From Candidatus Planktophila sp. (GTDB taxonomy: Bacteria; Actinomycetota; Actinomycetes; Nanopelagicales; Nanopelagicaceae), in NCBI GenBank assembly GCA_009691135.1, contig SHVF01000001.1, forward strand, positions 1-64,000: a stretch of DNA of 64,000 bases, given 5' to 3'. Within the stretch, counting starts at the first letter, position 1. Every line of letters begins with the position of its first letter. A program made the translations under genes and the position numbers. Positions 1 to 64,000 of this stretch are shown in pieces. The notes beneath the pieces were generated by a model. The model was not told the DNA's origin. It made no database searches and worked only from the letters and a program-made list of their open reading frames with translations.

Positions 1-2183
1 AAATATCTATCCATTAAATCCTGGGCAGCCGTTGGAGATATATCCATTTGTAACGCTAAACCATAAGAACTCAAGCCATATGCCAATCCGTAAGACATTG
101 CCTTTATCTGCCGGCGCATTTCAGAGTCGACTTCATTTGCTTTAACGCCGAAGACTAGTCCTGCAACAGTGGCATGCAAATCTTCTCCCGACTCAAAAGC
201 TGCCAATAAACCAGCATCATTGGATAAATGCGCCATGATGCGCATTTCGATCTGGCTGTAATCGGCAGTTAGCAACCCGACATAACCTGTGCCTGCAATA
301 AAGTTATTGCGGATACTGCGTCCTTCTTCGGTGCGCACTGGAATATTTTGTAGGTTAGGTCCAACTGAAGATAAGCGCCCAGTTGCTGCAACAGTCTGGG
401 CAAAGTGAGTATGGATACGTCCATCCTCTGCTATTTCGGCGATCAGACCCTCAACAGTTGTACCTAGTTTTTTGGTCTCTCGGATACGCAAAAGAGATTC
501 CAGCAATGGGTGTTTGGTCTTCTCAAATAACCAATTCAGGGCTTCGGCATCAGTTGTAAAACCAGTTTTAATCTTCTTTGTTTTAGGCAATCCCAATTCA
601 TCAAAGAGAACTACTTGCAGCTGCTTAGGTGATGCCACATTAAATTCGTGGCCAGCTGCTAAATGTGCTGCCTTGGTTTCACGGGCAACTTCACCTTCAA
701 AAAAAGTAGCTAACTTTTCTAGACCTTTGCGATCAACAGATATCCCACGGTGTTCCATTTTGGCCAAAATTTGCGCGATAGGAAGTTCTAGTTCAGTAAA
801 GAGTTTCAGGACCCCACGCTCAGACATTTCGATATCTAAAGATTTACGAAGTTTAAATAATGAGGCCGCACTTGTTATCAGCGCTTGCTCGGGGTTTGAT
901 ACATCAATTTTTGCACCATCTCCCCAGCGTTCCAAAAGATCGCTAAGTCCTTGGGCGCGAACTCCTGGATTAACTAGGTATGCCGCCAAAGCGGTATCAA
1001 ATACGACTCCATCCAGTAAGTTATGACGAGCCAGTTCTTTGGCATCATGCATTATTTTTTTAACTGCCAAATCTTGAGCCCATTCACCCATCGCCGATGA
1101 ATGCACTAGATGGACATCATCAGGAGAAAACGCCACTGCATAGCGATGTAATTTTAAATCTTTCATCTCATAAGCGATTGCGATCTCACCGGTATGCGCT
1201 GCGATTCTAGATGTGATCTCGTCAGCGGTTAAGACCTGACCTTCTATCTGAGGTGAAAAAAGCGTGAACTCCTCAACTTCAATTTTCTTAGAGTCTGCCG
1301 ATGCTACGTTTAAAATTGGTTTTAAGCGATCCTTTAAAGTGCGAAACTCTAATTGTTCAAAGAGTTTAGTTAGATTAGACTCAACAACGCCTGACCAGGC
1401 CAGATTTGTTAGATCTAGATCTATAGGGGCATCGTGAACTAACTGGGTAAGTTCGCGATTGCGAATGACGCTATCGATGTTATCGCGCAGCGCCTGTCCA
1501 ACTTTTCCAGCAACCTTATCGACATTTGAAATTAGCTCTTCAAGTGAGCCGTATTCAACAACCCATTTGGCGGCTGTCTTTTCTCCCACGCCAGGAATAG
1601 AAGGCAAGTTATCGCTTGGGTCTCCACGCAACGCTGCAAAATCTGGATACTGATCTGGAGTCATGCCATATTTTTCTTGCACTGCATCTGGTGTCATACG
1701 TGCCATCTCTGAGACGCCCCGCTTTGGATAGAGCACTGTGGTTTTATCGGTCACCAACTGAAAACTGTCGCGATCGCCCGTACAGATTAAGACTTCCATG
1801 CCATCTTTCTCGGCTCGCTTGGTGATTGTCGCAATTAAGTCATCAGCTTCATATCCATCAATTGCAAACTGCTCAATCCCGAATCCAGTGACTAATTCGT
1901 TAAGAAATGACATCTGTGAGCGGAATTCATCAGGTGTCTTGGCGCGGTTAGCTTTATATTCGGGGAAAATATCGGTACGAAAAGTCTTGCGAGATACATC
2001 AAATGCCACCGCAACATGGGTTGGTTTCTCATCTTTAAGTAGCGAGATGAGCATGGTCGCAAAGCCATAAATGGCATTGGTGTGTTGACCTTGTGCGGTG
2101 GTGAAATTCTCGGCTGGAAGTGCGAAGAAGGCGCGATATGCCATTGAATGGCCATCAATTAGAAGTAAACGGCCTCTGCTCAT
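1..2183 (-). CDS. polA: DNA polymerase I, partial (C-terminus runs off the left edge)
   Basis: Reverse-strand reading frame from ATG at 2183: MSRGRLLLIDGHSMAYRAFFALPAENFTTAQGQHTNAIYGFATML..., with 5' nuclease motifs (DGYEADDLIAT, CTGDRDSFQLV) and, at the left edge, the Pol I palm/O-helix-region sequence GLAYGLSSYGLALQMDIS. Confidence 0.95.
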   Translation of the reverse strand, partial: MSRGRLLLIDGHSMAYRAFFALPAENFTTAQGQHTNAIYGFATMLISLLKDEKPTHVAVAFDVSRKTFRTDIFPEYKANRAKTPDEFRSQMSFLNELVTGFGIEQFAIDGYEADDLIATITKRAEKDGMEVLICTGDRDSFQLVTDKTTVLYPKRGVSEMARMTPDAVQEKYGMTPDQYPDFAALRGDPSDNLPSIPGVGEKTAAKWVVEYGSLEELISNVDKVAGKVGQALRDNIDSVIRNRELTQLVHDAPIDLDLTNLAWSGVVESNLTKLFEQLEFRTLKDRLKPILNVASADSKKIEVEEFTLFSPQIEGQVLTADEITSRIAAHTGEIAIAYEMKDLKLHRYAVAFSPDDVHLVHSSAMGEWAQDLAVKKIMHDAKELARHNLLDGVVFDTALAAYLVNPGVRAQGLSDLLERWGDGAKIDVSNPEQALITSAASLFKLRKSLDIEMSERGVLKLFTELELPIAQILAKMEHRGISVDRKGLEKLATFFEGEVARETKAAHLAAGHEFNVASPKQLQVVLFDELGLPKTKKIKTGFTTDAEALNWLFEKTKHPLLESLLRIRETKKLGTTVEGLIAEIAEDGRIHTHFAQTVAATGRLSSVGPNLQNIPVRTEEGRSIRNNFIAGTGYVGLLTADYSQIEMRIMAHLSNDAGLLAAFESGEDLHATVAGLVFGVKANEVDSEMRRQIKAMSYGLAYGLSSYGLALQMDISPTAAQDLMDRY

Positions 2184-2219
2184 GGCTGCATCCTATGGAA
2201 CAAGTTACTATTTCTAACT

Positions 2220-2642
2220 ATGACGCAACCAGAAAATACTCCCAACTTCCTTGAAGTAATCCGCGAACGCGGCAATGGCGCACTCGATAAAAAGATGGGT
2301 ATCCAAATCTTAGAAGCCTCCCCCGAACGCTTAGTCGGACGCATGCCGGTTGAAGGAAACACCCAACCGATTGGTTTGTTACACGGTGGCGCAAGTGTTG
2401 TCTTAGCCGAATCCCTTGGATCTGTAGGAACCCAACTTCATGCTGGGCCTAATCGACGCATTGTTGGTGTTGATATAAATGCTACGCATCATAAATCTGC
2501 TACATCCGGATTTGTAACTGGTGTTGCGACAGCGGTTTCTCTTGGACGAACTCTATGCGTCTATGAAATTGTGATTACCAACGAACAAGGGCAACGCACT
2601 TGTTCGGCACGTATAACCTGCATGATCCTTGCTGATAAATAA
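2220..2642 (+). CDS. PaaI-type hotdog-fold thioesterase
   Basis: 140 aa; hotdog motif PIGLLHGGASVVLAESLGS and DINATHHKSATSG, typical of PaaI/YbdB family. Confidence 0.88.
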   Translation: MTQPENTPNFLEVIRERGNGALDKKMGIQILEASPERLVGRMPVEGNTQPIGLLHGGASVVLAESLGSVGTQLHAGPNRRIVGVDINATHHKSATSGFVTGVATAVSLGRTLCVYEIVITNEQGQRTCSARITCMILADK

Positions 2643-2649
2643 GATTTAT

Positions 2650-3369
2650 TTAGTGAGCGCCAGTACCGAGGTATGCCTCGCGTACTGCAGGATCGTTAAG
2701 AAGATCCGAAGCCTTGGCTTCCTTAACAACATTTCCAGTTTCAAGAATGTATGCACGGTGTGCGCGTTGTAGCGCTTGCTGTGCATTTTGTTCAACTAGA
2801 AGGATTGTTACGCCAGTCTTATTGATCTCGGTAATGATGCGGAAAATATTGGCGATCATCTGCGGAGCAAGTCCCATTGATGGTTCATCGAGCAACAAAA
2901 CCTTAGGCCGTGCCATAAGCGCGCGACCAATTGCCAACATCTGCTGTTCTCCACCTGAGAGAGTTCCACCTGCTTGAGACGTACGCTCCTTCAAACGTGG
3001 GAAGAGTATGTAAATCTTTTCGAGATCTTCTGCCATCTCATTTTTGCGATTGTGTCGATGGAACTTACCCATCTCCAGGTTTTCCAAAACTGTCATTCCA
3101 GGGAAAATTCCGCGACCTTCGGGAGCCTGTGAAAGCCCAAGGTCCACACGTTTATGTGCTGGCACGTTAGAGATATCTTCACCATTAAAGATGATCTGTC
3201 CACTAGATGCCGGACGCAGACCTGAGATGGTCTTAAGCATCGTTGTCTTACCAGCACCGTTTGCACCGATGAGCGTGACGATTTCGCCTTCATTTACAAC
3301 TATTGATACGCCTTTAATCGCTTCAATCTTGCCGTAATGAACATGGAGATCTTTAACTTCAAGACGCAT
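2650..3369 (-). CDS. livF: branched-chain amino acid ABC transporter ATP-binding protein LivF
   Basis: Walker A GANGAGKTT, signature LSGGEQQMLAIGRALM; order follows livKHMGF. Confidence 0.93.
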   Translation of the reverse strand: MRLEVKDLHVHYGKIEAIKGVSIVVNEGEIVTLIGANGAGKTTMLKTISGLRPASSGQIIFNGEDISNVPAHKRVDLGLSQAPEGRGIFPGMTVLENLEMGKFHRHNRKNEMAEDLEKIYILFPRLKERTSQAGGTLSGGEQQMLAIGRALMARPKVLLLDEPSMGLAPQMIANIFRIITEINKTGVTILLVEQNAQQALQRAHRAYILETGNVVKEAKASDLLNDPAVREAYLGTGAH

Positions 3370-4135
3370 CTGCAGGTACTCCTAGGTAAGCCTCAATAAC
3401 GCGAGGGTCATTTTGTACAACTGTTGGGGAATCATCAGCGATCTTTGTTCCAAAATCTAGAACCGCAACACGATCAGAGATTCCCATAATGAGAGACATG
3501 TCGTGCTCAATCAAAAGAACTGTGTACCCTGCATCGCGAACCTTCTTAATAGTTGTAGCAAGTTCCACTTTTTCCTGTGGATTAAAGCCCGCAGCTGGTT
3601 CGTCAAGCAGAAGCAGCTTTGGAGTCGTTCCCATTGCGCGAGCAATTTCCAATCGGCGCTGGACACCGTATGGCAAGTTCTTTGCCAAACGATCTGAGTA
3701 CTCATCTATTCCGATGAATTCGAGAATTTCAAGAGCCTTTGTGCGGTTTTCGCGCTCTTCGCGACGAGCACGTGGTGTGCCAAAGAGTGATCCAACTAAA
3801 CCACTCTTTTTATGTACATCGGTTGCAGTAATGACATTTTCTAAAGTTGTCATATCTCCAAACAAACGAATGTTCTGGAAAGTACGCGCAACGCCAAGTC
3901 CGGTGATCTGAAAACGCTTGCGACCCACGAGGTTGTGTCCATCGAATAGAACGCTGCCCGAGGTTGCCTGATAAACGCCGGTTATAACGTTAAAGACAGT
4001 TGTCTTACCGGCGCCATTTGGCCCGATAAGAGCGAGGATTTCTCCTTCTTTAACTTCTAGGTTTACCTCATTTAAGGCAGTTACACCACCAAATTTCATG
4101 GTGAGGTTTTCTAGTTTAAGTAAAGTTTTTGACAT
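3359..4135 (-). CDS. livG: branched-chain amino acid ABC transporter ATP-binding protein LivG
   Basis: Walker A GPNGAGKTT, GVARTFQNIRLF typical of LivG; adjacent to livM. Confidence 0.93.
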   Translation of the reverse strand: MSKTLLKLENLTMKFGGVTALNEVNLEVKEGEILALIGPNGAGKTTVFNVITGVYQATSGSVLFDGHNLVGRKRFQITGLGVARTFQNIRLFGDMTTLENVITATDVHKKSGLVGSLFGTPRARREERENRTKALEILEFIGIDEYSDRLAKNLPYGVQRRLEIARAMGTTPKLLLLDEPAAGFNPQEKVELATTIKKVRDAGYTVLLIEHDMSLIMGISDRVAVLDFGTKIADDSPTVVQNDPRVIEAYLGVPADAS

Positions 4136-5163
4136 TATGAATTTGCCCCTTTCTTTACCAAAGCTTTTTCGCGCTTCTTACGAGGCAAAAGACCGTCTGG
4201 ACGGAAGTTCATAACCACAACTAGAACTAAACCAAAGACAAGCAATCGAGCATCTGAGATGAAGCGAATTCGGTCTGGCAAATATCCAAGGATCACGCCA
4301 CCAACGATCACGCCCCAAATATTTCCAATTCCACCAAAAACAACACAGGCAAGAATAAGAATTGAAACGTTTAGGGTGAACATTTCCGGTGCAACAAAGA
4401 GATTCTTTGAACCATAAAGAACTCCCGCAGCACCGCCAACAGCAGCACCTAATGTGAATGACCAGATTTTGTATTTAAGAGTTGGGACTCCCATTAGCTC
4501 TGCAGCATCTTCATCTTGGCGAATGGCTTCCCAAGCACGTCCTGGACGACGCACAGAAAGGCGTCTTATCATCCAAATAGTCATAAGGATCATTGCTAGA
4601 ACAACCCAGAAGAACACTTTTTGATCATCTAGTCGAAACTTAAGTGGTCCAATATCTGGAGGCATTGGAATTCCGGAAATTCCATTTGGACCATTTGTCC
4701 ATGACACGTTAAGTGCAACGATACGAATGATCTCTCCGAAGCCCAAAGTTACGATGGCGAGATAGTCACCACGTAAACGAAGAGTTGGAAGACCCAGCAT
4801 TACACCAGCCAACATCGCAAGACCAATACCGATTGGCATGATCTCCCAAGTATTCAGGCTTGTGTGAATACCAAGGAAGCCCATTGTGTAAGCACCGATG
4901 GCAAAGAATGCGACATAACCAAGGTCGAGCATTCCGGACTTGCCGACCACGATATTTAAACCAAGTGACATCAGTACGAAGATCGCAACTGGATAAACAA
5001 TTACTGCATCATAGGCAGCAATTGGAGTGGCTAGAAAACCAGCACCGGCATAAGGCATCATTGCAACGAGTCCGATAACCACTATAACGATGGCTACACG
5101 AACTGGTCGATTGCTGCGCTCCCAAATGTCTGCGCCAAAATCTCTGAGATTAAAGTTTTTCAT
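4135..5163 (-). CDS. livM: branched-chain amino acid ABC transporter permease LivM
   Basis: Multi-TM permease, GLNIVVGKSGMLDLGYVAFFAIGAY; start chosen at MKNFNLRDFG (the ORF track start lies inside livH). Confidence 0.92.
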   Translation of the reverse strand: MKNFNLRDFGADIWERSNRPVRVAIVIVVIGLVAMMPYAGAGFLATPIAAYDAVIVYPVAIFVLMSLGLNIVVGKSGMLDLGYVAFFAIGAYTMGFLGIHTSLNTWEIMPIGIGLAMLAGVMLGLPTLRLRGDYLAIVTLGFGEIIRIVALNVSWTNGPNGISGIPMPPDIGPLKFRLDDQKVFFWVVLAMILMTIWMIRRLSVRRPGRAWEAIRQDEDAAELMGVPTLKYKIWSFTLGAAVGGAAGVLYGSKNLFVAPEMFTLNVSILILACVVFGGIGNIWGVIVGGVILGYLPDRIRFISDARLLVFGLVLVVVMNFRPDGLLPRKKREKALVKKGANS

Positions 5164-5173
5164 AATTCTCACC

Positions 5174-6127
5174 TTAAGCCCTTGTCTGCTGGACGGCTTC
5201 TCCGAATAAGCCATTCGGCTTAAAGAGAAGGACTAATACCAAAACGATAAAGATTGTTACTGCTTTCCATTGCGTTCCCAAAATGGCCGAGGCATAAACT
5301 TCAGCCAAACCAAGGAATACTCCCCCGAAAAAGGCTCCTCGGATATTTCCTATACCGCCAACTACGGCAGCGGTAAATGCTGCAAGGCCCATGGTGAATC
5401 CAATATTGAACTTGGTGTACTCATAAACGGTTACGTAGAAAAAGCCAGCTGCTCCGGTAGCGAGTCCGCCGACCAAGAAGGTCACGGTGATTACGCGGTT
5501 TAAGTTAATACCCATCAATTTTGCGGCATCTTCATTCATAGAAACCGCGCGAATTGCTTTACCCATGCGAGAGAGCTTTACGAAGCGCTCAAGGATAATA
5601 AAGATTGCCCCCGCTGCCACGATAGTGATCAAGGTATCTAAGCGAATCTGTGCTCCCCAAACTTCAGTCAAGATAACCTTTTCTAGAATTCGAGGAGATC
5701 CAACTGGGCGAGAATCAGTCATTAAGCGCATAGTTTCAGAGAGAACCATTGACATACCGATAGCCGAGATAAGAGTTGCTAAGCGATTTGTACCTCGAGC
5801 ACGTAAGCGACGGTAGGCAGCCAATTCGACAATTACTGAGACAACTGCGGCAAATGCCATAGCTGCGAAAAGTTGAATGAAGAGAACCAGTGCCAGTTTT
5901 CCACCGGTTGCAGGTTCGGTCGTTTGGTTATATCTAAATAGGTCACGGCTAGCTACGATCGCGCCGAATGTTCCCCACATAAAAATTTCAGAGTTAGCAA
6001 AGTTGATCATACGAAGTACGCCATAGACCATGGTGTAACCCAGTGCAATCAAAACATAAATAAAGCCGAGTGCGATACCCGAGATCGTCAGTTGCCAGAA
6101 CTGATCAATAAAAACTGTAAACATCAA
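5174..6127 (-). CDS. livH: branched-chain amino acid ABC transporter permease LivH
   Basis: GFIYVLIALGYTMVYGVLRMINFANSEIFMWG, canonical LivH N-terminus. Confidence 0.93.
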   Translation of the reverse strand: MMFTVFIDQFWQLTISGIALGFIYVLIALGYTMVYGVLRMINFANSEIFMWGTFGAIVASRDLFRYNQTTEPATGGKLALVLFIQLFAAMAFAAVVSVIVELAAYRRLRARGTNRLATLISAIGMSMVLSETMRLMTDSRPVGSPRILEKVILTEVWGAQIRLDTLITIVAAGAIFIILERFVKLSRMGKAIRAVSMNEDAAKLMGINLNRVITVTFLVGGLATGAAGFFYVTVYEYTKFNIGFTMGLAAFTAAVVGGIGNIRGAFFGGVFLGLAEVYASAILGTQWKAVTIFIVLVLVLLFKPNGLFGEAVQQTRA

Positions 6128-6226
6128 TCCCCTTTGTAAGATTCGACACCGACGCTCGGGTCTATCTCTCAGCGACTTGAACTGAGCAAGCCGCTGAAAT
6201 CTACTTGGATTCTAGGTAAATTCAAA

Positions 6227-6271
6227 GCCAACGAGCGCCTCAAATCTTGCGAAATGAGACGCCCGTTGGGC
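6227..6271 (-). other. imperfect stem-loop between livK and livH (possible partial terminator or 3'-end stabiliser)
   Basis: Arms GCCAACGAGCGCCTCA / TGAGACGCCCGTTGGGC; no strong U-tract follows on the minus strand. Confidence 0.65.
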
Positions 6272-6290
6272 TTACTTAATTACTTCCGGC

Positions 6291-7454
6291 TTAAACTACT
6301 GCGCCCTGGTTAACAAGCTTTCCGCCTGTTACTAGGAAGCCAGCAAATCCGCCTTCTGAGATATCACCATGTTGATTGAACTTGAGAGAAGTGCCACCAA
6401 GGCCCTTACCACTGTAGCTCTTAACCCACTTGTTAATCGCTGCGCGTGTTGTCTTTCCATTCAAGATTCCTGAAAGGAAGATATTTGCAGCATCGATTGA
6501 TTCAACCGCGTAAACGCCTGATGAAACGCCCATCTTCGCCTTGAAATCTGCTTCGAGCTTTGGATCGACATCAGAAAGACCTGCAACACCTGTTAGGCGT
6601 GCGTTTTCTCCTGACTTACCTGCAAGCTTTGCAAACTCCTGGTTGAAGACTCCGTCGCCACCAGCAAATACTGCTGTTGAACCTGAGTCACGAAGCTGCT
6701 TGATGAATACAGCAGCTTGGCTGTAGTAGCCAGTGTAGATAACAACAGTTGCACCAGCTGTCTTAATCTTTGCAATTGTTGGGCTGAAGTCAGTTGTTGT
6801 GTTTGGAACAGAATCTCCGCTACCTACAATAGAGGCTCCGACGATCTTCTTGAGAGCGGCTTCAACGTATCCACGTAGTGGAACAGCGTATGAAGACTGA
6901 TCATCAAATACGAAGACCTTAGGTGCTGTAAGACCCTTTATTGCGAACTTCGCAAGTGCTGGACCCTGTTTGTCATCAGTTGCTACGACGCGGTGGAAAA
7001 TTGGGCGACCATAATCTGACTTAACAGTTGCACTCTTTGGATCTGTTAGAGATACACGAGTTGCTGAAGGTGAGATAACTGTGAGGTTACCTGCCTTGTA
7101 GTAAGGCAATGATGCAATTGTTGCACCTGAGTAGGCAGGACCAACAAGACCGATGATCTTTCTGTTAGTTCCAACTCCTGGAGCAACCTTTGATGCAACA
7201 GCAGGATCTCCTTCGTCATCTACTGAGACAAGGTTGATCTTGTAACCTGGATTTGCTGCCTCAAATACCTTTATTGCGTACTTAACTCCATTTTGCTCGT
7301 CGATACCAGTTGATGCTTCTCCACCAGAAAGTGGACCTTGGTATGCGAGTGTATAAGTCTTTGTCGCAGCTGATGCAGATGTTGCAGCGAATGCGCCTAG
7401 TGATAGGGCGAATGCAGCAACGATCGCAGCAGATGCTTTGATCTTCTTATTCAT
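6291..7454 (-). CDS. livK: branched-chain amino acid ABC transporter substrate-binding protein
   Basis: Signal peptide-like N-terminus (MNKKIKASAAIVAAFALSLGAFAATSASA) followed by a type-I periplasmic binding fold (LAYQGPLSGGEASTGIDEQNGVKYAI). Confidence 0.92.
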   Translation of the reverse strand: MNKKIKASAAIVAAFALSLGAFAATSASAATKTYTLAYQGPLSGGEASTGIDEQNGVKYAIKVFEAANPGYKINLVSVDDEGDPAVASKVAPGVGTNRKIIGLVGPAYSGATIASLPYYKAGNLTVISPSATRVSLTDPKSATVKSDYGRPIFHRVVATDDKQGPALAKFAIKGLTAPKVFVFDDQSSYAVPLRGYVEAALKKIVGASIVGSGDSVPNTTTDFSPTIAKIKTAGATVVIYTGYYSQAAVFIKQLRDSGSTAVFAGGDGVFNQEFAKLAGKSGENARLTGVAGLSDVDPKLEADFKAKMGVSSGVYAVESIDAANIFLSGILNGKTTRAAINKWVKSYSGKGLGGTSLKFNQHGDISEGGFAGFLVTGGKLVNQGAVV

Positions 7455-7502
7455 GTGTTGCCTTCCTGTTTTTCATGGGTGTATCCCGAGGGGGAGGTTG
7501 AA

Positions 7503-7531
7503 AGTGTAAAGCCAGTCCTGACATCTATCAA
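7503..7531 (-). promoter_or_regulatory. candidate sigma70-type promoter of livK
   Basis: On the minus strand TTGATA - 17 nt - TACACT, about 50 nt upstream of the livK ATG. Confidence 0.6.
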
Positions 7532-7589
7532 CCATGAGTTGAGCACTCTAATATAAAGATTTGATTACTTTCTAGGCTGCAAGAGGGCC

Positions 7590-8192
7590 TCAGTTGCCAG
7601 GAACGGCATCTGGGGAGATGACCGCTTGGGCGACCTCTTTCATAGTCAGACGGCGATCCATCGCAGCCCTTTGAATCCAAGAAAACGCTTCTGGCTCGGA
7701 AAGATTAAGGGCTTGCATCAAGATTCCCTTAGCTCGATCAATGCTCTTGCGCGTCTCAAGTCGTTCATGTAGGTCAGCAACTTCATCGGCAAGGCTTCGC
7801 ATCTGCAAATGTCTACTAATTGCAATTTCGATAGCCGGCACTAAATCTCCAATCGAAAATGGCTTTACAACGTAGGCCATGACGCCAGCATCGCGTGCTC
7901 TTTCCACAAGTTCGCGTTGTGAAAATGCTGTCAACATCAATACCGGTGCAATGGCAATAATTCTTTCAGCGGCCGAAATACCATCAAGGATCGGCATCTT
8001 CACATCAAGGATCGCTAGATCTGGTTTATGTAATTGCGCAAGTTCAATCGCTTGCGCACCATCTGATGCTTCTGCGACGACTTCGTAGCCTGCTTCAATT
8101 AACATCTCAACTAAATCCATGCGAATCAACGCTTCATCTTCGGCAACTAAAATTCGGATCGCAGGTTTTAGATTGGCGCTATTGGTACTCAT
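7590..8192 (-). CDS. response regulator with C-terminal ANTAR RNA-binding domain (PdtaR/AmiR-NasT type)
   Basis: Receiver domain (ILVAEDEALIRMDL, LAILDVKMPILDG, VMLTAF, YVVKPF) plus ANTAR-like tail (LETRKSIDRAKGILMQALNLSEPEAFSWIQRAAMDRRLTMKEVAQAVI). Confidence 0.92.
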   Translation of the reverse strand: MSTNSANLKPAIRILVAEDEALIRMDLVEMLIEAGYEVVAEASDGAQAIELAQLHKPDLAILDVKMPILDGISAAERIIAIAPVLMLTAFSQRELVERARDAGVMAYVVKPFSIGDLVPAIEIAISRHLQMRSLADEVADLHERLETRKSIDRAKGILMQALNLSEPEAFSWIQRAAMDRRLTMKEVAQAVISPDAVPGN

Positions 8193-8193
8193 G

Positions 8194-8266
8194 TGCCTCG
8201 AGTCGGATTCGAACCGACACTATGCAGTGTTTGAGACTGCCCTCTCTACCGTTGGAGTACCGAGGC
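8194..8266 (-). tRNA. tRNA with CAA anticodon (Leu by anticodon), short variable region; possible tRNA-like element
   Basis: Reverse complement folds as a cloverleaf: acceptor GCCTCGG/TCGAGGC, D-stem CTC/GAG, anticodon arm GCAGT-CTCAAAC-ACTGC, variable ATAGT, T-arm GTCGG-TTCGAAT-CCGAC, discriminator A; CCA not encoded; 73 nt. Confidence 0.85.
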
Positions 8267-8295
8267 TTCTTACTTATTTTCTTTAAGGGCAAATC

Positions 8296-9735
8296 TTAAC
8301 GGTAAGCAGGAGCTGCGCCACCCACGGCATCACCTACGCGGTGAACGCGCATCGCATTAGTTGATCCCGGAATTCCAGGAGGAGAGCCAGCGACGATCAC
8401 AACGAGTTCGCCTTCAGTGCACCGCTTAGTACTTAATAACAATGTATCGGCTTGCATAACCATCTCATCGGTGTGTTTAACGACCGGCGTTAACTCAGGC
8501 TCCACTCCCCAGTCCAGCGCCATTCGGTTGTAGGTTCCAATTTCTGGAGTAAATGCCAAGATAGGAATTGGTGAGCGCAGACGCGCAGTGCGTCGCGCCG
8601 AGTCACCGGATTGCGTAAAAGTCACAAGGTACTTTGCACCAACGATTGCACCAACCTCAGTTGCCGCCTTAGTGATCGCGCCACCCTTTGTCTTTGGTGT
8701 TGATTTCATTGGGCGAATCATGTCCATTCCGCCTTGTTCGGTATGCGAAATGATGCGCGCCATGGTTTGCACTGCCTCAATTGCAAATTCACCAACGGAA
8801 GTTTCGCCAGAGAGCATCAAAGCATCAGCGCCATCGAGTACCGCGTTCGCGCAATCTGTTGCTTCGGCGCGAGTTGGACGAGAATTTGTAATCATGGAAT
8901 CTAGCATTTGCGTCGCAACGATTACTGGTTTAGCAGCCTCGCGCGCTAGCTCGATGCAATGCTTTTGTACCAAAGGCACTTCTTCAATAGGCAGTTCTAC
9001 ACCTAGATCACCACGCGCAACCATGATGCCATCGAATGCGTTTACAATTCCTTGTAGGTTGGCGACCGCTTGTGGTTTTTCAATCTTAGCAATTACTGGG
9101 ATGCGGATTCCAACTTCGTCCATGATGCGGTGCACATCGACAATGTCATCAGCGCTGCGCACAAAGGATAGGGCGATGAAATCAGTGCCAGCCTTTAACC
9201 CCCAGCGCAGATCATCCATATCTTTTTCAGATAGCGCTGGAACTGAAACGGCAACGCCCGGCAAATTGATTCCCTTGTTATCACTTACTGCTCCAGGTTC
9301 AATCACCTTAGTAACAACGTCATTGCCTTTTACTTCCACAACTTCGACAGTAACTTTTCCATCATCGATCAGGATGCGATCACCCGGCTTGCAATCCCCC
9401 GGTAGACCTTTGTAGGTAGTACCAACACGCTCTTTTGTACCTTCTACTTCATCCGTTGTGATTGTGAAAATATCTCCACGAGCTAAATCATGTGGACCTG
9501 CTTTAAATCTCGCTAAACGTATCTTTGGACCTTGCAAATCAACCAAGATCGCGATCGGAACACCGGCTTCCTTGGCGGCCTCGCGTACGCGGTCTATCCG
9601 AGCTTGATGTTCTGGATGCCCGCCATGAGAAAGATTTAGCCGAGCCATATTCATGCCAGCTGCAATTAGCTCCCGAACTTTTTCTGGAGAGTCAACCGCT
9701 GGACCCATTGTGCAAACAATCTTCGCGCGACGCAT
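8296..9735 (-). CDS. pyk: pyruvate kinase
   Basis: MRRAKIVCTMGPAVDSPEKVRELIAAGMNMARLNLSHG; GIMVARGDLGVELP; ATQMLDSM motifs. Confidence 0.97.
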   Translation of the reverse strand: MRRAKIVCTMGPAVDSPEKVRELIAAGMNMARLNLSHGGHPEHQARIDRVREAAKEAGVPIAILVDLQGPKIRLARFKAGPHDLARGDIFTITTDEVEGTKERVGTTYKGLPGDCKPGDRILIDDGKVTVEVVEVKGNDVVTKVIEPGAVSDNKGINLPGVAVSVPALSEKDMDDLRWGLKAGTDFIALSFVRSADDIVDVHRIMDEVGIRIPVIAKIEKPQAVANLQGIVNAFDGIMVARGDLGVELPIEEVPLVQKHCIELAREAAKPVIVATQMLDSMITNSRPTRAEATDCANAVLDGADALMLSGETSVGEFAIEAVQTMARIISHTEQGGMDMIRPMKSTPKTKGGAITKAATEVGAIVGAKYLVTFTQSGDSARRTARLRSPIPILAFTPEIGTYNRMALDWGVEPELTPVVKHTDEMVMQADTLLLSTKRCTEGELVVIVAGSPPGIPGSTNAMRVHRVGDAVGGAAPAYR

Positions 9736-9814
9736 ATGACTACCTTATCTAATCGTTATTATTACCGGATAGTTCGTCGAACTTTTCTAGTGAATTTAAA
9801 TGAAATAAATCGGC

Positions 9815-11269
9815 TTAAACCACCAATGAGCGATCAGTTGGCTCGATTGGCGCAGGAAGTTGCGTTTGACCCTCGAGATGCGTGTCTACTCCCGCTGCAG
9901 CGCTACGGCCCTCGGCGATCGCCCAGACAATTAGAGATTGTCCGCGGCCAGCATCTCCTGCCACAAAGATCCCTTCGCTAGTGCTTTGATAATTTCCATC
10001 ACGCTTGATATTTCCGCTCGCATCTAGCTCAACTTCGAGTTGTTCAAGAAGTATAGATTTTTCGGGACCAGTGAATCCCAAAGCCAAGAAAACAAAATCA
10101 GCAGGTAGCTCTTTTTCAGTCCCTGCAACTGGTTCAAATTTTCCATTAGTGAACTCTGTCTCAACTATTTTCAGCGCTTTAAGATTGCCATTGCCATCGC
10201 CGATGAACTCTTCAGTGCTAACTGCAAAGATGCGGTTATCAAGTTCTTCATGTGCAGATGAGACGCGATAGATCATTGGATAAGTTGGCCAAGGTTGCCC
10301 GCTTGGTCGCTCTTCTGTGGGACGCGGCATAATCTCAAGTTGTGTAACACTTGCAGCACCTTGCCGGATAGAAGTACCTAAACAATCGGCACCAGTATCT
10401 CCCCCACCAAGAATCACCACGTGCTTGCCCGCGACATTTATATCTGGATTGGTAATTTCGCCGAGCGCTTGCTTATTTCCCCAAGGCAAGAATTCCATCG
10501 CTTGGTAAACGCCCTTATTTTCGCGGCCCTTAATAGGTAAGTCGCGCCATTGGGTAGCACCGATTGCCAGGACTATCGCATTGTATTTCCTACGAAGATC
10601 AGCGCCAGTTAGCTCGACTCCCACATTTACTCCCGGGCGGAAACGAGTGCCTTCTTTCTCCATTTGGCTAAGACGGCGGTCAAGAACGCTCTTCTCCATT
10701 TTAAATTCTGGGATTCCATAGCGCAGAAGCCCACCAATTTTATCTGCACGCTCGTACACCACAACGGTATGTCCGGCGCGAGTCAGCTGTTGTGCGGCCG
10801 CTAAACCTGCAGGACCTGAGCCAATCACTGCAACCGTTTTGCCAGTTAAGCGATCTGGTGGCATTGGTTTTACATTGCCGGCGCCAAAAGCTTCTTCAAT
10901 GGTGCGCAGTTCTATTTGCTTAATTGTCACAGCGTCCGCGTTGATAGCTACTACGCAGGCAGTTTCGCAAGGTGCCGGACAGAGACGACCAGTAAATTCT
11001 GGGAAGTTATTTGTGGCGTGAAGTCGCGCCATCGCTTCTTCCTTATCGCCGCGCCACATTAAATCGTTCCATTCTGGAATTAGATTTCCGAGCGGACAGC
11101 CTTCGTGACAGAAAGGAATTCCGCAATCCATGCAACGCCCTGCTTGTTTCTGCAGATGCTCCAGGCTTTGCGGTTCATAGACTTCCTGCCAATCTTGAAT
11201 GCGTACATCGATTGGTCGACGCTTTGGCAACTCACGTGGAGTTGTCATAAATCCTCTTGGATCACCCAT
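9815..11269 (-). CDS. gltD: glutamate synthase, small subunit
   Basis: [40 protein letters not shown]; partner of adjacent gltB; start placed at MGDPRGF. Confidence 0.95.
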
Positions 11270-14200
11270 TTGCCGCAACCTCCATCACATATTGATCAAC
11301 AGGTAAGCCATCTTTAGTTGCTCGCTCAATTGCCTTTAATACTCGCGCATAGTCGCGCGGCATCACAAGTGAGAATCGGTTTAGGGATGCAGGCCAATCC
11401 TTTAATAATTGCAAAGCAACTTCCGAACCAGTTTCGGCATGGAATGCAGAAACATAACTCTTGAGCGCATCTTTCTGATCTTCTGGAATAACCAAAATAT
11501 CTACCATCTCAGAGTTTACAAGTGCTGGAATTAAATCAAGCACAAATGCGCGACCACCGGACATGCCGGCTGCAAAATTGCGACCGGTACGACCAAGGAC
11601 AACAACTGCGCCACCGGTCATGTATTCACAACCATGATCGCCGATTCCCTCAACAACTGCGGTTGCTCCAGAATTTCGAACGCAGAATCGCTCGCCTACT
11701 AGTCCACGAATAAATATTTCACCGGATGTTGCTCCATAACCAATTACATTTCCAGCAATTACATTTTCATTGGATACAAATACCGCACGTTCATCAGGGC
11801 GCAGGACTACTCGCCCGCCAGAAATTCCCTTGCCAACATAGTCATTGCTATCTCCGTAGAGTCGAACGGTTATTCCACTTGGCAAGAAAGCTCCAAGTGA
11901 TTGACCTGCTGAACCGCGCAGAGTTACATCAATGGTTCCAGCCGGCAGACCATCTGCCCCATAACGACGAGTGACTTCTGCTCCCAACATTGTTCCGACT
12001 GTGCGGTTAACGTTACGGACCGGAAGATCGATACGAACTGGCTCACCATTTTCTAAGGCGGCAGCGGCAAGTGAGATCAATTGATTATCGAGTGCGGATG
12101 CAAGTCCATGATCTTGAAAAGTTGTGCGATATAGAGGCGAATCAACATCTGGGCGCACCAACAAAGGTGCAAGATCCAATCCACTTGCCTTCCAATGGTT
12201 TACCGCATCACGGGTGTCAAGAAATTCAACGCGCCCGATGGCTTCTTGCAATGTGCGCACACCAAGTTGCGCCAAAATCTCGCGAACTTCCTCGGCGATG
12301 TATTCAAAGAAAGTTTCTACAAACTCTGGCTTACCAGTGAATTTCTTACGTAACTCTGGGTTTTGTGTGGCAACGCCGACTGGGCAAGTATCTAAATGAC
12401 AGACACGCATCATTACGCATCCGGATACAACTAGTGGCGCAGTTGCAAAACCGTATTCTTCGGCGCCAAGTAGCGCCGCGATTACAACATCGCGACCAGT
12501 TTTTAATTGGCCATCTGCCTGAACAACGATTCGATCACGCAGGCCATTGAGCAATAACGTCTGCTGCGTTTCGGCAAGGCCAAGTTCCCAAGGTGCACCA
12601 GCATGCTTGAGGGAAGTAAGTGGTGAAGCGCCAGTTCCACCATCGTGGCCAGATATAAGGACAACATCGGCATGTGCTTTAGATACACCCGCCGCAACTG
12701 TTCCAACTCCGACCTCGGCAACTAGCTTCACATGGATGCGCGCATTCTTGTTAGCATTCTTTAAATCGTGAATTAGTTGTGCTAAATCTTCAATGGAGTA
12801 AATATCATGATGCGGAGGCGGTGAAATTAGCCCCACACCCGGAGTTGAATAGCGAACTTTTGCAATCCAGGGGTAAACCTTGTTACCAGGTAACTGTCCA
12901 CCTTCACCAGGTTTTGCGCCTTGCGCGATCTTGATTTGAATATCATCGGCATTTACCAAGTAGTTACTTGTCACACCGAATCGACCGCTAGCGACTTGCT
13001 TGATTGCACTTCGCTTGGAATCGCCATTTTCCATTGGAATATAACGCTCTGGATCTTCTCCACCCTCACCTGTATTGGACTTCGCACCCAATCGATTCAT
13101 GGCGATCGCCAAAGTTTCATGGGCTTCTTGCGAAATTGAGCCGTATGACATCGCGCCTGTTGAAAATCGTTTCATAATCTCAGAAATTGGTTCTACCTCA
13201 TCAATTGATATCGCGCCACGCTCTGAATCTTTGAATACAAAGAGCCCACGTAAAGTCATTAACGATTTGCTTTGTTCGTCAACTTTGCTGGTATAACGCT
13301 TAAAGATGTCATAACGCTTTGAACGAGTGGAATGTTGCAAAGCAAAGACAGTTTCAGGATTAAATAAATGTGGCTCTCCATCGCGGCGCCATTGATATTC
13401 GCCACCAATTGGCAGGCGCTTACTTCCCGGAATTTCTCCACCCGGTGGATAAGCGATGTGATGCCGGGCGATAGTTTCCTCGGCGATTAGGTCCAAACTT
13501 ATTCCACCTAAGCGAGAGGTTGTTCCCACAAAATATTCGTCAACAACTTCTTGCGATAAACCGATTGCTTCAAAAACTTGTGCGCCGGTGTAAGAAGCGA
13601 TTGTTGAAATGCCCATCTTCGACATGACTTTGAGAACGCCCTTGCCAAGGCTCTTGATCACATTGTGAACTGCCTTTTCCGGAGTTATCCCGGTGATTAC
13701 TCCTTGAAGTACAAAGTCTTCAGCAGATTCCATGGCTAGATATGGATTTACCGCGGCTGCGCCGTAGCCAATTAAAAGAGCGACATGATGAACTTCTCTA
13801 ACATCGCCAGCCTCAACGACAAGGCCAACTTTGGTGCGAGTTTTTTCACGGATTAAATGATGATGAACGGCCGCGGTGAGCAAGAGTGAAGGGATAGGGG
13901 CATCCTCAGCATCTCCGTTGCGATCAGAGAGAACAATTATGTGAGCACCCAAAGCAATTGCGTCTGAGACTTCGCGTTTAATTTCCTCCAAACGAGTATG
14001 AAGAGTATTTCCATCGCCAGAAACCGGAAAGAGTCCGCGCACAACATAGGCTGCTAGCTCTGGGTATTCATCATCGGCATTTACGTGAATGATCTTTGAT
14101 AGTTCATCATTATCAATGACTGGGAATGCCAAAGAAATTTGACGGCAAGATTCTGGACCCGGGTCTAATAAATTGTGTTCTGGTCCAATAGATCCACCCA

Positions 14201-15803
14201 AACTTGTAACCAATTCTTCACGAATGGCATCAAGAGGCGGATTGGTTACTTGTGCGAAAAGTTGTGAGAAGTAATCAAATAACAAGCGTGGTTTCTCCGA
14301 CAGCGCTGCTATTGGAGAATCTGTTCCCATGGAACCAAGCGCTTCCATACCATTTTTCGCCATCGGCGTTAATAAAATACGCAACTCTTCTTCGGTATAT
14401 CCGAAGGCACGTTGGCGACGCACAACCGATGAGTGCGGATAGACAATATGTTCTCTGGAAGGCAGATCACTTAACTTCATCATCCCGGCATCAAGCCACT
14501 GCCCGTAAGGAGCGCTATCGGCCAGAGAATCTTTGATCTCATCATCTTCGATGATTCGACCTGCTTCAATATCTACCAAGAACATCTTGCCTGGTTGTAG
14601 ACGACCCTTGCGAACGATCTTTTCTGCAGGAAAATCTAATACGCCAACTTCTGATGCCAGTACAACTAGCCCATCATCGGTAACCCAAAAACGCGACGGA
14701 CGAAGTCCATTGCGATCAAGTACTGCGCCAACTTGATGGCCATCGGTAAATGTCACGCAAGCTGGTCCATCCCACGGCTCCATTAGGGATGAGTGGAAGG
14801 CATAAAAATCACGTCGCTTCTGCGACATAGTTGTGTGATTCTCCCAAGCTTCCGGAATCATCATCAAAACTGAATGTGGAAGTGAGCGCCCACCAAGATA
14901 AAGAAGTTCTAGAACTTCATCAAAGGATGCAGAATCACTGCCGGACATTTCCACGATTGGAAATAGCCGTTTTAAATCTCCCGGAATCAACTCACTCGCG
15001 AGTAATGATTCGCGAGCTCGCATCCAATTTCGATTGCCTTTTACAGTGTTGATTTCACCGTTGTGGGCAATAAATCGGTAAGGGTGGGCTAGCGGCCATG
15101 ATGGAAATGTATTGGTAGAAAAACGTGAATGCACAAGCGCTAAGGGCGACACGACACGTTCATCACTTAGGTCAGGGAAAAACTCTTCAAGCTGACCGGT
15201 GGTGAGCATTCCCTTGTAGACAATTGTCTGAGATGAAAGTGAAGGAAAGTAAAGCTCAAGTGCATGCTCAGCGCGCTTGCGTAAACAAAAAGTTAAACGG
15301 TTTAATTGCATTCCACTTTCTTTATTCTTTCCTGCTATAAAAAGTTGTTCAAACTTTGGCATCACAGATAATGCAGTGTGGCCAAGTGAAGATGAATTAA
15401 CTGGAAGTTCGCGCCAACCTAAAACAGCAAGACCTTCTTGCGCTGCAATCTTGGCGATTTCATCGCGAACTTCGGCGCCTTGGGCGATGAAAGCAATACC
15501 TGTTGCATATGAGCCTTCGGCGGGTAGATCAAAGTCGACAACTGCGCGATAAAAAGCATCCGGGATACGTATTAAAATTCCTGCGCCATCGCCACTGTCT
15601 GGTTCTGCCCCAGATGCGCCGCGGTGTTCCATATTGCGTAAAGCAGTTAGGGCTTTAGCAACAATGTCGTGTGTTGCTATTTTTTTAAGCGTGGCAACCA
15701 TTGCAACACCGCATGCATCATGCTCATTTGCTGGGTCGTAAAGACCAACACGTGCTGGGTAATTAGATGCAAGGACCATCTGATTCACACTCCCGTTGTC
15801 CAC
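11262..15803 (-). CDS. gltB: glutamate synthase, large subunit
   Basis: 1513 aa; class II amidotransferase N-terminus [43 protein letters not shown]/Fe-S GltB domains ([30 protein letters not shown]). Confidence 0.97.
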
Positions 15804-15843
15804 ACTTGAAATTTAGTGAGGGACAACTTTGGCCCTAAAGATC

Positions 15844-15861
15844 AACGATCCAAGGATCGTT
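15844..15861. promoter_or_regulatory. perfect 18-bp palindrome upstream of gltB
   Basis: AACGATCC-AA-GGATCGTT, 40 bp upstream of the gltB start. Confidence 0.5.
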
Positions 15862-15930
15862 CTATGCAAAAGGGTAGCAAGAGATAGAGCAAATGGGCAG
15901 ATCGAAAATGTTGCTTTAAGCCAATCCTCG

Positions 15931-16653
15931 TTAGATCCCGCTCACATGCAAAATCTGGCCAATACCTGCAGTGATTGCCATGCCGATACAACCGCCCAAG
16001 ATCACACGCAAAGTTGGAGCCAAAATCTTTGATCCAGCGGTCTTTGCGCTCATAACTCCGGTGATGACTAATCCGATTACTGTGAAACTGACGATACTAA
16101 GTGCTACCTGGCCTGTCGTTGGAGCAAATGCACCAATAAATGGGATCAAACCGCCAGATGTAAAGGCAGCAGCAGATGCGACCGCGGCCTGCACCGGACG
16201 TGCTTTGGTGTGTTCAAATTGTCCAAGCTCATCGCGTAAATGTGCTTCTAGCGGATCACGTTCATGCATGGCAGTTGCAACCTGCAACGCCAGGTCAGGA
16301 TTTAATCCACGACTAATATAAATCTGTTGTAGTTCGAGTAACTCTGATTCTGGATCAACTTTTAGATGCTCAATCTCAAGGAGTCGATCTGACTCTTCAA
16401 TATCATTTTGAGAACGCACGGAAACATATTCGCCAACAGCCATAGACATTGCACCAGCAACAATTCCGGCAGCACCTGCTGTCACAAGAAATCCTTGAGA
16501 ATCGGCTCCGCCAATTTTTGCTGCGGTAATGCCAATCATTAGGGATGCAGTCGAAACTAAACCATCATTTGCACCTAGTACGGCAGCGCGCAACCATCCC
16601 GCTCTGTGGGTGCGGTGATTGTGATTACGTTGGTATACATCTTCTAGTGACAT
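15931..16653 (-). CDS. VIT1/CCC1 family transporter
   Basis: AAVLGANDGLVSTASLMIGITAA, AGAMSMAVGEYVSVRSQNDIEESD, typical of the VIT1/CCC1 (DUF125) family. Confidence 0.9.
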   Translation of the reverse strand: MSLEDVYQRNHNHRTHRAGWLRAAVLGANDGLVSTASLMIGITAAKIGGADSQGFLVTAGAAGIVAGAMSMAVGEYVSVRSQNDIEESDRLLEIEHLKVDPESELLELQQIYISRGLNPDLALQVATAMHERDPLEAHLRDELGQFEHTKARPVQAAVASAAAFTSGGLIPFIGAFAPTTGQVALSIVSFTVIGLVITGVMSAKTAGSKILAPTLRVILGGCIGMAITAGIGQILHVSGI

Positions 16654-16676
16654 GTGCTGAGCCTACCTGATCTAGA

Positions 16677-17516
16677 TTATTTTTCTTCGGCAATAAGCAT
16701 TGGTGGCTTGCGCTGTATTCGATAAAAGAGGAATAATCCTAAAAAGAGTATGGCAATACTGGTCCATTGGTTAAGCCGCAGACCACCAATATCTTGAGCA
16801 GCATCTATTCGTAAACCTTCGATAAAGAAGCGACCGAGTGAATATCCTGAGATATAAATTGCAAATACTGCGCCACTGGCCCATCTTTTTCCAACAATGA
16901 TCAGAACAATCGCCAAGGCTGAGCTCCAGAACGCTTCATATAAAAAAGTTGGATGAAATGTTTCGAAAAGGCCAAATCCGCTTGGTCGATATTTATATGG
17001 AATCTCTAGCCCCCACCAAGTATCGAGCGGTCGGCCAAAGAGTTCTGCATTAAACCAATTTCCGAAACGACCGATGGCTTGGGCAAAAAGAATTCCTGGA
17101 GCTAGCGCGTCTAGAAAAACTGCAAAGCTTGGCAACTCCATCTCTTTGCGCAATCTGCGATATGAAATCAACGCACCAAGTGCACCAAGTGCGATTGCAC
17201 CCCAAATACCGAGACCACCATTCCAAATCTTTAAAATCGCGAGCAGATCGCCCTTTGAGCCAAAATATTTATCTGGCGTGGTTACTACGTGATACAGGCG
17301 TCCACCAATAATTCCAGCAGGCACGGCAATCACTGCAACCTCTGAGACAACACCTTTAAGTTGCAGACCTTGCTTGGCGCCTGCAGAAATTAGCCGCTTA
17401 TCCCCCAGCCAAATGGCGAGAGCGATACCAGCAATTATGCAGAGTGCGTAAAAATGAAATGTAAGTGGGCCGATAGCAACTTGCGACAGAGTCGGAGTCG
17501 GTATCGACTTAAACAT
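16677..17516 (-). CDS. lgt: prolipoprotein diacylglyceryl transferase
   Basis: HFYALCIIAGIALAIWLGDKR; FAQAIGRFGNWFNAELFGRP signature; HPTFLYEAFW. Confidence 0.96.
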   Translation of the reverse strand: MFKSIPTPTLSQVAIGPLTFHFYALCIIAGIALAIWLGDKRLISAGAKQGLQLKGVVSEVAVIAVPAGIIGGRLYHVVTTPDKYFGSKGDLLAILKIWNGGLGIWGAIALGALGALISYRRLRKEMELPSFAVFLDALAPGILFAQAIGRFGNWFNAELFGRPLDTWWGLEIPYKYRPSGFGLFETFHPTFLYEAFWSSALAIVLIIVGKRWASGAVFAIYISGYSLGRFFIEGLRIDAAQDIGGLRLNQWTSIAILFLGLFLFYRIQRKPPMLIAEEK

Positions 17517-17518
17517 GG

Positions 17519-18199
17519 CTAGGCTTTTTCGACGGCGAGCATAAAATCACCCAAACTTGCATAGGCTCTACTGCGATCGATTTCTTTACCATTGATCAAA
17601 ACGGTTGGAGTCGAGTTGATATTTCGTTTCGCTCCCTCTTCAGCCACGTTCTTTACCCAACCCATATATTTGTTATCACCCACACACTTGTCATATTCAG
17701 GACTTGATATACCGAGTCCTAGGCCAAGAGTTGAGAAGTAAGAAGATGTCCATGCACCAGAATTTTCACTTGGCTGGTTAGCCATCAAAGTTTTGTGAAG
17801 TTGCAGGAATTTTCCTTCATCCGCGGAGCACGCGGCGGCATTGGCTGCGATCTGTGATTCCCCGCCCAAGAATGAAAGTGTGTGAAAAGCTACTTTTGCT
17901 TTCTTGGTCGTAATAAGTTCTTCAATGTATTCACCAGCAATACTTTCGAAGCGCGCACAAGCTGGGCATTGAAAATCTTCATAAATTTCAATAAAAGGCG
18001 CATCAGTTAACTCTTTATTAAAGACGATGCCGTATCCATCTTCGGCTGAGACGCTAGCGGGAATTGCAGCACTGGTATCTGTCTGCTTGGAAAGAAGAGT
18101 TGGAACAAGCATGATTAAGGCAACACCGACCACCACTGCAATCACTAAATTGCGAGTGAAGTTATCTTTTCCACCTGATGGATTCTTTGCCTTTGACAT
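17519..18199 (-). CDS. DsbA-like thioredoxin-fold protein, membrane anchored
   Basis: N-terminal TM, then EIYEDFQCPACARFESIAGEYIEEL (CPAC) and STPTVLINGKEID. Confidence 0.9.
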   Translation of the reverse strand: MSKAKNPSGGKDNFTRNLVIAVVVGVALIMLVPTLLSKQTDTSAAIPASVSAEDGYGIVFNKELTDAPFIEIYEDFQCPACARFESIAGEYIEELITTKKAKVAFHTLSFLGGESQIAANAAACSADEGKFLQLHKTLMANQPSENSGAWTSSYFSTLGLGLGISSPEYDKCVGDNKYMGWVKNVAEEGAKRNINSTPTVLINGKEIDRSRAYASLGDFMLAVEKA

Positions 18200-18201
18200 T
18201 C

Positions 18202-18708
18202 TTACTCCATATCTCCATTTATCTCTGAAATTTCATTCATCTTTCTTGGTTTCTTATCTATAGAAAACTTAGTGACAGGGTAACGAACCAAATACGCTGC
18301 GAGAAATACTAGGCCCAGATCCCTGAGAATTTCCTGAAGGTATCGTGTGTCTTCTGCGGCCACAGCGCCGCCCCCGCCAAAGCATCCACAATCGATATTT
18401 AAACCTCGTGCCCAAGCCTGGGCGATGGCGATAATGAAGATGAACATTGTGAATCCACCAAGGGTGGCGGCCACACGAGTCAAGGCGCCCAAGATCAAGA
18501 GCGCCCCCAATGCAATCTCCAACGGTGGCAGCACCAAACCTAAGAAATTTGCAATAGAAATTGGCAACATCTCATATGAGCGAACTGCCATTTGCGAAAT
18601 ATCAGGTTTATCTATCTTTAAATAGCCTGCAGCAAAGAGCACTCCACCAAGTATCAATCTAGCGATTAGTCCAAGCCAAGGCTGCAGCGCCAAGTGTTTA
18701 TTCTTCAT
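18202..18708 (-). CDS. MauE/DoxX-like membrane protein
   Basis: LIARLILGGVLFAAGYLKIDKP and NIDCGCFGGGG motif; about 4 TM segments. Confidence 0.85.
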   Translation of the reverse strand: MKNKHLALQPWLGLIARLILGGVLFAAGYLKIDKPDISQMAVRSYEMLPISIANFLGLVLPPLEIALGALLILGALTRVAATLGGFTMFIFIIAIAQAWARGLNIDCGCFGGGGAVAAEDTRYLQEILRDLGLVFLAAYLVRYPVTKFSIDKKPRKMNEISEINGDME

Positions 18709-19502
18709 CGCCCCTCACGTACTCCCTTAGATAATTCGCGCGCCAATTCAGTAACGGCGGCTAAACCAGAATCCTCATCTGGCGCATCTTGCAAAGCTTT
18801 AATGAAAGCTGATCCAACAATTACGCCATCTGCGTAAGCGGCAACTCCTTTAGCTTGTTCACGGGTAGACACTCCAAGACCAACGGCCACGGGTAAAGAT
18901 GTAGTTCTCCGAACTCGTGCGACTAAATCTGCAGCCCCAGCTGAAACTGAAGTTCGCGCACCAGTTACTCCCATCACACTTGCCACGTATACAAAACCAC
19001 TGCACTTAGCTGTCACTTGACTTAATCGAGCATCGCTTGTGCTCGGTGCAACCACATAAATCGGATTGATCGCAGATTTATCAGTTGCACTTATCCATCC
19101 CTGTGATTCTTCAATAGTTAAATCGGGGGTGATCACACCTGATCCTCCATTTGCTGCAATCGCAGAAGAGAATTCATTGATCCCATACTTCTCAATTGGA
19201 TTCCAGTAAGTCATCACAACTGCTGGAACCTGCGCACTCGCTGTAGCCAGAGCCTGAAAAACTTCTGCCGCACCTGTTCCATTTTCTAGTGATGTCACAG
19301 ATGCTGCTTGGATTGTCGGGCCATCCATTACTGGATCGCTATATGGAAAACCAATTTCTATTGCATCCACGCCACCGGCGATAAACGCCGCGATAACTCT
19401 GTGGCATCCAGCTTGGGATGGAAATCCCGCAGGGATGTAGGCGATTAACGCTGCACGATTTTCAGCGCGTACTTTGGTAAATAGATTATCTAAAGCCGTC
19501 AT
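18705..19502 (-). CDS. trpA: tryptophan synthase alpha chain
   Basis: AALIAYIPAGFPS, DAIEIGFPYSDPVMDGPTIQAAS; adjacent to trpB. Confidence 0.96.
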   Translation of the reverse strand: MTALDNLFTKVRAENRAALIAYIPAGFPSQAGCHRVIAAFIAGGVDAIEIGFPYSDPVMDGPTIQAASVTSLENGTGAAEVFQALATASAQVPAVVMTYWNPIEKYGINEFSSAIAANGGSGVITPDLTIEESQGWISATDKSAINPIYVVAPSTSDARLSQVTAKCSGFVYVASVMGVTGARTSVSAGAADLVARVRRTTSLPVAVGLGVSTREQAKGVAAYADGVIVGSAFIKALQDAPDEDSGLAAVTELARELSKGVREGR

Positions 19503-20713
19503 TAACCCAGTGGAATTCCAAAGTAATCTGCTGCCGTATTTACATCTTTATCACCTCGACCAGAGAGATTGATAACGATAATCGCATCCTTACCAAGTTC
19601 GTTACCGACTTGTAGTGCACCCGCTAAAGCATGCGCTGTTTCAATCGCCGGAATTATGCCCTCTGTCTTGCATAACAGCGCAAAGGCGTGCATCGCTTGT
19701 TCATCAGTAATTGCACGATATTCGGCACGACCAATGTCATGTAAATATGCATGCTCAGGACCTACACCCGGATAATCAAGTCCAGCAGAAATCGAATGTG
19801 ACTCAACGGTTTGTCCATTTGCATCTTGAAGAACATAAGAACGAGTTCCATGTAGTACGCCAGGTGTTCCACCAGTAATAGTTGCTGCATGGCGGCCAGT
19901 TTCGACTCCGTCGCCGCCTGCCTCCAGACCGATTAATCGAACAGATGGATCGGAAATAAATCGATGGAAAATTCCAATGGCATTTGAACCGCCGCCAACG
20001 CACGCCATAACCACATCTGGAAGTCGACCGGTTAAGGCAAGAACTTGTTCGCGTGTTTCTTCACCGATAATTTTATGAAAATCTCTAACCATGGTTGGGA
20101 ATGGATGAGGACCAGCCACGGTTCCTAATAAATAATGTGTAGTTTCAACATTTGTCACCCAGTCACGCATTGCCTCGTTTATGGCATCTTTAAGAGTGCG
20201 TGAACCAGAAGTTACTGGAATAACGTCGGCACCAAGTAACTTCATACGGGCAACATTTAACGCTTGCCGCTTGGTATCTTCTTCGCCCATGTAAACCACG
20301 CATTCAAGCCCCATAAGCGCAGCAGCTGTTGCTGATGCAACTCCGTGTTGGCCTGCACCCGTTTCAGCGATAATGCGCTTTTTTCCCATGCGCTTAGTCA
20401 GCAGCGCTTGGCCAAGAACATTGTTGATCTTATGGCTACCTGTGTGATTCAAATCTTCACGTTTCAAAATTATGCGCGCACCACCAGCATGTTCTGCAAA
20501 TCGTTTTGCTTCAGTAATAATGCTTGGCCGACCCGAATACGTGCGGTGAAGTTCGGCGAGCTCTGCTCCAAATTTCGGATCAAGTTGTGAGCTGCGATGC
20601 GCTTCTTCGAGTTCCTCAAGCGCGCCAATCAGCGCTTCTGGTACAAAGCGACCACCGTAGGGACCGAAGTGGCCTAATATTTGCGAAACATCAATCTGCG
20701 GCTCAGTGCTCAT
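19502..20713 (-). CDS. trpB: tryptophan synthase beta chain
   Basis: [52 protein letters not shown]. Confidence 0.97.
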
Positions 20714-20722
20714 TCTTCAAGC

Positions 20723-21496
20723 CTACCCTTGACCCAATAAAGCGCGCATTGCCAATTTAGGGTCACCAGATGTGACAAGGGCTTCACCTACCAAGATCGC
20801 GTTTGCGCCAGCGTTCTGGGCAAATTGCACATCTGCACGTGAGGCGATGCCAGATTCAGCCACGCGAATAAGTGATGGTGGAATCCGGGGAATCAAGTCA
20901 GCAAATGCCTCCTGACTAACTTCCAAAGTCTTTAAATTCCGCGAATTGACTCCAACTATTTGAGGTGAGATTTCTAGGGCGCGTTCTAGTTCATCGGCTG
21001 TGTGAACTTCAATTAATGAAGCCATACCAAGTTCGGTTGCAACATCATAGAAATCTCTGAGCTGACTCTTAGAAAGTGCAGCCACAATCAGCAGAACCAC
21101 ATCAGCACCATAGGCACGAGCCTCGAAAAATTGATACTCATCGATCATAAAATCTTTGCGCAGTATAGGAATTGTGACGCGCGCGCGAACCGCCGCTAAG
21201 TCAGCGAGAGAGCCTTTAAACATACGTTCTTCAGTGAGCACGCTAATTACGCTTGCGCCTGCTTCTTGATATTGCTGCGCAAGAGATGCTGGATCAGCAA
21301 TAGTTGATAACTCACCTTTGCTTGGTGAAGAGCGTTTTACTTCGGCGATAACTTTCATCTGCTCACCAAGCAGGGCACCGTGTGCATCCAGTGCGCTAGG
21401 TGCTTGTGACATTTGCTCGTGAATTTGGCTAAGTGGCTTACGTCGTCTTGCTAAATCTTCGCGAACACCTTCGATAATCGAATCAAGGACGCTCAC
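20723..21496 (-). CDS. trpC: indole-3-glycerol phosphate synthase
   Basis: VIAEVKRSSPSKGELS, SVLTEERMFKGSL, VGVNSRNLKTLEV; GTG start. Confidence 0.96.
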   Translation of the reverse strand: MSVLDSIIEGVREDLARRRKPLSQIHEQMSQAPSALDAHGALLGEQMKVIAEVKRSSPSKGELSTIADPASLAQQYQEAGASVISVLTEERMFKGSLADLAAVRARVTIPILRKDFMIDEYQFFEARAYGADVVLLIVAALSKSQLRDFYDVATELGMASLIEVHTADELERALEISPQIVGVNSRNLKTLEVSQEAFADLIPRIPPSLIRVAESGIASRADVQFAQNAGANAILVGEALVTSGDPKLAMRALLGQG

Positions 21497-21666
21497 TTTT
21501 CACCAGATTCTTCTGTCGGATCAATACCGTTATCAAGTGCGCTCCATGGGGTGTGTGTCTTTGGCTTTCGTTCATAGCGGGTTGAAAGTTTAAAGCGTCT
21601 CGAAATCAAAAAAACTAAAACCATTACGGCGATAATTGAAAAGAGCACCGGTGCAAAATCTGACAT
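21493..21666 (-). CDS. 57-aa one-TM protein, probable miniature of the Trp-operon-associated membrane protein family
   Basis: Read by eye on the minus strand (not in the ORF track): MSDFAPVLFSIIAVMVLVFLISRRFKLSTRYERKPKTHTPWSALDNGIDPTEESGEK*; its stop overlaps the trpC GTG. Confidence 0.75.
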   Translation of the reverse strand: MSDFAPVLFSIIAVMVLVFLISRRFKLSTRYERKPKTHTPWSALDNGIDPTEESGEK

Positions 21667-23151
21667 TTACTTCTGTTTCAATCGATTGGCTGCGCTAATC
21701 GCACCAAGCACCGCTGCCGCTTTACTTAAACATTCTTGATTCTCGGATTCAGGATCAGAGTCGGCAACAACGCCCGCCCCAGCCTGAACATAGGCCACGC
21801 CATCGTAAATCAACGCGGTGCGAATTGCGATACAGGTATCGATGTTGCCGGTGAAATCCAAATAACCGATGGCACCACCATAAAGTCCGCGACGAGTCGG
21901 CTCCAACTCCTCAATGATTTCCATTGCACGTGGTTTAGGCGCACCCGATAACGTCCCTGCTGGAAAGACTGCAAATAAAGCATCCACTGGAGATTTATCC
22001 GTGGCAAGTTCGCCAATTACCGTCGAAACGATATGCATCACGTGTGAATATCTTTCAATGTGCATAAAATCAATTACTTCTACCGTTCCTGGAGCGCAGA
22101 TCCGACCAAGATCGTTGCGACCTAAATCAACTAACATCAAATGTTCTGCGCGCTCTTTAGGATCTGCCAATAGCTCTTCACCTAAGCGATGATCTTCTTC
22201 TGCAGATGCAGAACGCTTACGTGTGCCCGCAATTGGATGCACCATTACTTCTTTGCCAGTTACTTTAACTAGCGCCTCTGGACTAGAGCCAACAACCTCG
22301 ATGCCATCAGTAAATCGGAATAAATACATGTATGGGCTTGGGTTATGAAGTCGCAACATACGGTAGACATCAAGGGCATCGGCGTTGCATTCCATCGCAA
22401 ATCGTTGTGACAGTACGATTTGAAAAGCCTCGCCTGCGACAATCTCTTCTTTGGCCTGCAAAATCTTGGAAATATATTCTTCGCCAGTGATATTGCGTGA
22501 GAACTCTGGCTGCTCTTTGCTGGGTAATTCATCTACATATCCAGGAAGCGACCCTTGAAGATCAGATTGCATATGATCTAAACGAGATTGCGCATCAATA
22601 AATGCCTGATCCACTCGTTCGCCGCTGCCATCCCAATTGATGGCATTGGCAATTAACGTGATCGTTCCTTCAGCATGATCCATAACCGCTAGATCACTAG
22701 TTAACATAAAGGCTAATTCAGGCAGAGCAATATCTTTCTTGGCAATCGTTGGCAATTTTTCTAGGCGTCGGACAGAGTCATATCCCATATAACCAACTAG
22801 TCCACCAGTAAGCGGTGGAAGACCATCAATTTTGGGCGAACGCAAGTGCGAAGCAGATAAGCGAAGTGCATCAAGTGGATCTATTCCAACCGGAGCACCA
22901 GCAGGAGTTGTTCCGACCCAAATTGCTTCCCCATCTTTTTCACTCAAAGTTGCTTGGCTATTGGCTCCGATAAATGAGTAACGTGACCACACTCCCCCAT
23001 GTTCGGCTGATTCGAGTAAGAAGGTAGATGGTGCGTTCTTCGCAAGTTTGCGATAAACGCCGAGTGGTGTCTCGCTGTCAGCCATGAGTTTGCGATAAAC
23101 CGGAATAACGTTATAACTCTTGGCGTACTCGCGAAATTCTTCAATATTCAT
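21667..23151 (-). CDS. trpE: anthranilate synthase component I
   Basis: [60 protein letters not shown]. Confidence 0.97.
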
Positions 23152-23510
23152 TTCTTCCCATTAGTTTCGGTAGAAAGAGAAATCGGATTGTGGAAACAAG
23201 AAATCTTGCCCGTGTGGCAAGCAGCTCTAACTTGTTCGACTTGCAGAAGCAACGCATCGCCGTCGCAATCTAAAGAAATTGATATGACTTTCTGGGTGTT
23301 ACCAGAAGTTGCACCTTTCTCCCAGAGTTCATTTCGGCTGCGGCTCCAATAAGTAGCACGTCCAGTTTCTATAGTTATGGCAAGTGAATCAGAGTTCATA
23401 TAGGCCAGCATTAACACTTCACCTGATTTGAAATCCTGAGCAATCGCAGGAATCAATTCTTGCGAATTCTTCAGGTGCGCGGCAACATCATCTGAAAGGC
23501 GCACGCTCAT
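23148..23510 (-). CDS. hisI: phosphoribosyl-AMP cyclohydrolase
   Basis: [56 protein letters not shown]. Confidence 0.96.
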
Positions 23511-23524
23511 GGTTACATTCTGCC

Positions 23525-24298
23525 TTAGACGGTGGCGTTGGTGCGAATGGAATATCCCTGGGCGCTCAAGTACTTCTTAACATCGCTTATTCGATGGACT
23601 CCAAAATGAAAAACACTTGCCGCAAGCAAAGCATCAGCCCCGGCATCTAAGGCTGCCGCAAAATCTTCTAGCGAACCTGCGCCACCGCTGGCAATTAAGG
23701 GGACCTTTGAAATAGCGCGAACGGCAGTAATCATTCCAATGTCATAGCCAGCACGAGTGCCATCGGCATCCATCGAATTAAGTAAAATTTCACCCGCCCC
23801 GAGTGCACATGCCTTTCCCACCCAAGCTAGCGCATCAAGTCCTGCGCTCTGGCGGCCACCGTGAGTTGTAACTTCAAAACCAGATTCGGTTCGTGCTCTG
23901 CGTGCATCAATTGATATGACTAATACTTGGGAGCCAAATCGATCAGCAATTTCTGCAATTAGCTCTGGACGCGCTATCGCCGAAGTATTTATTGAAACTT
24001 TATCAGCACCAGCCCGTAACAATCGATCGACATCTTCTACAGTGCGGATACCACCTCCCACAGTTAATGGAATAAATACTTGCTCCGCCGTTTTGCGAAC
24101 AACATCCAAAGTTGTTTCACGATCTGAACTGCTAGCGGAAATATCTAAAAAGGTAAGTTCGTCAGCACCTTCTCTGTTATAGAGCGAAGCCATTTCAACA
24201 GGATCACCAGCATCTACAAGGTCTGTGAAGTTGACTCCCTTTACGACGCGACCGTCAGTGACATCTAAACAAGGAATGATGCGGATAGATAACGTCAT
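23525..24298 (-). CDS. hisF: imidazole glycerol phosphate synthase subunit HisF
   Basis: [48 protein letters not shown]. Confidence 0.97.
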
Positions 24299-25038
24299 TA
24301 AATTGTGCCTTTAGTTAGCGTGAGCGCCTCTTCTAGCGTGAACGCTCCGGCATAAAGTGCTTTCCCGACTATCGCACCTTCGACTCCAATTTCATGCAAG
24401 GCGGCAAGTGCTGCGATGTCGGCAAGAGATGAAATTCCACCACTTGCTACAACTGGTTGCTTGGTTACTGCGCAGACTTCTCTAAGAAGTTCTAGGTTTG
24501 GCCCCTGAAGAGTCCCATCTTTTGTTACATCTGTAACAACATAGCGAGCACATCCATCACGTTCTAACCTGGCAAGTGTTTCAAATAAATCGCCACTTTC
24601 TTTCGTCCATCCACGTGCCGCCAAGACATGACCTCTTACATCAAGGCCAACTGCAATTCGATCACCATGTTCGGCTATAACGTGTGCGGTCCAATCAGGA
24701 TTTTCTAACGCGGCGGTTCCTAAATTTACGCGACGACAGCCCGTTGCCAAAGCACGCTTTAAAGATTGGTCATCTCGGATTCCGCCAGAGAGCTCAACCT
24801 TTATATCCAATCTGCCTACAACTTCGGCGAGCAGCGCGCTGTTTTCACCACGACCAAAGGCGGCATCTAAGTCGACCAGGTGTAACCATTCGGCTCCCGC
24901 ACTTTGAAATTCCAGAGCGACTTCAAGTGGTTCGCCGTAAATACTTTCACGCGCAAGTTCGCCTTGTACCAACCGCACCGCTTTCCCATCTTTTACATCT
25001 ACCGCAGGAAGTAGTTCTAAATAATTTGAATTATTCAC
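24298..25038 (-). CDS. priA: bifunctional HisA/TrpF-type isomerase (PriA)
   Basis: [63 protein letters not shown] motif ([12 protein letters not shown]) as in actinobacterial PriA. Confidence 0.9.
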
Positions 25039-25637
25039 AGCATTGCCACCCAGTTCTTTATCAGCGCTAAGCCAGCATCTCCTGATTTTTCAGGATGAAA
25101 TTGCGTTGCACAAATCGCGCCATCTTCAACTGCGCTTAGAAATTTTTCACCGTGGGTGGTCCACGCTTGTGCAATACCAACCGGCGCTTTAGCGGCATAT
25201 GAATGAACGAAGTAGAAAGACTGATCCGTTAAGCCGTTAAATAAATTTGAGTTGCCAGTGACCGAAACTGTATTCCAACCCATATGTGGCAATATCGGAG
25301 CCTTCAGCTTTGAAATACTTTCTTGCCAAAGACCGACACCCTTATGTAGTTCGCCATTGGTATGTTCGTCGCCATCGCGAAAGAAAATTTGCATTCCAAC
25401 GCAGATTCCGAGTGTTGGTCTTTGCCCCGCAACCCGAGCGCGAACTATTTCATCCCCTCCCATGTTAATTAAGCCACGCATGCACGAAGCAAATGCACCA
25501 ACACCTGGGACAACTAACCCAGCAGCATTTAAAGCAATATCTTTATCGGAAGTTATGACTACTTCCGCCCCGCTAAGTTCGAAGGCGCGTTGGGCAGATC
25601 GTAAATTACCTGACCCATAGTCAAGAATTGCAATCAC
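25035..25637 (-). CDS. hisH: imidazole glycerol phosphate synthase glutaminase subunit
   Basis: [43 protein letters not shown]. Confidence 0.97.
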
Positions 25638-25639
25638 TA

Positions 25640-26224
25640 TTACAGCGAACCTTTGGTTGAAGGAACTCCTGCGATTCCACCGTCTAGCGAAACTGCATCG
25701 CGGAGTGCGCGAGCAACTGCTTTAAATTGCGCTTCAAATACGTGGTGCGCGTTGCGACCCTCAAGTACGCGAATATGCAAAGCAATACGTGCCTCAGCAA
25801 CAATAGATTCCCAAATATGTTTGCCAAGTGTTGTATCAAAGGTGCCAATTAATTCTACGATTTCAGGTTGGCGATGAACTAAATATGGACGACCTGAAAG
25901 ATCAACCGCCACCTGAACTAAAACTTCATCAAGAGGAACCATGGCATCGCCGAAGCGACGGATACCAACTTTATCGCCAAGTGCTTCGCGCAAAGCTTGT
26001 CCGAAAGCCAGCGAGGTATCTTCAACAGTGTGATGTGAATCGATATCAATATCGCCACTTGTTTTTACGGTTAAATTAAATCCAGAATGCTTGCCGAGTT
26101 GCGAGAGCATATGGTCAAAGAATGGAACGCCTGTATCTACAGAAATTTCACCCTCACCATCTAGGTTTAACTCCACAATTACATGCGACTCTTTTGTCTT
26201 GCGTTCTACGCGAGCTGTTCTCAT
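25640..26224 (-). CDS. hisB: imidazoleglycerol-phosphate dehydratase
   Basis: [56 protein letters not shown]. Confidence 0.97.
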
Positions 26225-27330
26225 TGGCTTTCTCCGTTCAGAATTTCCTGCAGGGCTTGAATAAATCTCTGATTTTCGGCCTCATTGCCAATGGTCATAC
26301 GTAAGTGAGCCAATAATCCCACATCTCTGATCAGAACTCCCCGATCTAGCAATTGCCGCCATAATTGTGCGGGCTCCATTGGGAAACCAGAGAAAATAAT
26401 GAAATTCGCCTTGCTCGGAACAACTTTCAGACCTAGCTCTTCAATGGCAGCCACCACAGATTTGCGTGCTTCTATCAGAGTTGAAACATTTCCTAGGAGC
26501 TCGCTCTGATATTGCAGAGCAACCTCGGCGGCTGCTTGAGTCAAGGAACTCAAGTGATACGGCAGTCGCACTAAGAACATCGCCGAAACCAGTTCTTTAT
26601 TTGCAATCAAATAGCCCAATCGTGCACCGGCGAAGGCGAAGGCTTTGCTCATGGTTCGGATAACTATCAAATTGGAATGCTTAGCAAGCAAGGTCACAGC
26701 AGATGGTTGATCTGAGAATTCAGCATATGCCTCATCGACAACAAGAAGGCCGTTGATCTGCCCCGTTGCGATGATTAACTCTTGAATCTCTGCCAGAGTA
26801 ACAACTGTGCCGGTCGGATTATTAGGCGTAGTGATGAAAGTTAGACCCGGTTTAACCTTTGCAATATCTGACTTTGCCTTCGCCAAGTCCAATGAGAAGT
26901 CAGCACGACGACCGCCGTCATTCCAATTAGTACCGATTACTTTTGCAATTAGCGGATGCATCGAATAAGAAGGTGTAAATCCTAGAGTAGGACGCTCTCC
27001 GAAAGCCATAAAGAGAGATTGAATAATCTCATTACTGCCATTGGCGGCCCAAATTTCATCGACACCAAAAGAGGTGCCAGACAAGGAATTAATAAATTTT
27101 GCTAATGCGTCTCGTAAAATTACAGCATCGCGATCTGGGTATCTATTTAGATTTGCAGCAACGCTGTGAATGCGATCCGCAATTGCTTGAGCAAGTGCTG
27201 GTGATGGTGGATAAGGGTTCTCGTTCGTATTTAGCGTAGCTTGCGCCGGAACTTGCGGCGCGCCGTAAGGAGAAAGTGGTTTTAGATCATCGCGCAAGGG
27301 CATCCAGAGCGGCCAATTCTGATCGCTCAT
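26221..27330 (-). CDS. hisC: histidinol-phosphate aminotransferase
   Basis: [43 protein letters not shown]. Confidence 0.96.
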
Positions 27331-28634
27331 AAATTTTCCAAACGCGCAGTAATCGCCTCACCATGTGCCGGCAGATCCTCAGAGTTCGCCAGAGTGATTA
27401 CTGTTGCAGCAATATCAACAAAAGCGCTCTGTGAATATTCGATGTAGTGCAAGCCGCGCAGGAATGTTTGAACGGATAAACCGCTGCTGTGGCAAGCGCA
27501 TCCGCCGGTAGGTAATACGTGATTTGACCCAGCCGAGTAATCCCCGAGTGAAACAGGTGAAAACCTGCCAATAAATACTGCACCAGCATTGCGGATTTGC
27601 AGAGCATCAAGGGCGGAGTTCTTAGTTTGAATCTCTAAGTGTTCAGCCGCATAAGCATTTACTACATCTAACCCTTGCGCAATTGAATCAACTAAAACAA
27701 TTGCAGATTGGATGCCACCAAGTGCTTCGCGGATACGATCGGAATGCTTAGTTTTCGTAATACGCGTTAGCAATTCCACGGCAACATCATTTGCCAGACT
27801 TAAGGAATCAGTCACCAATACCGCAGCAGCGATTACATCGTGTTCAGCTTGGCTAATCAGATCTGATGCCACATCAGATGCAATGGCGCTTTCATCAGCC
27901 AGAATCGCGATTTCAGTTGGCCCGGCCTCAGAATCAATTCCGATTACACCGCGTAGCGCGCGTTTGGCTGCTGCAACATAGATATTGCCTGGTCCAGTAA
28001 CGAGATCGCACTTTTCCGATAAACCTTCCATGCCATATGCAAAGAGTCCGATCGCTTGCGCTCCCCCAATTGCATAGACCTCGGTGATACCAAGCAGTGC
28101 GCAGGCCGCCAAAATTGTGGGGTGTGGCAGGCCACCGAACTCCTTCTGCGGTGGAGAAGCGACAGCGATGCTGGAAACTTTTGCAATTTGTGCTGGAATA
28201 ACATTCATTAAAACGCTACTTGGATAAACAGCGCGTCCACCTGGAACATATAAGCCAACTCGATCAACGGGGATCCAACGTTCGGTTACTAAGCCACCGT
28301 CTACAACACAAGTAGTATTCTCTGTTCGAATTTGATCGGTGTGAACTTTTTGAATTCTGGTAATTGATACTTCGAGTGCTTGGCGAACCTGCGGATCTAA
28401 TTCAGCCAGTGCCTTATCTAGCGCACCTTTTGAGACCTTGATTGAAAGTGGAGTGACACCATCAAATTCTTGCGCAAGTTTAATCAATTCAGATTCATCA
28501 CCGTTTTTGACACGTTCTAATATTGGTTCAATAACCAGCATTGCAGCTGCGATATCTAAAGTTGCACGAGGAATAGCGCGCTGATAGCCAGCCTTGGTAA
28601 GAGATTTACCGCGCAGATCAAGCGTACGAATCAT
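27327..28634 (-). CDS. hisD: histidinol dehydrogenase
   Basis: [53 protein letters not shown]. Confidence 0.97.
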
Positions 28635-28675
28635 GGGCCAAGTCTAATGGCTAGCCCGTAATACAAGTACGGCGA

Positions 28676-31600
28676 TTAAATTCGGATCAAGCAGTCTGGT
28701 CCGAGAATTGATTTGAGATCGGCGCTCAGACTTGGTGATGCGGTGACTAGCGCATCAATCTTCATGGTCGTCAGAGTTCCTTGATCATCAATTTGCATAT
28801 GAACTTCACGTTTTCCAGGGTGAGAGCGCAAGATCTCTTTCATGCGATCGACAATAGGCGGAGTGCATTGCGAAACCGGCATCGAGATAAGTAGCGGACT
28901 AACAGGACCAGTTGAGATATCAAGAGATTTCATTTCTATTGCAGTAAATTTCACTACCTCATCGCGACGTTCGAAACGTCCGCGCACAGTTACGACTCGA
29001 TCTTCAATCAGCGTCATCGCATATTGGTTATAGGTGTTTGCAAAGAAGAGAACTTCTACTGCACCTTCGAGATCTTCCAGGCTCACGATTGCCCATGAAG
29101 AACCTTGCCGCGAAACTTTTCTTTGTACACCAGTAATCAGCCCCCCAAGAGTGATCACGCCATCTGGAGTGCTCTCATCAGCTAAGAGCGCGCTGATGGA
29201 CATGTCGGTATTAGAACGCAAAATATGTTCCACACCTAACAATGGATGATCGGATACATAAAGTCCCAACATTTCACGTTCAAAAACTAATAAAGTTGCC
29301 TTGTCCCATTCGAAAATTGGAATTTCAATCTCTAAGCCAGCGACTTGGGTCATTGATTCTCCGCCAAAGAGATCGAACTGTCCGATCGCCTCAGCGCGTT
29401 TAGTTTCGATAACCGAATCAATTGCCTCAAGGTAAATTGTCATCAAGCCTTTGCGGGGATGCTGTAAAGAATCAAATGCTCCACCTTTAATAAGTGATTC
29501 GATTGTTTTCTTATTGCAAACCTGTGCGTCGACTTTGGCAAGGAAATCTCCAAAAGATGTAAATGTTCCCTTAGTCGCGCGCGCGCTCTTAATTGAGGCA
29601 ACAACTCCTTCACCGACGTTACGAATTGCGGCAAGGCCAAAGCGAATATCTTTACCGCGTGCGGTGTACTCGGCATTTGATTCATTTACATCAGGCGCCA
29701 ATACCTTTATTCCCATCCGGCGACACTCAGATAAATAGAGAGCAGATTTATCTTTATCATCACGAACACTTGTTAGCAGGGCCGCCATATATTCAGTTGG
29801 ATAATTTGCTTTTAGGTAGCCAGTCCAGAATGAAACAACACCATATGCAGCACTGTGGGCGCGGTTGAATGCGTAATCCGAGAATGGGATCAAGACATCC
29901 CATAAACGTTTAATGGCGGCAGTTGAGAAACCATTTGCTTTCATGCCGGCTTCGAATGGAACATATTCTTTATCTAGGATTTCCTTATTTTTCTTACCCA
30001 TCGCCTTACGCAATAAATCGGCGCGGCCAAGTGAGAATCCTGCAACCTTTTGGGCAATCGCCATTACTTGCTCTTGATAAACAATAAGGCCGTAGGTATC
30101 TCCCAAAATTTCCTGCAAGGGTTCAAAGAGTTCTGGGTGAATTGGTTCTACCGGCTTGCGCCCATTTTTGCGATCGGCATAGTTATTGTGGGCATTTTCT
30201 CCCATTGGACCTGGACGGTAAAGGGCGATGACTGCAGAAATATCTGCAAATGAATCGGGCGACATGCTTCGAAGTAGCGCGCGCATTGGTCCACCATCGA
30301 GTTGGAATACACCAAGGGTGTCACCGCGCGATAAGAGTTCAAAAGTCTTTTGATCATGAAGTGGTAAATCTTCCAGCACTACATCTATTCCTTGATTTTC
30401 TGTAATATTTAAGAGCGCATCATCTAATACTGAAAGATTTCGCAGGCCAAGGAAGTCCATCTTTAATAAACCCGTGGATTCGCAAGCACCCATATCGAAT
30501 TGGGTGATGATCGCTCCATCGGCCTCGCGACGATGGATTGGAATTACATCTAGCAGTGGCTCACGCGAGAGAATTACACCTGCAGCATGAACTCCCCACT
30601 GTCGTTTCAAACCTTCTAAACCTCGCGCCAGATCGACAACTTTTTTAGAATCAGGATCACTTTGATAGAGCTCACGGAATTCACCAGCTTCACCATGACG
30701 TGGATCAGTTCTATCAAAGACGCCAGAGAGAGAAATGTCTTTACCCATCACCGATGGCGGAAGAGCCTTGGTTAACCTCTCACCAATTACATATGGATAA
30801 CCAAGAACACGGGTGGCATCCTTTATGGATTGCTTAGATTTGATTGTTCCGTAAGTGATTATTTGCGCAACACGGTCTGAACCATATTTTTCAGTTGCAT
30901 AGCGAATCATCTCTCCACGACGTCTTTCATCAAAGTCCAGATCGATATCCGGCATTGAAATACGTTCTGGATTTAAGAAGCGTTCGAAAAGTAATCCATG
31001 TTCGATGGGATCCAACCCAGTGATGCCAAGTGAGTAAGCAACTAAAGATCCCGCCGCAGATCCACGACCTGGGCCAACTCGAATTCCAACTTTTCTGGCA
31101 TAACTAACTAAGTCTGCAACGACGAGGAAGTAGCCAGGGAATCCCATCTTCTCCATAACGCCAAGTTCGTAGTTAAGGCGATCTATATGAGGTTGAGTCA
31201 CACTGTCACCGAAACGATTTTGTAACCCACGTTCGGATTCTTTACGTAACCAACTATCTTCGGTCTCCCCCGTTGGAACAGCAAAGGCTGGCATTAAATT
31301 TTCACCTTCGCGCAATTTGACATTACAGCGCTCGGCAATAAGTAAGGTGTTATCACATGCTTCCGGGATATCTTTGAAGAGTTCGCGCATTTGTGCAGGA
31401 GTCTTTAAATAGAACTCATCATTATCAAATTTAAATCGCTTTGGATCGGCCAGGGTTGACCCAGATTGAACGCAGAGGAGAGCCTCGTGTGCCGGTGCAT
31501 CTTCATGTCGCGTGTAGTGCAGATCGTTGGTGGCAAGCAGCGGCAGTTTTAATTCGCGACCGAGCTTTAGCAAATCTGCCTTTACTCGCGTTTCAACGTC

Positions 31601-32209
31601 AATTCCGTGGTCCATTAACTCTAAAAAGAAATTATTGGCCCCAAAAATATCTCGGTAATCACTTGCCGCACGCATCGCTTCTTTGTAATTACCCATACGC
31701 AAGCGAGTCTGGATTTCACCACCCGGACATCCCGTAGTTGCGATTAGCCCATCGGCATACTTTGAGAGCAGTTCGCGATCCATACGTGGTTTGTAGTAAT
31801 AGCCTTCAAGGGATGCCAGCGACGAAAGGCGAAATAGGTTTGCTAAGCCGTGATTGTTCTCGGCCAAGATCGTCATATGTGTATATGCCCCACCACCGGA
31901 GACATCATCATCTCCGCCATCTGCCCATTGCACACGTTTCTTATCGTGACGCGACTCAGGTGCAACATAGGCTTCAATGCCGATGATTGGTTTAACCCCA
32001 GCCTTTGTGGCTTGCTTATAAAAATCAAAGGCTCCAAAAACATTTCCATGATCGGTCATTGCAATCGCAGGCATTTCTAAGCGTGCAACTTCTTCGACTA
32101 AATCTCCCACGCGAGCAGCGCCATCGAGCATTGAGTACTCGGTGTGAACGTGCAGGTGTACGAAAGAGTCGCGTTTATTCGCAGCAGGTTTTGGGTTCTC
32201 AGTCGTCAC
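28676..32209 (-). CDS. dnaE: DNA polymerase III alpha subunit (DnaE1)
   Basis: 1177 aa; PHP FVHLHVHTEYSMLDGA, VGPGRGSAAGSLVAYSLGIT, PDIDLDFDERRRGEMI. Confidence 0.97.
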   Translation of the reverse strand: MTTENPKPAANKRDSFVHLHVHTEYSMLDGAARVGDLVEEVARLEMPAIAMTDHGNVFGAFDFYKQATKAGVKPIIGIEAYVAPESRHDKKRVQWADGGDDDVSGGGAYTHMTILAENNHGLANLFRLSSLASLEGYYYKPRMDRELLSKYADGLIATTGCPGGEIQTRLRMGNYKEAMRAASDYRDIFGANNFFLELMDHGIDVETRVKADLLKLGRELKLPLLATNDLHYTRHEDAPAHEALLCVQSGSTLADPKRFKFDNDEFYLKTPAQMRELFKDIPEACDNTLLIAERCNVKLREGENLMPAFAVPTGETEDSWLRKESERGLQNRFGDSVTQPHIDRLNYELGVMEKMGFPGYFLVVADLVSYARKVGIRVGPGRGSAAGSLVAYSLGITGLDPIEHGLLFERFLNPERISMPDIDLDFDERRRGEMIRYATEKYGSDRVAQIITYGTIKSKQSIKDATRVLGYPYVIGERLTKALPPSVMGKDISLSGVFDRTDPRHGEAGEFRELYQSDPDSKKVVDLARGLEGLKRQWGVHAAGVILSREPLLDVIPIHRREADGAIITQFDMGACESTGLLKMDFLGLRNLSVLDDALLNITENQGIDVVLEDLPLHDQKTFELLSRGDTLGVFQLDGGPMRALLRSMSPDSFADISAVIALYRPGPMGENAHNNYADRKNGRKPVEPIHPELFEPLQEILGDTYGLIVYQEQVMAIAQKVAGFSLGRADLLRKAMGKKNKEILDKEYVPFEAGMKANGFSTAAIKRLWDVLIPFSDYAFNRAHSAAYGVVSFWTGYLKANYPTEYMAALLTSVRDDKDKSALYLSECRRMGIKVLAPDVNESNAEYTARGKDIRFGLAAIRNVGEGVVASIKSARATKGTFTSFGDFLAKVDAQVCNKKTIESLIKGGAFDSLQHPRKGLMTIYLEAIDSVIETKRAEAIGQFDLFGGESMTQVAGLEIEIPIFEWDKATLLVFEREMLGLYVSDHPLLGVEHILRSNTDMSISALLADESTPDGVITLGGLITGVQRKVSRQGSSWAIVSLEDLEGAVEVLFFANTYNQYAMTLIEDRVVTVRGRFERRDEVVKFTAIEMKSLDISTGPVSPLLISMPVSQCTPPIVDRMKEILRSHPGKREVHMQIDDQGTLTTMKIDALVTASPSLSADLKSILGPDCLIRI

Positions 32210-32228
32210 AGTTGCACAAGGTTAGTGG

Positions 32229-33167
32229 TTAAGGCAGAACAGCTTCGGATAGCAACGCCAGGCAAGCCTGAAGGTCAGGTGCATAGGCAGCCTTTAAAAC
32301 TAGCGTTTGCTTGGTAACGGGATGGTCAAAGCGCAGTTCGAGTGCATGTAACCATGGCCGTGACATTCTTAAGGATTTTCCAAGCACTGGATCTGCTCCA
32401 TAAGTGGTGTCACCAACTAGTGGGTGGTTGAGGGCAGAGAAGTGAACGCGAATTTGGTGAGTACGACCAGTTTCTAATTCAACTTTTACTAGCGAGACCG
32501 AACGGTAGAACTCGATTACTTCATAGTGAGTAATACTCTCTTTTCCTGTTGCAACAACTGCAAAACGATGATCTTCTTTAGGATGACGATCGATTGGCGC
32601 ATCAATTGTTCCAGTGACTGGATCCATATGTCCTTGCACAAGTGCGTGATAAGTTTTTTCGACTTCGTGATTGCGGAAGGCATCTTTTAATTTTGAGTAT
32701 GCACGGTCAGTCTTGGCTACAATCATCAAGCCACTGGTACCAACATCTAGGCGGTGAACGATGCCCGCTCTCTCGGCCGGACCTGATGTAGAGATTGTGT
32801 ATCCGGCTGCAGTAAGTGCGCCAACAACTGTTGGACCCATCCAACCCGGACTGGGGTGTGCTGCGCATCCGACCGGCTTATCAATTACGACAATTTCTTC
32901 ATCATCATAAACAACAGTTAAACCAGCAAGCGGAGTCAGCGGAATAGGATCTTGATTTAACGGTTCCGGCATTAGAACATCAATAATTTGACCATCTGTA
33001 ACGCGTTCGGATTTTGTCATAGCGCGACCACCAGAAGTGATGTCGCCATCTTCAAGCAACCTAACAATTGCGGTGCGAGATAGTCCAAGAACTCGTGTTA
33101 AAGCACTATCGATACGTTCACCGGCAACGCCTTCAGGAACACTTAGAGTGCGCGCTTCGCGTGACAT
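32229..33167 (-). CDS. rluD: RluA/RluD-family 23S rRNA pseudouridine synthase
   Basis: S4-like N-terminus; IVHRLDVGTSGLMIVAKTD; ETGRTHQIRVHFSALNHPLVGD. Confidence 0.94.
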   Translation of the reverse strand: MSREARTLSVPEGVAGERIDSALTRVLGLSRTAIVRLLEDGDITSGGRAMTKSERVTDGQIIDVLMPEPLNQDPIPLTPLAGLTVVYDDEEIVVIDKPVGCAAHPSPGWMGPTVVGALTAAGYTISTSGPAERAGIVHRLDVGTSGLMIVAKTDRAYSKLKDAFRNHEVEKTYHALVQGHMDPVTGTIDAPIDRHPKEDHRFAVVATGKESITHYEVIEFYRSVSLVKVELETGRTHQIRVHFSALNHPLVGDTTYGADPVLGKSLRMSRPWLHALELRFDHPVTKQTLVLKAAYAPDLQACLALLSEAVLP

Positions 33168-33650
33168 TTAAGCCCCCATCGGTGAGATATTGCGGATCGA
33201 AAGAACTATTGCGATACCTGCTGCAACCACAATAGCGCTATCTGCCAAGTTAAATACTGGCCAATGCGTCAGCTCTATCCAATCAATTACATGTCCAGTG
33301 AAATATCCGGGGCTGCGAAAGATGCGATCAGTGAGATTGCCAAGGACTCCACCAAGGGCTAGTCCTAGAACTACTGACCAGCCGCCAGATGTGATGCGTG
33401 GTGCAAAATATGCAATTGCTCCCACAACGAATATTGCGAAAAGAGTAAAGATAATCGTCGCACCTTGTGCCAGGCTAAATGCGGCGCCTGAATTTCGGAT
33501 AAGAGTTAACTGCAGAAAATTACCGATTATTTTGGTGGGGTTACTTGCACTTAGATTGTTAATTGCCCAAACTTTTGTAGCAAAATCAAAGAGCCAAACG
33601 GCCCAAGCAATCGTGTAGAGCCTTTTCCAGAGTTTAGAACTGGGGCGCAC
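33168..33650 (-). CDS. lspA: lipoprotein signal peptidase
   Basis: LTLIRNSGAAFSLAQG, GALGNL-type GGVLGNLTDRIFR, HVIDWIELTHWPVFNLADSAIV. Confidence 0.95.
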   Translation of the reverse strand: MRPSSKLWKRLYTIAWAVWLFDFATKVWAINNLSASNPTKIIGNFLQLTLIRNSGAAFSLAQGATIIFTLFAIFVVGAIAYFAPRITSGGWSVVLGLALGGVLGNLTDRIFRSPGYFTGHVIDWIELTHWPVFNLADSAIVVAAGIAIVLSIRNISPMGA

Positions 33651-33651
33651 C

Positions 33652-34497
33652 TTAGCGCCGCTCTTCCTTCTGCTTGCAGATCATGCAGAGAGTTGCGCGA
33701 GGAAAAACTTGGAGTCGTGCCTTACCGATTGCATAGCCGCATTCTTCACAATTTCCATAAGTCTTATTATCGATACGATCAAGAGCGCGCTCGGTCTGCA
33801 AGACCATATCTCGGGCATTGATAACCAAGGACATCTCGTGTTCGCGTTCGAATGTCTTAGTGCCAGAATCTGCCTGATCATCTCCGGCGCCTTCACCAGA
33901 TTCGGTAATTAACTCATTCATTTCGGCTTCTACGTGCGCCAGTTCTATGCGAAGCCGCGCTAAATCTTTAGCAATTTCGGTGCGGACAGATTTTAACTCT
34001 CCGACAGACCATGGCGCCTCACCATCGCTGGCAGTAACTGGAGTCGGCGCTGCCTTAATTGGCTTAAGTGGTGCAACTTTCTTGCCGCTCTTTACTGGGC
34101 GTGGAGGTGGGGGCATGACTAGTCGACGTTCTTCAATCACAGGAGTTGAAACTGGTGCAACAACGGTTGCAACGCTAACGGTCTGCGATTTCTCATCAAC
34201 TGTAAGCGTTGTCTTGCCAACTTTTGAAGGGAACGGGCGACCTGGCGCTTTTTTAGCAGCAGATTTCTTTGCTGGCGCTTTTTTGGCAGCAGATTTCTTT
34301 GCTGGCGCTTTTTTGGCAGCAGATTTCTTTGCTGGCACTTTTTTGGCGGGTGCCTTCTTAGCCACTTTTTTCGCAGGAGCTTTCTTAGCCGCCTTTTTCA
34401 CAGGGGCTTTCTTAGCTACCTTCTTCGCAGAGGCTTTCTTTTTTGCTGGCACGCCGCGCACCTTATGCTCTTTTTGGCGCACCACCAACTTTGCCAC
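33652..34497 (-). CDS. TraR/DksA-family zinc-finger protein with long Lys/Ala-rich N-terminal tail
   Basis: C-terminal YGNCEECGYAIGKARLQVFPRATLCMICKQKEERR; N-terminal (A)PAKK/VAKK/SAAKK repeats. Confidence 0.9.
   Translation of the reverse strand: MAKLVVRQKEHKVRGVPAKKKASAKKVAKKAPVKKAAKKAPAKKVAKKAPAKKVPAKKSAAKKAPAKKSAAKKAPAKKSAAKKAPGRPFPSKVGKTTLTVDEKSQTVSVATVVAPVSTPVIEERRLVMPPPPRPVKSGKKVAPLKPIKAAPTPVTASDGEAPWSVGELKSVRTEIAKDLARLRIELAHVEAEMNELITESGEGAGDDQADSGTKTFEREHEMSLVINARDMVLQTERALDRIDNKTYGNCEECGYAIGKARLQVFPRATLCMICKQKEERR
34243..34332. repeat. 30-bp tandem repeat, about 3 near-identical copies, encoding APAKKSAAKK
   Basis: Unit ggcgctttttt(a/g)gcagcagatttctttgct repeated at 34243, 34273 and 34303; degenerate extension beyond. 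Confidence 0.85.
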
Positions 34498-34574
34498 TCA
34501 GGGACGGCGTGAATTCTTACCTTTTAATTAGAGTGATCATGTAAATCAGGGTGAGGGATTAGACTCTGCCTCTC

Positions 34575-37500
34575 ATGACTATGCGTCCAATTTCTGCTCA
34601 AATCGACCTTCCCGCGATGGAACGTTCGATTTTGGATTTCTGGCGCACGCACTCAATTTTCCAGGCAAGCACTGCGGCGCGAGTTGGCGCCCAGCCATGG
34701 ACATTCTATGAAGGCCCACCAACTGCTAACGGAGCGCCTGGCACCCACCATATTGAAGCGCGCGTTTTTAAAGATGTCTTTCCGCGTTATCAAACAATGA
34801 AGGGTAAATATGTAACCCGCAAAGCAGGTTGGGATTGCCACGGTTTGCCAGTTGAAATTGCAGTTGAAAAAGAGTTGGGATTTTCTGGAAAAGGCGACAT
34901 TGAAAAATATGGAATCGCTGCCTTTAATGAAATGTGTCGAGAATCTGTAACTCGCCACGTTGGCGCTTTCACAACGATGACCAACCGCATGGGTTTCTGG
35001 GTTGATTTTGATCAAGCCTATTGGACTATGGCTCCAGAATATGTAGAAAGTGTTTGGTGGAGCCTAAAAGAGATTTGGAAAAAAGGTCTCTTAGTTCAAG
35101 ATCATCGCGTTGCTCCATATTGCCCGCGTTGCGGAACCGGGCTTTCAGATCATGAACTTGCGCAAGGATATGAAACAGTTACAGATCCTTCCGTTTATGT
35201 GCGCTTTCCGATCACATCTGGTGAACTTGCTGAACTAGGCGCTGCGCTTTTGGTTTGGACTACAACTCCTTGGACGCTAGTTTCAAATACTGCAATCGCA
35301 GTGCATCCCGATGTCGATTATGTTGTAGCCGAAGTTGGCGTTGAAGAGAACCGGGAAGTATTGGTAGTTGCCGAACCACTTCTGTCAGCCCTGACTGGCG
35401 AAGTTAGAGTACTTAGAACAATTAAAGGTAAGGATCTAGAACACACCAAATATAAGCGCCCCCTTGATTTAGTTGATATCCCAGACTCACATTTTGTAGT
35501 TCTTGCAACTTATGTCACTACCGAAGACGGAACAGGGCTAGTCCACCAATCCCCCGCCTTTGGCGCCGATGACCTAGCGGTCTGTCGTGGTTATGGACTG
35601 CCGGTGGTAAATCCAATCGCACCTGATGGAAGATTCTTAAGCGATGTGCCACTAGTTGGTGGAATCTTCTTTAAAGATGCCGACAAAATATTGGTGAAGG
35701 AACTTAAATCGCGTGAAGTTTTATATAAGCACCAACCATTTGAGCACCCTTATCCGCATTGCTGGCGCTGCCATACTGCGTTAATTTATTACGCACAACC
35801 TTCTTGGTATATCCGCACAACATCAATTAAAGATGCGTTGATCCGCGAGAATAATCAGACCAACTGGCATCCTGAAACGATTAAGACTGGTCGCTATGGA
35901 GATTGGCTAAATAACAATATTGACTGGGCACTATCCCGGAATCGCTATTGGGGTACTCCCCTTCCAATTTGGCGTTGCGAAGAAAAGCATGAAATCTGTG
36001 TTGATTCACTTGCAGAACTAGGAGCACTTGCCGGGCAAGAACTTTCTAACTTAGATCCGCACCGTCCTTTTGTAGATGACATTAATTTCCCTTGCGCTGC
36101 CTGTGGCAAAACAATGACACGCGTTCCTGAAGTTATCGATTGTTGGTATGACTCTGGCGCGATGCCATTTGCGCAATGGGGTTATCCGCATAAGCCGGGC
36201 TCAGTTGAAAAATTTGAAGCTGCTTATCCTGCTGATTTTATCTGCGAAGCAATTGATCAAACCCGTGGCTGGTTCTATACCTTGATGGCTATCGGTACCT
36301 TGGTATTTGATAAAGGCTCTTATAAGAGCGTGCTCTGCCTGGGCCATATCTTAGATAAAGATGGTCGCAAGATGAGCAAGCATGTGGGCAACGTGCTTGA
36401 GCCAATTGAATTAATGGATCAACATGGCGCCGATGCTGTGCGGTGGTACATGTTGGCTGCAGGTTCCCCATGGTCAGCACGTCGGGTGGGCCACGATGCC
36501 ATCAGCGATGTTGTTCGAAAGACTTTGCTTACTTACTGGAACACCATCTCCTTCCATACTCTCTACGCCCAATCATCGAACTTCGAAATTTCCCAGATCC
36601 CAGCGGTTAAAGATCGCTCCATGATGGATCGTTGGATCTTGAGCGAACTCAATTCCTTAATCCAGGAAGTTGATGCCGCTTATGAAGAATTTGATTCGCA
36701 AGTTGCAGGAAAGGCGCTGGCACGTTTCATCGATGATCTATCTAATTGGTATGTGCGTCGCTCGCGTCGTCGCTTCTGGGATGGCGATGTTGCAGCACTT
36801 GGCACCTTGCACGAATGTCTAGTAACACTGACCCAACTCTTGGCACCGATGGTTCCATTTATCACCGAACATGTCTGGCAAGAATTGGTAAAGATGGCCG
36901 ATCCAAAAGTTGCCGATTCAGTTCACTTAACTAATTTTCCAGTAGCCAATGCTGCTCTAATTAATCTTGAGTTAAATGCGCAGGTTGCAATGACTCGTCG
37001 GGTTGTGGAGCTCGGTCGCGCCGCTCGCGCCGAGTCTGCGATCAAAATCCGCCAGCCACTGCAACGTGCACTGATTTCGGCCAACGGATGGTCAAAGTTG
37101 CCGAAGGATATGAGGGACCAGATCTCAGATGAGCTAAATGTGATTGACCTTGCAGATATTGCCGATGCCGATGGAGATTTAGTAAATATTTCAATCAAGG
37201 CAAATTTCAAATCACTCGGCGCCAAGTACGGCAAGGAAGTTCAAGATATCGCTAAGGCAATTGCAGCTACCGATGCAACGGCGCTCGTTAAAACTCTTCG
37301 CTCGACTGGAGCCAGCAAGGTTGCAACGTGGGATATAGAACTTGAAGATCTCGTGATTACAGAAGTACCAAAGAGCGGTTGGATGGTGGCAAGCCATGAG
37401 GGTGAATCTGTTGCCCTCGATTTAGCACTTTCGCAAGCGTTAATTGATGCCGGAAATGTTCGTGAAGTAATTCGCTTTATCCAGGAACGTCGCAAGAGCG

Positions 37501-37685
37501 ATGGCTTTGAAATCTCTGATCGCATTAAGGTGCGTTGGAACACTGATCCGGCAATCGTCTTGGCAATCTCATCTGCTGCTAGCCATATCAGCGATGAAGT
37601 TTTAGCTTTGGAATTTACTCACGACCCAGGTATTCCTGCAGAAGATAACGATCTTGCGATTAGCGCAATCCTAGAAAAGGCTTAA
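34575..37685 (+). CDS. ileS: isoleucyl-tRNA synthetase
   Basis: GPPTANGAPGTHHIEARVFKDVFPRY (HIGH-type), DGRKMSKHVGNV (KMSKS), 1036 aa. Confidence 0.97.
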   Translation: MTMRPISAQIDLPAMERSILDFWRTHSIFQASTAARVGAQPWTFYEGPPTANGAPGTHHIEARVFKDVFPRYQTMKGKYVTRKAGWDCHGLPVEIAVEKELGFSGKGDIEKYGIAAFNEMCRESVTRHVGAFTTMTNRMGFWVDFDQAYWTMAPEYVESVWWSLKEIWKKGLLVQDHRVAPYCPRCGTGLSDHELAQGYETVTDPSVYVRFPITSGELAELGAALLVWTTTPWTLVSNTAIAVHPDVDYVVAEVGVEENREVLVVAEPLLSALTGEVRVLRTIKGKDLEHTKYKRPLDLVDIPDSHFVVLATYVTTEDGTGLVHQSPAFGADDLAVCRGYGLPVVNPIAPDGRFLSDVPLVGGIFFKDADKILVKELKSREVLYKHQPFEHPYPHCWRCHTALIYYAQPSWYIRTTSIKDALIRENNQTNWHPETIKTGRYGDWLNNNIDWALSRNRYWGTPLPIWRCEEKHEICVDSLAELGALAGQELSNLDPHRPFVDDINFPCAACGKTMTRVPEVIDCWYDSGAMPFAQWGYPHKPGSVEKFEAAYPADFICEAIDQTRGWFYTLMAIGTLVFDKGSYKSVLCLGHILDKDGRKMSKHVGNVLEPIELMDQHGADAVRWYMLAAGSPWSARRVGHDAISDVVRKTLLTYWNTISFHTLYAQSSNFEISQIPAVKDRSMMDRWILSELNSLIQEVDAAYEEFDSQVAGKALARFIDDLSNWYVRRSRRRFWDGDVAALGTLHECLVTLTQLLAPMVPFITEHVWQELVKMADPKVADSVHLTNFPVANAALINLELNAQVAMTRRVVELGRAARAESAIKIRQPLQRALISANGWSKLPKDMRDQISDELNVIDLADIADADGDLVNISIKANFKSLGAKYGKEVQDIAKAIAATDATALVKTLRSTGASKVATWDIELEDLVITEVPKSGWMVASHEGESVALDLALSQALIDAGNVREVIRFIQERRKSDGFEISDRIKVRWNTDPAIVLAISSAASHISDEVLALEFTHDPGIPAEDNDLAISAILEKA

Positions 37686-37688
37686 CGC

Positions 37689-37970
37689 TTAAAACAGAAC
37701 TACGATGAGGCTTTTAACTAAGCCAATAGCAATTAAAAGAACTATAAAAGATAAATCAAGTGAGACTCCACCTAAACGAAGCGGAGGAACAAATCTGCCT
37801 ACAAATTTCATCGGTGGATCTGTTAGTGTATAAATGAATTCGAAAACAGCGATCAAAAATGAGTTTGGCCGCCAATTGCGCGCAAAGATGCGGACATAAT
37901 CGATGATCAAACGAATAAAGAGCGCGTACTTGAAAAGATCAAGAAGTGTTAAGAGCAGGTTTGTAATCAT
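37689..37970 (-). CDS. YggT-family membrane protein
   Basis: LTDPPMKFVGRFVPPLRLGGVSLDLSFIVLLIAI; conserved neighbour of sepF. Confidence 0.92.
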   Translation of the reverse strand: MITNLLLTLLDLFKYALFIRLIIDYVRIFARNWRPNSFLIAVFEFIYTLTDPPMKFVGRFVPPLRLGGVSLDLSFIVLLIAIGLVKSLIVVLF

Positions 37971-37996
37971 AGTTATCTAGCGACCTGCTTGCTAAA

Positions 37997-38461
37997 TCAG
38001 CTCTGGTTAAAGAAGCTGGCTTGCGCAGCAGCGGTCTTATCTTCACTGCTTACATTTACATTGGCAGGAGATAAGAGAAATACTTTATGACTTACACGTT
38101 CGATACGTCCGTGAAGACCAAATACTAAACCGCTAGCGAAGTCGACCAAACGCTTGCGCTCTGACTCTTCCATGTCATCAAGATTAATGATTACAGGATT
38201 GCCTTCGCGATAGTGCTCGCCCATTTTGCGCGCTTCGCTGTAAGAGCGTGGTTGCAAAGTGATGATGTGGTAATTGGCTTCTGGTTGTGTTGATTGTGCA
38301 ACTGTTGAGCCAACGACTGTTACTCCTGCGCGATCACGTGAAAGACGTGATACATCCCGAGAAGGACGATCGCTTGCGCGTACGGGAGTTGCTTCAACTT
38401 GAGCTTGATCTTCAGTATCTACTAGACCGAGGTAGCCCATCATTTTGTTAAGTGCCGACAT
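37997..38461 (-). CDS. sepF: cell division protein SepF
   Basis: HIITLQPRSYSEARKMGEHYREGNPVIINLDDMEESERKRLVDFASGLVFGLHGRIERVSHKVFLLSP. Confidence 0.95.
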   Translation of the reverse strand: MSALNKMMGYLGLVDTEDQAQVEATPVRASDRPSRDVSRLSRDRAGVTVVGSTVAQSTQPEANYHIITLQPRSYSEARKMGEHYREGNPVIINLDDMEESERKRLVDFASGLVFGLHGRIERVSHKVFLLSPANVNVSSEDKTAAAQASFFNQS

Positions 38462-38470
38462 AGGTAAAGT

Positions 38471-39157
38471 TTAGGGGTGATAAGCGCGCGAACCGAGGAT
38501 TTCACTACCTACGCGCAGATGTGTCGCACCATAAGCAATTGCCACTTCAAAGTCAGAGCTCATTCCGGCAGATAGTCCAACTGCATCGGGAAAGCCCATT
38601 TTAAAGGCGCTATGTACTTTTGCTATTTCACCAAAGGCACGATCAAAGCCATACTCAACTGGTGGCACACACATCAGACCCGCTAAATGCAGATTGGGAT
38701 CGGCTGCAACTTGATCGGCTAACTGCCCTAACTGATCTGCACGAACTCCCCCACGTTCTGGTGCGCCATCGAGTGAGAACTGTAGGAAGATCGAAATTTT
38801 GCGACCCTTTTCTGAGCAGATTCGTGACAACTTGGTGATGTGCTCACCAGAATCTATTGAATGAATATATGTTGCCCAACTCGCAATATCTTTTAATTTT
38901 CTCCCCTGAACTTGGCCCTGAAAATGCCAAGTTCCTGCAATGAGTTGTGATTTCTCCGAACCTTCATCGCTGCGATTTTCACCGAAGTTGCTGACTCCCA
39001 GATCAGCCAAAATTTGGACATCACCTGCTGGATAAGTCTTTGTCACCGCTATCAAAGTTAACTCGCTGCGCTTGCGACCTGCCGTTACTGCAGCAGTTGT
39101 TATTCGAACTTCAACGCTTGCTAAAGCGGCAGCGATCTCTTGTGCCCGAGAATTCAT
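38471..39157 (-). CDS. YggS-family PLP-dependent protein
   Basis: LTLIAVTKTYPAGDVQILADLGVSNFGENR, GLMCVPP, GLSAGMSSDFEVAIAYGATHLRVGSEILG. Confidence 0.94.
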   Translation of the reverse strand: MNSRAQEIAAALASVEVRITTAAVTAGRKRSELTLIAVTKTYPAGDVQILADLGVSNFGENRSDEGSEKSQLIAGTWHFQGQVQGRKLKDIASWATYIHSIDSGEHITKLSRICSEKGRKISIFLQFSLDGAPERGGVRADQLGQLADQVAADPNLHLAGLMCVPPVEYGFDRAFGEIAKVHSAFKMGFPDAVGLSAGMSSDFEVAIAYGATHLRVGSEILGSRAYHP

Positions 39158-39819
39158 AGACTGACCAACCCAACTTGTCGCCCCGTAAGTCCATCTCGGC
39201 GATAAGAAAAATGATCTGCACTTTCAACTGTACAGATTTGCAGATCTCTAATTTCAGAAATGCCTTCTGCCGTAAGTGAGGCTGCAAGCGCTTTCGATAT
39301 GTCTAACGCTGGTGTACCTGCCGCAGTCTGCGCACTTGCCAATGGATGAAACGCCACGACTTCATCATGTACCTCTTGTGAGACTTCATAACAACGGCCG
39401 CAAATAGCGGGTCCTAATACCGCGTGGATTTTTCTCGCCCCCATCTCACGCATCAGTTCAACTGTCTTAAGAGCAACGCCATTTAATAGACCACGACGAC
39501 CAACATGCACTGCTGCGACCGCCTCTGCTGAAGTAAGAAGTAATGGAATGCAATCGGCCACCATTACTGCAAGAGTGACTCCCGCAATTCCGGTAACTAG
39601 CGCATCTGCCGTCGGGACTTCATCGGTAACGCTTTCGATAATCACAATCCGGCTGCCGTGGACTTGGTTCATAAATTGCACTGGTCCAAATTTATTAGTA
39701 AGGAGTGAGCGGTTTGCCTGCACATCTTGCAGAACATCACTTACATGCTCGCCTAAATTAAGGGAAGTGAATGCACCTTGACTGACACCGCCTGATCGAT
39801 CTGTAAAAGTTGCCAACAT
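39154..39819 (-). CDS. YfiH/PgeF family multicopper polyphenol oxidoreductase-like (laccase domain)
   Basis: NQVHGSRIV, ADCIPLLLTS, AAVHVGRRGLLNGV, GPAICGRCYEV. Confidence 0.93.
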   Translation of the reverse strand: MLATFTDRSGGVSQGAFTSLNLGEHVSDVLQDVQANRSLLTNKFGPVQFMNQVHGSRIVIIESVTDEVPTADALVTGIAGVTLAVMVADCIPLLLTSAEAVAAVHVGRRGLLNGVALKTVELMREMGARKIHAVLGPAICGRCYEVSQEVHDEVVAFHPLASAQTAAGTPALDISKALAASLTAEGISEIRDLQICTVESADHFSYRRDGLTGRQVGLVSL

Positions 39820-39855
39820 AGTTAGTTTCTCACTCGCAAAAGGAGTGCCTCACTT

Positions 39856-40986
39856 TTACTTCATGAAGTCGGGAACATCGATCTCGTCTTCAGCGACTAG
39901 TTCTTCAAAGGTCACTCGCCTGCGAGGAGAGGAACCATCGAGTTCTAGCGCCACTGAAATCGGATCATTGGCAGGAATTGGATTTGCAATACCGGTGAGC
40001 GTTGACTTATCGATTACAGGAACATAAACCTTCTTAGGTTCTCCGCCGTCAAAACCAGCTGCGATGACTGTTACACGAACTTCATCACCGAGAGCATCGT
40101 CAATTGTTGTTCCAAAGATGATGCGTGCATCTGGATGAGCTGCAGATTGCACGAGCTCACACGCTTCGTTAATTTCAAAGAGTCCAAGATCGGAACCACC
40201 TGCGACTGAAAGCAGAACGCCCATGGCTCCATCAATTGATGCTTCAAGCAGCGGACTAGAGATTGCAAGTTCGGCGGCACGGGTGGCGCGGTTTTCTCCA
40301 CGCGCAGATCCGATACCCATCAAGGCGGATCCAGCATCTGTCATAACAGTTTTAACATCTGCAAAGTCGAGGTTGATTAAGCCGGGTTGGGTAATAATTT
40401 CGGTGATTCCCTGAACGCCAGAAAGCAGAACTTGATCCGCGCTCTTGAAGGCATCTACTGCTGTGATGTTGCGATCTGAAATTGCAAGCAAGCGATCATT
40501 AGGAATAACTATCAGGGTATCTACTTCTGCACGTAAGAGTTCGATTCCTTCATCTGCCTGTGCTGATCTAATTTTTCCTTCAAATGAGAAAGGACGAGTT
40601 ACAACGCCAATAGTTAGCGCGCCGAGATCGCGCGCAATCTTTGCAACGATTGGTGCGCCACCTGTTCCGGTACCACCACCTTCACCAGCGGTAATGAAAA
40701 CCATATCTGCACCACGTAAAATTTCTTCAATATCTTCTATGTGATCAATTGCAGCTTGACGTCCCTTTTCAGGAGCAGCACCGGCACCGAGTCCTTTTGT
40801 TGATGTGCGACCAATATCTAATTTCACATCGGCATCACTCATCAACAAATGTTGTGCATCAGTATTTATTGCAATGAACTCAACGCCTTTTAATCCGACA
40901 TCAATCATGCGATTGATTGCGTTAACTCCACCGCCACCAATTCCAACAACTTTGATAACGGCTAAATAATTCTGTGGTGCAGCCAC
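39856..40986 (-). CDS. ftsZ: cell division protein FtsZ
   Basis: [39 protein letters not shown]. Confidence 0.98.
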
Positions 40987-41143
40987 AAGTTCCTCCTTTA
41001 GAACTGTAAACCTCTACTTGAGAATTACATTTCTACTCTCTTTAATGAGGGCAACGTAAGGCGTTATTAGCACGAAAGCAAAGACCGACTCATACTATTT
41101 ATTCTATTTATTAATGAAACTTCTATCTGCAATTCACTCAAAT

Positions 41144-41833
41144 TCACTTCACAATTGGTGCATGTGGAGCGGTTACATCAATCATTCGAATCGATTTATT
41201 TTCAGGCTGATCAAGAAGTGCAGTGATTACTTTTATTTTCAAATCAGTATCTAACCCATCGCCCCAAATTATTCGCATATCTCGCCCTGAAAATACGCCG
41301 TAAATTAAGAGGTTAGTTGGCCGAGCAGCGCTGAGTCGATCTATGCCGGCGCTAAATTCTGTAGGTAATTCTGTGAAGACTTTTATCGCAGCTAATCCGC
41401 TAGCGACAGAAGTTGCAGAAACTTTCGGGAGCCCCTCTGGCAGATCTGCTTGTAGGATAAATATTTTTCCGGAAGCATCAAGTGCCACTTGAGGTTGGCC
41501 AGGTTCGGTGTATAGCGCCACAGGGACGCGAGAGGTAATGGATATTGCAACTTTTCCATTTAGCCAATTGCGTGAGACTTGTGAAGATTGGATCCAATTG
41601 TTTGCAGCCAATCTTGCAGAGATGGAACGCGGATCTACTCGCGCTAACTTCTCGCCGATCTCTAAACCAAGTGAGCGGGTAATTATCTCTTTAGATTGCT
41701 CAGTGGGCGCACCGGTGATTGCGATACTGCGCACTGTTAAAAGGTTCGACCATCCCAGAACATAGGATCCCCCACCGAAGATTAAGACTGCCAAAGCGCT
41801 AGCAACCAGAGTTCGTGGTGACTTAACTTTCAT
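41144..41833 (-). CDS. ftsQ: cell division protein FtsQ
   Basis: N-terminal TM and POTRA-type domain (LLTVRSIAITGAPTEQSKEIITRSLGLEIGEKL); located between murC and ftsZ. Confidence 0.9.
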   Translation of the reverse strand: MKVKSPRTLVASALAVLIFGGGSYVLGWSNLLTVRSIAITGAPTEQSKEIITRSLGLEIGEKLARVDPRSISARLAANNWIQSSQVSRNWLNGKVAISITSRVPVALYTEPGQPQVALDASGKIFILQADLPEGLPKVSATSVASGLAAIKVFTELPTEFSAGIDRLSAARPTNLLIYGVFSGRDMRIIWGDGLDTDLKIKVITALLDQPENKSIRMIDVTAPHAPIVK

Positions 41834-41844
41834 AAGTTGCGCCG

Positions 41845-43239
41845 TTAATTAAAACGGCGTGCCAGTCCGTCGCTAATAATTGGAGCTAGCGAATTAACAT
41901 CACCGGCACCAAGTGTGATAATCACATCACCAGGCCTGGCGTTATCAATTACCCAGTCTGATGCTTCCAGGAAATTAGGTATAAAGCGTCCATGCTCCAT
42001 CTGCTCCGCAATAGTCTCGGAAGTAATCCCTGTAATCGGCGCTTCACTTGCCGCATATATCTCTAGCAGTACAACCTCATCTGCAATAGATAAAGCGCGG
42101 GCAAACTCATTCATAAATGCTTTTGTACGTGAATAACGATGTGGCTGGAAAACAACTAGAACCCGACCATCGCCGGCGTAGCGCTTGGCTGCAGTCAGGG
42201 TTACATCAATCTCGGTTGGGTGGTGCCCGTAATCATCGATAACGCGGATTCCATGGACCGTTGCCTTTAATTCAAAACGACGGCCTGTGCCATGAAAACT
42301 CGCTAAACCATTTAGCGCTTCTGCGGCAGGAGCTCCTAGAGCTAAGGCCATAGCCAGCGCTGCGCCAGCATTTAATACATTGTGTAGCCCGGGTACCTGA
42401 AGTGACATTGTGCCAATGGTTCGACCGCGCCAAATAACGCGCGAGGTTGAGCCCATCGGCAGTAGGTTAACTGAGTCGATAAACAATTCTGAACCCTCTG
42501 TCGCACCATAAGAAATCTTCCTTATTTCGAGCACAGTTGAGGCTAATAGTGAAGAACCGGCATCGTCGGCGCAGTAGACGAGAAATCCATCCCGCGAAAT
42601 TGAATCAGCAAATTCAGAAAATGCCCTGGTTACATCAGCAGCTGTCGCGAAGAAATCAACGTGATCGTGTTCGACATTGGTAACAATTGCTGCATATGGG
42701 TGATATTCAATAAATGATCCATCGGATTCATCCGCTTCGGCTATAAATAAATCACCTGTTCCGCGGTGCGCATTAGAACCTGAGGAAGTCAGAGTGCCAC
42801 CGATGGCAAAGGAAGGATCGAGCCCACATGCTTGCAACGCCACGGCGAGCATCGATGAAGTGGTTGTCTTTCCATGTGTACCTGCAACTGCAAGGCTGCG
42901 CGATTCCGACATCAAAGTCGCCAGCGCCTGTGCGCGAGTGAGGATTGGCAATTTCAATTCCCGGGCACGAATTAGTTCGACATTCAATGGATTTATTGCA
43001 GTGGAGAAAACTACAAAATTAGCGCCATCTACTTGTTCGGTTTTGTGCGCGGCATGTACTTCTGCACCAAGGGCCGCAAGAGCGCTTAAAACAGTTGAAT
43101 CTTTAGCATCTGAACCAGTAACAGTTATCCCGTGAGACAAGGCAATGCGGGCTAGTCCACTCATCCCTGCTCCACCAATGCCGATAAAGTGCAGACGCTT
43201 ACCGATCCAATTATTGAGCGGACTCACTTTATTGGGCAT
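41845..43239 (-). CDS. murC: UDP-N-acetylmuramate--L-alanine ligase
   Basis: HFIGIGGAGMSGLARIAL, AGTHGKTTTSSMLA, DDYGHHPTEI. Confidence 0.97.
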   Translation of the reverse strand: MPNKVSPLNNWIGKRLHFIGIGGAGMSGLARIALSHGITVTGSDAKDSTVLSALAALGAEVHAAHKTEQVDGANFVVFSTAINPLNVELIRARELKLPILTRAQALATLMSESRSLAVAGTHGKTTTSSMLAVALQACGLDPSFAIGGTLTSSGSNAHRGTGDLFIAEADESDGSFIEYHPYAAIVTNVEHDHVDFFATAADVTRAFSEFADSISRDGFLVYCADDAGSSLLASTVLEIRKISYGATEGSELFIDSVNLLPMGSTSRVIWRGRTIGTMSLQVPGLHNVLNAGAALAMALALGAPAAEALNGLASFHGTGRRFELKATVHGIRVIDDYGHHPTEIDVTLTAAKRYAGDGRVLVVFQPHRYSRTKAFMNEFARALSIADEVVLLEIYAASEAPITGITSETIAEQMEHGRFIPNFLEASDWVIDNARPGDVIITLGAGDVNSLAPIISDGLARRFN

Positions 43240-44321
43240 TAGCTCACCTGACTTTTCAAGGCGTATTGCATGTAATTAACAATTTTTTCAGTTGCTAGCG
43301 CATCACTATCTGATCCAGTATCTGCAGATGAGGCAGCAAGATTTAGTAGGCGGTTTATATTTAAGTTAAGCCAAGCAGAAGTGAATTTGTTCTGCTGGAG
43401 AACTTCGGCTCTACCTTGCGATACTAGCGAGTTGGCATTGAAACTCTGTTCCCCGTTACCGATTGGCAGTGGGATAAATAAAGCGTATTTTCCAAGGGCA
43501 TTTACTTCTGAGCATGAAATTGCGCCGCTGCGGCTAATAATTAAATCAGCAGCTAAATACGCCATCGCCATATCTTCAATATATGCCGTGGATTTATAGC
43601 GCTCCTGCCTTGGCGGCAAAGCATTTAACTTGCCGACAGCATGCAGCAGTTGAGACCCGTTGGCGAGCAGCGATGGCAGAGATTGCGCAATGACTTGATT
43701 TAATGCAACTGAGCCTTGAGAACCAAAGAAGGCAAGCACTAAAGGTTCGGTCGATGAAAAACCTAGAGCACGCTTGGCCCTGGCACGCGAACCAGTCCAG
43801 TCACCTGCACTCTTTACCAGCGCTGTGGCAACGTCTTCACGCAACGGAATCCCTGTCACCAAGGCGCTTTGCAGCACACCTGATTGAACAGGCTGGGAGA
43901 TCGCGCAATATGGGCTAAGACGAGCACCTAAACGATTTGCAAAACCTGGTCTGGCATTTGCCTCGTGAACAACGAATGGAACGCGCAGAGATTTGGCGGC
44001 TAGGTAAGCCGGTGCTGACACATATCCCCCAAAGCCAATCAAGAGATCAGCGCCATTTAATAGCTTGCGCGCTGCAAGAAAGGAACTAGATAAAGTAAGG
44101 GGAACTTTGAGTAATTTCAGAGATAATTTTCTGGGAATTACCACCTTAGGGATGTGACTTAATTTAAAACCCGCTGCTGGAACTAATTGATTCTCTAAAC
44201 CGCTAGCCGTTCCAATAAATTGCAGCTCATCGCCGGGATGGTTTTGTCGCCAGAGCCGTGCCACCGCGAGTGCAGGTTCTATATGGCCTGCAGTTCCACC
44301 GCCAGCAAAAACTATCTTCAT
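43239..44321 (-). CDS. murG: undecaprenyldiphospho-muramoylpentapeptide beta-N-acetylglucosaminyltransferase
   Basis: MKIVFAGGGTAGHIEPALAVA, GFGGYVSAPAYLAAK, VVHEANARPGFANR. Confidence 0.96.
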   Translation of the reverse strand: MKIVFAGGGTAGHIEPALAVARLWRQNHPGDELQFIGTASGLENQLVPAAGFKLSHIPKVVIPRKLSLKLLKVPLTLSSSFLAARKLLNGADLLIGFGGYVSAPAYLAAKSLRVPFVVHEANARPGFANRLGARLSPYCAISQPVQSGVLQSALVTGIPLREDVATALVKSAGDWTGSRARAKRALGFSSTEPLVLAFFGSQGSVALNQVIAQSLPSLLANGSQLLHAVGKLNALPPRQERYKSTAYIEDMAMAYLAADLIISRSGAISCSEVNALGKYALFIPLPIGNGEQSFNANSLVSQGRAEVLQQNKFTSAWLNLNINRLLNLAASSADTGSDSDALATEKIVNYMQYALKSQVS

Positions 44322-45496
44322 GATGTGCGTAATCTACGCCGTTCAATAGCTTTTTGTAGTTCAACTTTCACTTCTGGATCGCGTAATGCGCTGCCAAATA
44401 CATAGCCCAAACCAAGATAGAGAGAAATTAACGCTGAACCGCCATATGAGACAAATGGCAGAGTCACTCCAACTACTGGCAGAACGCTAGTGGCAGATCC
44501 AACATTGAGAATAGTTTGAATTGCTATCAAACATCCAATTCCTGATCCCACATAGCGTGACATTGGATCTTTACAACGAAGTGAAATCTTAAAGATTGAA
44601 TAAATTATTGCAGCCAATAATAAGAGAACTGCCAGCGTTCCAAGCAGTCCTAACTCTTCACCTATAACAGCGAAGATAAAGTCGGTATGTGCCTCTGCTA
44701 AGTTGCCCCATTTTTGTCGGCTGCCACCTAACCCAACACCGAAAATTCCGCCCGTTGCTAAGCCCAATAAACTATGGGCTGGTTGCCAACCAGCATTCTT
44801 GTAGTCCTCGACTGCAAACGGATCGAGAACAACTAGAAAACGATCAATGCGATAACTAGCAGTCACAATTAGTCCAGCAAAAGCGACTGCGCCGATGGCG
44901 ATTAAGGTTCCAAAGACGCGAAGTTCGATTCCTGAAATAAATAGCATTCCACCAAGAATTGCCGCTATCACACAGGTTGTTCCCAAGTCATTACCAAGTA
45001 ATACCAACACCATAACAAGTGCGAAACCAGGACCGATCAGGGCAAAGACGTTTACTCGCGATTTTCCAGTGCGCTCTTCGTTGGACAACATATAGCCGGC
45101 CCAAAGAATTAGTAAAAATTTAGCCAGCTCACTTGGTTGTACGTCAACAAAAGGAAGAGCAATCCAATTGGTATTTCCATTCACTGTTTTACCCACACCT
45201 GGAATTTGCAAAATTAGGAGAATAATTGCCGATAGCACTAGCCCAAACCTGGCTAACAAACGCCATTGCGCCAATGAGCGTTGTGATAAAAATATCGCAA
45301 CTGGTATTGAGATTGCAAGAAAAGCAAACTGACGCGAGACGATGGCAACGGCATTTCCCCGAGTATCTAGAGCATGAATCGAGGAAGCTGAAAAGACCAT
45401 CACTAGGCCAATTATTGATAGCGAAAGAGCACTTATCGCAAGAATGTAAAAATTGTTTACGGGCTTTGTTAGAAATTTTTCTCCGGCTTTGCTCAC
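44318..45496 (-). CDS. ftsW: SEDS-family FtsW
   Basis: SIIGLVMVFSASSIHA, VDVQPSELAKFLLILW, LPFVSYGGSALISLYLGLGYV; GTG start (VSKAGEK) overlapping the murD stop. Confidence 0.94.
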   Translation of the reverse strand: MSKAGEKFLTKPVNNFYILAISALSLSIIGLVMVFSASSIHALDTRGNAVAIVSRQFAFLAISIPVAIFLSQRSLAQWRLLARFGLVLSAIILLILQIPGVGKTVNGNTNWIALPFVDVQPSELAKFLLILWAGYMLSNEERTGKSRVNVFALIGPGFALVMVLVLLGNDLGTTCVIAAILGGMLFISGIELRVFGTLIAIGAVAFAGLIVTASYRIDRFLVVLDPFAVEDYKNAGWQPAHSLLGLATGGIFGVGLGGSRQKWGNLAEAHTDFIFAVIGEELGLLGTLAVLLLLAAIIYSIFKISLRCKDPMSRYVGSGIGCLIAIQTILNVGSATSVLPVVGVTLPFVSYGGSALISLYLGLGYVFGSALRDPEVKVELQKAIERRRLRTS

Positions 45497-46878
45497 AAGT
45501 TCTCCTTTATTACGGCAGCCGCAAAACGATCGCCCCGATCGGAATAGGAAATAAACTGATCCATTGATGCACATGCCGGTGCTAGCAATACCGTATCTCC
45601 CGCACTCGCCCGCAATCTTGCCGCGGAAACAACGGCCTCCATCAATGAATTACTGGCTCCACCTTTTACATAAGCAGAATCAGTTTCTATATAAATAATT
45701 TCAACCTCTGGCACTTGGCGACGGAGTTCAGTAGCGATTAACTCACGATCTGTTCCGATCAATATCACCGCTTTGATTCTAGATTTGCAACGCTCCACCA
45801 ACTTATCCATCTGCGCACCTTTTGCTAAGCCACCAGCGATCCAGATCGTGGAGAGAGTCCCTAACAGCGAAGCAGCCGCTGCGTGTGGATTAGTCGCTTT
45901 GGAATCATCTATCCAAGTAATTTCATCTCTTACTAGAATTGTCTCAATACGATGGCGACCAGGTTTAAAATTGCGAATCGCTCGTTGAATTGATTTATGG
46001 TCAACGCCCATGGCGCGAGCTAACCCAGATGCGGCCAGAGCATTTGAAACGCTGTGTGGCACAGTTGGAACGACCTCTAGAACCTCTGCCAATATCACCG
46101 CCTCTTGCGGATCAACAACAAATGCGCGATCCACTAAGAGATCTTCCACGACGCCAAGTTCACCAGGGCCAGGAGTTTCAAGGGAGAAAAATACTTTTCG
46201 ACCCTGCCAATTCGTAGCCCTTGTTAGAACTTCAGGGTCACCAGCGTTAAATACTCCAGTGTTTGTGCGATCTAGAATCGACATCTTTGCTGCGGCATAA
46301 CTCTCAAAATCTCCATGCCAATCGACATGATCTGGTGCAATGTTTAATACTGCTGCAAAATCAAATTCAGCCTCATGCAACCAGTGCAATTGAAAGGATG
46401 ATAGTTCTAAGACTAATACTTGATAATTTTCAGAACTTTCTACAGATTCCAAAACTGTTGTCCCGACATTTCCGCAAGCAACCGCTGAGATTCCACCCTC
46501 GCACAACATCGCGGCAGTTAACTCCACGGTGCTTGTCTTTCCATTAGTGCCAGTTAAAGCAATCCATCTTTGAGCTGGCACTAGTTCTGCTCGCAGAGAC
46601 CATGCTAAATCGATCTCATTCATGATCTTTATACCGGCCGAAATCGCATCAGTTATCAAGGGGTGATCCGGTCTCCATCCTGGCGAAACTATCACCGCAT
46701 CAAAATTCTTTACATCAAATGATTTCGAAGTAGCTACATCGAAACCATCTACTGCACTGATTTGATCATCTGCTATCGAAATCAACGCGCCACGTTTAGA
46801 AAGTGACTTGGCGACAACAAGTCCAGTAACGCCTGCACCCAGGACAAGAATTCGTGAGCCATAGAAATTAATTGTCAT
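45493..46878 (-). CDS. murD: UDP-N-acetylmuramoylalanine--D-glutamate ligase
   Basis: LVLGAGVTGLVVAKSLSKRGA, LTGTNGKTSTVELTAAML, DHVDWHG, DDSKATNPHAA. Confidence 0.96.
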   Translation of the reverse strand: MTINFYGSRILVLGAGVTGLVVAKSLSKRGALISIADDQISAVDGFDVATSKSFDVKNFDAVIVSPGWRPDHPLITDAISAGIKIMNEIDLAWSLRAELVPAQRWIALTGTNGKTSTVELTAAMLCEGGISAVACGNVGTTVLESVESSENYQVLVLELSSFQLHWLHEAEFDFAAVLNIAPDHVDWHGDFESYAAAKMSILDRTNTGVFNAGDPEVLTRATNWQGRKVFFSLETPGPGELGVVEDLLVDRAFVVDPQEAVILAEVLEVVPTVPHSVSNALAASGLARAMGVDHKSIQRAIRNFKPGRHRIETILVRDEITWIDDSKATNPHAAAASLLGTLSTIWIAGGLAKGAQMDKLVERCKSRIKAVILIGTDRELIATELRRQVPEVEIIYIETDSAYVKGGASNSLMEAVVSAARLRASAGDTVLLAPACASMDQFISYSDRGDRFAAAVIKENL

Positions 46879-46890
46879 CGCCCATCCTGC

Positions 46891-47949
46891 TTAACTATTT
46901 ACCCACTGGGCGTAGAAGAGTCCAAGTCCTGCTGCAACACAAAGACCGGCAATAATCCAGAACCGCAGGACAATTGTTACTTCTCCCCAACCCATAAGTT
47001 CGAAATGATGTTGAAGCGGCGCCATCTTAAAGATGCGTTTGCCGCCAGTTAATTTGAAGTAGACAACCTGCAAGATTACAGATGCGCTAATTATTACAAA
47101 GAGTCCACCAAGTGGAATCAACAAAAGTTCAATACGTAAGGATGTTGCAATGCCAGCAAGTGCACCGCCTAGCGCAAGAGAGCCGGTATCGCCCATAAAA
47201 ATCTTGGCAGGAGATGCATTCCACCATAAGAATCCAGCGCAAGATCCCGCAAGGGCGGCAGATAAAACTGCTAAATCGAGTGGGTCTCTTACTAAGTAAC
47301 AATTCGCTCCAGGTGCCACCGCGCAGCTCTGACCAAATTGCCAAACACCGATCAAAATAAAGGCGATAAATGTCATTACCGCGGCTCCCGTTGCTAAACC
47401 ATCCAAGCCATCTGTCAGATTTACACCGTTACTGGTTGCGGTAACCATGAGAACTACCCAAATTATGACTAAAAAAGTTCCAAGAACAATTGAAGTATCG
47501 CGAACAGTTGAGAGATTCTGCGAAATCGGACTGAGCCCATCACGATCTGGAAAATGTATACCTGCATAACCAAAAGCTGCGGCACAGAGAACTTGTCCAA
47601 AAATTTTCTGCTTAGCATTAAGGCCGAGCGATTTCTGGCGTGAGACCTTTAACCAATCATCTAAGAATCCAACAAATCCGAGCGAAGCCATAAGGGCTAG
47701 AATTAAGAGCGCAGAAGTACTAATTACATTTCGGGTCAACAAGTGAGCAGTGAAATAACCTACTGCAGCCGCGAAGATGATAATAATTCCGCCCATGGTT
47801 GGCGTTCCGCGTTTAGTGTGATGCGATGAAGGTCCGTCATCTCTAATGATTTGACCATAACCCCGGCGAGCCAAAAATCGAATTAGAGCCGGAGTGCCAA
47901 AGAGTGAAAAGAAGAGGGCGATAGATCCGGCAATTAGAATTTCTCTCAT
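46891..47949 (-). CDS. mraY: phospho-N-acetylmuramoyl-pentapeptide-transferase
   Basis: [57 protein letters not shown]. Confidence 0.97.
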
Positions 47950-49349
47950 CTTATTTCACTCTCCCCTTCTTCAACGATTCCAAGCATCTTCTCAAGTTGA
48001 TTAGTAATACCCTGCGCAATCTCTTCAAAAGCTTCAGCGCGAGATGCCTTTACTAAAATCACATCTCCCGACCTCATCTGTGTTACTAGCGCTAGCGCTT
48101 CAGGCTTGCTTTCCAAAAGATGAACATCCGTTGCGCAAGTAGTGCCGATCTCATCTGCGTACTCTGGGGCTGCGACGCAGACCAAGTGATCAATTCCTAA
48201 CTCTGAGGCAAGGGTGCCAATACCCGCATGTCGATCTCGTGATGACGCGCCGAGTTCGTGCATCTTTCCCAGAAATGCCCACGATTGACCACCGCGTTCT
48301 TGTGCAAAAAGAACTAGCGTTCGCAGCGCCGCCTCGGCAGATTCTGGACTCGAGTTGTAGGAATCATTTATTAAAACCACCCCACTTATCTCAGAAATTT
48401 CCATACGCCACTTGCTGTGAAGTTCTGCCGTAGAAAGGGCTCCTGCGATTAAATCAATCGAAGCACCTAATGTGGTCGCAACCGCTGCTGCCGCAAGGGC
48501 ATTAGCCACTTGATGGATACCAACGATGCGAAGTCCAACAGCGGCGCGACCAGCAGAAGTTACCAAGTCAAAATGGGGACGACCTTCACGAATTTCAATA
48601 TCTGTGGCGCGCACATCAGCAGAAGTGCTATCGCCGAAAGTAATTACCGTTCCATCATGAAGAGATTGCATCTTTTGTGTGAATGGATCGTACTGACCAA
48701 GGATTGCAACCGCTGATTCATCAAGTGAAGAAATCATCTCTGATTTTGCGGTAGCAACTGCTTCGGCAGAACCAAATTCACCAATATGTGCGGTACCCAC
48801 ACGTAAGACGACTCCGATATTTGGCTTAGCCATCTGACAGAGTGAGGCGATATCACCGAGATGGCGCGCGCCCATTTCCAATATACAAAACTTGGTGTTT
48901 GCATCACATTGCAAGAGAGTTATAGGTGTTCCGAGTTCGTTATTAAAATTCTCTTGCGGAGCCACCGTATTTCCAACAGATTCCAAGATATGTTGTAATA
49001 AATCTTTGGTAGTTGTCTTGCCCTGTGAACCCGTGATTGCAATAACAATCAGATCTGGCAGAGCCTCACGCACATGTGCAGCTAACTTATTTAGGGCAGC
49101 CAAAACATCTTTAACAACAATGCAACGCTTTGCAGAAGGCACTGTCACAAGGGCTAGCACAGCACCATTTGCAAATGCTGCATCTATATAGGCATGGCCA
49201 TCCGCTTTCTCGCCCTTTAGGGCTAGAAAGATCGAACCTGGGGCTGCGCTACTCGAATCAAAAACTGGTGGTGCGGTGATAGCCAAATCATCACCAATTA
49301 ATTCTCCGCCGACGATCTTTGCGATTTCAGATGCTTGTAGGGTAATCAT
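47946..49349 (-). CDS. murF: UDP-N-acetylmuramoyl-tripeptide--D-alanyl-D-alanine ligase
   Basis: [53 protein letters not shown]. Confidence 0.96.
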
Positions 49350-50839
49350 CGCTTAGCCTCGATCGCCTTTGCCAAGATAACTCGATCATCAAAATCAAGA
49401 GTCTTACCATTTATTTCCTGACCAAGCTCGTGACCCTTGCCAAGAACTGCAACTGTATCGCCCGCACCAGCAAGAGATACTGCATATGTAATAGCTTCGG
49501 CGCGATCACGAATTATCCGCGAGGCTTCTGCAATTTCTATCCCAGCAGTCATCGCTTGTAAAATAGCATCTGGATTTTCGGTTCTGGGGTTATCGCTGGT
49601 GAACACTGCAATATCTACATTCGCGTTAAGTGCTTGGCCCATTAACGGACGTTTCATGGGATCGCGGTCTCCCCCACAACCCAGAACTGCGATGACTTTA
49701 CCTGTCGTAAATTCACGAATCGAACCCAGCACATTTGATACCGCATCAGGAGTATGCGCATAATCAACTAGAGCCGTAAAGTCTTGACCTATTGTGATTT
49801 CTTCAAGTCGGCCCGCTGCGCCATTGATATTTGGAACAATTGTTGCGATATCAATTGGGTCCACTCCTAGATCAACAGCAATAGCAATAGCCATAAGTAA
49901 ATTATCAAAGTTATACCCACCTCGTAATGAAGTTGAAGTTTCGATTAAAATTCCACCGGCGCCACGAATCTTTAACTGTACGCGTTTGGATTGGTTATCA
50001 ATTTCGATAAAGTGCCATACCGCCTGCGGGTTGGAGCGTGAAATTGTAATAGCCGGGAGCTCAGTTGCGGTTGCCAGTCTTGCGCCATATGTGTCGTCAA
50101 TATTGATGCAAGCCGAGTCTGCAAATGAGTAATTAAAAAGAGATGCTTTGGCTAAGAAGTAGCTCTCCATGTCACCATGAAAATCTAAGTGATCTTGCGT
50201 TAAGTTGGTAAAAGCTGCAATTGCAAAGTGAGCGCCTTCTAGACGGTGCATTGTCATCGCATGACTTGATGCCTCAATTACTAGATGGCGCATATGGCGC
50301 TCTTTCATAACGGCTGCAAGTGCCTGCAGATCTGTCGCCTCTGGTGTTGTCCGCTTGCTGGCAAGGACTTCACTGCCAATGCGAGTTTCCACTGTTCCGA
50401 TTAAGCCACAATCTCGGTGAGCTGCTTCAAATATTTGATACAAAAGGGTTGAGACAGTTGTCTTGCCATTTGTCCCGGTGATGGCAACGCCACTTAGATC
50501 ACGCATTGGTTCGCCATAAAACAGCGCGGCTATTCGTCCTGCAACTAAGCGCGGATTTGTAACAACTAGGACTGGAATTCCCTTTATTAATTTAGCGCCG
50601 GCAATATCTGTTACAACAGCAACTGCCCCATGCCTTTGCGCGTTGGCTGCAAATTCGGCCCCATGTCTATTGGCACCAGGTAAGGCAATAAAAAGATCTC
50701 CCGGTTGTACATCAGAATCGATATGCGTTATTCCAGTAATTAAAACTTTAGCGAGTTCATCTTCGCTAATTGACGATGTTGCACCAATTAAATGAGATAT
50801 TTTTGGAAGCACCAGTGAGAAATCGGCAAATGGGCGCAC
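49346..50839 (-). CDS. murE: UDP-N-acetylmuramyl-tripeptide synthetase
   Basis: ITGTNGKTTVSTLLYQIF, TPEATDLQ, DYAHTPDAVSNVL, FTSDNPRTENPDAI. Confidence 0.96.
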   Translation of the reverse strand: MRPFADFSLVLPKISHLIGATSSISEDELAKVLITGITHIDSDVQPGDLFIALPGANRHGAEFAANAQRHGAVAVVTDIAGAKLIKGIPVLVVTNPRLVAGRIAALFYGEPMRDLSGVAITGTNGKTTVSTLLYQIFEAAHRDCGLIGTVETRIGSEVLASKRTTPEATDLQALAAVMKERHMRHLVIEASSHAMTMHRLEGAHFAIAAFTNLTQDHLDFHGDMESYFLAKASLFNYSFADSACINIDDTYGARLATATELPAITISRSNPQAVWHFIEIDNQSKRVQLKIRGAGGILIETSTSLRGGYNFDNLLMAIAIAVDLGVDPIDIATIVPNINGAAGRLEEITIGQDFTALVDYAHTPDAVSNVLGSIREFTTGKVIAVLGCGGDRDPMKRPLMGQALNANVDIAVFTSDNPRTENPDAILQAMTAGIEIAEASRIIRDRAEAITYAVSLAGAGDTVAVLGKGHELGQEINGKTLDFDDRVILAKAIEAKR

Positions 50840-52680
50840 TAGCGTTGCCTTGCACTTACTTGAGAAGCTTTTACAACGCTGGCTTCGCGCTTCTTGGCGC
50901 TTAATTCTTTTTGAGTTAGGGCAACAGGCATTACCTTAGTTCCGGTTGGCGCCACGTTCTCTGATTGTAGAACAAAAGTCATAACCTTTTTAAACACTGG
51001 GCCACAAAGTGAGCCGCCATAGTGAGCGCCCTTAGGATCTTGAATAGTTACACTGATTACATACTTTGGCGCATCCGCTGGAGCAAAACCGATAAATGAT
51101 GCGGTGTAGCCGCTGTATTTGCGCAGTTCTGAATTAAATCGCATTGCAGTTCCAGTCTTACCAGCAACTCGATAGCCGGGGACCGCAGCACTTGGCGCAG
51201 TTCCTTGTCCGGAAACCACAGATTCCATCATGATGCGAAGTTGTTGAGCAGTTGCGGTGCTAATAACGCGCTCGTTAGTGCGCGCCGATGAAGCAGTAAA
51301 TTTTCCTGAAGCATCACTGGTTCCGGCAATAACTGTTGGCGAAACGCGAACTCCATTATTTGCAATCGTGGCAAAAATACTTGTCGCCTGCATGGCAGTT
51401 AGCGAATAACCCTGACCGAAAGCCACAGTCGGAGCAGTTGTTCCTGACCAATTACTTACCGGGCGCAAGATTCCAGCAGATTCACCGGGGAGCCCAGAGC
51501 CAGTTGATTTACCGATACCAAACTTGGATAAGTAGTCATGCAAGGTATCATTCGAAAGCATTTCACCAATTTGAATTGTGCCAGTATTTGATGAGACTGC
51601 TAAAATTCCTGAGGTTGTTAACTTTTGTACTGGATGACGCTCGTGATCGTGAAAAGTATCTCCACCCCGCTTAATTGAATAGGGAACAGTTAAAACAGTC
51701 TCTGGGGTTATCTTCTTCTCTTCTAGTGCGGCAGCAAGTGTCATCACCTTGCCAGTTGATCCCGGTTCATAAACATCCTGCACCGATGGATTACGCATGA
51801 GAGATTCTGAAACCGTTTTTGTATTGTTTGGATCAAAGGTTGGCGCAGTAGCGTGAGCTAAAATATGTCCTGTCTTAGGATCCATGACAATTACAGTGCC
51901 ACTTACCGCACGCGCTTTGCTTACCGCTTCCTGAATCGCATTTGCTGCCACCCATTGCACGTCGCGATCAATAGTTAATCGAACAGTGGTTCCCTTTTTA
52001 GCTGCTGCGAGCTCGTTCTGTGATCCTGGAATTTCAGCTCCAAGACCACGCGCATACGAGTATCGACCATCGGTTCCAGAAATCTTTGAGTTCATGCTCG
52101 ATTCGATACCAGTAGCACCTATTCCATCTTGGCGGACGAAACCGACGAGTGAAGAAACCAGCGAACCAGAAGGATATTCTCGAATGTAATTACGTTCGGC
52201 AAAGAAACCAACGATACGCTTATCAAAATGCTCTTTATCAAGGGCCGCGTTATAAGTTCGGATTGCCGCAGTCAGATTTCGCCAAACTGCTGGTTTCGCA
52301 CTCTTGGTAACCATTGAATAACGTTTTGTACCCGAAATAGCACTTTGTACCTGCGCGACTGTCATCCCCAAATATGGCGCCGCGAAATTAGCGGTCTGCA
52401 CTGTATCGGTTACTTGTGTCTGATCTACAACGATGTTTATCGCTGAGACGCTACGTGCAAATGCCACACCATTTATATCTGTAATTTCACCACGCGCTGC
52501 CGGAATTGCGCGAGTGGATTCCATTTCATTGACCGCCTTGCTGCGATATTCACCGGCTTGTACTGCCTGAATTTGAATTAAGCGAGCGGCAAATAAAAGA
52601 AAAAAGATCAAGATAAAGATTATGAGTACACGTATACGTGAGGCGGCTAAATTTAAGTTACCCACGGGTGACCTCCCCAT
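50839..52680 (-). CDS. ftsI: peptidoglycan transpeptidase FtsI (class B PBP)
   Basis: TTVRLTIDRDVQW, YEPGSTGKVMTLAAAL, VSSNTGTIQIGE (SxN), VAGKTGTA (KTG). Confidence 0.95.
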   Translation of the reverse strand: MGRSPVGNLNLAASRIRVLIIFILIFFLLFAARLIQIQAVQAGEYRSKAVNEMESTRAIPAARGEITDINGVAFARSVSAINIVVDQTQVTDTVQTANFAAPYLGMTVAQVQSAISGTKRYSMVTKSAKPAVWRNLTAAIRTYNAALDKEHFDKRIVGFFAERNYIREYPSGSLVSSLVGFVRQDGIGATGIESSMNSKISGTDGRYSYARGLGAEIPGSQNELAAAKKGTTVRLTIDRDVQWVAANAIQEAVSKARAVSGTVIVMDPKTGHILAHATAPTFDPNNTKTVSESLMRNPSVQDVYEPGSTGKVMTLAAALEEKKITPETVLTVPYSIKRGGDTFHDHERHPVQKLTTSGILAVSSNTGTIQIGEMLSNDTLHDYLSKFGIGKSTGSGLPGESAGILRPVSNWSGTTAPTVAFGQGYSLTAMQATSIFATIANNGVRVSPTVIAGTSDASGKFTASSARTNERVISTATAQQLRIMMESVVSGQGTAPSAAVPGYRVAGKTGTAMRFNSELRKYSGYTASFIGFAPADAPKYVISVTIQDPKGAHYGGSLCGPVFKKVMTFVLQSENVAPTGTKVMPVALTQKELSAKKREASVVKASQVSARQR

Positions 52681-53077
52681 TGGCTAGCGCTTGCGATTGC
52701 GCATCTAGGTTAAGGAAAACTGGGGATTGCGAAGCTCGCATTCCGAGAGCTTCTGCCTGTGCGGCAAGAGCAGCCGGTGATGAAACTGATTCAATTTGGC
52801 GGTTTATTGCCTCGCGTTGATCTGCAACAACTTTTGCCTCCGCCTTTAGCTCAGAGAGCGTGAAGGCATCTTGGGCCAGCAAAATATTTACCGCGAGAAG
52901 AATTAGTAATCCAATTCCCGCAACTGCGGATAGAAATATTGCAAAGAAGCGATGAGTGGCTTGGGCGCCCTCTGAAAGATTTGGTAATAATTTTAGGAAA
53001 ACTTCCGCAGATTTAGCTGACAATTTTTGACGAGGCACACGAACGATCTGAGTTGCTACTGGATTTAGGAGCGCCAT
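52658..53077 (-). CDS. ftsL: FtsL-like small bitopic division protein
   Basis: Single TM (FAIFLSAVAGIGLLILLAVNILLAQDAF) followed by coiled-coil (ELKAEAKVVADQREAINRQIESVSSP), between rsmH and ftsI. Confidence 0.8.
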   Translation of the reverse strand: MALLNPVATQIVRVPRQKLSAKSAEVFLKLLPNLSEGAQATHRFFAIFLSAVAGIGLLILLAVNILLAQDAFTLSELKAEAKVVADQREAINRQIESVSSPAALAAQAEALGMRASQSPVFLNLDAQSQALANGEVTRG

Positions 53078-54034
53078 CTACGCGGCCACCCTTTCAATTG
53101 CACGAAGTCGCACGGAGGCAGATCTTGGATTTTTGGCAAGTTCTTGATCGTTTGGCGTCTCACCTGATTTAGAAGCCATCACAAACTTGGCAGCAAATTC
53201 GGGAAGATCGACCGGCAGATTGCGTGGAGTCTTTGAGGTAGTGCAATCGACAAAGATCTCTTTGACTATTCGGTCTTCTAAAGATTGAAATGACATTACA
53301 ACTACGCGACCACCAACAGTTATGAGATCTAGCGCTATTGGTAATGCGCGTGTGATGGCGCCGAGTTCGTCATTGGCTTCAATGCGCAGGGCTTGAAATG
53401 TGCGTTTAGCGGGGTTGCCACCTGTACGTCGCGTTGCTGCTGGAATGCTCTCTTTTACCAATGTAGCAAGTTCTTGAGTTGAGTTAAGCGGTGCCTTAGC
53501 ACGCGCTTTCACAATATTTTCAACGATGCGAGTTGCAAACTTTTCTTCGCCAAAGGTGCGCAGAATCTTCACTAAAGTACCTGGCGCGTAGGTATTTACA
53601 ATCTCAGCAGCGGTGATTCCGCGACTGCGATCCATGCGCATATCAAGTGGGGCATCTTGTGAGTAAGAAAAGCCGCGGTCTACTTCATCTAATTGAATTG
53701 ATGAGACACCTAGATCAAAGAGGATGCCATTGACTTTATCAAAGCCATTCTCTTTAACAACTTCGGAGATTTGATCAAAGACTGCATGTGCACTCTTAAA
53801 GCGAGTGCCAAAATGAGCAAGGCGAGCAGATGCTCTTTCGAGTGCGATCTGATCACGATCAATACCAATTACGGTAAGTGTTGGAAACTTTTCAAGAAGT
53901 GCTTCTGTGTGGCCACCAAGTCCAAGAGTGCAATCAACAATTACTGGGTTCTCATTTAAGAACACTGTTGGAGAAAGTAGTTCAATGCAGCGATCTAGCA
54001 TCACTGATACATGTTGCGCGCTTGAATCGTTCAT
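53078..54034 (-). CDS. rsmH: 16S rRNA (cytosine1402-N4)-methyltransferase
   Basis: HVSVMLDRCIELLSP, VDCTLGLGGHTEALLEKFP, DLGVSSIQLDEVDRGFSYSQDAPLDMRMD; start chosen at MNDSSAQ (upstream residues of the ORF lack homology). Confidence 0.96.
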   Translation of the reverse strand: MNDSSAQHVSVMLDRCIELLSPTVFLNENPVIVDCTLGLGGHTEALLEKFPTLTVIGIDRDQIALERASARLAHFGTRFKSAHAVFDQISEVVKENGFDKVNGILFDLGVSSIQLDEVDRGFSYSQDAPLDMRMDRSRGITAAEIVNTYAPGTLVKILRTFGEEKFATRIVENIVKARAKAPLNSTQELATLVKESIPAATRRTGGNPAKRTFQALRIEANDELGAITRALPIALDLITVGGRVVVMSFQSLEDRIVKEIFVDCTTSKTPRNLPVDLPEFAAKFVMASKSGETPNDQELAKNPRSASVRLRAIERVAA

Positions 54035-54080
54035 CACTCCCCCATTTCTTAGCTCGCCTTTTCCTATATCTACTCTGCAT

Positions 54081-54181
54081 CTCTCATCTCTGGTCACCGC
54101 CGGCCGACGGATCTAACGAAAGTGACACCGGGGAAGGGGTGTCACTGTCGGCTTTAGGTCGGCGGTGGCCACAAATGAGAG
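54081..54181 (-). ncRNA. structured RNA in the mraZ-rsmH spacer, consistent with the actinobacterial mraW RNA motif
   Basis: Nested inverted repeats: CTCTCAT/ATGAGAG outer; TGGTCACCGCCG/CGGCGGTGGCCA middle (one G-U); perfect 9-bp inner stem AGTGACACC/GGTGTCACT; minus-strand terminal loop CCUUCCCC. Confidence 0.8.
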
Positions 54182-54211
54182 CGCTATTAAGTTGTTTTAT
54201 TACCTTTCAAA

Positions 54212-54643
54212 CTAGAAGAGCCCGGGAAAGATCTCCTCTGAAACTTCAGCAAAGCCTTTTTCGCGATCTGTTAGATATGAATTCCATGAAGTGTTATCCC
54301 AAATTTCAACGCGAGTATTTGCGCCAATAACTACACAATCTTTTTCAAGTCCTGCATAAGTACGAAGTCCGGCAGGAATAGTTATGCGACCTTGGCGATC
54401 AGGAATTTCATCGTGTGCGCCCGCAAACATCACGCGCATGTAATCGCGAGCATTCTTTGATGTAACAGGTGCTTGGCGCAGTGTTTCGGTGATCGTTGCA
54501 AATTCTGAAGACGGGAAAACGTATAAGCAACGTTCTTGTCCCTTTGTAATTACTAAGCCAGCAGAGAGCTCTTCGCGAAATTTTGCAGGAAGTATCAAGC
54601 GGCCTTTTTCATCAAGGCGTGGCTCGTGGGTGCCGAGAAACAT
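54212..54643 (-). CDS. mraZ: transcriptional regulator MraZ
   Basis: [26 protein letters not shown] ... [20 protein letters not shown]; start placed at MFLGTHEP. Confidence 0.96.
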
Positions 54644-54681
54644 TTTCTTAGCCCCCTTCCCCGAGGACTCTTGAGGGGGAA

Positions 54682-54719
54682 ATCCCACTTAATCCCCCAC
54701 TTTACTCCACTTTACTCCT
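54682..54719 (-). promoter_or_regulatory. candidate MraZ-binding repeats
   Basis: Minus strand AGGAGTAAAG-TGGAGTAAAG-TGGGGGATTAAG-TGGGATT: roughly 10-nt-phased TGGRG/TGGGR repeats directly upstream of mraZ. Confidence 0.7.
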
Positions 54720-54772
54720 TTTTCAACCACCCTCCGCCATTAATCTCCCACCGCCTCCCCTTCTTGGGGATG

Positions 54773-54807
54773 AAAAAAACCCCCACCGATCTCGGCAAGG
54801 GCTGGGG
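54773..54807 (-). terminator. Rho-independent terminator after the DUF3040 gene
   Basis: Minus strand CCCCAGCCCTTGCCGAGATCGGTGGGGGTTTTTTT: CCCCA/TGGGG and inner CCGA/TCGG stems followed by seven T. Confidence 0.75.
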
Positions 54808-54823
54808 AGTTATGCGTTATAAA

Positions 54824-55186
54824 TTAGCCATTATTGCGCTGGTCCCATCGATCTTCTAAGCCCTTTGTGAAGCCTTGGCCAAATGAGCGGCGAGCGCGTT
54901 TTGGGGTTTTGCCAGCCTTTGCACCAGCGTTAACCAAGCCGTTTACGAGAAGAATTACGCCGACCAGGGCCACGATGAAGCCTCCCACCCCAACCAAAGT
55001 CAGCTGAGCAATTAGACCGGCGAAGAGAATTGAGAAGCCACCTAGTACAAAGGCGATGGCAATACCGATGGATGCGCCTATGCGGGTGCGAGAGCCATTT
55101 AAGGTCGAGACTAGACGTGGGTCATCGACAGATAGCGCCTCTTCCATCTCGGCTAGTAGGCGTTGTTCGCGCTCAGATAGTGCCAT
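54824..55186 (-). CDS. DUF3040 family membrane protein
   Basis: MALSEREQRLLAEMEEALSVDDPRLVSTLNG, the hallmark N-terminus of DUF3040, plus two TM helices. Confidence 0.9.
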   Translation of the reverse strand: MALSEREQRLLAEMEEALSVDDPRLVSTLNGSRTRIGASIGIAIAFVLGGFSILFAGLIAQLTLVGVGGFIVALVGVILLVNGLVNAGAKAGKTPKRARRSFGQGFTKGLEDRWDQRNNG

Positions 55187-55218
55187 GGCCCCACAATAGA
55201 ACAACTTCGCGTGCGGTG

Positions 55219-55238
55219 CTAGTTGGTTGAACAACTAG
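55219..55238. promoter_or_regulatory. palindrome CTAGTTG-N6-CAACTAG upstream of DUF3040
   Basis: CTAGTTG GTTGAA CAACTAG, perfect 7-bp arms, between dinB stop and DUF3040 start. Confidence 0.55.
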
Positions 55239-55254
55239 TTCAGAGGGCATGGTG

Positions 55255-56445
55255 CTAGTCGGCTCCATTCTCATCATCTTCAAGTCGTATTAACCGCCCC
55301 GGACGCACGCTGCCCCGCCCAAAGCGCGCCTTCGCCCGATCGATTCCGCTTTGCGCATCGCGCCAACCTTTCTCGCGCGCACCCAAGACAAGCTGTTCCG
55401 GTGAATCCTGCTGCAAGTTCTCAAGTGAAACCCCGACCAGACGCAACCGCGCACGTTCTATCTTTAAAGCAAGATAGAGGGATTTAACGACCGCATAAAT
55501 TTCGTGGGTGCTATCTATGGGAAGTGCCAACGTCTTTGAGCGATTAATAGTTGAGAAATCCGCAAAGCGCACCTTTATCGAAATGGTCTTTGCAAATAGC
55601 CCTTTCTCGCGCAGCCGAGCAGTTGATTTTTCAGTCATGCGCAGAAACTCTTGCAATATCTCAATCGGATCATCTAAATCATTTGGAAAAGTTTCAGCAG
55701 AAGAGATGCTCTTATCTGGTTCTTCAGGTGTCACATCGCGATAGTCGCGCCCCCAGGCTAGTTCGTAAAGTGAAGCACCTGCAGCATCGCCCAGGGCTCG
55801 AATCAAAGTTGCTCGCGGTGTATTTGCGATATCTGCAACGGTGTGAAGACCTAAGCGTTCTAGCTGTTCGGCAGTCTTTGGTCCGACCCCCCAAATCGCG
55901 CCAACTGGCAACGGATGCAGAAAAGTTAAAATACGATCAGTCGTTATCTCTAACATTCCATTTGGCTTGCAATTTTGTGATGCCAACTTGGCAATAAATT
56001 TAGATGGCGCAACACCGACCGAACAGGTTATGCCTTCCTCTTTTTCTACGCGTGCCCGTATGGCAGTAGCAATCTCTCGACCTGTGCCCAATAGTTTACG
56101 CGCACCAGTGACATCTAAAAAAGCTTCATCAAGTGAAATCGGTTCTACCAGTGGCGTATATGAATTAAATATTTGCATTACTCGTTCTGAAATTTCCGAA
56201 TAGCGGTGATGATCGGGTGGAACAAATATCGCTTGCGGAGCCATACGTTGGGCGCGACCAACCGGCATCGCAGCGCGAATTCCAAATTTACGAGCCGCAT
56301 AATTTGCAGATAAAACTACGCCGCGCGCACCTGCTCCGACAACAACTGCTTTGCCGCGAAGTTCGGGGTGATCGAGTTCGGCAACGGATGCATAAAAAGC
56401 ATCCATATCTACATGCAAAATCGTAGATTCGATGGGCTCGTTCAT
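55255..56445 (-). CDS. dinB: DNA polymerase IV (Y-family)
   Basis: ILHVDMDAFYASVAELDHPELRGKAVVVG, PISLDEAFLDVTG, catalytic residues intact; ATG overlaps the dnaE2 stop (ATGA). Confidence 0.95.
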   Translation of the reverse strand: MNEPIESTILHVDMDAFYASVAELDHPELRGKAVVVGAGARGVVLSANYAARKFGIRAAMPVGRAQRMAPQAIFVPPDHHRYSEISERVMQIFNSYTPLVEPISLDEAFLDVTGARKLLGTGREIATAIRARVEKEEGITCSVGVAPSKFIAKLASQNCKPNGMLEITTDRILTFLHPLPVGAIWGVGPKTAEQLERLGLHTVADIANTPRATLIRALGDAAGASLYELAWGRDYRDVTPEEPDKSISSAETFPNDLDDPIEILQEFLRMTEKSTARLREKGLFAKTISIKVRFADFSTINRSKTLALPIDSTHEIYAVVKSLYLALKIERARLRLVGVSLENLQQDSPEQLVLGAREKGWRDAQSGIDRAKARFGRGSVRPGRLIRLEDDENGAD

Positions 56446-59400
56446 TTCGCCGCTATCTCTAGTAATTTGCGTGACCACTTTTCATAAGCCTGGCGTAGAT
56501 CCCATGCACCGCTGGCGTTGATAGAGATTCCGCGATCTCCGGTTCTGCGCGTTTTGCCACGGACTAACAATATGGATGAACCATAGAGAGTGGAAGCAAA
56601 TCCCTCTTGGGCGCCAGAAAAGAATGTCGAATCGGTGCAGCCATAACCATCATCGAGAGTTAGAAAGATAACGCGTCGCCCAGAACGAACTGGCGGCGTC
56701 TGCATCGCAACTTTTACACCCGCAACCAGTACTTCGCTCTGAGATCGCAGCGAAAGCAGATCCGCTGATTTAACTGCGCCGATGGCATTTAAAAATGGGG
56801 CATAAAATTCAAGCATATGGTGGGTGATATCCATACCTAAACGTTCGACTTCGTTACGTACTTTCTCAGAAGCGCCCATTGGTGGCAGACCACTTGCTGC
56901 AAGGTCGGGGGGTGCAAAACCAAAGACCATCTGCGAACCTGCAACAGTTGCAACGGGTGAGCGAGTTAAATCAGATAAATGCAATAACAAATCACGATGA
57001 TTAATTGCGCCATTATTTAAAGAATGCACTCGATCAAGTGCGCCAGTGAGAATTAAGGTTTCAATAACTGGGTGCGATGCACCAGATCTGCGGTAAAAAT
57101 CCGATAGGTCTATATAGGGGCGCCCAGCAATAATCGAAGTGACTTCCTTATCGCTGATGCCCGAAACAGATGTCAACGCAATGCGAACATGGTCACAGCC
57201 TTTCTCATCCCTTTCTACGGTGTATTGCTCCCCGGAATAATTAATATCAAGAGGCGCTAAACCAACGCCAAGTTGGCGCGCTTCATCGATCATCAAACGC
57301 TTTGGATACATTCCAGGGTCATGGGTAAGAACGCCTGCAATAAACGCTGCGGGATGATGCGTCTTTAAATATGCAGATTGATAAGTGGGCAGCGCAAAAG
57401 CTGCGGCGTGTGCTTTACAGAAACCAAAGGATGCAAAGGCGCGCAGCACATCCCAAATTTCGGTAACAATATTTAACTCATAACCGCGCGTCGTTGCGGC
57501 AGGAAAGAACCAGTCGCAGACTTCTTGTTGGCCATCGATACTGCCTAAAGCCCGCCGTTTTTCATCGGCGGCAGCCAGTGAGATACCAGTCATCGTGGCG
57601 ATAATCGAGATCACTTGTTCGTGAAAGACAACCACACCTTCGGTTTCGGCCAAGATAGAATATAGATCAGGGTGAATTATCTGCGCTGGGTTCCAGCCAT
57701 GGCGGGCGTTAAGAAATGGCCGAATCATGTCGGACTTAACTGGGCCAGGGCGAAAGAGTGAAATATCAATAATTAAATCTGTAAATGTTTTAGGGGCTAG
57801 CTTGCCAACTAGTTCGCGTTGTCCGGGGCTTTCAACTTGGAAGATACCTAAGGTATGCGTTGATTGAATTAAATTATAAGTTGGCTCATCATCTAGTGGC
57901 ACTGCATCTATATCTAGATCAATTTCCTCTATCCGCTTTATCTCGTGCACCGCATGTGCGATTGTCGATTGCATACGCACGCCGAGGATGTCTAGCTTAA
58001 GTAAGCCGATTTCTTCTACTCCATCTTTATCAAATTCCACCATCGGATAACCGCTGGCGTTAAGTTGCACCGGTGCGCGATCTAAAAGTCCACCATCAGA
58101 TAGAACAACTGCGCAGGGATGCATCGCAAGATGGCGCGGCAGGCCATCGAGGCGTTGCGCCAGCGAGATCGCCATCGCAGTAAGGGGCGCCGATAAATTA
58201 AGGCAGCGAAGTTCGGGAAGTGATTTAAGGGTCGCCTCAATATTTCGGGCACGGATATGTGGCAGTGATTTAGCGATTAGGTCTATTTCGATCGCAGGTA
58301 AACCCATTGCGGCGCCCACATCACGGATGGCATTTCGTGCACGGTAAGTATCGACCATTGAAACTGTGGCACAGCGCGAGATCGCCTGCGGTGATTGCCA
58401 ATCGGTATCGCCATAACGCTTGAAGACCAGATCATAAATTTCTAAACGGCGCGCAGATTCAACATCTATATCAATGTCGGGTAGCGCTCTGCGTAGCGGA
58501 GAACAGAAACGTTCCATCAATAAACCATGCTGCATAGGGTCGACCCCTGAGATACCAAGTAGATGACAGATCAGAGAACCTGCACCGCTACCACGAGCTG
58601 CTACTCGAATATTTTTAGCACGCGCCATATCGGTTATATCTGCAACCGTTAAAAAATATGGTTCATAACCAAGCGTTGCAACCGTTGCTAACTCATCATC
58701 TAAACGCACCCGGGCTTTAGCGATTGTGGCCGAATCGTTATAGCGCCAATTAATTCCTGATTCACAGCGAGTGCGCAGCAGAGCGCGTATTGAGTTAGCC
58801 GAATCGGCGCCGACTATGTGTGCTTCAGGTAAGTGAATGCCACCTAAACCAAGATCGCGTTGCGGTGATAGGAGCGCGCGTTCGGCCCATTGGCGCGTTG
58901 TCTGTAGAAGTTCACGTGGTGTGCGCTCCCCTGCTGCGCGCGCTATTTCGGCGGCGAGTGAAACCATCTCATCGTTTGATTTTAAATATCCTTCTGCATT
59001 GCGACGTTCCAGATGGCGCTGATGCAACGGAACTAATTGGCGCGCACAATCAAGAATGTCAGCAACCGGCCCATCGGCGGCATCGCGCATGCGCACCGCA
59101 TTGGTTATTACTGCATCAATATCGTGATCGCGCGCAAAGATTAATGAGCGCCCAGCATGCGCTGTCGAAAAAGGCCCGTTGCCCGCAACCAGGTGTGAAA
59201 CGCAATCAATAGCGTGGTCGCCAAAGAGTGGCCTAGTTTTATTAAATATCTCAAGTGCTATGTCGCTGCGGTGCATAGCAAGTGCTTGGCTAACTGGTGA
59301 TTCAGGGCCATGAAGCAAATGCAGTTGAGTTGAGTATTGGCTAAAGCGTTGTAGCAGATCTAAAGTCAGGATCGGTGTGCGATCTGCAGTGTTCATATTT

Positions 59401-59723
59401 AAGCCACTTAACAAACGCACCAAAGCGCGCCATCCCCCATCGCCATGTGCCAAGACGGTAACCCGCGGCAGATCTTTAGTAGGCGCACTTTTAATATTTG
59501 GATCTGCCAGTAAATCAATTGCCAGATTAATGCCGATAATTGGTGCGATACCAAATTCCAGACATGCGCTAGCAAAACGAATTGCACCAGATAAACCATC
59601 GCGGTCTGTCAGAGCCAGCGCCGGTGATTCAAATTGCGCAGCCCGTTCTACAAGATCGCGCGGCTGCGTTGTTCCGTATTTAAGTGAGAAAGCACTTGAT
59701 GTGCGCAGATGTATAAAACTCAT
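56442..59723 (-). CDS. dnaE2: error-prone DNA polymerase III alpha subunit (DnaE2 type)
   Basis: 1093 aa; PHP-like N-terminus, VAARGSGAGSLICHLLGISGVDPMQHGLLMERFCSPLRRALPDIDIDVES; second DnaE paralogue in the window, next to dinB. Confidence 0.92.
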   Translation of the reverse strand: MSFIHLRTSSAFSLKYGTTQPRDLVERAAQFESPALALTDRDGLSGAIRFASACLEFGIAPIIGINLAIDLLADPNIKSAPTKDLPRVTVLAHGDGGWRALVRLLSGLNMNTADRTPILTLDLLQRFSQYSTQLHLLHGPESPVSQALAMHRSDIALEIFNKTRPLFGDHAIDCVSHLVAGNGPFSTAHAGRSLIFARDHDIDAVITNAVRMRDAADGPVADILDCARQLVPLHQRHLERRNAEGYLKSNDEMVSLAAEIARAAGERTPRELLQTTRQWAERALLSPQRDLGLGGIHLPEAHIVGADSANSIRALLRTRCESGINWRYNDSATIAKARVRLDDELATVATLGYEPYFLTVADITDMARAKNIRVAARGSGAGSLICHLLGISGVDPMQHGLLMERFCSPLRRALPDIDIDVESARRLEIYDLVFKRYGDTDWQSPQAISRCATVSMVDTYRARNAIRDVGAAMGLPAIEIDLIAKSLPHIRARNIEATLKSLPELRCLNLSAPLTAMAISLAQRLDGLPRHLAMHPCAVVLSDGGLLDRAPVQLNASGYPMVEFDKDGVEEIGLLKLDILGVRMQSTIAHAVHEIKRIEEIDLDIDAVPLDDEPTYNLIQSTHTLGIFQVESPGQRELVGKLAPKTFTDLIIDISLFRPGPVKSDMIRPFLNARHGWNPAQIIHPDLYSILAETEGVVVFHEQVISIIATMTGISLAAADEKRRALGSIDGQQEVCDWFFPAATTRGYELNIVTEIWDVLRAFASFGFCKAHAAAFALPTYQSAYLKTHHPAAFIAGVLTHDPGMYPKRLMIDEARQLGVGLAPLDINYSGEQYTVERDEKGCDHVRIALTSVSGISDKEVTSIIAGRPYIDLSDFYRRSGASHPVIETLILTGALDRVHSLNNGAINHRDLLLHLSDLTRSPVATVAGSQMVFGFAPPDLAASGLPPMGASEKVRNEVERLGMDITHHMLEFYAPFLNAIGAVKSADLLSLRSQSEVLVAGVKVAMQTPPVRSGRRVIFLTLDDGYGCTDSTFFSGAQEGFASTLYGSSILLVRGKTRRTGDRGISINASGAWDLRQAYEKWSRKLLEIAAK

Positions 59724-60001
59724 ACCTGTTTAACGATCCAAGAACCTGTGATCTCATCGCGTTCGAGTTCAAAGGTCTTGAGCGCACCGATTGGTGCAGC
59801 TTCTACTGTCCACAAAGCGCGAGCGCCATCATCAGGGCGATATATGCCATCGCTTACGCGGTTCCACCAACCACCTGCTTCACACCAACGCGATAGAACA
59901 GTGTGGATGCGAAAGCGTTTTCCACGAAAGGTAAATTCGATAGGCGTTGCCGCTCCATCGGAAGTGACTTCATGAGCTGGTGTTACCTCTGGGACTGACA
60001 T
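59720..60001 (-). CDS. DUF6504-like small protein
   Basis: MSVPEVTPAHEVTSDGAATPIEFTFRGKRFRIHTVLSRWCEAGGWWNRVSDGIYRPDDGARALWTVEAAP; overlaps the dnaE2 start; start placed downstream of the SOS box. Confidence 0.75.
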   Translation of the reverse strand: MSVPEVTPAHEVTSDGAATPIEFTFRGKRFRIHTVLSRWCEAGGWWNRVSDGIYRPDDGARALWTVEAAPIGALKTFELERDEITGSWIVKQV

Positions 60002-60032
60002 TTTTACGGGCCTTTTGCCTTCCTGTGGATAT

Positions 60033-60048
60033 TCGAACAAGTGTTCGA
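60033..60048. promoter_or_regulatory. LexA/SOS box
   Basis: TCGAAC-AAGT-GTTCGA, an exact fit to the actinobacterial TCGAAC-N4-GTTCGA consensus, extended to an 18-bp palindrome TTCGAACAAGTGTTCGAA, 32 nt upstream of the DUF6504 ATG. Confidence 0.88.
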
Positions 60049-60099
60049 AAACTAGCCCAAGGCCCTGACATTGGCAAGACGCGCCCCTATCCACGCTCA

Positions 60100-60123
60100 A
60101 GATAGTTGAAAGTTCAACTATCT
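60100..60123. promoter_or_regulatory. 24-bp perfect palindrome overlapping the doxX promoter (MarR-type operator candidate)
   Basis: AGATAGTTGAA-AG-TTCAACTATCT; overlaps a -35-like TTGAAA (60106) spaced 16 nt from TACACT (60128). Confidence 0.7.
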
Positions 60124-60186
60124 CCCCTACACTTGCCTGAGTCAGAACACAGACCAATCAAAATAGAAAAACTAACAAGGAGATCC

Positions 60187-60615
60187 ATGGACGCAGTACT
60201 CGTAATCGGCCGAATTCTTTTCGCGCTTATCTTCATCACATCAGGAATCGCTCACTTCGCAAAGCTGGAAATGATGACCGGCTATGCAAAGTACAAGAAG
60301 TTGCCTGCTGCAAAGATCGGCGTAATCGCAAGCGGTCTCTTCTTCCTTCTAGGCGGAATCTACGTAGCACTTGGCTTCTGGGTTGACCTCGGCGCGCTAT
60401 TGCTCGCAATCACGTTGGTGCTTGCCGCGGTTATCTTCCATAACTTTTGGAAAGAGACAGATGCAACTACCAAGCAGAACGAAATGATCGCTTTCAACAA
60501 GGATCTAGCCCTTGCTGGCGCTTCCCTAATCATCTTCGCCATTATCTACAGTGGCGCTGTTTCTGCTGATGCTTTCGGTCCACACATTGGAAACATCTCG
60601 TTCTTCAACAAGTAA
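60187..60615 (+). CDS. DoxX family membrane protein
   Basis: MDAVLVIGRILFALIFITSGIAHFAKLEMMTGYAKYKKLPAAKIGVIASG; AAGGAG RBS immediately upstream. Confidence 0.92.
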   Translation: MDAVLVIGRILFALIFITSGIAHFAKLEMMTGYAKYKKLPAAKIGVIASGLFFLLGGIYVALGFWVDLGALLLAITLVLAAVIFHNFWKETDATTKQNEMIAFNKDLALAGASLIIFAIIYSGAVSADAFGPHIGNISFFNK

Positions 60616-60630
60616 GCAATCCCTTACGGC

Positions 60631-60658
60631 AAAGGGCTCCCAGAAATGGGGGCCCTTT
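60631..60658 (+). terminator. stem-loop terminator after doxX
   Basis: AAAGGGCTCCCA-GAAA-TGGGGGCCCTTT, 12-bp stem with GAAA tetraloop; modest T-tract. Confidence 0.7.
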
Positions 60659-60683
60659 CGCATTTCGGTGGCAGTATTAAGAA

Positions 60684-61424
60684 ATGGAGACCGCACTTGC
60701 GCTAATCGCCGGTGGATTTATCGGCGCCGTACTTGGCTTTGTTGGTGCAGGTGGCGCCATGCTCTCGGTTCCGATTCTGATGTACGGCTTTGGCTTTGAT
60801 CCCAAACCAGCAACTACTGCTGCTCTTGCTGTTGTATTACTAGCAGCGCTTTCCGGGGTAATTCCCAAAGCAAGGAAGAAGCAAGTTCTCTATCGCGATG
60901 CCTTTGTGATTTGGGGTATCGGATCAATTACCAACTTAGGTTTTTCATCGATCGTTGATCAAATACCGGATTCAGTTATTACAACTGGTTTTGCCGGCGT
61001 CTTGCTCTTGGCGGGTTCATCAATGCTGCGTCCACCAAAGCTCGATGAACATAAACGAATGCCGCTTCCAGTGTTAATTCTTATGTCTTTGTTCATCGGA
61101 ACAATAACTGGACTCTTTGGCATCGGTGGTGGATTTCTCGCAATCCCAGTTCTGGTTCTCTACTTTGGCACTCCGCAAATTGTGGCAGCTGGAACTTCGC
61201 TCTTAATTATCGCTGCTAACTCGCTGACTGCCTTCATCGGACATCGCTCGCAATGGGGCGATGTGCAATGGCATATCCCGATCTTGATGGGAGCATCCGC
61301 AATTGTCATTGCCCAAGTTGCATCACAACTCGCTCACAAGACCTCACCAGTTGTACTTCGCAAAGCGTTTGCCTACCTGCTCTTTGCGATCTCCATCTTT
61401 ACCTTAATTCAAACTTATCTTTAA
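60684..61424 (+). CDS. TauE/SafE family sulfite-exporter-like membrane protein
   Basis: GGFIGAVLGFVGAGGAMLSVPILMYGFGFDPKPATTAALAVVLLAALSG and GTITGLFGIGGGFLAIPVLVL. Confidence 0.93.
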   Translation: METALALIAGGFIGAVLGFVGAGGAMLSVPILMYGFGFDPKPATTAALAVVLLAALSGVIPKARKKQVLYRDAFVIWGIGSITNLGFSSIVDQIPDSVITTGFAGVLLLAGSSMLRPPKLDEHKRMPLPVLILMSLFIGTITGLFGIGGGFLAIPVLVLYFGTPQIVAAGTSLLIIAANSLTAFIGHRSQWGDVQWHIPILMGASAIVIAQVASQLAHKTSPVVLRKAFAYLLFAISIFTLIQTYL

Positions 61425-62632
61425 GGCGTAACTTTCTTTATTCCGCGCGATAAATAACCCGTAAGAATTAACATCGCAACCGGATAGATCATGCCGATTG
61501 AAAGATTTGTGTATTGCGCAATAATTCCCGTAACAGTTGGACCAAAGAAGAAGCCAGCTATTCCGATGACGCCAACGCGCGAGATCGCAACTGCGGGTGC
61601 GATCCCAGGAGTCTTGCTCGCCGCCAAAATAAATGCCGGAAACATTGGACCAATGCCAAGTCCTGCGGCAATGAAACCAATATTGACAATTATTAAGGCC
61701 GGGATTGGGTAGGTATCTGACATCGGAATTGCAATCAACATTGCGATCCCCCAGATAGCTCCACCTAAGTAACCACCTAATTGCACCAAACGCGCTGGCC
61801 CAAAATGATCTAGCGCGCGATCACCAAGGAAACGACTAACGATCATGGCCAGGGCAAAGGATGCAAAGGCAGATGCGTAAACACCTTTTTCATATCCCAT
61901 TTCATCGCGCAATAAGATCGCGCCCCAATCACTTGCCGCACCCTCACCAACCAAACTAGAAAGCAAGCCAACGCCTAGCAACCAGAGCGGCATCACGCCT
62001 TTTCCAAATAGCGGAATTTTTGACTCGTGCTCTTCATCGCCTTTATGGCCATCAATCGTTCGTGGCAGTAAGTAATAAGCGGCTATCAAATAAGCAATAA
62101 GGGCAACTACGGCGATGGCAATCAAATTATCGCGCGGTGAAACATGGCGAGAAATAAGACCGCCGACTACGGTAGTTAAGAATGCACCGGTACTCCACAT
62201 CGCATGAAATGAAGACATATGACGCCTACCTAAAATATTCTCGACAACAGTGCCCTGAAAGTTGTAACACATATCAATTAGTGCATAACCAAAACCCATT
62301 GTGTAAAGCGTAAGAAATAAAGTCAGAGCGTTAGTTGCCAAACCCATGCCAGCCAGCCCGGCGGGCATAATAAAGACGCCCACAAAAATTGTCCGTTGAG
62401 AGCCATACATATGCATAAAACGCCCAGCTAATTGCGCACCCGTGATGGATCCAAATGTGCTGCCCAATAAAACAAAGCCGAAGGCGCCATTTGATAACCC
62501 GATTGCATCTTTAATTTCCGGGATGCGAGGTACCCAACCCATCGAAACCGTGCCGAGCAATAAGAAGCAGACCCATAAAGAATTGCGTGCTAATTTGGCA
62601 CGATGTACTTGATCAAGTGCTCCGAGAGACAT
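61421..62632 (-). CDS. MFS transporter
   Basis: 12-TM type; GFVLLGSTFGSITGAQLAGRFMHMYGSQRTIFVGV; start placed at MSLGALDQ. Confidence 0.88.
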   Translation of the reverse strand: MSLGALDQVHRAKLARNSLWVCFLLLGTVSMGWVPRIPEIKDAIGLSNGAFGFVLLGSTFGSITGAQLAGRFMHMYGSQRTIFVGVFIMPAGLAGMGLATNALTLFLTLYTMGFGYALIDMCYNFQGTVVENILGRRHMSSFHAMWSTGAFLTTVVGGLISRHVSPRDNLIAIAVVALIAYLIAAYYLLPRTIDGHKGDEEHESKIPLFGKGVMPLWLLGVGLLSSLVGEGAASDWGAILLRDEMGYEKGVYASAFASFALAMIVSRFLGDRALDHFGPARLVQLGGYLGGAIWGIAMLIAIPMSDTYPIPALIIVNIGFIAAGLGIGPMFPAFILAASKTPGIAPAVAISRVGVIGIAGFFFGPTVTGIIAQYTNLSIGMIYPVAMLILTGYLSRGIKKVTP

Positions 62633-62654
62633 TTGCCAAGGGTATCCTGCACCC

Positions 62655-63143
62655 ATGGATGGCATCTTAGAAAAGGCAGCGGTAAAGCGTTTTATTCAAG
62701 CCGCCATTGATCTCGGAGTAAATGGCCAAGTCACCGTTCTATCTGATACCGCCCGCACTGCAGTCGATGCTGCCAACGGCCTTGGAATTGAAGTCGGACA
62801 AATTGCCTCTTCCCTTATCTTTAAATTGCCATCCGGTAATCCACTTTTAATTATTACTAGCGGACGACACCGAGTTGATACCGAACTTGTTGCAAAGAAT
62901 TTAGGAATCGCTGAACTCGGCCGCGCGGACGCGAACTTTGTAAAAGATGTCTCTGGTTACTCAGTTGGGGGCGTAGCTCCACTTGGTTGGATAAATCAAC
63001 CTGAGAAAATACTTATCGATCAAGCGCTCAACGATTACGAAATTGTTTGGGCAGCATCTGGCCATCCACACGCTGTTTATCCAACTTCTTTTGCTGAGTT
63101 AATTACCTGTACAGGTGCAACACCTATGGTTGTTGGCGATTAG
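62655..63143 (+). CDS. YbaK/EbsC (aminoacyl-tRNA deacylase-like) protein
   Basis: GIEVGQIASSLIFKLPSGNPLLIITSGRHRVDTELVAK, SVGGVAPLGW, VWAASGHPHAVYPTSFAELITCTGA. Confidence 0.92.
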   Translation: MDGILEKAAVKRFIQAAIDLGVNGQVTVLSDTARTAVDAANGLGIEVGQIASSLIFKLPSGNPLLIITSGRHRVDTELVAKNLGIAELGRADANFVKDVSGYSVGGVAPLGWINQPEKILIDQALNDYEIVWAASGHPHAVYPTSFAELITCTGATPMVVGD

Positions 63144-63538
63144 CCAAGTAGTTCAGATAATAACTTTTCGACTCGTCCCTTGATGTCATCGCGGATTACG
63201 CGAACAGATTCGATTCCCTGTCCTGCAGGGTCATCCAACACCCAATCTTCGTAACGCTTACCGGGGTAGAACGGGCAGGCATCACCGCAACCCATCGTGA
63301 TAACGGCATCTGATGCTTGCACAGCCTCTGGTGTCAAAATCTTTGGTGTGTTATTTGCAATATCGATTCCGAGTTCAGCCATTGCTTCAACGGCAATTGG
63401 ATTGATTGACTCTTTAGGAGCAGAGCCAGCAGAGAGAACTTCTACGCGACCTTGGCCAAGTTCGCGCATAAATCCTGCAGCCATTTGCGAGCGACCGGCA
63501 TTGTGCACGCAGACGAAAAGTACTGATGGTTTACTCAT
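63140..63538 (-). CDS. arsC: arsenate reductase, low-molecular-weight phosphatase-like
   Basis: VLFVCVHNAGRSQMAAGFMREL, VITMGCGDACPFYPGKRYEDWVLDDPAGQ. Confidence 0.93.
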   Translation of the reverse strand: MSKPSVLFVCVHNAGRSQMAAGFMRELGQGRVEVLSAGSAPKESINPIAVEAMAELGIDIANNTPKILTPEAVQASDAVITMGCGDACPFYPGKRYEDWVLDDPAGQGIESVRVIRDDIKGRVEKLLSELLG

Positions 63539-64000
63539 TCTTTCCCTTTGCCTTTGACGCTAAGTGATTGGCTCAGCGCTAGCCCCAACACCGCGCCAAT
63601 TAATTGGGCAGCAATAAATGGAGCAATGGATTTTGGTGCAATTCCGGCAAATGTATCTGACCAACCTCTCGCGAAGGTGACTGTAGGGTTAGCAAAAGAT
63701 GTTGAAGATGTGAAGAAATAGGCGGCGCCAATCCAACAGGCAACAAGTGTTGGTATCTTCTTATCGCGCTTTTGATCAATGGCAGCAAAAATAATAAAGA
63801 TTAAGCCGGCGGTTGCGATAATCTCACTGAGGAATAGATGTCCCCCGCTTCGAACCTTCGTCGAGGCAGTGAAAACCGCAAGATCGAAGACTAGATTTGC
63901 CAGCCCCGCACCGATTAAGGCACCCACAAATTGAGCGATGATAAATCGCGCAGTCTCGGCGATCGACATCTCGCGCTTATAGGCAAGTACCAAAGTTACG
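63535..64000 (-). CDS. MIP/aquaglyceroporin family channel, partial (N-terminus beyond right edge)
   Basis: In-frame to the window edge (VTLVLAYKREMS follows a presumed NPA motif); second motif SFANPTVTFARGWSDTFAGIAP; ATGA overlap with arsC. Confidence 0.88.
   Translation of the reverse strand, partial: VTLVLAYKREMSIAETARFIIAQFVGALIGAGLANLVFDLAVFTASTKVRSGGHLFLSEIIATAGLIFIIFAAIDQKRDKKIPTLVACWIGAAYFFTSSTSFANPTVTFARGWSDTFAGIAPKSIAPFIAAQLIGAVLGLALSQSLSVKGKGKE

Follow-up and report, generated by a model that had tools for sequence, protein, structure and literature searches.

The single tRNA gene in the 64-kb stretch of DNA analysed here (the window) very probably encodes a working elongator tRNA that reads UUG as leucine, and is an orthologue of an old Actinomycetota family of class I tRNA-Leu(UUR). 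In this clade UAA and CAA, the two UUR isoacceptors, belong to class I, and the CUN isoacceptors stay class II. To our knowledge, textbooks treat the long-armed tRNA-Leu as universal outside animal mitochondria. A recent review likewise describes tRNA-Leu as long-armed everywhere except in animal mitochondria (PMC9976931), a rule that the Actinomycetota class I family contradicts. Judged from its sequence, the window gene appears to be a working gene, ordinary within its own genome, and belongs to a widespread architecture that breaks this rule.

ARAGORN places the tRNA, a tRNA-Leu with anticodon CAA, at 8193-8266 on the minus strand, and the Rfam tRNA model RF00005 gives 54.2 bits at 8194-8266. 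The gene itself (8194..8266, minus strand) is 73 nt long and does not encode CCA. Taken segment by segment, it reads GCCTCGG TA CTC CAACGGTAGA GAG G GCAGT CTCAAAC ACTGC ATAGT GTCGG TTCGAAT CCGAC TCGAGGC A. The acceptor stem has 7 bp, the D stem 3 bp (C10-G25/T11-A24/C12-G23) and the anticodon and T stems 5 bp each, and the cloverleaf is reproduced by folding. All parts lie on the minus strand: the anticodon, positions 34-36, at 8231..8233; the discriminator base A73 at 8194; and the Leu-type D arm, CTC-CAACGGTAGA-GAG, at 8242..8257, where the 3-bp stem is accompanied by A14, A15, GG and AGA, and pairing of C13 with the G of AGA is possible. The variable loop, ATAGT (8219..8223, minus strand), has 5 nt, as against the 10 nt or more of a class II arm. 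The relatives have the consensus NCAGT, its last base being T48 in 82/82, and ATAGT is one of the loops that occur in the class I set. The first-pass annotation had described this cloverleaf, with its CAA anticodon, discriminator A, D-arm pairs, A14 and 5-nt loop, and the sequence, ARAGORN, RF00005 and the fold confirm each of these elements; its structural reading, in which a Leu-type tRNA carries a variable loop of class I, is borne out by the sequence. The molecule has what is expected of a leucine-inserting elongator, namely a Leu anticodon together with A73, A14, A15-U48, G18G19 and A20a. It also has the marks of the Actinomycetota class I tRNA-Leu(UUR) family: a class I loop of the NCAGU type, A9, C12-G23, C13 and the Leu D-loop.

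Of the 24 other genus genomes searched, nearly all have the window gene at 96-100% identity. Five genomes from other families of the class have it at 75-89% identity, some of these matches covering part of its length. Every relative found by this identity search was called as a class I tRNA-Leu(CAA) by ARAGORN. The tRNAs of Candidatus Planktophila versatilis and P. lacus are identical to that of the window, and the flanking DNA is ~79% identical to that of P. lacus, which makes the source a freshwater actinobacterium of the Planktophila type. A search of plasmid DNA with the window tRNA gave no match. With the viral contigs set aside, 82 distinct class I Leu(UAA/CAA) sequences were used to follow covariation. 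This set includes three CAA sequences from phage-like arrays in L250, L257 and L269. The four stems are 99.6% paired in these sequences and carry many double substitutions; with the partners shuffled, pairing falls to 75%. The parser required a minimum of pairing, and the double changes are therefore the stronger evidence. The constancy of the D-loop bases and C13, like the minimum pairing, was in part built into the search pattern or the parser and is not independent evidence; A73 and U48, each present in 82/82, were imposed by neither.

The assembly of the window genome is 81% complete and its own gene list has gaps, so complete relatives were used to judge which genes are absent. In G014, a complete genome of the genus (a single contig of 1.33 Mb, 99% complete), every one of the 20 amino acids has a tRNA. 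Leucine has exactly four, of which UAA and CAA are class I and UAG and GAG class II. In another family, the complete genome G091 combines class I UAA and CAA with class II UAG, GAG and CAG. The second, class II tRNA-Leu(CAA) that the first-pass annotation had proposed to look for is present in neither of these two genomes.

The same architecture extends across the class to which the window belongs. A motif search found class I Leu(UAA/CAA) in 162 of 198 genomes and 66 of 76 genera, in a set requested at ≥95% completeness that includes the window's own genome, and the reversed pattern matched nothing in the 198. This control, and the 96-100% identity seen across nearly all 24 other members of the genus, place the window gene beyond chance. 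The equivalent class II motif was found in 56 genomes of the same set. Class II matches in G047 and G142 were discarded as read-throughs from a GAAC upstream of the class I gene; the match at G047:C1:154875-154940 is a mere read-through of a class I UAA gene and a caution for motif-based counts. All 19 other genomes of the window's family have class I genes, with at least two matches each and, among the matches listed, one UAA and one CAA; the motif search found no true class II Leu(UAA/CAA) in these 19. Where both classes could be compared from the matches listed, their anticodons differ in 29 of 29 genomes, 27 having class I UAA with class II CAA and two having class I CAA with class II UAA, so that the short tRNA takes the place of the long one. 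In the other classes of the phylum, 39 of 180 genomes have the class I motif. Short-loop class I tRNAs read UUG and/or UUA in a large proportion of actinobacteria. The class I form is not universal, since 36 genomes of the class are without the motif, mostly members of family f19, which is Streptomyces-like by its bldA gene. The tRNA-Leu(UAA) of one genome of that family (G104) is class II, with a bldA-type sequence. Its CAA gene gave no match in either class with the motif patterns used, and a class II CAA gene is present in three relatives from the same family.

The two classes differ in more than the arm. Class I Leu(UAA/CAA) genes have A9, C12-G23 and C13 where class II genes have G9, G12-C23 and G or A at position 13, although the difference at C13 is partly imposed by the search motif. 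Among 27 distinct class II sequences, G9 is found in 27/27 and position 13 is G or A. The sampled UAA and CAA genes further show a short loop with consensus NCAGU in class I as against an arm of 13-15 nt in class II. The window tRNA, with A9, C12-G23 and C13, departs from the class II core as well as from its arm. Class I and class II sequences separate as two clades, each containing both anticodons, which points to two families rather than a recent deletion of the arm. The proposal that this gene 'has lost' its arm must be divided accordingly: the arm is indeed short, and loss is one possible origin, but class I genes have in common a core signature, spread over several sites, that is absent from class II genes. 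Either the family arose by loss of the arm from a class II tRNA-Leu, or a class I tRNA was recruited to leucine identity. Whole-tRNA similarity to other isotypes revealed no donor or ancestor.

Phages also carry such genes. Matches to the class I Leu(CAA) motif were found in 103 viral contigs (L141-L243), where class I Leu(UAA/CAA) genes number 111 altogether, and no viral class I gene in these contigs lies within 4 mismatches of the window tRNA. Several viral contigs also encode short-loop Leu tRNAs for CUN codons. Three metagenome-assembled genomes labelled Chloroflexaceae (L250), Phycisphaera (L257) and Polyangiaceae (L269) have class I Leu tRNAs in dense arrays of ~30 tRNA genes; these arrays look like phage sequence in the bins, and the three non-actinobacterial genomes were set aside when cellular cases were weighed.

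A joint reading of these observations, to which we give somewhat less than an even chance, is that the UUA and/or UUG box was taken over by a distinct class I-shaped tRNA-Leu lineage of the Actinomycetota that has a core signature of its own. This lineage may have arisen by recruiting a class I tRNA, or by one early arm loss with remodelling of the core, and may have replaced class II genes one anticodon at a time while spreading on phages, leaving two tRNA-Leu architectures per cell.

The window gene lies between two protein genes on its own strand. Upstream, 29 nt away, is pyk (8296..9735, minus strand), an ORF whose product, pyruvate kinase, is 42% identical to E. coli PykF and which is supported by synteny. 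On the other side is an ORF for an ANTAR response regulator of the pdtaR type (7590..8192, minus strand), also syntenic and named from its sequence and from the first-pass annotation; its ATG starts 1 nt after A73 of the tRNA, in frame (window 8190-8194). In 102 loci the CAA gene has pyk on one side and pdtaR on the other, and in 144/153 it adjoins one or both of them; the named syntenic loci include Nocardioides, Nocardiopsis and Streptosporangium. Two metagenome-assembled genomes titled Bifidobacterium breve and Streptomycetaceae (L265 and L266) have a pyk whose product is ~83% identical to the window's protein, and these titles are probably wrong.

A tRNA that departs from the class II rule, in a genome that is 81% complete, might be taken for a decayed or pseudogene tRNA-Leu without its arm, a normal class II gene lying elsewhere; the first-pass annotation had allowed for such a pseudogene, with a standard class II tRNA in relatives. 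This is scarcely credible at all. Every stem of the window tRNA is paired, identity within the genus is 96-100%, compensatory changes run across families, the synteny with pyk and pdtaR is conserved, complete relatives have no class II Leu(CAA), and the complete tRNA set of G014 refutes it. Redundancy has more in its favour and is still unlikely: here the UAA isoacceptor would read both UUA and UUG, leaving the window gene dispensable. U34 tRNAs commonly read G by wobble, the UAA and CAA isoacceptors coexist in the genus, and in this way most reading of UUG could fall to the UAA isoacceptor. Against this, the CAA gene is retained in reduced genomes, and UUG accounts for 322 of the 2002 Leu codons in the window ORFs, where TTA accounts for 456. 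Both isoacceptors are, moreover, class I, so the unusual shape would remain. The 'redundant decoder' of the first-pass annotation finds no support, the complete genus genome having no class II Leu(CAA). The alternative it had considered, that this is the only UUG decoder, essentially holds, save for wobble reading by the UAA isoacceptor, itself class I.

The unusual shape, and a core as similar to the Lys, Arg and Thr tRNAs of the genus as to Leu(UAA), could also indicate charging with an amino acid other than leucine, with UUG recoded or mistranslated. When 25 window proteins were aligned with their E. coli K-12 homologues, TTG at positions in conserved context faced E. coli Leu in 44/83 cases (53%), TTA in 95/170 (56%) and the four CTN codons in 43-48%, so that TTG matches Leu no less often than CTN does. 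Where TTG faces a residue other than Leu, this is most often Val or Ile, and the same holds for the other Leu codons. With TTG at leucine positions and A73, A14 and A15-U48 kept, the mischarged tRNA that had been suggested is unsupported and highly improbable. The complete genus genome has two possible readers of UUG, both of class I, so it is class I tRNAs that insert leucine here. The remaining suggestion, a regulatory tRNA-like RNA, would make the gene chiefly a 5' leader and processing signal of pdtaR, with tRNA maturation freeing a leaderless pdtaR mRNA. The order pyk-tRNA-pdtaR is conserved, and the pdtaR start lies exactly 1 nt past A73, in frame, in 54/70 distinct same-strand loci of the clade; from this arrangement, 3' processing of the tRNA would release a nearly leaderless pdtaR mRNA. 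However, pdtaR is on the opposite strand in other families (61 loci), where the tRNA structure is still kept, and the window gene is the only dedicated UUG tRNA. A main regulatory role is not indicated and very unlikely, while a side effect of the tRNA on pdtaR is possible.

If the window tRNA is, as we prefer, an elongator that inserts leucine at UUG, a single bacterial LeuRS would have to charge both tRNA shapes. One match to TIGR00396 over the cut-off was found per genome in 6/6 genomes. A 2023 review lists A73, the A15-U48 pair, G18G19, A20a and D/T-loop contacts as leucine identity elements in E. coli, where leucylation is reported not to depend on how the long arm is folded or on its sequence, and minimal tRNAs without the arm are still charged; for Aquifex, U8-A14 is reported to play a part (PMC9976931). 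One enzyme could serve both shapes because it would read the bases that are kept, A73, A14 and the hinge between the D- and T-loops (A15-U48, G18G19, A20a), and would disregard the long arm; E. coli LeuRS is reported to do so. SerRS reads the long arm. The missing arm should make the window tRNA a poor substrate for that enzyme, and escape from SerRS is a possible advantage of the short form.

The Actinomycetota thus offer a natural experiment at the level of a phylum, in which one LeuRS must serve short- and long-armed tRNA-Leu. The role of the arm in recognition by LeuRS, rejection by SerRS, modification and attack by tRNA-targeting toxins becomes directly testable. For annotation, such genes should not be flagged as pseudogenes or isotype conflicts. 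The class I tRNA-Leu genes themselves are surely already in tRNA databases; a search of the open-access literature, with most subscription journals outside it, found no statement of the phylum- or class-wide pattern.

Comparison with known systems sets the window tRNA apart from each of them in some respect. With the bacterial class II tRNA-Leu, such as Streptomyces bldA tRNA-Leu(UAA) and those of E. coli, it shares the Leu anticodon, the 3-bp D stem, A14, A15, GG, AGA, U48 and A73, and presumably the LeuRS; it differs in having a 5-nt loop instead of 13-15 nt, A9 instead of G9, C12-G23 instead of G12-C23 and C13 instead of G or A. The tRNA-Leu(UUR) of animal mitochondria is likewise class I, without a long arm, and is reported to take its identity from A14 and A73 (PMC9976931), but the window tRNA is bacterial, chromosomal and well paired, and its kind stands beside class II tRNA-Leu in the same cell. 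Allo-tRNAs (PMC7609411) are also bacterial and of unusual class, some with Leu-type anticodons; they have altered acceptor and T stems (8/4 or 9/3) and can insert Ser, whereas in the window tRNA the acceptor stem (7 bp) and T stem (5 bp) are of normal length and the variable loop is short. Closer to home, the tRNA-Leu(TAG) of a Mycobacterium tRNA cluster (PMC6582537) is actinobacterial and has a short variable loop. That gene is an extra isoacceptor beside a normal class II copy; the window gene is core and syntenic and has no class II counterpart. For M. tuberculosis, the passages of PMC11541572 that deal with this species mention long loops in passing, with no distribution, anticodon rule or identity analysis, and give as long-armed Leu tRNAs only tRNA-Leu-2, -3 and -5, without comment. 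By omission, this set fits two class I UUR isoacceptors, which presumably belong to the same family as the window tRNA.
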